Of a stretch of DNA of 32,659 nucleotides, positions 1-32,659 are shown one piece after another. The position numbers were made by a program, and so were the translations under genes. Location: IMG/VR virus record IMGVR_UViG_3300005467_000031, positions 1 through 32,659 of that record. One strand, 5' to 3'. Position 1 is the stretch's first letter, and each line of letters starts with the position of its first letter. The notes below the pieces were generated by a model. It was not told the DNA's origin, did not search any database, and saw nothing but the letters and a program-made list of their open reading frames with translations. The stretch is from a virus.

Positions 1-218
1 CGGGGCTCACGGAAGCGGGCCACGTCGAGCTCGGACGTGCCATCCTCCGAGCAGATGAAGATCGGGTCGGGCGCGCCAGCGGCGAACGAGGACTTGCCAA
101 TCTTCTCGACCCCGTAGAGCAGCACGCGCGGAGGCTTCTCGAGCTTGCCGCGCGAGATGACGCTAAGCGGCATGTTGTTGGCGGGGCGAACGGCAGATAG
201 CGAATGGGATGCGGTCAT
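1..218 (-). CDS. Sak4-like AAA/RecA-fold ATPase, N-terminal part (runs off left edge)
   Basis: The visible 72 residues begin with a disordered stretch, then reach a beta strand (RVLLYG) leading into a Walker A P-loop, GVEKIGKS, at about residues 37-44. A strand with an acidic residue follows (PIFICSEDG). This is the usual start of phage nucleotide-binding proteins of the AAA_24/Sak4 type, which promote single-strand annealing in phage recombination. The ATG overlaps the TGA of the upstream gene (ATGA), so it is the last visible gene of the leftward operon. The Walker B motif and C-terminus lie outside the window. Another RecA-like phage ATPase is possible. Confidence 0.6.
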   Translation of the reverse strand, partial: MTASHSLSAVRPANNMPLSVISRGKLEKPPRVLLYGVEKIGKSSFAAGAPDPIFICSEDGTSELDVARFREP

Positions 219-493
219 GTGACGCTCCTAAGCTTGGGTTTGGGCTTCAGGCGAGTCGTGCCAGCTTCGGCGTTCGTGGGCCACGGCTGGCGCTGCGCGC
301 GCGGCTGAGGCTCCCAACGGCAGTCCAGTTCCTTGATGGCGTCGTGAAGAGCGACGGCCATGATGCTGCGCGGGTTGGGCTGCTCTTCGTACGCCTGCTT
401 CATCAGATACACGCAGCCGCCGAGTGCGCGCTGCGCAACGGACAGCTGCGCTCGTAGATGCTCGGCCTCGTCGCGCCAAGGGTTGTCGCTCAT
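215..493 (-). CDS. small hypothetical protein, leftward early operon
   Basis: This 92-residue protein is not recognised. The first half is helical and amphipathic (EAEHLRAQLSVAQRALGGC) and the last third is rich in Pro, Arg and Lys, which suggests a small soluble helical protein with a basic tail. Its start overlaps the stop of the preceding gene by four bases and its stop overlaps the start of the Sak4-like gene, so it is translated as part of a coupled cascade. Position next to a recombination ATPase hints at an accessory recombination or host-takeover role, but nothing in the sequence shows one. Confidence 0.6.
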   Translation of the reverse strand: MSDNPWRDEAEHLRAQLSVAQRALGGCVYLMKQAYEEQPNPRSIMAVALHDAIKELDCRWEPQPRAQRQPWPTNAEAGTTRLKPKPKLRSVT

Positions 494-1101
494 TTCGTGG
501 TCCTCCCAAAAGGCTGAATGTCTTGCTTGTCGTCGGCAGCGTCGTACTCGTCGCGCGCGCGTGCCCAGTACGCCGGCGTCTCGCGCGGCAGGTCGGCGGT
601 GGTCACAAGCTCTTCAGAGTCGAGCGACCACGGGTCCGGCTGGCCATCAGCGAAGCGCTCGCCGACGGGCACTGGCGGATCGCATAGATTGCACCAGAGC
701 TCCACGAGCGCAGTCACGCCCGGCCCCCGCTTCGTGGTGGACACCGTGCCGTCGTGCAGCCCGTCGGCAGCGAAGCAGCCCTCGCAGCGGCGCGCGTGCG
801 TGGCGCATGGGTAGCCAGGATCGCAGTCTTGGCAGGTCGGGTCCGCGAGAAGTAGCGAGGGTTTGGTGGACAGCGGAGAGCCCTCGTCCGCTGTAGCCCC
901 GCGGCCTGCCGCCGCGGTGTCCAAGTAGCGGGAGTTTTCGCGGGCCGAAGGAGAGCTCCCATCCTTCATGTTGCCGGCAGAATTTGCTGCCGCACCCGAG
1001 TCTTTGAGAGGAGGCAGGCACTTCGCCTTGTCGGCGCGGTGCACGCGCAGGCGCTCCGCTATTACCTCGATGTCGTGCTGCGATAGCTCGATGGGTTTCA
1101 T
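490..1101 (-). CDS. Cys-rich putative zinc-binding protein
   Basis: The protein has 203 residues. The N-terminal ~35 residues are helical (DIEVIAERLRVHRADKAKC), followed by a low-complexity Ser/Ala/Gly linker of about 50 residues. A Cys-rich core then carries CQDCDPGYPC, CEGC and CNLCDPP, spaced like zinc ribbons. The C-terminus is acidic. It is not recognised as a known family, but the paired CxxC motifs support metal binding. It is coupled by ATGA overlaps on both sides. The long linker makes a two-domain protein likely. Confidence 0.6.
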   Translation of the reverse strand: MKPIELSQHDIEVIAERLRVHRADKAKCLPPLKDSGAAANSAGNMKDGSSPSARENSRYLDTAAAGRGATADEGSPLSTKPSLLLADPTCQDCDPGYPCATHARRCEGCFAADGLHDGTVSTTKRGPGVTALVELWCNLCDPPVPVGERFADGQPDPWSLDSEELVTTADLPRETPAYWARARDEYDAADDKQDIQPFGRTTK

Positions 1102-1478
1102 GGCTCCTCCGCGCTGTCGACGAACACGACTTCGACGCCGTGCTCGGCGAAGATTGCGGCGATAGCCCGCTCGCGCTCATCGGCGCCCACGACGCTGTCG
1201 TTGAGTTTGGCAAGCCGCGTCCGATTGTCGTTGAGGCCTAGATGGGAACGGAGGCCATCTACTTCTTCAAACAGCCATCCTGGCCACTTGGCGTCGCCGG
1301 ACCTGTGCGCTACACTCGGCAAGCGCGGATAAGCGATACCCTTGAGATGTTCCGGCGCCACTCCGCATGCGACGCCAAAGAACCCAAGGCAACACATCTG
1401 TCCGTCGGACCGCTCAAGCCTGGAGTCTGCGCCGCCACGGCCGCGGTACCACTTGCTGCGATCGATCACGAGTTTCAT
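1098..1478 (-). CDS. hypothetical protein, 126 aa
   Basis: The start at 1478 (MKLVIDRSKWYRG) is chosen because it overlaps the stop of the upstream small gene; a longer reading frame upstream has poor, Arg-rich composition and would overlap that gene completely. The protein begins with a beta strand and a basic patch, then a Cys pair (GQMCCLGFFG). It continues with a mixed helical part containing GLNDNRTRLAKLNDS and ends in a strand (VEVVFVDS). The pattern resembles small phage proteins with a CCLG motif near the N-terminus, whose role is unknown. Confidence 0.6.
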   Translation of the reverse strand: MKLVIDRSKWYRGRGGADSRLERSDGQMCCLGFFGVACGVAPEHLKGIAYPRLPSVAHRSGDAKWPGWLFEEVDGLRSHLGLNDNRTRLAKLNDSVVGADERERAIAAIFAEHGVEVVFVDSAEEP

Positions 1479-1651
1479 CGCCCACCTCCCGTCGGCCGCT
1501 CGGTCTGCCTGTCGTCCCTGTGCTCGGCCTGAATCAGCGCGAGCTCGCCCATGATGCTGTCCACCGCTGCCTCGGCGGGCGCGTTGCGGATCATCTCGTC
1601 CAGCTCGGCAAGCAGAGCTTGCTCGTCTGTTATGCCGTTGAAATGTTTCAT
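1475..1651 (-). CDS. hypothetical protein, 58 aa
   Basis: The gene encodes 58 residues that are mostly acidic helix (DEQALLAELDEMIRNAPAEA), followed by a second helix and a short polar tail. Its ATG overlaps the stop of the preceding gene and its TGA overlaps the ATG of the next, the same ATGA pattern as its neighbours. That shared pattern is the main evidence that this short frame is real. The function is unknown. Confidence 0.55.
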   Translation of the reverse strand: MKHFNGITDEQALLAELDEMIRNAPAEAAVDSIMGELALIQAEHRDDRQTERPTGGGR

Positions 1652-1842
1652 CGCGGCCTCCGCTTGCCATCGCGGCCGACGCGCTCCGCCTGCATCGCAT
1701 CAGCGATGAGCCACGCGAGCTGCGCCACGGCCTGCGGGTAGGTCTTCTCGTCCTCCCGATACGGCATCGAGCGCGACTCGATAAGCGCCGTCATCGCCGC
1801 CCTTGCATCCGCCACCCTCACCGCGTCGATTGCGTCAGCCAT
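1648..1842 (-). CDS. first gene of the leftward operon, hypothetical, 64 aa
   Basis: This 64-residue, mostly helical protein (Ala-rich, with TYPQAVAQLAWLIADAMQAE) is the first gene after the leftward promoter. A strong Shine-Dalgarno, GGAGGA, sits just upstream of the ATG. The mRNA leader would be only about 15 bases. Its stop overlaps the start of the next gene. The fold and function are not recognised. Being first after a repressor-controlled promoter, it should be made early upon induction. Confidence 0.6.
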   Translation of the reverse strand: MADAIDAVRVADARAAMTALIESRSMPYREDEKTYPQAVAQLAWLIADAMQAERVGRDGKRRPR

Positions 1843-1855
1843 CCCGTCCTCCTAT

Positions 1856-1871
1856 GTCTGCAACAGTAGAC
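1856..1871. promoter_or_regulatory. operator OL-a (16-bp partial palindrome)
   Basis: The plus-strand bases are GTCTGCAACAGTAGAC. On the other strand this reads GTCTACTGTTGCAGAC, matching the consensus GTCTACAGTTGCAGAC at all but one position. It overlaps the -10 box of the leftward promoter, where a bound repressor would block transcription. Confidence 0.7.
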
Positions 1872-1891
1872 CTGTCGTCAGTTGCAGTCAA
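1863..1891 (-). promoter_or_regulatory. leftward early promoter (PL-like)
   Basis: On the minus strand, a TTGACT -35 box (1891-1886) and a TACTGT -10 box (1868-1863) are separated by exactly 17 bp. A short leader and GGAGGA precede the first gene. An A6 tract lies upstream and could act as an UP element. Two operators overlap the promoter, and its geometry matches that of the rightward promoter. Confidence 0.7.
1874..1889. promoter_or_regulatory. operator OL-b (16-bp partial palindrome)
   Basis: The plus-strand bases are GTCGTCAGTTGCAGTC, sharing TCAGTTGCAG exactly with the rightward site at 2433. The site starts 18 bp from OL-a and overlaps the -35 box of the leftward promoter, so it is positioned for cooperative repressor binding. 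Confidence 0.65.
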
Positions 1892-1972
1892 GAGGGGCGC
1901 GCGACTTTTTTCGCAAGCGACCTTGCGTCGGGTAGTTGTGGACCGGATATCCCCACCCCTCGCATAGGTAGA

Positions 1973-1988
1973 TGCCCGGATACGGGCA
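1973..1988. other. short hairpin downstream of the repressor gene
   Basis: TGCCCG-GATA-CGGGCA forms a 6-bp stem with a 4-base loop about 25 bp after the repressor stop codon. There is no U-tract in the repressor direction, so an intrinsic terminator is doubtful. A second hairpin (CGCAAG with a 4-base loop) lies nearby at about 1911-1926 and is flanked by the A6/T6 tract. Confidence 0.3.
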
Positions 1989-2012
1989 CGGGTTGGTCAG
2001 ATCCGGCCGAAC

Positions 2013-2420
2013 TTATGAACGACGGCGGTGGACGTGGTGCGCCGCGGGCGGCACGGGCGTCTTGTCGTTGTGCGGGCGCATGGCAGGCGGGGGCGGCGTC
2101 GACCTGGAGCGACTGAAACGCTCAACATCGCGGCGTATTTCTTCGTCCGGCCAGCCTTCATTTGCAGCGAGCCAGCCAGGGGACACCTTAAGAGCCTCGG
2201 CCAGCTTGAGGACGGTGCCGACCGTCATGTCGTGGTCCTCGTCTTCCATGCGCTTGAGCTGCGTGGAGAGGTAGGTCCGGGTAAACCCAGCGGCCTCCGA
2301 CACTCTACTGGCGGGCCAACCGCGGCGAGCGAGGACGTCTCGAATCCTCCCGTGGAGGGTGAGCCACTCGCCTGGCCGCGTCACGTCTACAGCATGCAGG
2401 AGTCTGTCTGCTTTTGCCAT
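2013..2420 (-). CDS. CI-like phage repressor (XRE/HTH_3 family)
   Basis: The HTH spans roughly residues 25-85: RIRDVLARRGWP, then ASRVSEAAGFTRTYLSTQLKRM, then a scaffold helix and GTVLKLAEALKVSPGWLAANEG, which is the classic Cro/CI layout. The C-terminus is a Pro/Arg-rich tail without a visible LexA-type protease domain, so induction is unlikely to follow lambda-style self-cleavage. The start at 2420 is preferred; an upstream ATG at 2477 would put the coding sequence over the operators and the divergent promoter. Neither start has a strong Shine-Dalgarno. It lies between the two operator pairs and probably represses both promoters. Confidence 0.75.
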   Translation of the reverse strand: MAKADRLLHAVDVTRPGEWLTLHGRIRDVLARRGWPASRVSEAAGFTRTYLSTQLKRMEDEDHDMTVGTVLKLAEALKVSPGWLAANEGWPDEEIRRDVERFSRSRSTPPPPAMRPHNDKTPVPPAAHHVHRRRS

Positions 2421-2430
2421 CGGTTGGGTC

Positions 2431-2459
2431 TTGACATCAGTTGCAGACGGGTCTACAGC
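2431..2459 (+). promoter_or_regulatory. rightward early promoter (PR-like)
   Basis: A perfect TTGACA -35 box (2431-2436), a 17-bp spacer and TACAGC (2454-2459) drive the plus-strand early operon. The predicted start near 2466 leaves a leader of about 12 bases with GAGGA close to the Cro-like ATG. Two operators cover the -35 box, spacer and -10 box. Confidence 0.7.
2433..2448. promoter_or_regulatory. operator OR-a (16-bp partial palindrome)
   Basis: GACATCAGTTGCAGAC shares the half-site TTGCAGAC with the consensus. It overlaps the -35 box and spacer of the rightward promoter. Confidence 0.65.
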
Positions 2460-2466
2460 TGAAGAC
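2451..2466. promoter_or_regulatory. operator OR-b (16-bp near-perfect palindrome)
   Basis: GTCTACAGCTGAAGAC pairs at seven of eight positions. It starts 18 bp after OR-a, the same spacing as the leftward pair, and covers the -10 box and the expected start of the rightward transcript. Confidence 0.7.
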
Positions 2467-2477
2467 AGCGAGGACAC

Positions 2478-2756
2478 ATGACGGACTCACTTGGTCAGCG
2501 GTTGGCGCATTTGCGGAAGTTGGCGGAGTTGGAGACGACGCGGGAGGTCGACGCGCTCATTCGTGATGACCACAAGAAGGGCACGTACACGTGGTTCCTC
2601 GAAAGCGGCGGGCGCGATATCGGGCGGAAGATCGCGATCAAGTACGCCGACCTGTACGGGTGCACCCTTGACTGGCTGCTTGCCGGCAGAGGGGCCGCGC
2701 CTCGCCGAGAGGACGTGCAGCGAGCCGTGGCGCGCGCGCGACGCAGGGTTGCTTGA
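2478..2756 (+). CDS. Cro-like XRE-family repressor
   Basis: This 92-residue protein has an N-terminal helix (LGQRLAHLRKLAELE), a degenerate HTH core, and the C-terminal signature ADLYGCTLDWLLAGRGAAP that closes the HTH in many CI/Cro proteins. A basic Arg tail ends it. It is transcribed divergently from the CI-like gene from a promoter overlapped by two operators, the standard place for cro. The central helices lack the usual consensus, so how it contacts DNA is uncertain. Its stop overlaps other starts, but the next convincing gene begins at 2832. Confidence 0.65.
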   Translation: MTDSLGQRLAHLRKLAELETTREVDALIRDDHKKGTYTWFLESGGRDIGRKIAIKYADLYGCTLDWLLAGRGAAPRREDVQRAVARARRRVA

Positions 2757-2831
2757 TGTCGTCGCACGGCTCACATGGGTATGTCGTGCCCCGTCCGGGC
2801 GCAACGCGTCGGATGTTCAGGGAGGTCGTGG

Positions 2832-3185
2832 ATGATGAAATTTCGCGGGCGCGGAGCTCCGGGTGTCTCGAAGGGGTACGGGGTGACGCAGCCAATCCGG
2901 CCGCCACCGCTTGTCGCGCGAGCGCCGATGTCGGGGGGCACTGTGCTGCCCGAGTACGGCTGGTGCGCGAACTGCTTTCGCAACGGGCACCCCGCGTACA
3001 TGTGCCCCGCGCCGCACAGGCAGGAGTGGCCGGCGCCGCCGTCGTACGTGCCGTTGCTGCCGCCTGCGCGCGTCGCTCCGCCGGAGAACCCGGAGTTGGA
3101 CGTCGACGTTTCGTGGGACGACCAGGAGTGTGTCTGCGATCACTGCTACGGGCTGCGCGTGGCGCTGCGCCTGATCGGGCGATGA
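2832..3185 (+). CDS. putative zinc-knuckle protein, 117 aa
   Basis: The start is fixed by GGAGG at 2821-2825, six bases before the ATG. The N-terminus is basic and Gly/Pro-rich. Two Cys clusters follow: GWCANCFRNGHPAYMCP (C-x2-C-x4-H-x4-C, like a CCHC retroviral-type knuckle) and CVCDHCYG near the C-terminus, separated by a Pro-rich linker. This suggests a small nucleic-acid-binding protein. No specific family is recognised. A competing frame from about 2756 to 3241 overlaps it, but that frame has no clear motif. Confidence 0.6.
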   Translation: MMKFRGRGAPGVSKGYGVTQPIRPPPLVARAPMSGGTVLPEYGWCANCFRNGHPAYMCPAPHRQEWPAPPSYVPLLPPARVAPPENPELDVDVSWDDQECVCDHCYGLRVALRLIGR

Positions 3186-3241
3186 CCATGTCGGCGGCAC
3201 AGGAGGCGCTGGGCGGGCTGGAGAGGACGGAGGTGAAGTGA
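3182..3241 (+). CDS. possible 19-aa bridging micro-ORF
   Basis: A 19-codon frame (MTMSAAQEALGGLERTEVK) starts inside the stop codon of the upstream gene (ATGA) and ends in TGATG at the start of the next gene. It fills the 55-base gap exactly and contains the next gene's GGAGGT ribosome site. It may be a coupling peptide rather than a functional product, and chance cannot be excluded in high-GC DNA. Confidence 0.25.
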   Translation: MTMSAAQEALGGLERTEVK

Positions 3242-3690
3242 TGGCGCATGAATTCAAGGTCGGAGACAGGGTGCGGCGGATTATCGACGACTGCGATGTC
3301 CCGAAGGGCACGCTCGGCACGGTCCTCAAGGTCGACCCCGTCGATTGCGAGGGCGAGTGCACCGTGTGGTGCAAGTTCGACAACGGAGAGAATTACTACG
3401 GTGCACTCTCCTCATGCATCGAACCCGCCGCCCCGCCCCCCGCGGAGCCGCCGAGCCGTAGCGCGCCACCTCTCGTGGAGGTGAACTGGCAGGCGATGGC
3501 GAACGAGCTGTCTGGCCGTCTCGACGAATGCCGCAGGCAGCTCTCCGAGGCTCTCCGCGCCAAGGGCACCGTCAGCGACGTGCTCGGCGATCGCGACCGC
3601 TACCGCCGCGAGAACCACGAGCTGGCTACCCGCAATGCCTGGCTGGAACGGGAGAACGCCCGGCTCGCCGGCAAGAAGGGCTCGCGATGA
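3241..3690 (+). CDS. SH3/KOW-like domain plus coiled-coil protein
   Basis: The 149-residue protein has an N-terminal beta-barrel-like segment of about 60 residues, starting FKVGDRVRRI and continuing KGTLGTVLKVD, a pattern seen in KOW/SH3-like barrels. A Pro-rich linker follows (residues 62-80), then a charged helical region (NELSGRLDECRRQLSEALR, and RENHELATRNAWLERENARL) with heptad-like spacing. GGAGGT precedes the ATG by six bases. It could bind nucleic acid or protein and dimerise through the coiled coil. The function is unknown. Confidence 0.6.
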   Translation: MAHEFKVGDRVRRIIDDCDVPKGTLGTVLKVDPVDCEGECTVWCKFDNGENYYGALSSCIEPAAPPPAEPPSRSAPPLVEVNWQAMANELSGRLDECRRQLSEALRAKGTVSDVLGDRDRYRRENHELATRNAWLERENARLAGKKGSR

Positions 3691-3794
3691 CTGCCCCCGT
3701 CGTCATCATCGCAGGCATCGTAGAGCGCGCCGGCGGCCTGTTGATCGCGGTGGGCGTCATCCTCTACGGCATCGCATGGCTGGGGAAGCGATGA
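3687..3794 (+). CDS. 35-aa single-pass membrane peptide
   Basis: The peptide has two hydrophobic stretches, APVVIIAGIV and GGLLIAVGVILYGIAWLG, separated by a charged ERA triplet. It ends in a basic residue pair, so it would insert as one membrane helix. ATGA overlaps at both ends make it part of the coupled operon. Small membrane peptides in early regions can be superinfection-exclusion or lysis-control proteins, but nothing specific can be shown here. Confidence 0.5.
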   Translation: MTAPVVIIAGIVERAGGLLIAVGVILYGIAWLGKR

Positions 3795-3997
3795 GACGCC
3801 ACGAGAGCGAAGCCGCGCGTGAGCGTCGCCGCATCCGCCGCATCGTGCGGGAGAACCGCGAGTTCTACGCCGCTCAACTAGGCCCGAAGGGCACCAAAGA
3901 CAAGGTGTGGGGACCGGACATGCGTGTCGAGTGCGAGCGCGCGGTGTACGTGTGCGACTGCATTCTTGCCAGCATCTCGTGGGGCATCAAGAAATGA
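3791..3997 (+). CDS. small basic hypothetical protein, 68 aa
   Basis: The protein has a highly basic N-terminal helix (RRHESEAARERRRIRRIVRENREFY) and a second half with two cysteines (VYVCDCILASISWG). The start at 3791 overlaps the previous stop and the stop overlaps the next start region. DNA or RNA binding by the Arg-rich helix is plausible but unproven. Confidence 0.5.
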   Translation: MRRHESEAARERRRIRRIVRENREFYAAQLGPKGTKDKVWGPDMRVECERAVYVCDCILASISWGIKK

Positions 3998-4356
3998 CAT
4001 CGCCAGCCGCTCTCCTCGATTCTGCCGCCGTGGCTGCTCGGCTCGGCTGCACGCGTCGCCACGCCGCGTCGCTCATGGCCGAGATGGGCGCGGTGGACAT
4101 CAGCCGTTACGGTTCGCGCCGGCCTACCTGGCGCATCTCGGAAGAAGGGTTCGCGCAATGGCAGACGGAAAGAAGCGAAGGCGCCGCGGAGCGAAAGATG
4201 GCCTCTGGCTCAGGGGGCCGGTTTACTGGACGCGCGTCGCAGGCGAGAGACTCTCGACCGGGTGCCGCGACCGCGAAGCGGCGAAGATTGCGCGAGCAAG
4301 ACTCGAGCGAGAAGCAGCCGATCCGTCTCGCTCGAAGTCACGGCGCACTACCATGA
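3994..4356 (+). CDS. excisionase-like / MerR-type HTH protein
   Basis: The N-terminal ~50 residues read LLDSAAVAARLGCTRRHAASLMAEMG, then a beta wing (RRPTWRISEEGFAQWQ). This is the compact winged HTH used by many phage excisionases, and the gene lies directly upstream of the integrase. The remaining ~65 residues are Arg/Ser/Ala-rich low complexity, and they overlap the integrase coding sequence by 199 bases in another frame. The shared context supports an Xis-like role, controlling integration direction at att. The true end could be earlier if a frameshift joins it to the integrase. Confidence 0.6.
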   Translation: MTSPAALLDSAAVAARLGCTRRHAASLMAEMGAVDISRYGSRRPTWRISEEGFAQWQTERSEGAAERKMASGSGGRFTGRASQARDSRPGAATAKRRRLREQDSSEKQPIRLARSHGALP

Positions 4357-5414
4357 TGGACATGATGCGCCACGTGCTCGAGGACCGGAAGACGGCGAAG
4401 GGCAAGACGGGCGGCGTCCTGTCCCCCGAGACGATGGAGGTGTGGCGCGTGAAGCTCTCGCACCCTGTCCGACTCATCGGACCGAACATGCCGCTCTCCG
4501 AGGTGGATTACCTCGCAGTGGGCAAATTCCTCGAGGCTCGCGCGAAGGAGCGGCGCCACCCGGGGTCGAACGAGGCGGTCAGCCAGCACACCATCAGCAA
4601 GGAGCTCGCCGCTCTGCGCTTCGGCCTGCGGCTCGAGAAGCGCAACGAGGCGTACCCCTACGACGTTGACTGGGTGACCCGCTCGCGCAGCTTCGCCGTG
4701 GGCTACAAGCCCCGCAAGCGGCACCTGACGTGGGAGGAGATACCGCTGCTCCTCGGCGGGCTGCTGCAAGAGGACGCGCAGCGGGTGACTCCCGAGCTCA
4801 TCGCGACCGCCAAGAAGCTGCGACGCGGCGGCTACACGCTGAAGGGTGTTGCTAGGGCGATGAAGTGCAGCATGGCGACGGCTCACCGCTACCTCAACAT
4901 GCCCGAGCCGAAGCCGACCCGCGGCGGCGACCTGCGCGCGAAGCATGCGGCGTGGATCATCGCCACCGGCGCGCGGCGCAAGGAGAGCTACCGCGCGGAG
5001 CTGCGCGACCACGACTTCAAGGCCTGGCGCGTGCACCTGCGCGGCACGAAGACGGGGAGCGCCGAGCGGACGATACCCATCGCCCCGCCGTTCCGCTCGC
5101 TGCTCACGTTCGCCGTGGAGGGCAGGCCCGAGAAGGGGGCGCTCTTCCCGCGCTGGGCGAACATCTGGCGCTCGCTCCGGCTGGCGTGCAAGCGGGCGAA
5201 CATCGAGCCGCTGTCGCCGAACGACCTCAGGCGGACGCACGCGAGCTTGCTTCAGCAATCGGGCGTTGTGCTCGAGGACCTGAAGCACGTGATGGGGCAC
5301 ACGACGACGCGCATGCTCGAGGTGACGTACGCGAGCACCAACCTCGACGCTCTCAGTCGTGCGCTCGAGAAGGTCAAGACGAGGCCGCTGCTGCCGGGAG
5401 GAAAGAAGCGATGA
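4158..5414 (+). CDS. int: tyrosine integrase with inserted HTH
   Basis: The protein has 418 residues; the start follows AGAAGG by eight bases. The N-terminus has an arm-binding-like region (LWLRGPVYWTRVAGERLSTG) and residues 65-185 form the core-binding region. The catalytic set is R273 (TGARRKE), K298 (GTKTG), R358 in NDLRR, H381 (MGHT) and Y391 (VTYAS). The usual box II His is Asn355. Between TWEEIPLLLGGL and HAAWIIATGARR lies an extra ~60-residue segment containing GYTLKGVARAMKCSMATAHRYL, a resolvase-like HTH not expected there. The enzyme would recombine attP with the host tRNA site. Confidence 0.9.
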   Translation: MADGKKRRRRGAKDGLWLRGPVYWTRVAGERLSTGCRDREAAKIARARLEREAADPSRSKSRRTTMMDMMRHVLEDRKTAKGKTGGVLSPETMEVWRVKLSHPVRLIGPNMPLSEVDYLAVGKFLEARAKERRHPGSNEAVSQHTISKELAALRFGLRLEKRNEAYPYDVDWVTRSRSFAVGYKPRKRHLTWEEIPLLLGGLLQEDAQRVTPELIATAKKLRRGGYTLKGVARAMKCSMATAHRYLNMPEPKPTRGGDLRAKHAAWIIATGARRKESYRAELRDHDFKAWRVHLRGTKTGSAERTIPIAPPFRSLLTFAVEGRPEKGALFPRWANIWRSLRLACKRANIEPLSPNDLRRTHASLLQQSGVVLEDLKHVMGHTTTRMLEVTYASTNLDALSRALEKVKTRPLLPGGKKR

Positions 5415-5638
5415 GTTTGGCCTCTAAGCCCGAGACGCACGTCACGATCGTCAACGGGGAGACCTTCGCCGACGGTTTCCACGAGGGCATTCGAGTGGCC
5501 GTCGAGATCCTTCGCGACCATCTCGCTCATGCCATGAAGGGCGGCGCCCCCGACATCTTCAAAGAGATCCTCGAGTCTTGGATCAAGGACATTGCGGGCG
5601 CCCAATTCAAGAGCGGAAGCAAAGGCGGGAAGGCATGA
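5411..5638 (+). CDS. hypothetical protein, 75 aa
   Basis: The 75-residue protein begins with strands (THVTIVNGETFADGF), then amphipathic helices (GIRVAVEILRDHLAHAM, and FKEILESWIKDIAGAQ), and a Lys/Gly tail. It overlaps the integrase stop by four bases. The family is not recognised. It appears to be a small soluble protein. Confidence 0.55.
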   Translation: MSLASKPETHVTIVNGETFADGFHEGIRVAVEILRDHLAHAMKGGAPDIFKEILESWIKDIAGAQFKSGSKGGKA

Positions 5639-5673
5639 AGCGGCTGCCAGGCGGCACTGGACACGCACGATGA
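5635..5673 (+). CDS. possible 12-aa bridging micro-ORF
   Basis: MKRLPGGTGHAR starts within the previous stop (ATGA) and its TGA overlaps the ATG of the next gene, exactly filling the gap between two real genes. It may serve only to keep ribosomes moving. Chance is quite possible at this length. Confidence 0.2.
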   Translation: MKRLPGGTGHAR

Positions 5674-5870
5674 GCAAGCACGATCCCTACGAGATGCTTC
5701 GCGAAGCGCTGGATTGGATCAACAGCTTCGCATGTTCATGCGTCGGCGCAGACGAGATGGCCGATCGCATTACGGCGTGCCTCCAAGCTCGGCCAGCGTC
5801 CGGTGCTGAACTCGCGGAGCTGCACGGATTCAAACCGCACACCCCGCCGCCGGGCGCGAAGGGGGCGTGA
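5670..5870 (+). CDS. hypothetical protein, 66 aa
   Basis: The protein starts MSKHDPYEMLREALDWINSF and continues CSCVGADEMADRITACLQARPASGA, a helical pair with three cysteines, then a Pro-rich end. The start overlaps the micro-ORF stop. A small helical dimer is the likely shape; the function is not recognised. Confidence 0.55.
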   Translation: MSKHDPYEMLREALDWINSFACSCVGADEMADRITACLQARPASGAELAELHGFKPHTPPPGAKGA

Positions 5871-5871
5871 C

Positions 5872-6162
5872 ATGAGGTTACGCAGAGATTCAGACGGCGC
5901 CCTGCACAAGGTCGTTCTCGACGTGGACGGTGTCGAGTGCTTCGTCGTGCGCTGGACCGAGTCCTGCTCGGGGTGCTGCGAACTCGGCGAGGCGATGATG
6001 AACGCGCATCACTACGCCTTCGACGACAAGGCGCATTGCTACGTCGGCTCCGGCTGCGATGAGTGCGGTTACACGGGCAAGCGGCGGCGTGAATGGCTCG
6101 CGCCGTTCGAATTCGACGCGCGCGCCAGCCGAAGCGCCCCACCCCGCACCGGAACCTCATGA
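5872..6162 (+). CDS. zinc-finger-like protein, 96 aa
   Basis: The N-terminus forms a beta sheet (LHKVVLDVDGVECFVVRW). The core has CSGCCE and, about 28 residues later, CDECGYTGKRR, the CxxCxYxG pattern of DnaJ-type zinc knuckles. His residues in MNAHHYAF may also bind metal. The tail is basic and Pro-rich. The gene belongs to a run of small zinc-binding proteins on the plus strand. The partner is unknown; nucleic acid is a reasonable guess. Confidence 0.6.
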   Translation: MRLRRDSDGALHKVVLDVDGVECFVVRWTESCSGCCELGEAMMNAHHYAFDDKAHCYVGSGCDECGYTGKRRREWLAPFEFDARASRSAPPRTGTS

Positions 6163-6178
6163 GTCGCGTTGAAACGGA
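6159..6178 (+). repeat. 20-bp direct repeat over a start codon, copy 1
   Basis: ATGAGTCGCGTTGAAACGGA is identical at 6159 and 6395. Each copy begins at the start codon of a gene and overlaps the stop of the previous one, and it encodes MSRVET. Confidence 0.8.
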
Positions 6179-6398
6179 TGAAGGCGTTTACGAGCGATGC
6201 TCCTGTGATGCGCGGCTCGTTCGCAGACAGAACCGGAAGACCGGCGACTGGTTCTGGGGTTGCTCGACTTACCCGAAGTGCGACCGGACATTCCCGATCA
6301 CGACCGTGTTTACCGAGGACGGGGACCCGATGCCCGAATGGGACGACGGCGAAGTGTCGCCGTACGACCTCGGTATCGACGACGTGGGCGACCGATGA
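6159..6398 (+). CDS. topoisomerase-type C4 zinc-finger protein, 79 aa
   Basis: Residues 13-47 hold CSCDARLVRRQNRKTGDWFWG, then CSTYPKCDRTFP. This matches the C4 zinc finger of topoisomerase I C-termini (CxC, then GCSxYPxC), which binds single-stranded DNA. The rest is a short acidic tail (MPEWDDGEVSPYDLGIDD). It overlaps its upstream neighbour by four bases. It probably binds DNA as a stand-alone finger. The first pair is CxC rather than CxxC, a small deviation. Confidence 0.7.
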   Translation: MSRVETDEGVYERCSCDARLVRRQNRKTGDWFWGCSTYPKCDRTFPITTVFTEDGDPMPEWDDGEVSPYDLGIDDVGDR

Positions 6399-6414
6399 GT
6401 CGCGTTGAAACGGA
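6395..6414 (+). repeat. 20-bp direct repeat over a start codon, copy 2
   Basis: This is the second exact copy of the 20-base start region at 6159. It is followed by GGAGGAGAGA, a good ribosome site for an internal ATG at 6422. Confidence 0.8.
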
Positions 6415-6880
6415 GGAGAGAATGGCAAAGACCGTCGAAGACGTGTGGGACAAGCTCGGGGACATCCCCATGCCGAAAGGGACCGCGGCGTCGGCCAGGC
6501 TGAACTGGAACGACTACGACCGCGCGTGCATGCGGATTCTCGCCGAGTGGCGCACTGAAATTCAGGAGTGCGCCGCGGGGGAGATGCGCGCCCGCGCGGT
6601 GAAGGAGTGCCGAGACCTGATGGGGGTGAAGGAGTGGGCGACGGATTCCGACGTGTCTCCGGAAGTGGCTGCCGCCTGGGATAAGGCAGCGGAGTGCTGC
6701 GCCCGAGGGATACACGAGTTGCCGCTCACAGACACAGTTTGCCCCAAGTGCGTCGGTTTCGGCTTCACGATCGGTGAGATTCCGGCCGGGTGCCCGCCTT
6801 GCCGCCACTGCGGCGGAACTGGTCGTCGCCAAAGCACACCCCCGTCACAGCCCCCGAAGGACAGCGATGAATCACCTTGA
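6395..6880 (+). CDS. helical protein with DnaJ-type zinc finger, 161 aa
   Basis: The N-terminal ~100 residues are helical and charged (CMRILAEWRTEIQECA, RARAVKECRDLMGVKEW). The C-terminus contains CPKCVGFGFTIGEIPAGCPPCRHCGGTG, split as CxxCxGxG and CxxCxGxG, the two halves of a DnaJ-type zinc finger. Two starts are possible: the ATG at 6395 in the repeated leader (MSRVETEER), or 6422 (MAKTVEDVW) with GGAGGAGAGA just upstream. The duplicated leader suggests that one start was copied from its neighbour. The role is unknown, perhaps chaperone-like or nucleic-acid binding. Confidence 0.6.
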   Translation: MSRVETEERMAKTVEDVWDKLGDIPMPKGTAASARLNWNDYDRACMRILAEWRTEIQECAAGEMRARAVKECRDLMGVKEWATDSDVSPEVAAAWDKAAECCARGIHELPLTDTVCPKCVGFGFTIGEIPAGCPPCRHCGGTGRRQSTPPSQPPKDSDESP

Positions 6881-6888
6881 TCCGAAGC

Positions 6889-6907
6889 CATTTCGAACGG
6901 TGACGCC
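6889..6907 (+). repeat. 19-bp direct repeat, copy 1
   Basis: CATTTCGAACGGTGACGCC occurs here and again at 7136-7154, where it touches the tRNA half. It lies in the 27-base gap between two genes and ends just before an ATG. Confidence 0.8.
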
Positions 6908-7117
6908 ATGACGAAGCGCGTCGACCGAGACCTCGACATGGTCGTATTGCAGCGCAAGCTCCGCGCGGCCATCGCTCGCACGGACAAGGCCATCGAAGGC
7001 GTCGCGCAATCCGTCGCGGTGCTGGCAACCCAACTCGGCTGGACCGGTGCGCTGCTCGAACTGCGCCGACGCGACCGCAAGCACAGCCGTGTCACACCGC
7101 GGAAAGGAACGCGATGA
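6908..7117 (+). CDS. hypothetical basic helical protein, 69 aa
   Basis: The protein is mostly helical, with a charged N-terminus (TKRVDRDLDMVVLQRKLRAAI) and a hydrophobic middle (VAVLATQLGWTGALLEL), followed by a basic tail. The ATG comes straight after the 19-bp repeat. It could be a membrane-associated or DNA-associated peptide. It is the last gene before the attP region. The family is not recognised. Confidence 0.5.
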   Translation: MTKRVDRDLDMVVLQRKLRAAIARTDKAIEGVAQSVAVLATQLGWTGALLELRRRDRKHSRVTPRKGTR

Positions 7118-7347
7118 GAAGCCGGAGAATGCAGGCATTTCGAACGGTGACGCCCGGTTTTACACGCCGGTGGTCCTGGGTTCGACTCCCAGCCAGCCCA
7201 CTCTATGATTCTGCGCAGTTAGCCGCCGCATGTGAGGTTGCGCCTACAAGGTGCGACCGGCCCAAAGCAGCGGTAATCGGAACTGACGCCCCAATACTGA
7301 AGCACAGTGGCGTCACAGTCCCCTGCGACCCTACAGGTGGGCCGTGA
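7114..7347 (+). CDS. ORF spanning the attP region (doubtful gene)
   Basis: A 77-codon frame starts in an ATGA overlap with the upstream stop and ends in a GTGA overlap with the next start, like its neighbours. Its middle is translated tRNA sequence, so its protein is unlikely to be conserved. Integration would cut it in two. It may only carry ribosomes across the att site. Confidence 0.25.
   Translation: MRSRRMQAFRTVTPGFTRRWSWVRLPASPLYDSAQLAAACEVAPTRCDRPKAAVIGTDAPILKHSGVTVPCDPTGGP
7136..7154 (+). repeat. 19-bp direct repeat, copy 2 (adjacent to attP)
   Basis: This is the second copy of CATTTCGAACGGTGACGCC, ending exactly where the tRNA anticodon stem begins. It is a candidate integrase or excisionase arm site. 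Confidence 0.75.
7154..7200 (+). other. attP: attP: 3' half of tRNA-Val(TAC)
   Basis: The sequence folds as the 3' part of a tRNA. Anticodon stem CCGGT/GCCGG (one U-G pair) holds the loop TTTACAC with anticodon TAC (Val). A 5-base variable region leads to T-arm CTGGG-TTCGACT-CCCAG, then the acceptor strand CCAGCCC and discriminator A. No matching GGGCTGG acceptor strand or D-arm lies upstream. Integrases of this type commonly cross over in tRNA genes and restore the host 3' end from attP. The internal position suggests an unintegrated phage genome. Confidence 0.75.
7284..7315. repeat. inverted repeat with nearby direct repeats, attP right arm
   Basis: TGACGCC (7284-7290) pairs perfectly with GGCGTCA (7309-7315) across an 18-base loop. 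CACAGT occurs at 7303 and 7314, 11 bases apart, and TGCGACC occurs at 7252 and 7324. These may be protein-binding sites for integrase, excisionase or host factor. Confidence 0.45.
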
Positions 7348-7643
7348 AGCCGGTCCGCGTGACATGCCGAGCGTGCCGGGGGACCGGGCGGGTCGACTTG
7401 GTGCCGAGTCTCCGGCGGGTGCTGGACTTCCTTCGACGCGGGCCCGCGACTGCCATCGAGCTCCGGGCCATGGAGCTTGAGACCGTCGGTGATGCGCCGT
7501 CGGCCAACGCCTTCAACAACCGTCTCGAGGAGCTGCGTGAGTATGGGTTCGTCGGCCGCGCCCGCGACCATCGCGGGTGGCGCTACCACCTAGTGAGAAA
7601 CGTCTCGGCCCACACTGGGCTACTCGGGCGGAGGGCGTCGTGA
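7344..7643 (+). CDS. zinc-knuckle plus winged-helix protein, 99 aa
   Basis: The start is GTG, which overlaps the stop of the attP-spanning frame. Residues 6-15 read TCRACRGTGRV, a single DnaJ-like knuckle. A winged helix follows: LRRVLDFLRRGPATAIELRAMEL, SANAFNNRLEELREYGFV, then the wing GRARDHRGWRYHLV. This is the usual make-up of small phage transcription regulators. The target is unknown. Its stop overlaps the next GTG start. A regulator or DNA-binding role is well supported; its specific function is not. Confidence 0.65.
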   Translation: MKPVRVTCRACRGTGRVDLVPSLRRVLDFLRRGPATAIELRAMELETVGDAPSANAFNNRLEELREYGFVGRARDHRGWRYHLVRNVSAHTGLLGRRAS

Positions 7644-8386
7644 GGTCGGACGTGGCCGCCCTCTACGTCGACCCGCGAGGGCCGTACCCCAAGCTCGTCG
7701 AGCACTGGTACGACGAGAAGCGCGACGCGCGGACGTATGCGGGTCCGTGGCCCGTCGTGGCGCACCCGCCGTGTGGGCCGTGGGCGAACCTCCGCCATCT
7801 CACCCGCGGCGACTGGACCGAGGTCAAGCAACTCGCTCCGATCGCAATCGGCCAGGTTCGCAAGTGGGGCGGGGTACTCGAGCATCCGGCAGGATCCACT
7901 CTGTGGACGATCGCGGGGCTACCCGCACCGTGGCCGCCACAGCAAGACGAGTACGGCGGCTTTACCTGCGAGGTCGAGCAGTGCGCGTGGGGGCACCCGG
8001 CGCGCAAACGTACCTGGCTCTACTGCGTTGGCGTCGACATCGACCTGATGATTGCGACGGTTCGCAAGGGCGGCACGCCGACGCACTGGTGCTCCGGTGG
8101 CCGAACGAAGCGTCCCGGCATGGGGGCGACGGTACCGCCCGGCATCAAGGTTTGCTCCGCGCAGCAGCGCCGGCGTACCCCCGTCGCATTCGCCGAGTGG
8201 CTGCTGTCCCTTGCGGCCAGCGTGACGATGGCTGCCTGCTCCTCGCGCCCCGCGCCGCCCGTGCCCGCCGACGCTGGCAGCGAATGCGCGGAGTGCTGGA
8301 TGCGGTGCGGGGAGGCCACCAGCCGCAAGGAGGCGAGCCTGTGCGCGTGGCAGTGCGGCTTGCTGTGCGAAAGCGAGGGACGATGA
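7640..8386 (+). CDS. PPC-motif protein, DNA methyltransferase-like, with Cys-rich tail
   Basis: The GTG start (VRSDVAALYVDPRGPY) overlaps the upstream stop. Residues 1-190 follow a phage family with DARTYAG, VVAHPPCGPWANLRHL, GGVLEHPAGSTLW, a WGHPARKRTWLY segment and a final TPVAFAEWLLSLA. The PPC motif resembles the catalytic loop of cytosine methyltransferases, but no SAM-binding FxGxG motif is seen, so activity is doubtful. A 49-residue extension follows with seven Cys, starting MAACSSRPAPP, which looks like a lipobox and mature lipoprotein. Confidence 0.55.
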   Translation: MRSDVAALYVDPRGPYPKLVEHWYDEKRDARTYAGPWPVVAHPPCGPWANLRHLTRGDWTEVKQLAPIAIGQVRKWGGVLEHPAGSTLWTIAGLPAPWPPQQDEYGGFTCEVEQCAWGHPARKRTWLYCVGVDIDLMIATVRKGGTPTHWCSGGRTKRPGMGATVPPGIKVCSAQQRRRTPVAFAEWLLSLAASVTMAACSSRPAPPVPADAGSECAECWMRCGEATSRKEASLCAWQCGLLCESEGR

Positions 8387-8649
8387 ACACGATTGCTGAA
8401 CTGGAGGCCGCCTACGGCAAGGTCAAGTCCGCCGGCGGCTTGCCCGAGGTCATCCTCGTTCGCCGGGACTCATGGCCCGCCTTGAAGGCAGAGCTCGAAC
8501 TGCGCTGCAACGAGGCGAACAGCGTCGATTGCGCCGGACCGTTTGGCCCGATTCTCGTCATGGGTATCCCCATCCGCGTCGTCGACGACCTGCCGTGTCG
8601 GTGGATGATCCTGCCCGATGACCTTGCGCCAATGGTGGCCAAACAATGA
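8383..8649 (+). CDS. hypothetical protein, 88 aa
   Basis: An N-terminal helix (TIAELEAAYGKVKSAGGLPEVILV) leads to alternating helix and strand segments with two cysteines. It ends in strand-rich PILVMGIPIRVVDDLP. Overlaps of four bases join it to both neighbours. It is not recognised; a small alpha/beta protein is likely. Confidence 0.6.
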   Translation: MNTIAELEAAYGKVKSAGGLPEVILVRRDSWPALKAELELRCNEANSVDCAGPFGPILVMGIPIRVVDDLPCRWMILPDDLAPMVAKQ

Positions 8650-8810
8650 ATCAGCTCGACCTCTTCGCCCCCGAGCGCGTCCGGTACTGGTACGTCGACT
8701 GCCGCGACGAGCGCGGTAACGCGTGGTGTCACCGCGTCTCCGATCCTGAGGCGACCATCAGGCAGATCGAGGCGGAGCTGCCGGGCGTGAAGGCGGAGGT
8801 GAGGCGATGA
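8646..8810 (+). CDS. hypothetical protein, 54 aa
   Basis: This short protein (MNQLDLFAPERVRYWYVDCRD) has a beta hairpin and a C-terminal helix (PEATIRQIEAELPGVKAEVRR). It fills the space between two neighbours with ATGA overlaps on both sides, which is the main support for it. The function is unknown. Confidence 0.55.
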   Translation: MNQLDLFAPERVRYWYVDCRDERGNAWCHRVSDPEATIRQIEAELPGVKAEVRR

Positions 8811-9778
8811 CGTGGTTCAAAGTAGACGACGGGCTTGCCTTCCACAGCAAGACCATGGAGGCGGGCAACGCTGCGATGGGCGCGTGGGTCCGGATGGGCT
8901 CCTACTCGGCGCAGCACGAGCTCGACGGGCGCGTGCCCCAGCGCATCGCGCAGACCATCGGCAAGCCCACGGAGCTCCAAGCCCTCATGCGCGCCGGCTT
9001 CCTGACCCGTGACGGTCTCGGCGACTACGTCCTCCACGACTTCCTCGTCTACAACCCGTCGCGCGCCGACCTCCAAGCGGACCGGCAGAGGTGGGCTTCC
9101 AAGAAGCGGAGACAACGGCCGGCGTCTCAGGGTGTGTCCCCGGGGGACACTCCTGGAGACTCTCGAGAGAATCCCCCATTGACTCCCTCGGGGAGTCCGG
9201 GACGGGACGGGACGGGATCTGATCCGGATCCGGAGGGGAGTGCAGAGGGGAGGCCGGTGGAGGGACTTCGGGATGCCTGCCGGCGGGGGTACTCGGAGGG
9301 CATCCGGACGGTCATCGACGGCCCGCCGTTCCACATGCTCGAGGACGAAGCGGACATCATCGTAGCCGTCGTTCGCGACACGCCGAAGTGGTGCGGCCTG
9401 CGCGGTCCTCAGCTTGCGACGGCCATCCGCAAGTCGGCACACGACTACGCCACGGCGCGCAAGGATAAGGCCCAGTTCGAAAAGGGGTTCGCGCCGAGCA
9501 AGTGGGCCGAGTGGCTACGCGGCGGCGGAGCGGCGGCGCCGAAGCCGTCGGCTCCCCAGCACAAGGACTTTGCCTTCGAGCCCGGCGAGCTCGAGCGGTC
9601 CAGGCCGATGGCGTTCGCGGTCAACGCGGCGCAGCAAGCGAAGTTCGCGGCGACGATTGCTGGGCTCGGCGTAGGCCCACAGCGCAACTCCCCGATGACC
9701 GATGCCGAGCGCGACGCGAAGCGGCTCGACGACAAGCGACGCCTTGCAGAGACGGAGAGGAAGGCAGGAGGCACATGA
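8807..9778 (+). CDS. replication initiator/organiser protein
   Basis: The 323-residue protein begins MTWFKVDDGLAFHSKTMEAG, followed by MGAWVRMGSYSAQHELDGRVP and VLHDFLVYNPSR. This pattern is typical of phage O-like/DnaT-like replication proteins with a winged-helix N-domain (~1-95). A low-complexity linker (~107-150, Ser/Gly/Pro/Asp) follows; its DNA is full of palindromes. A second helical domain comes next (~150-235), then a charged tail. It may bind an origin located within its own gene and recruit host helicase. No helicase motif is visible. Confidence 0.65.
   Translation: MTWFKVDDGLAFHSKTMEAGNAAMGAWVRMGSYSAQHELDGRVPQRIAQTIGKPTELQALMRAGFLTRDGLGDYVLHDFLVYNPSRADLQADRQRWASKKRRQRPASQGVSPGDTPGDSRENPPLTPSGSPGRDGTGSDPDPEGSAEGRPVEGLRDACRRGYSEGIRTVIDGPPFHMLEDEADIIVAVVRDTPKWCGLRGPQLATAIRKSAHDYATARKDKAQFEKGFAPSKWAEWLRGGGAAAPKPSAPQHKDFAFEPGELERSRPMAFAVNAAQQAKFAATIAGLGVGPQRNSPMTDAERDAKRLDDKRRLAETERKAGGT
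9134..9230. other. candidate replication origin inside the initiator gene
   Basis: Several symmetric elements are packed into about 100 bp of the linker region: a 17-bp palindrome with 8-bp arms (9134-9150), CTCTCGAGAG (9160-9169), GACTCCC-TCG-GGGAGTC (9181-9197), three tandem GGGAC units (9199-9213) and GATCCGGATC (9221-9230). Lambda-type phages place ori within the O gene in a comparable linker. The region is GC-rich, so a nearby AT-rich unwinding element is not evident. Confidence 0.4.
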
Positions 9779-10053
9779 AATATCGACTCACTAACGCGGA
9801 CTCCGCCAACTACCACGGGGTTGACGGGGCCAACCTATACAAGTGGGACACCTTGGTCATCCTCAAGGACGAGGGAGAAGGGACGTCAATCGTGGCCCCA
9901 TTCGACCCCGATAAGCGGCCACTTGCCTGGTGCCTGCTCAAGGAGCTCAACGAGCTGGCCGACAAGATCGACCACCTGACGAAGTGCGTGTCGCCGGTCA
10001 ACGGTCTCGCAGCGACGCCGGTGACGGCAGAGAAGAAGGCGAGCGGGCAATGA
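9775..10053 (+). CDS. hypothetical protein, 92 aa
   Basis: The first half has strands (MKYRLTNADSANYHGVDGANLYKWDTLVILKDE with turns) and the second half is helical (WCLLKELNELADKIDHLTKC). AGGAG lies before the ATG, which overlaps the stop of the initiator gene. It sits in the replication module, but no family is recognised. Confidence 0.55.
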   Translation: MKYRLTNADSANYHGVDGANLYKWDTLVILKDEGEGTSIVAPFDPDKRPLAWCLLKELNELADKIDHLTKCVSPVNGLAATPVTAEKKASGQ

Positions 10054-10442
10054 CGCGCGAGGAGAGGCTGAAGGCTGGTTGGGTCGAAGAGCGCACGTTC
10101 CGCATCCGCGTGCGGCGCAAGGGTGAAGTCGGCGAATGGCTCGCGTGCGGCAGTGGCGGAACCATCTGGGCAGCCAACCGCAGGGACATCGCCGAACAGC
10201 GGGCGAAGGAGATGCGAGGCGTCTGCTACGACTGCAAGTGGGAGTACAGCGTCGTGCCGTTCATTACGCTGGTAAAGCCCAAAGCCCCGCCGCCGCTGAA
10301 GGTCGGCGACGAGGTGCTGGTGCGGGCGACGGTCGAGGAGTTCAACCACGGGCACTTTCGTGACCTGGTCCTGAGAACGCCGAGCAACGCGTTCTGGCTC
10401 TCATCGAAAGACGTCGTTCGAGCAGCAAAGGAGTCGAAGTGA
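10050..10442 (+). CDS. hypothetical protein with CxxC and SH3-like end, 130 aa
   Basis: Charged basic strands (ERTFRIRVRRKGEVGEWLACG) come first, then GVCYDCKWEYS, a single CxxC pair. The C-terminal part has a barrel-like pattern (LKVGDEVLVRATVEEF). A small nucleic-acid-binding or adaptor protein is likely. The gene overlaps its neighbours at both ends, and its exact role is unknown. Confidence 0.55.
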   Translation: MTREERLKAGWVEERTFRIRVRRKGEVGEWLACGSGGTIWAANRRDIAEQRAKEMRGVCYDCKWEYSVVPFITLVKPKAPPPLKVGDEVLVRATVEEFNHGHFRDLVLRTPSNAFWLSSKDVVRAAKESK

Positions 10443-10711
10443 TGGACGTGGAGCTAATCCTGACCCGCGTGTGCCTGGAGTTCGGCGTGACGCGCCACGA
10501 GATCCGGTACGGTACTTCCTTGCGCGCCTGCTCCGGCAGCGTGAGCCTGGCGCGCGGCACGTACCTGTGGCGAGCGTGGCGCTTCGGGGCGACGCCTCGG
10601 CAGGCTGGCGCCGCCATCGGCCTCGGTGTGCGGAGCGCGCGCAAGTGGTACGCCGACTTTAGGGCGAGGGAAGCGCGGCGACCGAAGGCGATGCGGGAGG
10701 TGGCGGCATGA
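10442..10711 (+). CDS. DnaA domain IV-like DNA-binding protein, 89 aa
   Basis: The single domain reads ILTRVCLEFGVTRHEIRYG, then SGSVSLARGTYLWRAWRFG, then ATPRQAGAAIGLGVRSARKWYADF. This follows the C-terminal DNA-binding domain of DnaA, with its xFGV start, a central xVxLARxxxxxL helix and an HTH ending. The ATPase and other DnaA domains are absent. The ATG at 10442 forms TGATG with the previous stop; GTG at 10439 is also possible. It could bind DnaA-box-like sequences for phage replication, or act on host initiation. Confidence 0.55.
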   Translation: MDVELILTRVCLEFGVTRHEIRYGTSLRACSGSVSLARGTYLWRAWRFGATPRQAGAAIGLGVRSARKWYADFRAREARRPKAMREVAA

Positions 10712-11037
10712 GTGAAACGCAGCTCGTCTCCAGCATCCTCGACGCCCTAGCCATCGAGCCCGGAGTGGTCGCGTGGCGCAACAACAACGGCAGCGTGAGG
10801 CGCAGGGGCGGCTACGTGCGCTTCGGGCTCGCCAAGGGAGCAGCGGACATCGTTGCCATCGTCGGCCCCGCTGGGCGCTTCCTGGCGCTCGAGTGCAAGA
10901 CGGCGAAGGGCAAGCAGTCGCAAGAGCAGATCGATTGGGCGCTGGAGGTCAAGTTCGCGGGCGGCCTCTACGCCACGGTTCGCAGTGTGCAGGAAGCCCG
11001 CGATGCAGTCAGAGCAGCAAGGAGTAACGCAACATGA
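10708..11037 (+). CDS. VRR-NUC domain nuclease
   Basis: The 109-residue protein matches the stand-alone VRR-NUC fold: SILDALAIEPGVVAWRNNNG, then RFGLAKGAADIVAIVG, then FLALECKTAKGKQS. The active-site series is D48, E62 and K64 (AAD...LECK), the PD-(D/E)XK triad, followed by Q and W residues common in this family. Such phage nucleases are thought to resolve branched DNA during replication or packaging. It overlaps both neighbours by four bases. Confidence 0.85.
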   Translation: MSETQLVSSILDALAIEPGVVAWRNNNGSVRRRGGYVRFGLAKGAADIVAIVGPAGRFLALECKTAKGKQSQEQIDWALEVKFAGGLYATVRSVQEARDAVRAARSNAT

Positions 11038-11420
11038 AGTACAGCAAGCCTCTCATCGTCGTATCTATGCACGTAGCCCCTCCGTTCCTCGGCGCCTGGT
11101 CGTCGCACCTGTGGGATCATGGCCACGAAGGCCTCGGCCTGTTCATGATCATCATCGCCGGGCTGACAGCGTTCGGCATGCTGATGCGCGACCTCTGGCT
11201 CGACGAGCAGCTCGAGGCCATCAGCCCAACGAAGCTCTGGCACGGGTCCACCGTCATCGAGCCGCCGCGCCCGCTGCCGGTATTCCCTGCCGAGTTCCAC
11301 ACCTCCGTCGAGGAGAACCCGAGCCGCGCGCGCATTCGCCCGCTGGTCGAGCGCGGGCCGTACGCGTCGGTTGCGCCCGAGGACGCCGAGAATGAGAGCA
11401 CGTGGCCGGAGGTGGGCTAG
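11034..11420 (+). CDS. membrane protein, 128 aa
   Basis: Residues 5-25 are moderately hydrophobic and 33-51 (GLGLFMIIIAGLTAFGMLM) form a clear membrane helix. A charged cytoplasmic-style tail of about 75 residues follows, Pro/Arg/Glu-rich. It may be a small two-pass or one-pass inner-membrane protein. A holin-like or exclusion role is possible but not shown. The start overlaps the nuclease stop. Confidence 0.55.
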   Translation: MKYSKPLIVVSMHVAPPFLGAWSSHLWDHGHEGLGLFMIIIAGLTAFGMLMRDLWLDEQLEAISPTKLWHGSTVIEPPRPLPVFPAEFHTSVEENPSRARIRPLVERGPYASVAPEDAENESTWPEVG

Positions 11421-11422
11421 CC

Positions 11423-11611
11423 ATGAACGGCGATACGGTGAGCGACTACATCTCGCTCTGCCTGTCCCGCGAAAACGGGTACGTGAAGCTCGGCAAAATC
11501 CTGCTGAGGTGGCACAGTTCACCGATGGGATGCAACTCACACTTCGTGGAGGCCTTGCGCAGGCGCGGCAACGAGGTGGCTCAGGCGATACTGAAGATCG
11601 AAAGGCGGTGA
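11423..11611 (+). CDS. hypothetical protein, 62 aa
   Basis: Short helical protein with a basic C-terminus (HFVEALRRRGNEVAQAILKIERR) and polar N-terminal strands. It starts two bases after the upstream stop. The family is not recognised. Confidence 0.5.
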   Translation: MNGDTVSDYISLCLSRENGYVKLGKILLRWHSSPMGCNSHFVEALRRRGNEVAQAILKIERR

Positions 11612-11615
11612 ACTG

Positions 11616-11828
11616 ATGAAGAGCGCGAGCGAGTGGTCAGCGGAGCACTTCAACCTGAACGAGCAGACCGTGCGTGCCATCCAAGCCGACGCCGCTGCCG
11701 ACATGCGCGAGCGGTGCCTGGCCATTCTCGAGGACGAGGCCAGGTGGCGCAGATGGCCGGAACAGGACCCCGTCGGACCCGAGGACTACGCCGAAGCCAT
11801 CCGCGCGCTGCCGCTGGAGGAGAGCTGA
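11616..11828 (+). CDS. hypothetical protein, 70 aa
   Basis: Helical acidic protein (EWSAEHFNLNEQTVRAIQAD, then RCLAILEDEARWRRWPEQDP). The pattern with repeated Ala and Glu and an acidic tail (ALPLEES) is common for small phage accessory proteins. The function is unknown. After it lies a 76-base gap (11829-11904) with only a 13-codon micro-frame and no clear signal. Confidence 0.5.
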   Translation: MKSASEWSAEHFNLNEQTVRAIQADAAADMRERCLAILEDEARWRRWPEQDPVGPEDYAEAIRALPLEES

Positions 11829-11904
11829 GCGCGATGCGCGAATGCCCCTGGCGCGACGTGCAACGTACCGGATAGAATCGCGGCCGATTGATGGAGGCGT
11901 CGGA

Positions 11905-12072
11905 ATGACTACCCAAGAGCAGATTGACGAAGCGCGCGACCACGCGTGGCGCATCTGGACCAGGCAAGCCGTGCCACGTTGTAGCGAGACCGAGCAGATG
12001 GCGCTCGTGTTCGAGCGGTGGCGCCGCGAAGGGTGGCTCCCGGCCGAAGAGCGAAAGTCGGGGGCCGCGTGA
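11905..12072 (+). CDS. hypothetical protein, 55 aa
   Basis: The protein is short and helical (EQIDEARDHAWRIWTRQAVP, then ALVFERWRREGWLP). GGAGG lies about 12 bases before the ATG. Its TGA overlaps the GTG of the lipoprotein gene. The fold and role are unknown. Confidence 0.5.
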   Translation: MTTQEQIDEARDHAWRIWTRQAVPRCSETEQMALVFERWRREGWLPAEERKSGAA

Positions 12073-12362
12073 GGTGGCTCGCCATCTGCCTCGCGGCCGG
12101 GTGCTCCTTCTCCGCGCCTCCGTTGCCGGGGGCGCGGGAAGCGTGCGAGGACTATTACGCGGCCTGGAGAGCGAGAGCGATCGAGTGCGGCCAGGACGCC
12201 GCAGCCGTCGACGCGACATTCAGCGCGTACGTGCGCGATAGATGCTCTGACGTAGTCTGGTCCGACGCACGCCAGATCTACGAAGAGTGCATTCCGGCGC
12301 AGCAGGCCGTGGCATGCGACGCGCTGGGGTCAGTGAAGTGCGGCGGCTACGTGCGCCTGTGA
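12069..12362 (+). CDS. phage-encoded Cys-rich lipoprotein
   Basis: A GTG start gives VRWLAICLAAGC, a short signal ending in a lipobox (LAAGC), so Cys12 would be lipid-anchored. The mature part of about 85 residues is Cys-rich (CEDYYAAW, CGQDAA, RCSDVVW, ECIPAQ, CDALGSVKC), consistent with disulfides in the periplasm. Aromatic/Cys motifs of this kind resemble small lipoproteins of Myxococcota. In phages such proteins can block superinfection or act in lysis as an outer-membrane spanin. It is the last gene of the early operon and may be a lysogenic-conversion gene. Confidence 0.6.
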   Translation: MRWLAICLAAGCSFSAPPLPGAREACEDYYAAWRARAIECGQDAAAVDATFSAYVRDRCSDVVWSDARQIYEECIPAQQAVACDALGSVKCGGYVRL

Positions 12363-12363
12363 A

Positions 12364-12408
12364 TCAGTAGCCGTACTTCTTCTTTTTCTTCTTCTTGCGG
12401 TCGATCAT
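12364..12408 (-). CDS. 14-aa poly-lysine micro-ORF at the end of the late operon
   Basis: The peptide MIDRKKKKKKKYGY starts in an ATGA overlap with the preceding gene and ends one base from the convergent plus-strand stop. Seven lysines in a row would slow ribosomes. The shared overlap pattern argues for translation, but a function is not shown. Confidence 0.4.
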   Translation of the reverse strand: MIDRKKKKKKKYGY

Positions 12409-12650
12409 GGCTTCATCTCCTTCAGTGTCTTCTCGATGGCGTCGAGTCGTCTGCACGACTCCTTGGCCACCTCGAGCTGCTTGATCTGGGTCTGGTCGAT
12501 GTCGGTAACCTTGTTCGTGATGGCCCGCAGCATCCGGAAGATGCGGTCCCAGTTGGAGACGCTCGCGTCGACCTTGGTGGACTCAGCGTCTTGCTCCGTC
12601 AGATCCAGCGGGGGAGCGGGGTGCGTGTCGCCATTCCGATCGGTGCCCAT
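12405..12650 (-). CDS. coiled-coil hypothetical protein, 81 aa
   Basis: The start at 12650 follows AGAGGTGAG, a plausible ribosome site. The N-terminal third is polar and disordered (GDTHPAPPLDLTEQDAEST); the rest is one long helix (FRMLRAITNKVTDIDQTQ, IKQLEVAKESCRRLDAIEKT) with heptad-like spacing. It lies at the end of the structural operon, where lysis or tail-assembly genes are common. No membrane helix is visible. Confidence 0.5.
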   Translation of the reverse strand: MGTDRNGDTHPAPPLDLTEQDAESTKVDASVSNWDRIFRMLRAITNKVTDIDQTQIKQLEVAKESCRRLDAIEKTLKEMKP

Positions 12651-12654
12651 CTTC

Positions 12655-12930
12655 TCACCTCTCTTCAGGCCCCTTCGGCCTGCGTAGTCCAAAGTGGCCC
12701 CCTAGAACAAAGCTCATGGCCGCGATGAAGGCGTCCCCTGCCGCCTTCGGCTCAAGCAGGCCCCACTTCCCGGCTATGAGCGGCAGCGCCGGCAGCCACA
12801 ACTCTTTCGCCAGCATTTCCAGCCCGGCGAAGACTTCGCGTACGATCTTACCTGCCGGCGGCAGCGTCCCGCGCGGCAGCCCTGGTACTGGAGGCCTCAG
12901 GTCGGGCGGATTGTCGTCGTCTTGCATCAT
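12655..12930 (-). CDS. hypothetical protein, possibly holin-like, 91 aa
   Basis: The N-terminus is acidic and Pro-rich (MMQDDDNPPDLRPPVP), then a helix (GKIVREVFAGLEMLAKEL), then two moderately hydrophobic segments (WLPALPLIAGKWGLL, and GDAFIAAMSFVLGGHFGL) and a basic end. The second hydrophobic segment could cross a membrane. Position just after the tailspike fits a lysis gene. This is a weak prediction; a structural protein is also possible. Confidence 0.4.
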   Translation of the reverse strand: MMQDDDNPPDLRPPVPGLPRGTLPPAGKIVREVFAGLEMLAKELWLPALPLIAGKWGLLEPKAAGDAFIAAMSFVLGGHFGLRRPKGPEER

Positions 12931-14726
12931 GTCCGCGACACATGCACCGTCAAAGTGCCGCTCCCAAGGTCGACCGGGCCGCCGCTCTTGTTGAAGAGCG
13001 TCACGGTCATCGTGTCCGTGGACGTGCTGATGGCGCTGAAGATGAGCCCGGCCACCAACGTCGCACCGGTGAAGGACACGACCCCCGCGTCGCCCGTTCT
13101 GCACCCGGCCACGATCACGGTCGTCGATGTCATGGCGCCATCAACTACGTTGCCAGGGTCCCACGTCTTGGCCCCTACGAGCGTGCGCGCGTCGTCTCCT
13201 GCGGCGACGTCCATCACGTAGGGCGCCACGCCGACCGCGCCGATCGGGCAGCGCTGCGTTTCCAGGCGGAGCGTGTTCGCGGCGTTGAGCGCACTGTCGA
13301 AGTGGACGCCAACATCGAGCGTGCCGCTGGTGCCGTTGTGGATGAGGTTCGGCCCGATGGCGCCGCCGATGGCCTGCCCGCCGGACGCCTTGATGGCCGC
13401 GCGATACGCGCCACCCGACGTGAGGCCGCCGCAGTCAATAAAGACGTTGTCCGCGATGTAGGCGTTCTTGATGGGACCGACCGCCGCAGAGATCTGGAGG
13501 ATGCCGTTGTGGTTGCCTGCGCCGATCGAGATGAGGCACCGCTCGAAGATGTTGCGCACGAAGGCGACCCCATCGACGGCGTTGACGTCGTTGTAACCGA
13601 AGGCGACGACGCTCGCCGTCGCGGAGGTGAGCTTGTAGTTGTAGAAAATGTTGTCGTGGAATAGGCCGCCCGACATGTTCGCGATGACGACGGCATCGGC
13701 GGACGTGATCCATGCGTTGCCCGTCGAAGGGTCGTTGGACATCGTCGCGACGTTGCAGCCGTAGGCGACGTTGTTGCCGCTGCCCTGGAATGCGGACTGT
13801 GCGCAGTCCTCGATGCGGTTCCTGTAGGCCGCCAAACCAGAACCGGCGTTCCAGTTGATGGCGTGGACTTGGCATCGGTAGAAGTGGTTGTCGAAGACGC
13901 GCAGGCCGTCGGCTGCGCCGTCCGCGAACACGGTCTCCCCCTCAACGCCCGTGAAGTAGCAATCGAGCACGTAGCCGCCTGGGCATCCGCCGCTGATGGA
14001 TCTGAAGTAGACGCCCTTTCGGTTGAGGACTGCCGTCCCGCTCGAGATCCTCGCCTGCGACCAGACGTTGGCCCCCTGAAACCCGAGATCGCGAACACCG
14101 CAGTTGGTGCAATCTTCGAAGGTGATAAAGGCGCTCCCACGGCCCGCGGCAGCGAGGTCGGACGTGGTCGACATGGCCTGCGGATCCACGAGCTTGCTAG
14201 CGTACTTCCCGTCGCCGAAGAACTCTACGTTCGAGAAGCTCTTCATGTAGAGCGGGTTCTTTGTGTTGGTGGAGTTCTGCAATACGACCGCATACGATCC
14301 GGTGGGGAAGTAGATCCTCCCGCCGCCTCGCGCGTTGGCCACGCTCGCCGCCCCGTAGATGGCCGCGGTGTTGCGAGCAGCGTATTCGGCCGTAGCGATG
14401 GGCACGGCGCCAAACTCGCACACATTGAAGACTGGGCCAGACGACCCGAGCGAAGCCGAGCTGAAGGAGTTCGTGTAATTGTTGGCGAGCGTGTCGGTGA
14501 GCCGCACGTCGTAGTTGCCAGGCCCTACGACGTCGGGGTCGAAGTACCATCCCAGGCGCGGGTGGAGCTTGGTGACCGCGCTGCTGCCCGATGGGACACC
14601 CGTCAGCGTCCAGCTCGCCGCGGTGACACCAATGGCGGATAGGTAGCACCTGATGCCGGGGGCGATGTTGCCGTCGGAGGTGAGCGTCCCGGCGCCGCCG
14701 GGCTGGGATAGCTGGATGTTGCTCAT
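12927..14726 (-). CDS. beta-helix tailspike (pectate-lyase-like)
   Basis: The 599-residue protein has an N-terminal ~95-residue Ig-like or head-binding part (LSQPGGAGTLTSDGN, then VVGPGNYDVRLTD). At about residue 99 the parallel beta-helix begins with VFNVCEFGA, then GGGRIYFPTGSYAV, followed by many rungs of the GxxVFxDNxFxxC type. The C-terminus is strand-rich. Such proteins bind and often degrade host surface polysaccharide. A catalytic residue pair is not identifiable from sequence alone. It is one of at least two full-length spikes. Confidence 0.8.
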   Translation of the reverse strand: MSNIQLSQPGGAGTLTSDGNIAPGIRCYLSAIGVTAASWTLTGVPSGSSAVTKLHPRLGWYFDPDVVGPGNYDVRLTDTLANNYTNSFSSASLGSSGPVFNVCEFGAVPIATAEYAARNTAAIYGAASVANARGGGRIYFPTGSYAVVLQNSTNTKNPLYMKSFSNVEFFGDGKYASKLVDPQAMSTTSDLAAAGRGSAFITFEDCTNCGVRDLGFQGANVWSQARISSGTAVLNRKGVYFRSISGGCPGGYVLDCYFTGVEGETVFADGAADGLRVFDNHFYRCQVHAINWNAGSGLAAYRNRIEDCAQSAFQGSGNNVAYGCNVATMSNDPSTGNAWITSADAVVIANMSGGLFHDNIFYNYKLTSATASVVAFGYNDVNAVDGVAFVRNIFERCLISIGAGNHNGILQISAAVGPIKNAYIADNVFIDCGGLTSGGAYRAAIKASGGQAIGGAIGPNLIHNGTSGTLDVGVHFDSALNAANTLRLETQRCPIGAVGVAPYVMDVAAGDDARTLVGAKTWDPGNVVDGAMTSTTVIVAGCRTGDAGVVSFTGATLVAGLIFSAISTSTDTMTVTLFNKSGGPVDLGSGTLTVHVSRT

Positions 14727-14727
14727 G

Positions 14728-15504
14728 TCATTCCCAGTTCATCGCGTACCTGGCTGCGGCCCTGGCCCCGATGAGGCGCTGCTCAGCGGCGCTCAGGTCG
14801 CGGGTGTACATCGCTGCGGTTAGCACGTCTTCGTTGGAAAAGTTGCTCGCCCCGCCAATAGCGCCAACTCGAAGCTCGGCGGCGCCACCAGGGTCGGACA
14901 CCGCCGGGTTTGCGTTCGTCACTGCCACCGCGATCCCATTCACGCGGAGCGTCGGAGCGGAGGCCGCCGGGCGCGTGGAGATCCAAGACTCATGAGATGT
15001 CGTCTGGAGAGCGCCGTCGGTGTGCACCTCGACGCCCTGGTGAAGGAGCGACCTCGTGTTGCCTGCGCCGGTGAAGAAATACACGCCCGCGCCGCCTGTG
15101 CCGTTGCCTAGAAACGTGGCGTTCCCAGCAATCGCTATCACCTTGAGCACCAAGAGCATCGAGTAGGCGCCTGACCCGAACAGGTTCGTGGCTGCGCGCG
15201 ACAGCGTGTTGGCCACGCCGTCGAATCGGAGCGCTGGGCGGTCATTGTATCGGGCCGCGTCGTAGGTCGGCCGTGCCGCTCCTGCGGCGGTGACGTCGTT
15301 GCCGGACGTGCTCTGGTCGGCCCATGTCGTGACAAGGCCCGCCGAAAGCGTGACGCCGAGGTCCTCTCGCCAGTAGACGCCGCAGTTGGGCAGGTTGGCC
15401 TCCAGGTGAGCAAAGATGGCCGCGCGGGACACGACCGCGTGAGGGCCGCGCACGCGCACCTGTCCCTGGACCGCCGCCAACTTGCCAGCCGTCGCCATCC
15501 GCAT
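14728..15504 (-). CDS. LamG/concanavalin-A-like virion protein, 258 aa
   Basis: After a short N-terminus, the protein reads YWREDLGVTLSAGLVTTWAD, QSTSGNDVTA, ARPTYDAARYNDRPALRFDG, and later LTAAMYTRDLSAAEQRLIGA. This is the common phage lectin-like domain built on a jelly roll. These proteins decorate tails and bind carbohydrate. The start at 15504 is chosen because it falls just after the upstream stop; the long upstream extension overlaps another gene. Confidence 0.7.
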   Translation of the reverse strand: MRMATAGKLAAVQGQVRVRGPHAVVSRAAIFAHLEANLPNCGVYWREDLGVTLSAGLVTTWADQSTSGNDVTAAGAARPTYDAARYNDRPALRFDGVANTLSRAATNLFGSGAYSMLLVLKVIAIAGNATFLGNGTGGAGVYFFTGAGNTRSLLHQGVEVHTDGALQTTSHESWISTRPAASAPTLRVNGIAVAVTNANPAVSDPGGAAELRVGAIGGASNFSNEDVLTAAMYTRDLSAAEQRLIGARAAARYAMNWE

Positions 15505-15506
15505 GA

Positions 15507-15923
15507 CTAGATCGCCGCGGCTCTCTGGTCGGAGAATGAAAGGTTGACCTGCCAGGGGCTCTGGGCGGTGCCGCCGTTCGTCCACTCCAGTTTGAAGTCT
15601 CGGAGGCCTTCCACAAGGAACTCGACCGCAGTGCTGCCAGTAGCCGCCGCCGGTGTCGCTACGGCGACCTCGTCGATCTGACGCCAGTTCGTGCCGCGGT
15701 CGTTCGACGCGTACGCCTTCAGCGTTCCGAGGTGACTGTGGTCCAGCAGAAGGCTCAACTTTCGGATCCCTGCGAGCCCGAAGAAGTTCTCTGGGCACGC
15801 GTTGTCCCGATTCATGTTCTGCGCGTCAGTGGGTGAGGCAGGCAACGTGGTCGCGAGCAAGACGTAGACGTTGCTGTCCGTGCCCGGGGTCGAACCTGCA
15901 TATCTGATGATCGAGTGAGGCAT
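15507..15923 (-). CDS. hypothetical virion protein, 138 aa
   Basis: The protein is strand-rich, with GTDSNVYVLLATTLPASP, LLLDHSHLGTLKAYASNDRG, then VEFLVEGLRDFKLEWTNGGT. An all-beta sandwich, perhaps a tail or fibre accessory, is likely. It sits between the ejection proteins and the lectin-like protein in the structural operon. The family is not recognised. Confidence 0.55.
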   Translation of the reverse strand: MPHSIIRYAGSTPGTDSNVYVLLATTLPASPTDAQNMNRDNACPENFFGLAGIRKLSLLLDHSHLGTLKAYASNDRGTNWRQIDEVAVATPAAATGSTAVEFLVEGLRDFKLEWTNGGTAQSPWQVNLSFSDQRAAAI

Positions 15924-15932
15924 CGTCGTCTC

Positions 15933-18806
15933 CTAGGGCTGTAGCGCCCGCCGAATTTCATCCAAGGTCGCCTGGTCCGCCATGCCAGGCAGCTCGCGGG
16001 ACTGCTCGATCTCCCCCGGCACCGCGCCAAGTGAGCCCGCGTTCTCGAGGTACGGGATGGCGCCTTGGATGATGGGATCGAGCCGCAGGCGCGCCGCCTC
16101 ACCCGAGAGCATCCCGACCGACGGCATGCCGCCGAAGCGGAACACCTCACGCAGTTTCGACGCCTCTTGGAGCCGCTTCATGGCCCGGTAGCGCACGAGG
16201 TTCTCGAGCGTCGGCGTCATGCCCGTCTCGGCCGCCATCTCTCGGAAGGCGCGGTCGATCTCAGGAGACCGGCCGCCCTTGCCGAAGCCACGCGCCAAGC
16301 CCTCCATCTGCGAGAAGGCCGTATCGCTCCGCATGTCGGGCGGCTGGCCCTTGAACCCGAGGAGGTCCAGCAGGTTCTTGAACTCCTTTGACTCGTTCTC
16401 GAGACTCGCGTTCGCCGCCGAGTAGCCGCGCACCGTCTCGCCGTTCTCGAGCTTGAACGTGTCGGACTGCTTGATGGCGTCCGTCTCGCCCGTGAAGGCG
16501 TCGCGGTCCTGGTGAAGGGCGCGCTTGATCTCGTCGTAGTGAGGGAACGGCTCCTTCTTGAGCGAACCAGCCTCATGCTGCGACCGCACCGTTTCGACGA
16601 TCTGACGCAGGTCCTCTGGGTTCTTCGGCTTGGGAGAGAGCCGCGCAAAGTTGCCCTCCCCGACCGGCAGCCCGCGAGCCTGGGCCTCCGCCGGCGTGAT
16701 GTCGAACGTGAGCGGGTTCTCGCCGCGCGCCTCGTGCAGCGAACGAAGGCGTTCGCCGGCGCCGCCGGCGGCGACGCCTTCCTTGAAGTCGGGCAGGCGC
16801 TCGGAGAATGGCCCGACGTCGATGCTCGGCGTGATGGTCTTCGTCGACGACACGGCATCCCTGGCCTCGGGCGTCACGGGCCGTGTCGGCGTGTTGATGG
16901 CCTCGACGTCGCGCTTGAAGTTCTCCGGGGCCATGACGTCGGACCCGTGCAGCTCGACGGCGCGGTCGAGCTGGGCGACCCGCTCGGCGTTCTGCGGCGT
17001 GAGCATGTGCTCGGGATGCTGCGCCTGGTAACCGAGCACCTTCTCCAGTAGGTCGTCGAGCTTCTGCATCCGCGCCGGATCAACCACGGTGCCGTCGGAC
17101 TGCACGAGCGCCTTGCGAGCGTCCATGATCTCCCGAATCGCGTTCTTGAGCGGAATCTGTTCGTGGGAGAACCGGCGCTCGAACTCACGGAGCGGGCCGC
17201 CCTTGGCGATGATCTCGGCTTCCCGAGCATGCGCCCGCTTGCCAAACGGCTCAGCGAGGTCGTGGGAGAGCATCCCGGGCACGTCGGGCGCGTAGGATTC
17301 GCCGACGCCCTCAGCGCGCGCGCGCGCCTCGAGTCCTCGGTTGACCGGGCCCGGATCGACGCCGCGAACCGGCCGCATCCTCGCCCCCCCCTGCTCCGCG
17401 ACGCCGAGCGGCGTGTTCTCCCGAAGGGTCGCCCCCTCGTTGCGGGCAAGGATGCCGAGCCCCGTGCCGACGAGTCCCATGGGGGCGCCGTACGCCGCCG
17501 CGAGGCCGATCCTCTCCCCAGCACCTGGAGCGTCGCCCGAAAGCGCGCCCGGGACCTCGTTTGCGACTTGCGTCGTGCCAGCGCCGAGCGCGCCGCCGGC
17601 GGCGCCCGCCGCGAGCTTGCCAGCCGTCGAACCGGCAGCCGCGTCGAGTAGCCCCATCGCCACGCCCTGCGGGCCCATGATGCCGCCGGGGAGCATGTTA
17701 GCGGCGCCGCGGACGGCCTTGCCGGCGCCCGAGACGGCCAGGTTTCCGATCGCCCCTGACGACGTGGCCCCAATAAATGCCCCTGCGTCCTGCGAGAGGG
17801 GCGCGGCCGCGCCGAGGTAGTTGCGCGCCTGCGCTCCTTCACTGAGCAGCTGACCGAAGGTCTTCGACGGCAGGTCTTCGCCGGCAGCGATGACGTCCTC
17901 GGGCGACTGCGCCTCCGAGTAGCGCGCGCTCGCCTCGCGGAACTGCTCCCGCTCGCGCTCCGACGGGCCCGCGGCGAGCATCGTCGAGACGGTCCCGCCC
18001 GTCACTATCTTGTCGGCGCCGATGGCCGCCGAGCGCCCCATCTGCCCAATCTTCTGGATGTTCGCAGGCCGCACGAGGTCTCCCGCGGTGTCGAGAAAGC
18101 CCTTCGCGCCCGGCCGGAAGGCGTCGCGCACGATGCCTCGCCCCTCCGCCTGCGCCTTGCCGAGCGCGTCCATCCACTTGGCGTCTGCCCACTCGCGGTA
18201 GGCCGGCGTCCCCTCGGCCATCCCCTCGACCGCCTGCCCTAGAACGGGCGCCATCTCGAGCTTGAACTGCTCGACCGACGGCTCGATGTAGTGCTCCGTG
18301 CCGCCGCCGGCCCAATCGGGCATCGCCTGCTTGACGGCCGTCAGCTTGCCCCAGACCGAGTCGAACGGGTTCGGCGGCGTAGCGGGCGTCGGCGGGTGCC
18401 ATTCGGCCGGCGCCGCCAGCTCCTTGCGCTTCGAAAGGTTCTGGAGGGAGTCGTCGAACTGCGACCGCTGCTCGAGCTCGTCGGCCGCGGCCTCCTCGGG
18501 GGTCGGACCCGACTCAATCTGCAACGTCGAGGGCCCCCGCATCTGAAAGGCCTTCGTAAGCCCCGGATGCTCCGCCTCGATGGCATCGAGCTTTCGCTTG
18601 CGCGCCGCCCGCGCCGCCGGCTTCTCCTGCATGGCCGCCGCTGGCGCCGCCCGCGTCGCGCCCGCCTCGCTCACGTCACGCGCGAGCCCGTGCCCGCGCT
18701 CGTACTCGGCGACGGCATCGGCGGCCGTCTCGCGCAAGTGCTCGGGCATCGTTCCCGATCGCAGCGCCTCGAGGGCCTTCTGGTATTTCTCGTCGGTCAG
18801 CATCAC
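15933..18806 (-). CDS. large internal virion / DNA-ejection protein, 957 aa
   Basis: The protein is mostly helical and charged, with a long Gly/Ala-rich hydrophobic region at about residues 340-450 (GAFIGATSSGAIGNLAVSGA, GSTAGKLAAGAAGGALGAG). That mix suits a protein ejected with the DNA that inserts into the host envelope, as in T7 gp16/P22 gp16-type injection proteins. No peptidoglycan hydrolase motif is seen. It follows three other putative ejection proteins. The call rests on size, composition and gene order. Confidence 0.55.
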   Translation of the reverse strand: MMLTDEKYQKALEALRSGTMPEHLRETAADAVAEYERGHGLARDVSEAGATRAAPAAAMQEKPAARAARKRKLDAIEAEHPGLTKAFQMRGPSTLQIESGPTPEEAAADELEQRSQFDDSLQNLSKRKELAAPAEWHPPTPATPPNPFDSVWGKLTAVKQAMPDWAGGGTEHYIEPSVEQFKLEMAPVLGQAVEGMAEGTPAYREWADAKWMDALGKAQAEGRGIVRDAFRPGAKGFLDTAGDLVRPANIQKIGQMGRSAAIGADKIVTGGTVSTMLAAGPSEREREQFREASARYSEAQSPEDVIAAGEDLPSKTFGQLLSEGAQARNYLGAAAPLSQDAGAFIGATSSGAIGNLAVSGAGKAVRGAANMLPGGIMGPQGVAMGLLDAAAGSTAGKLAAGAAGGALGAGTTQVANEVPGALSGDAPGAGERIGLAAAYGAPMGLVGTGLGILARNEGATLRENTPLGVAEQGGARMRPVRGVDPGPVNRGLEARARAEGVGESYAPDVPGMLSHDLAEPFGKRAHAREAEIIAKGGPLREFERRFSHEQIPLKNAIREIMDARKALVQSDGTVVDPARMQKLDDLLEKVLGYQAQHPEHMLTPQNAERVAQLDRAVELHGSDVMAPENFKRDVEAINTPTRPVTPEARDAVSSTKTITPSIDVGPFSERLPDFKEGVAAGGAGERLRSLHEARGENPLTFDITPAEAQARGLPVGEGNFARLSPKPKNPEDLRQIVETVRSQHEAGSLKKEPFPHYDEIKRALHQDRDAFTGETDAIKQSDTFKLENGETVRGYSAANASLENESKEFKNLLDLLGFKGQPPDMRSDTAFSQMEGLARGFGKGGRSPEIDRAFREMAAETGMTPTLENLVRYRAMKRLQEASKLREVFRFGGMPSVGMLSGEAARLRLDPIIQGAIPYLENAGSLGAVPGEIEQSRELPGMADQATLDEIRRALQP

Positions 18807-20353
18807 TTACTCAAAAAGTCGTCGAGTTCCTGCCTCTTGCTCCCGTTCGTCGCGCCCCCGCCGGGCTTGCCCTTCGGCGCCGCGGGCGCCGCGGAGTCGC
18901 TGTATTCGTCGGTGAAGTAGCCGCGCGCTGCGTCAGCCTGCGCTTCGCGCTCCTCAGGGGTGGCCAAGAGGAGCCGGCGCTTGACCTGCTCGTAGGCCTT
19001 CGTGCCCATCGCCGCCAACGCCCGCTTGTAGGAGGCCTGCGCACGCTGGAAGACCGCCTTGAGCTCTCGGATCGTCTCGTCGGGAAGCTTGCCGGTGCTG
19101 CCGTAGAACGAGAGGGCCTTCTCGACGAGCGTCCTGAACCCCTCGCCGCCAACGGTGCGGTTGTATTCCTGCTCGGTCACGGCGAGACCGCTCATCTCCC
19201 GGAGGAGCTGGGCCATGGCCTGTGTGTCGCGGAACCCGCTCCGGTCCCCCTTCAGGAGCTCGAGGCCGCGGTTGATGTGGAGGCCCGCCTTGGAGACTTC
19301 GCCCTTCTTCTCGTCGCGAGCGACCTGATCGATGATTTTCGACGCGTCGTCCGAGAGCGCGCTGACCCGCTGACGCTCTTCCTTGCCCATGACAGGGCCG
19401 CCGCTCCCGCCGCCGGCGCCCTGCGGGTAGGTCTTCTTGAACTCCTGGTTCAGCGTCTTGCCGTAGATGTCGACGGCGTACTTGACCGCCTGGTCCGGGG
19501 CGAGGCCTAGGTCAAGCATCTGCGCGCCCGCCTTCGACGCAGCCTCCACGGCCGCCTTCTCGCGCTCCGTCGTGGCGGCGAGGCCCATGGCGCCGAGTGC
19601 GCCCTTGATGGACATCTGCGACTTCATGCGCTCGAGCGGCTCGTCGTACGAGTGAACCGTTGCGCCCGACTTGTCCTTGATGACGAAGCGCCCGCCGCGC
19701 GTCGGCGTGCCAGGCGCCGCAATCTCGCCCTCTGCCGACGCCCCGCCGGCGGTCGATGCGTCCGCCTGCGCGCCAGAGATGCCGAGCACGGACGCGAGCG
19801 AACCCTTCCCGAGCGACGCCTCGTCCACGGGCGCCTCCTGCGCGTTCTCGTCGGTGACGATCTGGCCGAGCGCCGACATGAATCCCGCATTCGGCTTGGG
19901 CGCCTTCGGGGCTTTCGCTGCGGGCGACGTGGGAGCCGCCGTCTCGGCCGGCACGGGAGGCGCCTCGGCGGGCAGCTCCGTCGCCTGCTCCTCGACCGTG
20001 AAGCCGAGCCGCTGGAGCTCGTCGGCGATCGCGCGCCGCTCGTTCGGCGTCTTCGACTTGCGGAAGGCGTCAAAGAGGGCCCGCGCTCGCTTCTCCTGGT
20101 CCGAGTTCTTGGCCTGCTCGACCGCCATGCGGTGCGTAGCGGCCTGCGCGTCGTAGTAGCGGTTGCGCCCCTCGGCCTGCGTCTGCTCGAGAGCGTAGTC
20201 GCGCGCCTCCTTCGACAGCCGGTCCTGCCGGTTCTGGTCGAACTGCGCGCGCTGCTCCATCATGCGCGCCGCGTCCTCGAGGCCCGACACGTCGATCCGG
20301 CCGAGGCTCGGCGACGCGAAGGGAGTCAGGAAGGAATCGTAGCGAAGGCTCAT
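18803..20353 (-). CDS. internal virion / ejection protein, 516 aa
   Basis: The N-terminal ~120 residues form coiled-coil helices (DAARMMEQRAQFDQNRQDRL, then AEGRNRYYDAQAATHRMAVE). A Pro/Ala-rich linker follows (~125-160), then helical segments with a few strands and a disordered C-terminus. This layout resembles T7 gp15-type internal virion proteins. It overlaps its neighbours by four bases on both sides. There is no enzymatic motif. Confidence 0.5.
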   Translation of the reverse strand: MSLRYDSFLTPFASPSLGRIDVSGLEDAARMMEQRAQFDQNRQDRLSKEARDYALEQTQAEGRNRYYDAQAATHRMAVEQAKNSDQEKRARALFDAFRKSKTPNERRAIADELQRLGFTVEEQATELPAEAPPVPAETAAPTSPAAKAPKAPKPNAGFMSALGQIVTDENAQEAPVDEASLGKGSLASVLGISGAQADASTAGGASAEGEIAAPGTPTRGGRFVIKDKSGATVHSYDEPLERMKSQMSIKGALGAMGLAATTEREKAAVEAASKAGAQMLDLGLAPDQAVKYAVDIYGKTLNQEFKKTYPQGAGGGSGGPVMGKEERQRVSALSDDASKIIDQVARDEKKGEVSKAGLHINRGLELLKGDRSGFRDTQAMAQLLREMSGLAVTEQEYNRTVGGEGFRTLVEKALSFYGSTGKLPDETIRELKAVFQRAQASYKRALAAMGTKAYEQVKRRLLLATPEEREAQADAARGYFTDEYSDSAAPAAPKGKPGGGATNGSKRQELDDFLSK

Positions 20354-21678
20354 GGCTGGTACCAGTTGGTGGTCCCGTAGTTGTCGTACGAAGACGGGCC
20401 CACGTAGCCCTGCGGAGAGGCCGGCATCGGAGACGGCGCCGGAGTCGAGGGCTTGTTGAACATGTCGTAGAGCCCCTGCCCCATCTGCATGTTGCCGCCG
20501 AGGAGGTTGTTGAAGTTCGATACGTTCTGACGCTGCTGGAGCGCGTTCTGCGATGCCTGGCTGTAGCCCTCCGACGCCGTGCCCGTGTTGAGCCCGACGA
20601 TCGTCTTGAAGAGGTCCGCGTCGGTGCCGAACATGTTGCCGTAGTCCTGCCCCATGATGCCGCTCATGCGGTCGCCCATCTGAAGCTGGTTGTTGAACGC
20701 GTCCTGTCCGCGCGTCCGCTGCGCGGTCTGCGCCCCGCCCGCGAGGTTGCCGCCGGCGATCACGCGCTCGAGCCCGGACCGGTCCCCGGCTCCGGCGATG
20801 TTGCCGAGCGCGCCCATCCAGTTGCGCCGGTCGCCCGAGCCGGCGAGCGACGACTGGTCTGCGCCCTGCGCGAGGCTCCCGAGGAGGGTGCCGCGCTGGA
20901 GGCCGTACTGCGCGTTGGCCTTCGCCGCGTCGGCAGCGAGGTTCGTGTCCATCTCGTTGTACAGGTCGTCGGTCGCCGACGACCCGTACGAGCCGCGCGC
21001 GGCCATCTGGCGGCGGATGTTCTCCTCGCCCTTGCGCCGCTCGTTGTCGTAGTAGGCGTCCATGTTGGCGGGCGCCGAGCTATTGAACTGCTGGAAGGCC
21101 TGCTCGGCTCGATTGGAAACGCCCGGCCCAGCGCCCTGCGCGAGCGCCTGCTTTGCGAACATCTCGGAGAGCGTCGGCTGGCCGAAGTAGCCGGCCGTCT
21201 GCTTCTGGTAGGCCTCGAGCGCGCCTGGCTGGGTCATGTCGAGCCCCTGGAGCGTCCCGACGTCGCCGCCCACGCCAGAGGACCCCGGCGGCCCGAGCCA
21301 CGTCGGAACCTGGGGCGCTCCTCCGACGGGAGCCAAGCCAGAGCCGGTGCTCTGGGGGCGCCAGCCGCCGAGGTTCAGCACGTCCTGCATGTTCGGCGGG
21401 AGGTTGCGCCCCTCGTCGACGTTGCCGAGCGGGTTCAGTCCGAACTGCCCCATGATGCCGCCCACGAAGCTCGAGCGATCGCCGGGCGCTATCGTGCCGT
21501 TCTGAAGCCCAGTGCCGAGCGAGTTCGGGCCATTGAACGGATCCGCGCCCTGTCCGGGCTTGGCGCTCGGGTCGAACAGCGGAGGCGCCGACGCCGGCGG
21601 CTGGTAGTTGCCAGGGCCGCCCGAGGACATCTGCTGCCGCGGGTCCTGGTTCGGGTTGTTCGGATCGTAGGTCGGCAT
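20350..21678 (-). CDS. Gly/Pro/Gln-rich internal virion protein, 442 aa
   Basis: The N-terminal 130 residues are disordered (PNNPNQDPRQQMSSGGPGNY, Pro/Gly-rich). The rest alternates helices with Asn/Gln/Met-rich stretches (QKQTAGYFGQPTLSEMFAKQ, NNQLQMGDRMSGIMGQDYGN). The region has Gln/Asn and Met-Gly motifs seen in phage ejection proteins. The start at 21678 forms TGATG with the upstream stop. It probably belongs to the ejectosome with the two larger proteins. Confidence 0.5.
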   Translation of the reverse strand: MPTYDPNNPNQDPRQQMSSGGPGNYQPPASAPPLFDPSAKPGQGADPFNGPNSLGTGLQNGTIAPGDRSSFVGGIMGQFGLNPLGNVDEGRNLPPNMQDVLNLGGWRPQSTGSGLAPVGGAPQVPTWLGPPGSSGVGGDVGTLQGLDMTQPGALEAYQKQTAGYFGQPTLSEMFAKQALAQGAGPGVSNRAEQAFQQFNSSAPANMDAYYDNERRKGEENIRRQMAARGSYGSSATDDLYNEMDTNLAADAAKANAQYGLQRGTLLGSLAQGADQSSLAGSGDRRNWMGALGNIAGAGDRSGLERVIAGGNLAGGAQTAQRTRGQDAFNNQLQMGDRMSGIMGQDYGNMFGTDADLFKTIVGLNTGTASEGYSQASQNALQQRQNVSNFNNLLGGNMQMGQGLYDMFNKPSTPAPSPMPASPQGYVGPSSYDNYGTTNWYQP

Positions 21679-22154
21679 CACACCCTCCGTCGCAAGAGGT
21701 CGGCGGGCATGGGCATCTCGCCGCCGAACCCGACGTTCGGTGCGAACTGCTGGCCGAAGTAGGGATTCGCGCCGGCGCGCGCGCCACCCGGCGTGCCCGG
21801 GTTGATGGCCGGGCCGGGCGTTGCCATTTGCCCGAGCAGCGTTGGGCCGCCGGCGACTGGCCTCGGCGTCGTCCCGTGCGGCATGAGTTGCCCCATCTGG
21901 GGCGGCGGGTGGCCGCCGTACATCTGCGAGAGCACGCTCTGTGAGGGCGTGTAGGCCTGCATGCGATTCTGCATCGCTTGCAACATCTGCGGCCGGAGGC
22001 TCTGGCGGTAGCTCTCCATCTGCCCCGCGCCCTGGCGCATGGCCTCCAGCTTCGCGCGCCCGGCTGCCCGCGTGGCGGCGTCTTTCGACTCCGCCTGCGC
22101 CTCGTCCCACAGGCTTTTCGCTACGGAAAACGCGACCGGAATGATTGCCGCCAT
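21678..22154 (-). CDS. gp14-like small internal virion protein, 158 aa
   Basis: It starts MAAIIPVAFSVAKSLWDEAQ, a hydrophobic N-terminal stretch, then charged helices (ESKDAATRAAGRAKLEAMRQ) and Gln-rich segments (MLQAMQNRMQAYTP), ending in a Pro/Gly/Met-rich tail. T7-like gp14 begins in a similar way, and the position before the larger ejection proteins fits. The start is chosen over an upstream ATG because the extension overlaps the hub gene. Confidence 0.5.
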   Translation of the reverse strand: MAAIIPVAFSVAKSLWDEAQAESKDAATRAAGRAKLEAMRQGAGQMESYRQSLRPQMLQAMQNRMQAYTPSQSVLSQMYGGHPPPQMGQLMPHGTTPRPVAGGPTLLGQMATPGPAINPGTPGGARAGANPYFGQQFAPNVGFGGEMPMPADLLRRRV

Positions 22155-22164
22155 GAGACCGCTC

Positions 22165-23658
22165 CTATTGATCCAGCACTTCGTATTCTTCCATCGCCGA
22201 GACCAAAGCCAAGGCGACCGCCGTATCCGAAAAGGTGAATTTCCACTGTCGGCGCTGGTAGGTGCCGAGCGAGTGGATCCGAAACGTCGGCGACGTGTCG
22301 CCTGACGAGCCGAGGTCGACCGGAATCGGGTCCGACCACGGCCCTTCGCGGTCACGGAAGGCCACGAACGCGTGCGGGCCTGGCGTCGTCGCCGCCGAGC
22401 CGCGGCGGAACACGAGGCGCAGGCTCTTGCAGTGCTTGCTCGACTCCGTCTTGCGGTTCAGGTACCCCGTCTCGACGTAGGCGACGATACGCGTGCCGAA
22501 GTCGGTCGCGGCGTCCAGCGTGAGCTCTCCGATCTGCCCGGCGCTCGTCGCAACGACGTTGACCGAGGCGTCTGGCGGCGTCGCGAGCGCCGTCACGGAG
22601 AAGGGGGCCCAGTTGTTGGTCGAGTCGTTCCACCCCGACCACTGCCCCCACCCGATACCCTTTTGGTAGGCGAACGTGCGGCCGTCGGACGGGAAGGACC
22701 AGACCGGCACGTCGAGGAACCCGTCCGCGACGCGGTAGCCGAAGCAGTCGCTCACGGTCGCCATGTCGTCGATCGTTCGCTGGATGGGATCCGAGAGCGC
22801 CTGGAAGCTCCGTCGATCGGACACGACGAGCCGGCGCTGGTGGTCGAGCCAGTAGGTCTCGCGGTCGCCCTTGATGAAGGAGTAGGGCGCCACCATCCCG
22901 ACCTCGATGCTCGCCACGGGCGCGTAGGTGAGGACCGAGTCGGGGAGGAAGACCTGCGTGGTCCTCGAGCCGAAGACCATCACCTCGTTCTGCACGCCGT
23001 AGACGGCGACCACCGGATCTGGGCTCGCCTCGGCCGTGAAATAGCCGCTCGTGCCGACGCCGCCGAGGCTCCACACCTCGTTGCCGGCGTAGCTCGTGTC
23101 ACCCGATGCGACGTCCGAGAAGCGCACCTTGGTCCGGTCGACCGAGACGTCGTTGGCGAGGAGGCGCAGGTTGTTCGAGACCACGTGCGAGGCGATCGGA
23201 GCGGGCGAGCCGGCCACGCGCGAGGAGGAGAGCGCGAAGTGCGTCGTGGGAAGGACGACCTTCTGGAGCGCGTCCCCGCCGGCGATGGCGAGAAGGAGCT
23301 CCGTCTCGGCAAAGGTCGGCCGCGACGTGCCTCGGAGGCCATTCGGGGGAACCCCGCCGCCGATGGCCGCGGCCCCGCCGGACGTCACCTTGTAGACGGG
23401 GCGCTCGGCCCCGGACGCGCCCACGGCGAACAGGTCGCCTGCGACGGTCGCGTAGAGGCCCGACAGGCCATTCGGGTCGATGATCGGCGCGACGTCGCCC
23501 GCGAACAGCGGAGCCCCAGCGTACTTAGCGATGCCGGGACGGCGGAGCACGGAGCCCTTGCCGTCGACCACGACGTTCATCGCCACAGGACTTGCCCCCG
23601 CGAGCACTTCGTGCCCGGACTCCTGGAGGTTGGCGAAGGGGATGGGTTCGACCGGCAT
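22165..23658 (-). CDS. gp10-like tail hub / DNA-stabilisation protein
   Basis: The 497-residue protein starts MPVEPIPFANLQESGHEVLA, then MNVVVDGKGSVLRRPGIAKY. The sequence continues with many beta strands (NEVMVFGSRTTQVFLP, YWLDHQRRLVVSDRRSFQAL, FAYQKGIGWGQWSGWND). This propeller-like pattern is typical of P22 gp10-type proteins, which close the portal after packaging. The neighbours (adaptor, tailspike, ejection proteins) fit. The start forms TGATG with the upstream stop. Confidence 0.6.
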   Translation of the reverse strand: MPVEPIPFANLQESGHEVLAGASPVAMNVVVDGKGSVLRRPGIAKYAGAPLFAGDVAPIIDPNGLSGLYATVAGDLFAVGASGAERPVYKVTSGGAAAIGGGVPPNGLRGTSRPTFAETELLLAIAGGDALQKVVLPTTHFALSSSRVAGSPAPIASHVVSNNLRLLANDVSVDRTKVRFSDVASGDTSYAGNEVWSLGGVGTSGYFTAEASPDPVVAVYGVQNEVMVFGSRTTQVFLPDSVLTYAPVASIEVGMVAPYSFIKGDRETYWLDHQRRLVVSDRRSFQALSDPIQRTIDDMATVSDCFGYRVADGFLDVPVWSFPSDGRTFAYQKGIGWGQWSGWNDSTNNWAPFSVTALATPPDASVNVVATSAGQIGELTLDAATDFGTRIVAYVETGYLNRKTESSKHCKSLRLVFRRGSAATTPGPHAFVAFRDREGPWSDPIPVDLGSSGDTSPTFRIHSLGTYQRRQWKFTFSDTAVALALVSAMEEYEVLDQ

Positions 23659-25298
23659 CACAGTGTCACGTCCCCCGTGGTGTTGACGAAACCCCAGTAT
23701 TTGACCGCCGACCCGCCGCCCGCCGCCATGACCTCGTAGGATCGGAACACGATCGCCTGCGCCCGGTTCGCCGCCAGCGTGAAGGGGGCCTTCCCCTTGA
23801 AGTCGGAGCCGAGCGTGATGGTGCCCGAGCCTACGGCGTTGTCGTTGTTCACCACGAGCGTGAACATGAGCCCGGGGGCGCTCGGCGTGGCGCCGTTGAT
23901 CGTCTGGTTGCCGTTGTTGGTGCGGCGCACTTCCGCCACGCCGTACAGGTTCGGGTTGACGGTGATCGGGTCCGTGTTGTCGGTCACGTGGTAGGTGCGC
24001 GTCGCGCGGTCGACTTCCTCGCCGCCTTCGTGCGTCGCGTTCGATGTCGCCACCGTGGGGCCCGACTGGACCGACCAGGTAGAGCTCTGCGACCTCGAGT
24101 TGAGGCCGACGAAGTTCCCCGCCGTCGTCCCGCTGTAGCCGATGGGCTGAATCGTCCCGCCGGCTGGCGATTCGAAGCGGTTGCCCGCGACGGTGTAGGA
24201 GCCCGCCAGAAGCAGACAGCGACCCGTGCCAGCAGCGACGGCCGAAGCGTCGAACCTGCACCCGACCACGACCGAGGAAGTCGTGCTGTTGAGGTAGCAG
24301 GCGTCCCCGTTGTGCGTGGCGGGCATCTTGAACTCGCACCCGACGAGAACGACGCGCGCCGCGGTGCCGTTGTTCTGGATCCCGTACGAGGCCGCCCCAC
24401 CGTTCTGGAAGACAGTGTCGACGGCCCGCACAAGGGTGGCGGCATTGTCGACGGAGAGCCCGATGCCGCTCGTTGTGGCAGCGCCGATGTGGCAGTTCTC
24501 GATGAAGAGGCGCGTCCCGCTTTCTACGACCAGGTGCTTGCCCGAGTTCGCCTGGAGGGCGAGGATGTTGAGGCCCCTGACCGAGCTGGCAAACGTGTTG
24601 GCGGCGAAGGTGAGCGCATTCGCGTTCGCGTGGTCAATGCCGATGTTGGTGACGTTCGGGCCTGGGCCCCAGAGCGACACGCCTGCCGGTACCGTCAGGG
24701 CCGACGTTGTGCGGTACGTGCCCTCCGGGAAGAACACGATGCCGCCGCCCACGTTGCCAGCCGCCGTGAGCGCCGCTTGGACGGCGGACGTGTCGTCCCC
24801 GGACCCATCACCAACCGCACCGTACGCTGGCGCCTTGACGTTGTAGAAGATCCCGGAGAACGCCGCGAACGCGTTGGTCAGCAGCGTTGGGGTCCCGTCG
24901 ATGGTGACTTTCCAATCCCGGGTGCCAGCGCTGGTGGTCCACAGATCGAAGACCGCCGCGGCCGTCGTAGGCTCGCCGGCCGCAGCGACTCCGGTCGTGT
25001 AATTCGTGCCCGTGAAGCTCGCGCTCCGAACTTCGACGTCCGAGGCCGATACCATGGCCGTAAAGGTCCGCACAGTGTTGCCCGTCGAGTTCTTCACGAC
25101 GATGTCAACCGACTCGTTCACGTACCAGGTCGCACCGCCGTTCGAGTCGAGGAGCACCCCCGCCGTCGGCGTAACCGCGCCCGTGCCGTCGTAGCTCGTG
25201 AAGAGCTGGGCGAACGTGCTCGTGCCGCGGCTGCGAATCTCCGCCGTGCCGCCTTCGGCCCCGCGTACGCCGCTCGCCAGAACGTCGAGCAGGTTCAC
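23658..25298 (-). CDS. second beta-helix tailspike (pectate-lyase-3-like)
   Basis: Residues 1-150 form a strand-rich N-terminal part. From about 152, FYNVKAPAYGAVGDGSGDDT, then SAVQAALTAAGNVGGGIVFF and PEGTYRTTSALTVPAGVSLW, is the hallmark entry into a pectate-lyase-3 parallel beta-helix. Rungs of the type VVLVGCEFKMP and CLLLAGSYTVAGNRFE follow. The C-terminus is all beta. It probably recognises surface sugar. It lies in the middle of the tail genes rather than at the operon end, next to a second beta-helix protein. Confidence 0.8.
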   Translation of the reverse strand: MNLLDVLASGVRGAEGGTAEIRSRGTSTFAQLFTSYDGTGAVTPTAGVLLDSNGGATWYVNESVDIVVKNSTGNTVRTFTAMVSASDVEVRSASFTGTNYTTGVAAAGEPTTAAAVFDLWTTSAGTRDWKVTIDGTPTLLTNAFAAFSGIFYNVKAPAYGAVGDGSGDDTSAVQAALTAAGNVGGGIVFFPEGTYRTTSALTVPAGVSLWGPGPNVTNIGIDHANANALTFAANTFASSVRGLNILALQANSGKHLVVESGTRLFIENCHIGAATTSGIGLSVDNAATLVRAVDTVFQNGGAASYGIQNNGTAARVVLVGCEFKMPATHNGDACYLNSTTSSVVVGCRFDASAVAAGTGRCLLLAGSYTVAGNRFESPAGGTIQPIGYSGTTAGNFVGLNSRSQSSTWSVQSGPTVATSNATHEGGEEVDRATRTYHVTDNTDPITVNPNLYGVAEVRRTNNGNQTINGATPSAPGLMFTLVVNNDNAVGSGTITLGSDFKGKAPFTLAANRAQAIVFRSYEVMAAGGGSAVKYWGFVNTTGDVTL

Positions 25299-26125
25299 CA
25301 GGACACCGCCCCGCCGCTCGTGGCCGTGGAGGGGATGAGCTGGCCCGTCGTCGAAGCATGATGCTTCGCGTCAGCCCCGAGGAGCAGGCTCACGTTCTCG
25401 GCGCGCAGGCGCGTCGTCGCCCCCGTCGTCCCGTCCCAGGACGCGCCCGAGAACCCGACCGTCCCATCGGACAGAACGAGCCCGTTCACGTCGAGGTCCG
25501 TGACCGTGCCGATGTGCCAAATGCCGTACGTGGGGCGCGTGGCCACGGCCGTCGCGGTCGAGATGATGGTCGTGTTCTCGATGCGGATGCGGGCGACGCC
25601 GCTGGCGATCGAGAGCCCCGGGAGCTGGTCGAGCCCGCTCTGCTCGATGTAGCAACCGCGGATGAGCGTCGAGTTACCCGTCGCGCCGATCGCAACCTTG
25701 CCGACCCCGCCGCCTGCTCCGCTGTTCGATTGAACGCTCGCGGGGAACTTGATGTTCCGGAGCTGGATGGCCGCAGCGTTGAGAACGAAGACGCTCTGGT
25801 TCGCCGCGTTGATCTTGAACTGCGCCGTTGGCACGCCGCCGCTCGAGCCCTCGCCAACGATGATGAGCGACTTCGTCAGGCTGAGTCCGACCGTGAACGT
25901 CTCCGTGTGGGACGAAAGCAGGACGACGATGTCGCCGTCGGCCCCGTTCGTCTGCGCCTGCGCCAGCGTGGCGAGCGGCTTCTGCCGGTCCTTGCCAGCG
26001 GGCGAGGCACCGTCGACTCCGATGGTCGAATCGACGAACCAGACATCACCTGACGTGTAGAGCGGCTTGGTCGTCGCGAGCGAGTCGCCCGTGGTGCCGC
26101 CAAGCCCGTTGGCCCAAAGCTTCAT
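25295..26125 (-). CDS. beta-helix virion protein, 276 aa
   Basis: The N-terminus has GDVWFVDSTIGVDG, then PLATLAQAQTNGADGDIVVL and LSSHTETFTVGLSLTKSLII, followed by helix rungs (IQLRNIKF, STLIRGCYIEQS, IENTTIIS). The block at residues 64-76 aligns with residues 71-83 of the beta-helix protein at 27186, so the two look like paralogues. A small fibre or decoration role is likely. It is coupled to both neighbours by four-base overlaps. Confidence 0.6.
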   Translation of the reverse strand: MKLWANGLGGTTGDSLATTKPLYTSGDVWFVDSTIGVDGASPAGKDRQKPLATLAQAQTNGADGDIVVLLSSHTETFTVGLSLTKSLIIVGEGSSGGVPTAQFKINAANQSVFVLNAAAIQLRNIKFPASVQSNSGAGGGVGKVAIGATGNSTLIRGCYIEQSGLDQLPGLSIASGVARIRIENTTIISTATAVATRPTYGIWHIGTVTDLDVNGLVLSDGTVGFSGASWDGTTGATTRLRAENVSLLLGADAKHHASTTGQLIPSTATSGGAVSW

Positions 26126-26838
26126 CGCCTACCTCCCGAGAAGTGGGCCAGCACGAACTGCTGGGAGCCCCTCTGTTGCGACTGGCCGCGGCAGCGATCG
26201 AGCAGTTCCCTCTCTTCGTCGCGCAGCATCTTGACGCGCGATAGCGAGAGCGAGTGCGACATGGCGAGCCGCGACGCCAGCGCCGTCACGAAGTACTCCT
26301 GCCAGTACGGCTCGAAGTCGGCCGTGGCGTTGCCGTCGCGCATGTTGGCGCGGAGGCGATGCGTCTGGAGCCGGATGGTCCCGAGATTCGTCGCGTCGGG
26401 GGTCGGCCAGACGTAGAGCGTGATGGCGCTCGAGGTGCGGTCGGTGAAGTACTCGACCGGGCGGCCCGTCGCGCCGTGGCTCGAGAGCCCCTGCCACTTC
26501 TCGCGCGAGATGGGCTTGACGGGCGTCTCCCCATTCGCGGCCGTGAGCGTCTGGGTCGAGTCGATGAAGGCCCCGTCCCCGTCCACGTCGAGCACGTCGG
26601 TCGGCAGCGTGTAGCTCCGCTGGCCGGCGACCATGGTCACGTGCTCGAGCCGCATCACCTTGGCAAAGAGGCCCATGGTGTGGGTCGAGCGGACGAGCAG
26701 GTCGAGCTCGTCGAAGGCGTAGCGCGCCTGCTGGTCGGTGAGCGACTGGTAGATCGAGACGATGCCCGCTTTGCGGTAGGCGAGGAGCGCCAGCGCAGAC
26801 AGGTCGAACTCGAACGTGCTGGTCGTCGAGACGGTCAT
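26122..26838 (-). CDS. gp4-like head-tail adaptor, 238 aa
   Basis: The protein has an N-terminal helical bundle (LALLAYRKAGIVSIYQSLTD, ARYAFDELDLLVRSTHTMGL), then YTLPTDVLDVDG, a strand-rich middle (YFTDRTSSAITLYVWPTPDA), and C-terminal helices with basic residues. This is the layout of P22 gp4 and T7 gp11-type adaptors that dock on the portal. It sits between the capsid and tail genes. Confidence 0.6.
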   Translation of the reverse strand: MTVSTTSTFEFDLSALALLAYRKAGIVSIYQSLTDQQARYAFDELDLLVRSTHTMGLFAKVMRLEHVTMVAGQRSYTLPTDVLDVDGDGAFIDSTQTLTAANGETPVKPISREKWQGLSSHGATGRPVEYFTDRTSSAITLYVWPTPDATNLGTIRLQTHRLRANMRDGNATADFEPYWQEYFVTALASRLAMSHSLSLSRVKMLRDEERELLDRCRGQSQQRGSQQFVLAHFSGGRR

Positions 26839-27173
26839 CAGTGCCCGCTCCCGTTCCCGAAGGTCACGCCCTCGATGACGGTCGCCACGTCCACCACAGT
26901 CGACGCGTCCACGTCCGATCGCAGGTTGCCGCCCGACTCGCGCGGCGCGCTCATGGTGATGGCGGCGGCAGCGGCGGCGTTGCCCTCGTTCAGGGTGACG
27001 ATGTCGCGCCCGAGCGCGTCATCCGGGCAGTAGAGAAACCCGTCCGCCTTGCGCACGAGCTGCGAGCGTCGCCACACGACGCCGCAGATGTCGCACTCGG
27101 CCGAGAAGTCTCCCCTCGGCGCTCGGCGTGGCCACTGTCGTCCAACGGGCATGGGGCCTTTCTGGGCCGCCAA
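26838..27173 (-). CDS. zinc-ribbon-like head protein, 111 aa
   Basis: A basic N-terminus (MPVGRQWPRRAPRGDF) leads to CDICGVVWRRSQLVRKADGF, then LYCPDD, giving a partial zinc ribbon with three visible Cys. The rest is Ala-rich and disordered (NEGNAAAAAAITMS). The stop overlaps the start of the adaptor gene. Proteins of this type between the capsid and adaptor genes are often small head-completion factors. No specific family is recognised. Confidence 0.5.
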   Translation of the reverse strand: MAAQKGPMPVGRQWPRRAPRGDFSAECDICGVVWRRSQLVRKADGFLYCPDDALGRDIVTLNEGNAAAAAAITMSAPRESGGNLRSDVDASTVVDVATVIEGVTFGNGSGH

Positions 27174-27185
27174 AGGCCCGATGGG

Positions 27186-28142
27186 TCAGGTAGCGACCGC
27201 CGTCGGCGCGAGGGTGCCCGACTTGCGAGGCTCGTCCGAGCTGAAGTTCTGGAAGGTGCGGATGGTCGCGGTGCCGGCGAACACGACACCTTGCGCGGCG
27301 GCGACGCCGTCGTTGACCGTCGAGAAGTAGTTGTCGTAGATCATGCCGGTCGCCGCGACGTTGTCGACCGCGACGCACGCCGTCGAAGCGGTGTGGTCGT
27401 TCTGCATGACGTTCGCGCCGATCACGAGCTTCGTTGCCGCTGCCGTGACGTGCACGTTGCCGTTGCCGGCCGTGGCCGAGAAGTCCATGATGTTGCCAAC
27501 GATGCGCACGCGATCGATGGCAGTCCCCACGACCTTGATGCCGTCGGTGACGTTGTGCGTCGCCGTGCCGTACCACCAGTTGGAGGCGATGAAGGCGCCG
27601 TCCGCGCCCGTGCCGAGCTCCATGGCGATCGTGGCCTTGTTCGAAGCGCCCGACGCCACCTGGATCTCGTTGTCGAAGAAGGTGGTGTTGGCCGCCGTGG
27701 TCACGATGGCCTTGACGACGCCGTTCGCACCCTCGAGCCGAAGCTTGAGGCCGCAGAAGAGCACGTCAGCGACCGCGATCGCCCACTGCGAGGCAGTGGC
27801 CGTCCAGCGAAACGTCGGCTTGGCCGACCCGTTGCCGATGCCGATGACGCGCGTGCCGGCGACCATCGAGTTCAACATCGTGGCGTCGGTGACGCTCTCC
27901 GAGTGGCCGGGGAGCACGACGACCGTGTCGCCGAGACCCGAGCGGCAGCGCGCGAGGCCCGCCGCGAGCGTGAGCACGAGCTTGTCGACGATGGCCGCGT
28001 CGTCACCCTCCTGAAGGCCTGTCGAGCGGACGTAAGCGGCGACCTTGCCGCCAGGCGGCAGCATGATTCCGAACTGCGTCCGGATGCCGTAGCCCGCCCC
28101 CATGAGGGGGATGTTGCCGAAACTGAACTGTTCGTTTGCCAC
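27186..28142 (-). CDS. beta-helix protein next to the capsid gene, 318 aa
   Basis: The protein contains GDTVVVLPGHSESVTDATML, then AGTRVIGIGNGSAKPTFRWT, then rungs typical of a right-handed beta-helix (AIAVADVLFCGLKLRLEG, TTFFDNEIQVASGA, VRIVGNIMDFSA). It is paralogous to the protein at 25295. Its place directly after the capsid gene suggests a capsid-surface decoration protein. No catalytic motif is recognised. The gene has a short upstream gap of nine bases after the capsid stop. Confidence 0.6.
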   Translation of the reverse strand: MANEQFSFGNIPLMGAGYGIRTQFGIMLPPGGKVAAYVRSTGLQEGDDAAIVDKLVLTLAAGLARCRSGLGDTVVVLPGHSESVTDATMLNSMVAGTRVIGIGNGSAKPTFRWTATASQWAIAVADVLFCGLKLRLEGANGVVKAIVTTAANTTFFDNEIQVASGASNKATIAMELGTGADGAFIASNWWYGTATHNVTDGIKVVGTAIDRVRIVGNIMDFSATAGNGNVHVTAAATKLVIGANVMQNDHTASTACVAVDNVAATGMIYDNYFSTVNDGVAAAQGVVFAGTATIRTFQNFSSDEPRKSGTLAPTAVAT

Positions 28143-28151
28143 GGCAGCCTC

Positions 28152-29060
28152 CTACGCGTTCACGCCCAAAATGCATCGCGGGTCTGACCAACCGCGCGCC
28201 CATCGGGCGGAGATCGAGTACTTCTTGACCTCGTGATCGTTGTCGACCCAGGCGCGCCCCTTGGGCTTGCGCCGCCAGAGCCACTTCAGGCCGTTGTCGA
28301 CGTTGGTCTTGAGGAACCAGTTGGTCGTCGAATTGGTCCACTGCTTCATCGGGTACGCGTCGAGCTCGAGCGTGGAGTTCACTACGTTGACGGCGTTGAA
28401 CTCGCCCGCCTCGGGCTTGTGCGTCGAGTGCAGGATGACGTCCCAGGCCGCCCACTGGTCCACCGGGCACCCGATGCATTCGGGCTCGTAGCCCTCGATG
28501 ATGCCGTCGTGGCCGGGGTACTTGCGGATCTGGGTCGTCGCGACGATGACGGCCGCGACGCTCGGCGACTGCGGCGTCGCCATGATGTTCGAGAACGTGC
28601 CGCCGTTCGGCAGCGTGTGGCTCGAGCTGCCGAGGGAGACCGAGTCGCCGCCGACGTACGCCGAGTTGAACATGCGGACGAAGACGTTCGTGGCGTCGAT
28701 CTCGACCGTCTTGTTCATGGCGCGCTTGAGCCGCTTGGCCGCCATGATGACCTTGTCGTACTTCGCGTCTTCTAGCGCCTCGTCGGAGATGATGAGCTTG
28801 AGAGCGAAGGTCCGCGCCATGTAGCGCGTCAGGTACCCTTCCTTGATGCTCCCAGCCTGAACCTCCGAGGCTTCCGGCTTCTCGGACGCGAGGCCCGGGC
28901 CGCCGTACTCCAGGTCGTCGACGAAGTTGTCGTCCATCGACCCTTCCTCGAAGATCTTGAAGACCGTCATGTCGGAGACGGAGCCCTCGGACTCGTCGGT
29001 GACGACCTCCTCGAGCGTCTCCTTGAGTGAGCCTGCCTCTGTCGCGGTGGTAACGATCAT
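28152..29060 (-). CDS. major capsid protein
   Basis: The 302-residue protein has an acidic N-terminal arm (SLKETLEEVVTDESEG), then YGGPGLASEKPEASEVQAGS, RTFALKLIISDEALEDAKYD and KVIMAAKRLKRAMNKTVEID. The C-terminal part carries DVILHSTHKP, and a strand region NSTTNWFLKTN. This fits an HK97-fold capsid of the Mu gpT-like style. It sits between the scaffold/head genes and the adaptor and has the right size for a capsid. The specific family cannot be confirmed without a search. Confidence 0.7.
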   Translation of the reverse strand: MIVTTATEAGSLKETLEEVVTDESEGSVSDMTVFKIFEEGSMDDNFVDDLEYGGPGLASEKPEASEVQAGSIKEGYLTRYMARTFALKLIISDEALEDAKYDKVIMAAKRLKRAMNKTVEIDATNVFVRMFNSAYVGGDSVSLGSSSHTLPNGGTFSNIMATPQSPSVAAVIVATTQIRKYPGHDGIIEGYEPECIGCPVDQWAAWDVILHSTHKPEAGEFNAVNVVNSTLELDAYPMKQWTNSTTNWFLKTNVDNGLKWLWRRKPKGRAWVDNDHEVKKYSISARWARGWSDPRCILGVNA

Positions 29061-29070
29061 GGTCCTCTCC

Positions 29071-29691
29071 TCACACGCCCGTCGTCTGGTCCGGCGCTTC
29101 CTGCACCACGTTGCCGGTGACGAGCAGCGGAACGTTCGCCCCCGAGAAATCGATGTTCGGCGTCTTCGAGAGGCCGACGATTCGCCACACGAGCGTGTTG
29201 GTCGTGTTGTGCAGCGAGATGTCGAGCTTCGGCGTCGCGAGCGTGGAGCCCGATACCTGGTTGATCGATACGTCGGTGTTCTCTCCGATGAAGGCCGTGT
29301 ACCCGGCCTGCGTCGTAGCCGTCACCGCGTCGTCGCAGACGACCTCGAAGATGTTGCCCACGCAGAGGATGATCCCCACGAACGACTGGCGCTCGAGGTT
29401 CGAGCCGTACGTCGTCCCGCCCGGGAGCGACTTGCCTCGGACCATCGCCGTGCCGTTGAAGTAGGGCGCGATCGTCGCCACAATGCCAAAGGTCGCGTCG
29501 CCAGCGGCCACGCCCGCCACCGTGCCGTCGTTCACCTTCTTGACTGGATCGCCGACGTTGAGGTCGACGCTCACGCCGCCCGGCGCCCACTGGTAGGCGC
29601 TCGCGACGGGGTAGTATTCGATGTTGGGAAGGCCGCTACCAAAGCGCGACTGCTTCCAACGGAAACCGTACAGGGCCGGATTGTCTGCCAT
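29071..29691 (-). CDS. head structural protein, 206 aa
   Basis: It starts MADNPALYGFRWKQSRFGSG, then VASAYQWAPGGVSVDLNVGD and GIVATIAPYFNGTA. A strand-rich middle (VGIILCVGNIFEVVCDDAVT) and C-terminal strands follow. It is all beta and lies just upstream of the capsid gene. This is the usual place for a decoration or head protein. The exact function is unproven. Confidence 0.6.
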   Translation of the reverse strand: MADNPALYGFRWKQSRFGSGLPNIEYYPVASAYQWAPGGVSVDLNVGDPVKKVNDGTVAGVAAGDATFGIVATIAPYFNGTAMVRGKSLPGGTTYGSNLERQSFVGIILCVGNIFEVVCDDAVTATTQAGYTAFIGENTDVSINQVSGSTLATPKLDISLHNTTNTLVWRIVGLSKTPNIDFSGANVPLLVTGNVVQEAPDQTTGV

Positions 29692-29695
29692 GGTC

Positions 29696-30259
29696 CTATC
29701 CTCTTTGCCTTCGTTCGATGATCTCCGTGGCGCCGTGCTCTTCGTCGGCCGTCACGCGAAACATTCCGGGGGAGCCGACGCCGCGCATGTGGTCCTGGAG
29801 ACCGCGGCGCGTGATCATGAGCTTCTCGACTCGGTCGGCCTCTTCCTGCCCGCCCTGGCCGTTGTGCCCAATCGAGTCGACGAGCCGCTTGAACTCCAAG
29901 GGGCAGCTCACGAGCACGTTGCCGTAGACGTTGGCGATCGGCTCGCCTTCGACTTGCGAGAGCGCGCCAGGCGCTCTTACGCCTCCGCGCTCGACGCGCT
30001 CGACGACGTAGCCGTCTGCCTCCTCGAGCCCCATCGCAGGGGCGAGGTTCAGGTAGTACGCAACGTCTCCGCCCGTGTTGCTGGCGACGGGGCGCTCATT
30101 GGCCCACACGTACCAGCGGTCGGGGTTCTTGCCGGATACCCGAACGGCGTTGTCCACTCCGTCGAGGGACTTGATCTTCGGGTCGACGCGCTCGCGCATC
30201 GACTTCTTCGGCTCGTTCGGCTTCGGCGGTGTTCGGACCGGGGTTTCAGCAGCGCCCAT
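29696..30259 (-). CDS. head-module hypothetical protein, 187 aa
   Basis: The N-terminus is basic and disordered (PPKPNEPKKSMRERVDPKIK). A domain with RWYVWANERPVASNTGGDVA, YYLNLAPAMGLEEADGYVVE follows, then helices (ADRVEKLMITRRGLQDHMRG). Similar 'RWYVW' proteins occur in phage head regions next to the capsid gene. GGAGAG lies just before the ATG. No known function. Confidence 0.55.
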   Translation of the reverse strand: MGAAETPVRTPPKPNEPKKSMRERVDPKIKSLDGVDNAVRVSGKNPDRWYVWANERPVASNTGGDVAYYLNLAPAMGLEEADGYVVERVERGGVRAPGALSQVEGEPIANVYGNVLVSCPLEFKRLVDSIGHNGQGGQEEADRVEKLMITRRGLQDHMRGVGSPGMFRVTADEEHGATEIIERRQRG

Positions 30260-30385
30260 CGAGAGTCTCTCCGCGGCCCTTGTGCAAGCGGACCGGAACT
30301 CTCCCCGGGACTACTGACGATGAGGTGGGGACCCCTTCTCGCCGTTACCAACGCTCGGGCTCGGCAGCCCTTACGCCGATGGTTT

Positions 30386-30416
30386 CTTGATGACCTGGAA
30401 CTTTGAGGTAGTCAAG
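30386..30416. repeat. imperfect inverted repeat between scaffold and head genes
   Basis: CTTGATGACCT and AGGTAGTCAAG can pair at nine of eleven positions around a 9-base loop, about 24 bases downstream of the scaffold stop. There is no U-tract in the late direction. It may be an RNA-processing or attenuation hairpin. The same segment also holds a TTGACT box on the minus strand with a weak -10, so a weak promoter is possible. The rest of 30260-30439 has no credible gene. Confidence 0.4.
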
Positions 30417-30439
30417 TAATTTCTGCGACCCACAGCGGC

Positions 30440-31444
30440 CTACCCGCCTGCGCGCCGCTGCTCGACGATGCGCTTGCCCACCCGCTGGGCCCATTTGGCG
30501 TGCGCCTCTTCGGGCTTCAGCTTGCGCATTTTGCCGCTCTTCGGGTCGCGCTCCTGTCGGTACATCGCCTCGGCCATCTTCATCTCCGCCGAGGTCATGC
30601 GGATCTCACGCGACGGGCTCGTGGCCCCGGTTGCCCCGCCGAGCCCCCTGCCTGAGAACTTCTCGCGCGTGCTCTCGCTCGGCGCCGGGCCAGTCGCGCC
30701 GGGCATGCGAAGGTCGCGGCGCGTCTGCTGGAGCGCTTCCTCGTAGTCCTTGATGGTCGGCGCGGACCGGCCTTCGCGGGCGAGCCGCTGCCGCAGGACG
30801 CCGTCGGCGTAGACGAGCGCGCGCGCGTTGCGCGGCGTGCCGTCCGGGTTCATCGCGGCGATGTCGGGGAAGTGCGCCGAGATGTGCGCCTTGATGGCTT
30901 CTTCCTGGTGGTTCACGCGCTGACCAGGGACGACGCCTGCTTCGGCCATGAGCTTGCGCGTCACGAGCGTCTGCTGGCGCTCCTGGAGCGCGAGGTGGTC
31001 CCGCTTCCATTGCGACTGCTGGTCGGCCGTCGAGCCCTTGGCGAGCGTGTCCGCCAGGGCGAGGTGCTTCATCCAGTCGTCCTCGAGCTTCTTCTTCTCG
31101 TCCTCGAACGGATCCGCCTGCCGCTCGCGCGGCTGGACCATCTGCTGCGCCTGGAGCGCGGCCGCAAGCTGCTCGGCGCGGCGCGCGCGCTCCTCGGCCT
31201 CGGCCGCTCGGGTCTGGATCTCGTCGTAGCGAGCTCGCCGGCGCTGCTGCCGCGGCGTCGGGGCGCGGTCGTCGTCATCGTCCTCTTCGGGCGGGTCGAC
31301 CGAGAGGATCTTCTCCTTCGGCGACTCGTCGTCCCTGGTCTCGACGCGCTCGATCGCCTCTTCCCTCGTCGGGGTCGGCTTCGGCTTCTCGTCGTCGTGG
31401 TCGGTGAGGGGGTTGTCCGTGCGGGTGTTCTTCGGGATGGGCAT
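30440..31444 (-). CDS. scaffolding protein, 334 aa
   Basis: The protein is highly charged and largely helical. The N-terminal ~60 residues are acidic (VDPPEEDDDDDRAP), followed by a coiled coil (RRARYDEIQTRAAEAEERAR, AEQLAAALQAQQ), then helical segments and a basic C-terminus with MKMAEAMYRQERDPKSGKMR. This is a typical phage scaffold that assembles the procapsid and is lost. Its position upstream of the capsid gene fits. GGTAAGC precedes the start at 31444. Confidence 0.65.
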   Translation of the reverse strand: MPIPKNTRTDNPLTDHDDEKPKPTPTREEAIERVETRDDESPKEKILSVDPPEEDDDDDRAPTPRQQRRRARYDEIQTRAAEAEERARRAEQLAAALQAQQMVQPRERQADPFEDEKKKLEDDWMKHLALADTLAKGSTADQQSQWKRDHLALQERQQTLVTRKLMAEAGVVPGQRVNHQEEAIKAHISAHFPDIAAMNPDGTPRNARALVYADGVLRQRLAREGRSAPTIKDYEEALQQTRRDLRMPGATGPAPSESTREKFSGRGLGGATGATSPSREIRMTSAEMKMAEAMYRQERDPKSGKMRKLKPEEAHAKWAQRVGKRIVEQRRAGG

Positions 31445-31452
31445 CGCTTACC

Positions 31453-32130
31453 TCAAATCGTTTCGTGGGGATCCCAAGGCATCGTTGGATCCCAGGTGTT
31501 CCCCTCCTGGTCGACGTACGTGTGATGCCCTTTCTCGTCTCGCTGGATCTTCATCGCGCCGCTCTTCAGCACGTCGGCAAGGTCCTCGGAGCCGGTCAGG
31601 TTGCCGGCGGTCATGACCTGCATCTCGTACTCTTGCCCGTCGGCGTAATCGATGATGAGCCGCCACGGGTTCACGTGCGTGTGGCGAATGATGTGGCCAA
31701 GGTCCATGCCGTTCGAGCGGATCGCGTCGAGCGCGAGCAGGCCGGCGGCGACGAGAATGCCGCGCGGGTTCGAGCGCAGCTCGCCCTTTTTCTTCGTCTC
31801 GGGGATGTGGATCAGGCCCTTCTTGCCGCGGATGTACGTTGGGATCTGGTACACGTAGACGCGGTCATAGAGCGGCGCGAGCCGGAAGGCGCCGTCGGGG
31901 ATGTGCCACTCGAGTCGCCGCGCCTCGAGCAGGGGAGGCAGGCCGAGCGCGCCCGGCGGGCTCATGAGCGACTTGATTCGCTCGTCGCTCCGCTGGATCT
32001 GCTGAAGCTCGCGGTCCCATTGCAGCTGGGCCTCTGGCGGCAGCTCGCCGCGCGCGGCGCCGAAGATGCCCTCCAAAAACTTCTCGTCCGCGATCGTGGG
32101 CGGCGCCAGCGTTCCGTTCGGTTCACCCAT
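31453..32130 (-). CDS. GroES-like phage co-chaperonin domain protein
   Basis: The start at 32130 follows GGGAGA by eight bases. Residues 85-182 resemble the GroES barrel: APLYDRVYVYQIP, KKGLIHIPETKKKGELRS, NPRGILVAAGLLALDA, then GHIIRHTHVN and DYADGQEYEMQVMTAG. The mobile-loop-like stretch between strands (TYIRGKKG) is short. The N-terminal 80 residues are helical and extra. Phage co-chaperonins such as T4 gp31 help fold the capsid protein, which fits a place in the head module. A different beta-barrel head protein remains possible. Confidence 0.5.
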   Translation of the reverse strand: MGEPNGTLAPPTIADEKFLEGIFGAARGELPPEAQLQWDRELQQIQRSDERIKSLMSPPGALGLPPLLEARRLEWHIPDGAFRLAPLYDRVYVYQIPTYIRGKKGLIHIPETKKKGELRSNPRGILVAAGLLALDAIRSNGMDLGHIIRHTHVNPWRLIIDYADGQEYEMQVMTAGNLTGSEDLADVLKSGAMKIQRDEKGHHTYVDQEGNTWDPTMPWDPHETI

Positions 32131-32341
32131 CTCGATATTCTCCCTTTGCAAATAGCTCTTTCATGAACTGGGTTCCCTCGTAGCGAATGAACGCCGCAAT
32201 CACCGCCGGGTCTTGGCTCTTGCGGCACGCGCCGAGCAAGTCTTTCAGGCGGTTCGATTCGATGGCCTTTAGTTTCTCGAGCATCCGCTGCGTGAACGGC
32301 TCGCCAAGCCAAAGCTCCTTCGATGCTTCCTGATCGCTCAT
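32123..32341 (-). CDS. hypothetical protein, 72 aa
   Basis: The protein is helical (EPFTQRMLEKLKAIESNRLK, DPAVIAAFIRYEGTQFMKEL) with one Cys. Its stop overlaps the GroES-like gene start by eight bases and it starts one base after the upstream stop. The family is not recognised. It could be a small head-assembly factor. Confidence 0.55.
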   Translation of the reverse strand: MSDQEASKELWLGEPFTQRMLEKLKAIESNRLKDLLGACRKSQDPAVIAAFIRYEGTQFMKELFAKGEYRDG

Positions 32342-32342
32342 G

Positions 32343-32659
32343 TCACGCTAGCCCTGGTTTGGGACCTGGAATGCCAGGCGGAGGATTCGGCTTGGGTTGC
32401 TGACTCGGGTTGCCTCCGGGCGCGGGCCCCATCTGAGGCATACCCGGAGGAGCGGGCGGGGGAGGGTTGCCGATGATGAGAGGAGGCGGAGGTTGCGGGG
32501 GGCCGAGAAATGCCACCAGATCCTCGCGTCCTCGGGACCGGAAGACGCCGGCCATGATCTGCCAGAGCAGCGCGAGGTTCTGCTGGAGAGCGGGGATGTT
32601 CTTGTAGATCTCGAGCAGCTCATCCGCTTCCTGAATCCTCTGCGATTGGGTCACGAAGC
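32343..32659 (-). CDS. portal protein C-terminus (partial, runs off right edge)
   Basis: The frame is open to the right edge. The visible 105 residues start with helices (TQSQRIQEADELLEIYKNIP, ALQQNLALLWQIMAGVFRSR), then a Pro/Gly-rich disordered tail. A helix with QSQRIQEADELL is frequently found in podovirus portal C-termini, and the location upstream of the scaffold fits. A separate short protein from the GTG at 32654 is the alternative. Confidence 0.5.
   Translation of the reverse strand, partial: FVTQSQRIQEADELLEIYKNIPALQQNLALLWQIMAGVFRSRGREDLVAFLGPPQPPPPLIIGNPPPPAPPGMPQMGPAPGGNPSQQPKPNPPPGIPGPKPGLA

Follow-up and report, generated by a model that had tools for sequence, protein, structure and literature searches.

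Tyrosine recombinases are difficult to reprogram, because recognition of the core DNA is spread across two domains. The closest designed relatives of the arrangement described here are Cre- and Vika-type recombinases into which DNA-binding domains have been inserted, which makes recombination dependent on flanking sites and can raise activity there (PMC11631766). In these zinc-finger recombinases (Cre, Brec1, D7 and Vika) the added domain lies within the coding sequence rather than at a terminus; they are artificial, carrying Zif268-type zinc fingers on Gly-Gly-Ser linkers at Cre 278/279 and at Vika 172/173 and 269/270. Catalytic-domain insertions are also on record in Tn916-like, IntBPP-1, lambda, integron and some archaeal integrases, and those of the Tn916-like and integron enzymes contact DNA (PMC8138268). 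The insertion of Tn1549 Int touches DNA and is required for recombination (PMC5871717, PMC8138268). In IntTn916 and IntBPP-1 the natural insertion is a short β-hairpin in a small β-sheet, placed after the first catalytic arginine, Arg I (PMC8138268, PMC5871717).

Helix-turn-helix (HTH) domains have been described within the tyrosine recombinase polypeptides of archaea, in fam30-04 integrases with BAT and HTH_10 domains and in some pNOB8-like integrases (PMC8371274). As reported, these are extra domains of larger proteins and belong to another HTH family, with no nesting in the catalytic fold described. Lambda integrase and other integrases with an arm-binding domain combine arm-binding, core-binding and catalytic domains and have tandem arm-like motifs by the att core. 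The phage integrase analysed here is predicted to share the domain layout, and its record has putative arm motifs of this kind; the catalytic domain of those enzymes, however, lacks an HTH. Catalytic-domain insertions, and HTH domains elsewhere in integrases, were known before; what appears to be new is a natural HTH nested in the catalytic fold, of which a search of freely accessible papers returned no report.

The integrase and its nested domain

The window, meaning the whole stretch of DNA analysed, is a virus record of the IMG/VR class with a length of 32,659 bases, and is possibly a fragment. Its tyrosine integrase gene (4158-5414, plus strand) encodes a protein of 418 residues, P0001, and is preceded by a ribosome-binding site (GGAAGAAGGG, 4140-4149) 8 nt 5' of the start. 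The Pfam model Phage_integrase (PF00589) covers residues 262-391, as numbered in the frame searched (E = 1.3e-13; 51.5 bits against a cut-off of 27.1), and the protein matches the phrog_1 integrase of PHROGs at 5.9e-27. AlphaFold2 modelling of the whole protein from a 14-row alignment gave a mean pLDDT of 83.7 and a pTM of 0.58. Foldseek matched this model to XerA, lambda Int and Tn1549 Int, and structural comparison with viral models matched many integrases. The model predicts an arm-binding fold at the N-terminus (β-strands 16-19, 22-27 and 30-33, helix 39-54), which is followed by a core-binding domain at about residues 66-175 and a catalytic domain at about 186-405 that contains the nested HTH.

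Alignments place the catalytic residues at 4974-5330 on the plus strand, as Arg273 (4974), Lys298 (5049), Asn355 (5220), Arg358 (5229), His381 (5298) and Tyr391 (5328). The R, K, R, H and Y expected of a tyrosine recombinase are all there, and the canonical R-K-H-R-H pentad is incomplete at His II (HxxR), which is Asn355 here and likewise Asn in 49 of 62 aligned rows. The first catalytic His is also weakly conserved in IntBPP-1 (PMC8138268), and we do not take Asn355 as excluding P0001 from the tyrosine recombinases. Sequence and predicted structure indicate a phage tyrosine integrase of the lambda (heterobivalent) type, and the host of the phage is probably one of the Myxococcota or their kin.

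The original prediction had proposed that about 60 extra residues with a resolvase-like HTH separate the start of the catalytic domain from Arg I. The extra segment is present, but measures 54 residues: Thr191 and Arg273 lie 82 residues apart in P0001, as against exactly 28 in 48 of 62 rows of the subfamily alignment and 25-46 in a minority. Judged by loop length in the relatives, the insert occupies about residues 205-258, give or take a few residues at either end (4770-4931, plus strand). It is flanked on one side by the first catalytic helix (194-203) and on the other by a helix (255-270) that runs on to Arg273 in the model. The motifs by which it had been delimited were read correctly, with TWEEIPLLLGGL at residues 191-202, GYTLKGVARAMKCSMATAHRYL at 225-246 and TGARRKE at 270-276.

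Within the insert, a three-helix domain is predicted at residues 212-247 (4791-4898, plus strand), which lies inside the span 4788-4900 that had been assigned to the HTH. HTH_7 (PF02796) is the top Pfam model for this segment and the sole near-significant match in the whole of P0001 besides Phage_integrase, with E = 1.6e-3 for the whole protein and 2.4e-4 for the insert segment. It is also the top model for the insert of an independent homologue, P0002 (1.1e-3 whole protein, 1.3e-4 segment). The scores in both proteins and both segments are 19.0-22.4 bits, all under the curated cut-off of 23.8 bits. AlphaFold2 places helices at 212-223, 228-234 and 239-247 with a pLDDT of 88-96 across the block except at its flanks, the hinge at 201-210 being less certain, and the insert modelled alone gave the same three helices (pLDDT 91-95). 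Compact and three-helical, the predicted domain conforms to the HTH fold, in which the recognition helix follows a tight turn. That putative recognition helix, MATAHRYLN (residues 239-247; 4872-4898, plus strand), contains the string ATAHRY, which is identical in P0002. The net charge of the HTH is +7 in P0001 and +5 in its homologue.

Fold-level comparisons point to the same class of domain. In the PDB, a profile built from the two inserts matched SIRV1 ORF55 (2x48) with E = 7e-4 and SpoIIID with E = 0.18; the highest-ranked sequence match, 2lvs (E = 2.4e-4), spans the first helices only. Foldseek with the insert returned IstA, SIRV1 ORF55 (2x48) and the DeoR DNA-binding domain as best matches; probabilities reached 1.00, but E-values were at least 0.1 because the domain is short. 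In resolvases and invertases (HTH_7), IS21 IstA and SIRV1 ORF55, which give the best sequence or fold matches, albeit below cut-off or at weak E-values, the HTH either sits at a protein terminus or is a protein by itself. A β-stranded insertion of the IntTn916/IntBPP-1 type was considered and rejected: in the model the insert is all-helical and precedes Arg273. Together these data confirm, at the level of profile matches in two proteins and a three-helix prediction that folds by itself, the proposal of a resolvase/transposase-type HTH domain nested in the catalytic domain, and in the predicted structure the segment is not a normal part of that domain.

Carriers of the insert and their relatives

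Relatives of P0001 came only by way of the motif PNDLRRTHA, with more members taken from Myxococcota genomes; when viral and genome collections were scanned with single sequences, nothing was returned. The resulting 62-row alignment includes a few partial or spurious frames. Its members are 31-40% identical to P0001 where they align, through the core-binding and catalytic domains, and in nearly all of them the helix before Arg I follows directly on the first catalytic helix. The segment had been expected to be unusual, and 2 of the 62 aligned proteins carry it, the other subfamily members lacking it.

The second carrier, P0002, is encoded on L027, a viral contig of 98 kb from a distantly related phage, and shows the same Thr-to-Arg distance and therefore likewise an excess of 54 residues. 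The two integrases are 49% identical over 415 aligned positions and align gaplessly across 113 columns spanning the insert. In a tree calculated without the insert columns they form a clade with support of 100/100, so that a single gain of the insert suffices. The insert itself is 33% identical between the carriers, against about 50-58% for the remaining protein, and ATAHRY is fully conserved despite this faster change. The GC and GC3 of the insert match those of the rest of the gene, which by that measure argues against recent foreign arrival. The same loop is lengthened to 39 residues in the relative L028 and to 46 in L059, neither with an HTH, and these enlargements indicate that insertion is tolerated at the site.

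The L027 contig also encodes, at 1389-2129, an HNH endonuclease that has NUMOD4 and, at its C-terminus, an HTH_7-like segment. It is a conceivable source of the HTH, but the match is too generic to mark it as the origin.

A third carrier was not found among IMG/VR viral contigs (within the limits of the patterns), 50,697 phage and 72,556 plasmid records, and sampled Myxococcota genomes. When viral contigs were scanned for the insert or the att site, the L027 contig was the sole carrier returned, and a pattern combining WEE and TGAR at the spacing of the insert gave 16 viral stretches, with no HTH-bearing integrase among them. Because these carrier scans detect little beyond near-exact peptide patterns, and the genome searches cover samples, the rarity of the insert is supported, not proven. 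A tblastn search of phage records with the insert region returned matches at E of 0.1 or above only, several of them running from the middle of the HTH onto ordinary Staphylococcus integrases, and these were judged to be chance.

Among the wider set of homologues, the position of catalytic Arg I holds Glu, Cys, Asn, Ser or Asp in 32 of the 60 rows with a residue there, nearly all of them chromosomal. Lys, Arg II, His and Tyr are kept in these proteins (including L025, L035, L043, L046, L049, L064 and L095, from Myxococcota), which are possibly altered or inactive recombinases.

The probable attachment site

Downstream of the integrase gene, the window carries the 3' half of a tRNA-Val(UAC)-like gene at 7154-7200 (plus strand), comprising the anticodon arm, T arm and acceptor end. 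The match to RF00005 is 19.2 bits (E = 0.0036 for the record) and lies under the gathering score. A matching fragment occurs in L027 at 5300-5346, directly after the integrase stop. The folded RNA of the stretch was no more stable than shuffled sequences, as expected because it is only half a tRNA. In 360 Myxococcota genomes the fragment was absent when searched with up to 3 mismatches. We consider this tRNA-Val 3' half the probable attP core in both carriers.

In both phages the fragment is flanked on both sides by the motif AAGCACA-N7-CACA. The window has three exact copies, all on the plus strand: a near copy in the P arm (7079-7096), a distant P-arm copy 247 bp upstream of it (6832-6849) and one in the P' arm (7300-7317). 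Against these three, 0.18 would be expected at up to one mismatch; the L027 contig has two, and all copies in both records lie in the att regions. AAGCACA stands exactly at +97 from the tRNA end in both phages and upstream at -124 in the window and -113 in L027, offsets that differ by one 11-bp unit. The full motif was not found in 11 insert-less phage records, and a reversed control likewise gave none. These repeats look like tandem arm sites and we treat them as putative ones. The motif accompanies the HTH carriers in this small sample; since the carriers are sisters, shared ancestry equally explains it. Besides the tRNA core and the arm motif, no further conserved block (8/10 identity in a common register) was found around both att cores. 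The arm motif may be accounted for by the arm-binding domain, which would leave no candidate HTH site near the cores.

A stretch of about 75 bp that includes the arm motif and an exact 19-mer (CATTTCGAACGGTGACGCC) occurs twice in the window, at 6832-6907 and 7079-7154, 247 bp apart. The second copy abuts the tRNA-like fragment, and the repeat is possibly a duplicated part of attP.

On the other side of the integrase gene, a small excisionase-like ORF with a weak HTH_17 match (3994-4356, plus strand) shares about 200 nt with the beginning of the integrase gene, read in a different frame. The long overlap recurs in L027 (3828-4187) and in most viral relatives (L024, L028, L031, L034, L022, L023, L021 and L018).

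Possible roles of the nested domain

These data allow us to propose a role for the domain, to which we give about even chances: the nested HTH would give the recombination complex an extra hold on DNA that stabilises or licenses it. In this model a single insertion event placed the HTH in a surface loop, behind the first catalytic helix and ahead of the helix bearing Arg I. The catalytic core, with the set R-K-N-R-H-Y intact by sequence, would work as in other family members, and the N-terminal domain would grip the arm sites. The HTH would touch additional DNA, such as the outer core half-site, the attB flank or arm DNA, or would bridge to the DNA of a partner subunit, and this contact would stabilise or license the complex in the manner of the zinc fingers that impose flanking-site dependence on Cre. 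The elements of Tn1549 Int that touch DNA are αA-D, αI, αJ and the β-hairpin (PMC5871717), so a domain before Arg I need not block the core DNA and could reach outer or neighbouring DNA. Consistent with an accessory contact, the insert is restricted to one loop and constant in length in both carriers, HTH models and predicted structure agree independently for each, the HTH is positively charged, and ATAHRY is kept intact in an otherwise less conserved insert. Counting against it, the two att regions hold no conserved candidate for an HTH site, the HTH_7 scores are below the curated cut-off, and no more than two carriers are known.

A narrower form of the same idea, possible though doubtful, is that P0001 is the natural counterpart of the engineered insertions, with the HTH reading core-adjacent sequence and holding the recombinase inactive until bound. 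The phage would then gain a second, separately evolvable specificity input within the catalytic domain. Where the engineered enzymes are artificial, P0001 carries a natural, predicted HTH ahead of Arg I. It presents a natural DNA-binding-type module nested in the catalytic domain and retained across substantial divergence, and makes the loop before Arg I a second tolerant position for insertion designs. P0001 and P0002, two sequences with a candidate attP and an insert boundary constant at 54 residues, offer a directly testable example of integrases gaining accessory DNA contacts.

HTH folds at times mediate protein contacts rather than DNA binding. It is unlikely that the nested domain has lost DNA binding and serves to bind protein instead; its target would be the excisionase-like HTH_17 protein, another integrase subunit or some host factor. 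The insert loop lies on the surface, the excisionase-like gene always adjoins and overlaps int, and the missing separate DNA site in the two att regions would fit such a role; the positive charge and conserved recognition helix are, however, typical of DNA binding, and insert-less relatives with the same neighbour gene manage without the HTH.

We think it less likely still that the HTH gives the integrase a second task in transcription, controlling its own operon or the lysogeny switch, and has no role in recombination. The HTH domains of pNOB8-like archaeal integrases have been proposed to regulate transcription (PMC8371274), the att/arm region of L027 begins right where int ends, and the integrase itself is small, positively charged and DNA-binding. 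A regulatory domain would nevertheless be more naturally joined to one end of the protein, and its position in the catalytic domain fixes the HTH rigidly to the recombinase body.

It appears improbable that the insert is a neutral passenger, one that landed in a tolerant loop as a mobile or recombined segment and persists there without function. The loop takes other insertions, as in L028 and L059, and the insert diverges faster than the remaining protein, but the same length, the same HTH pattern and an identical ATAHRY would be unexpected in a passenger when the proteins are only 49% identical.

Selection of tRNA-Val as the integration site in the carrier lineage is highly improbable as the function of the HTH: the tRNA-Val(UAC) fragment and arm motif are in both carriers and not in the 11 insert-less phages, and the HTH-less L028 has a tRNA-His fragment instead, but in the insert-less L030/L113 the fragment beside the integrase also reads as tRNA-Val(UAC), at a weak model score, and HTH-less members use other tRNAs, so the core-binding and catalytic domains suffice. 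Other tRNA fragments next to int in insert-less relatives are less certain than that of L028. The subfamily thus probably needs no HTH to pick a tRNA gene, and tRNA-Val is not simply selected by the HTH. Given the L030/L113 fragment, the HTH is probably not what selects the tRNA, and the two att regions hold no extra conserved block as a binding site for it; that the domain adds sequence specificity or governs target choice stays a hypothesis.

Elsewhere in the window, the minus strand encodes a tail-spike-like protein with a pectate-lyase-type β-helix (23658-25298; PF12708, E = 3.6e-12), a match to the SU10-type adaptor protein (26122-26838; E = 1e-10) and a borderline capsid match (28152-29060); the remaining large late genes have almost no Pfam or PHROGs matches. 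Two consecutive small ORFs open with nearly identical 23-nt sequences (ATGAGTCGCGTTGAAACGGA), at 6159-6181 and 6395-6417.
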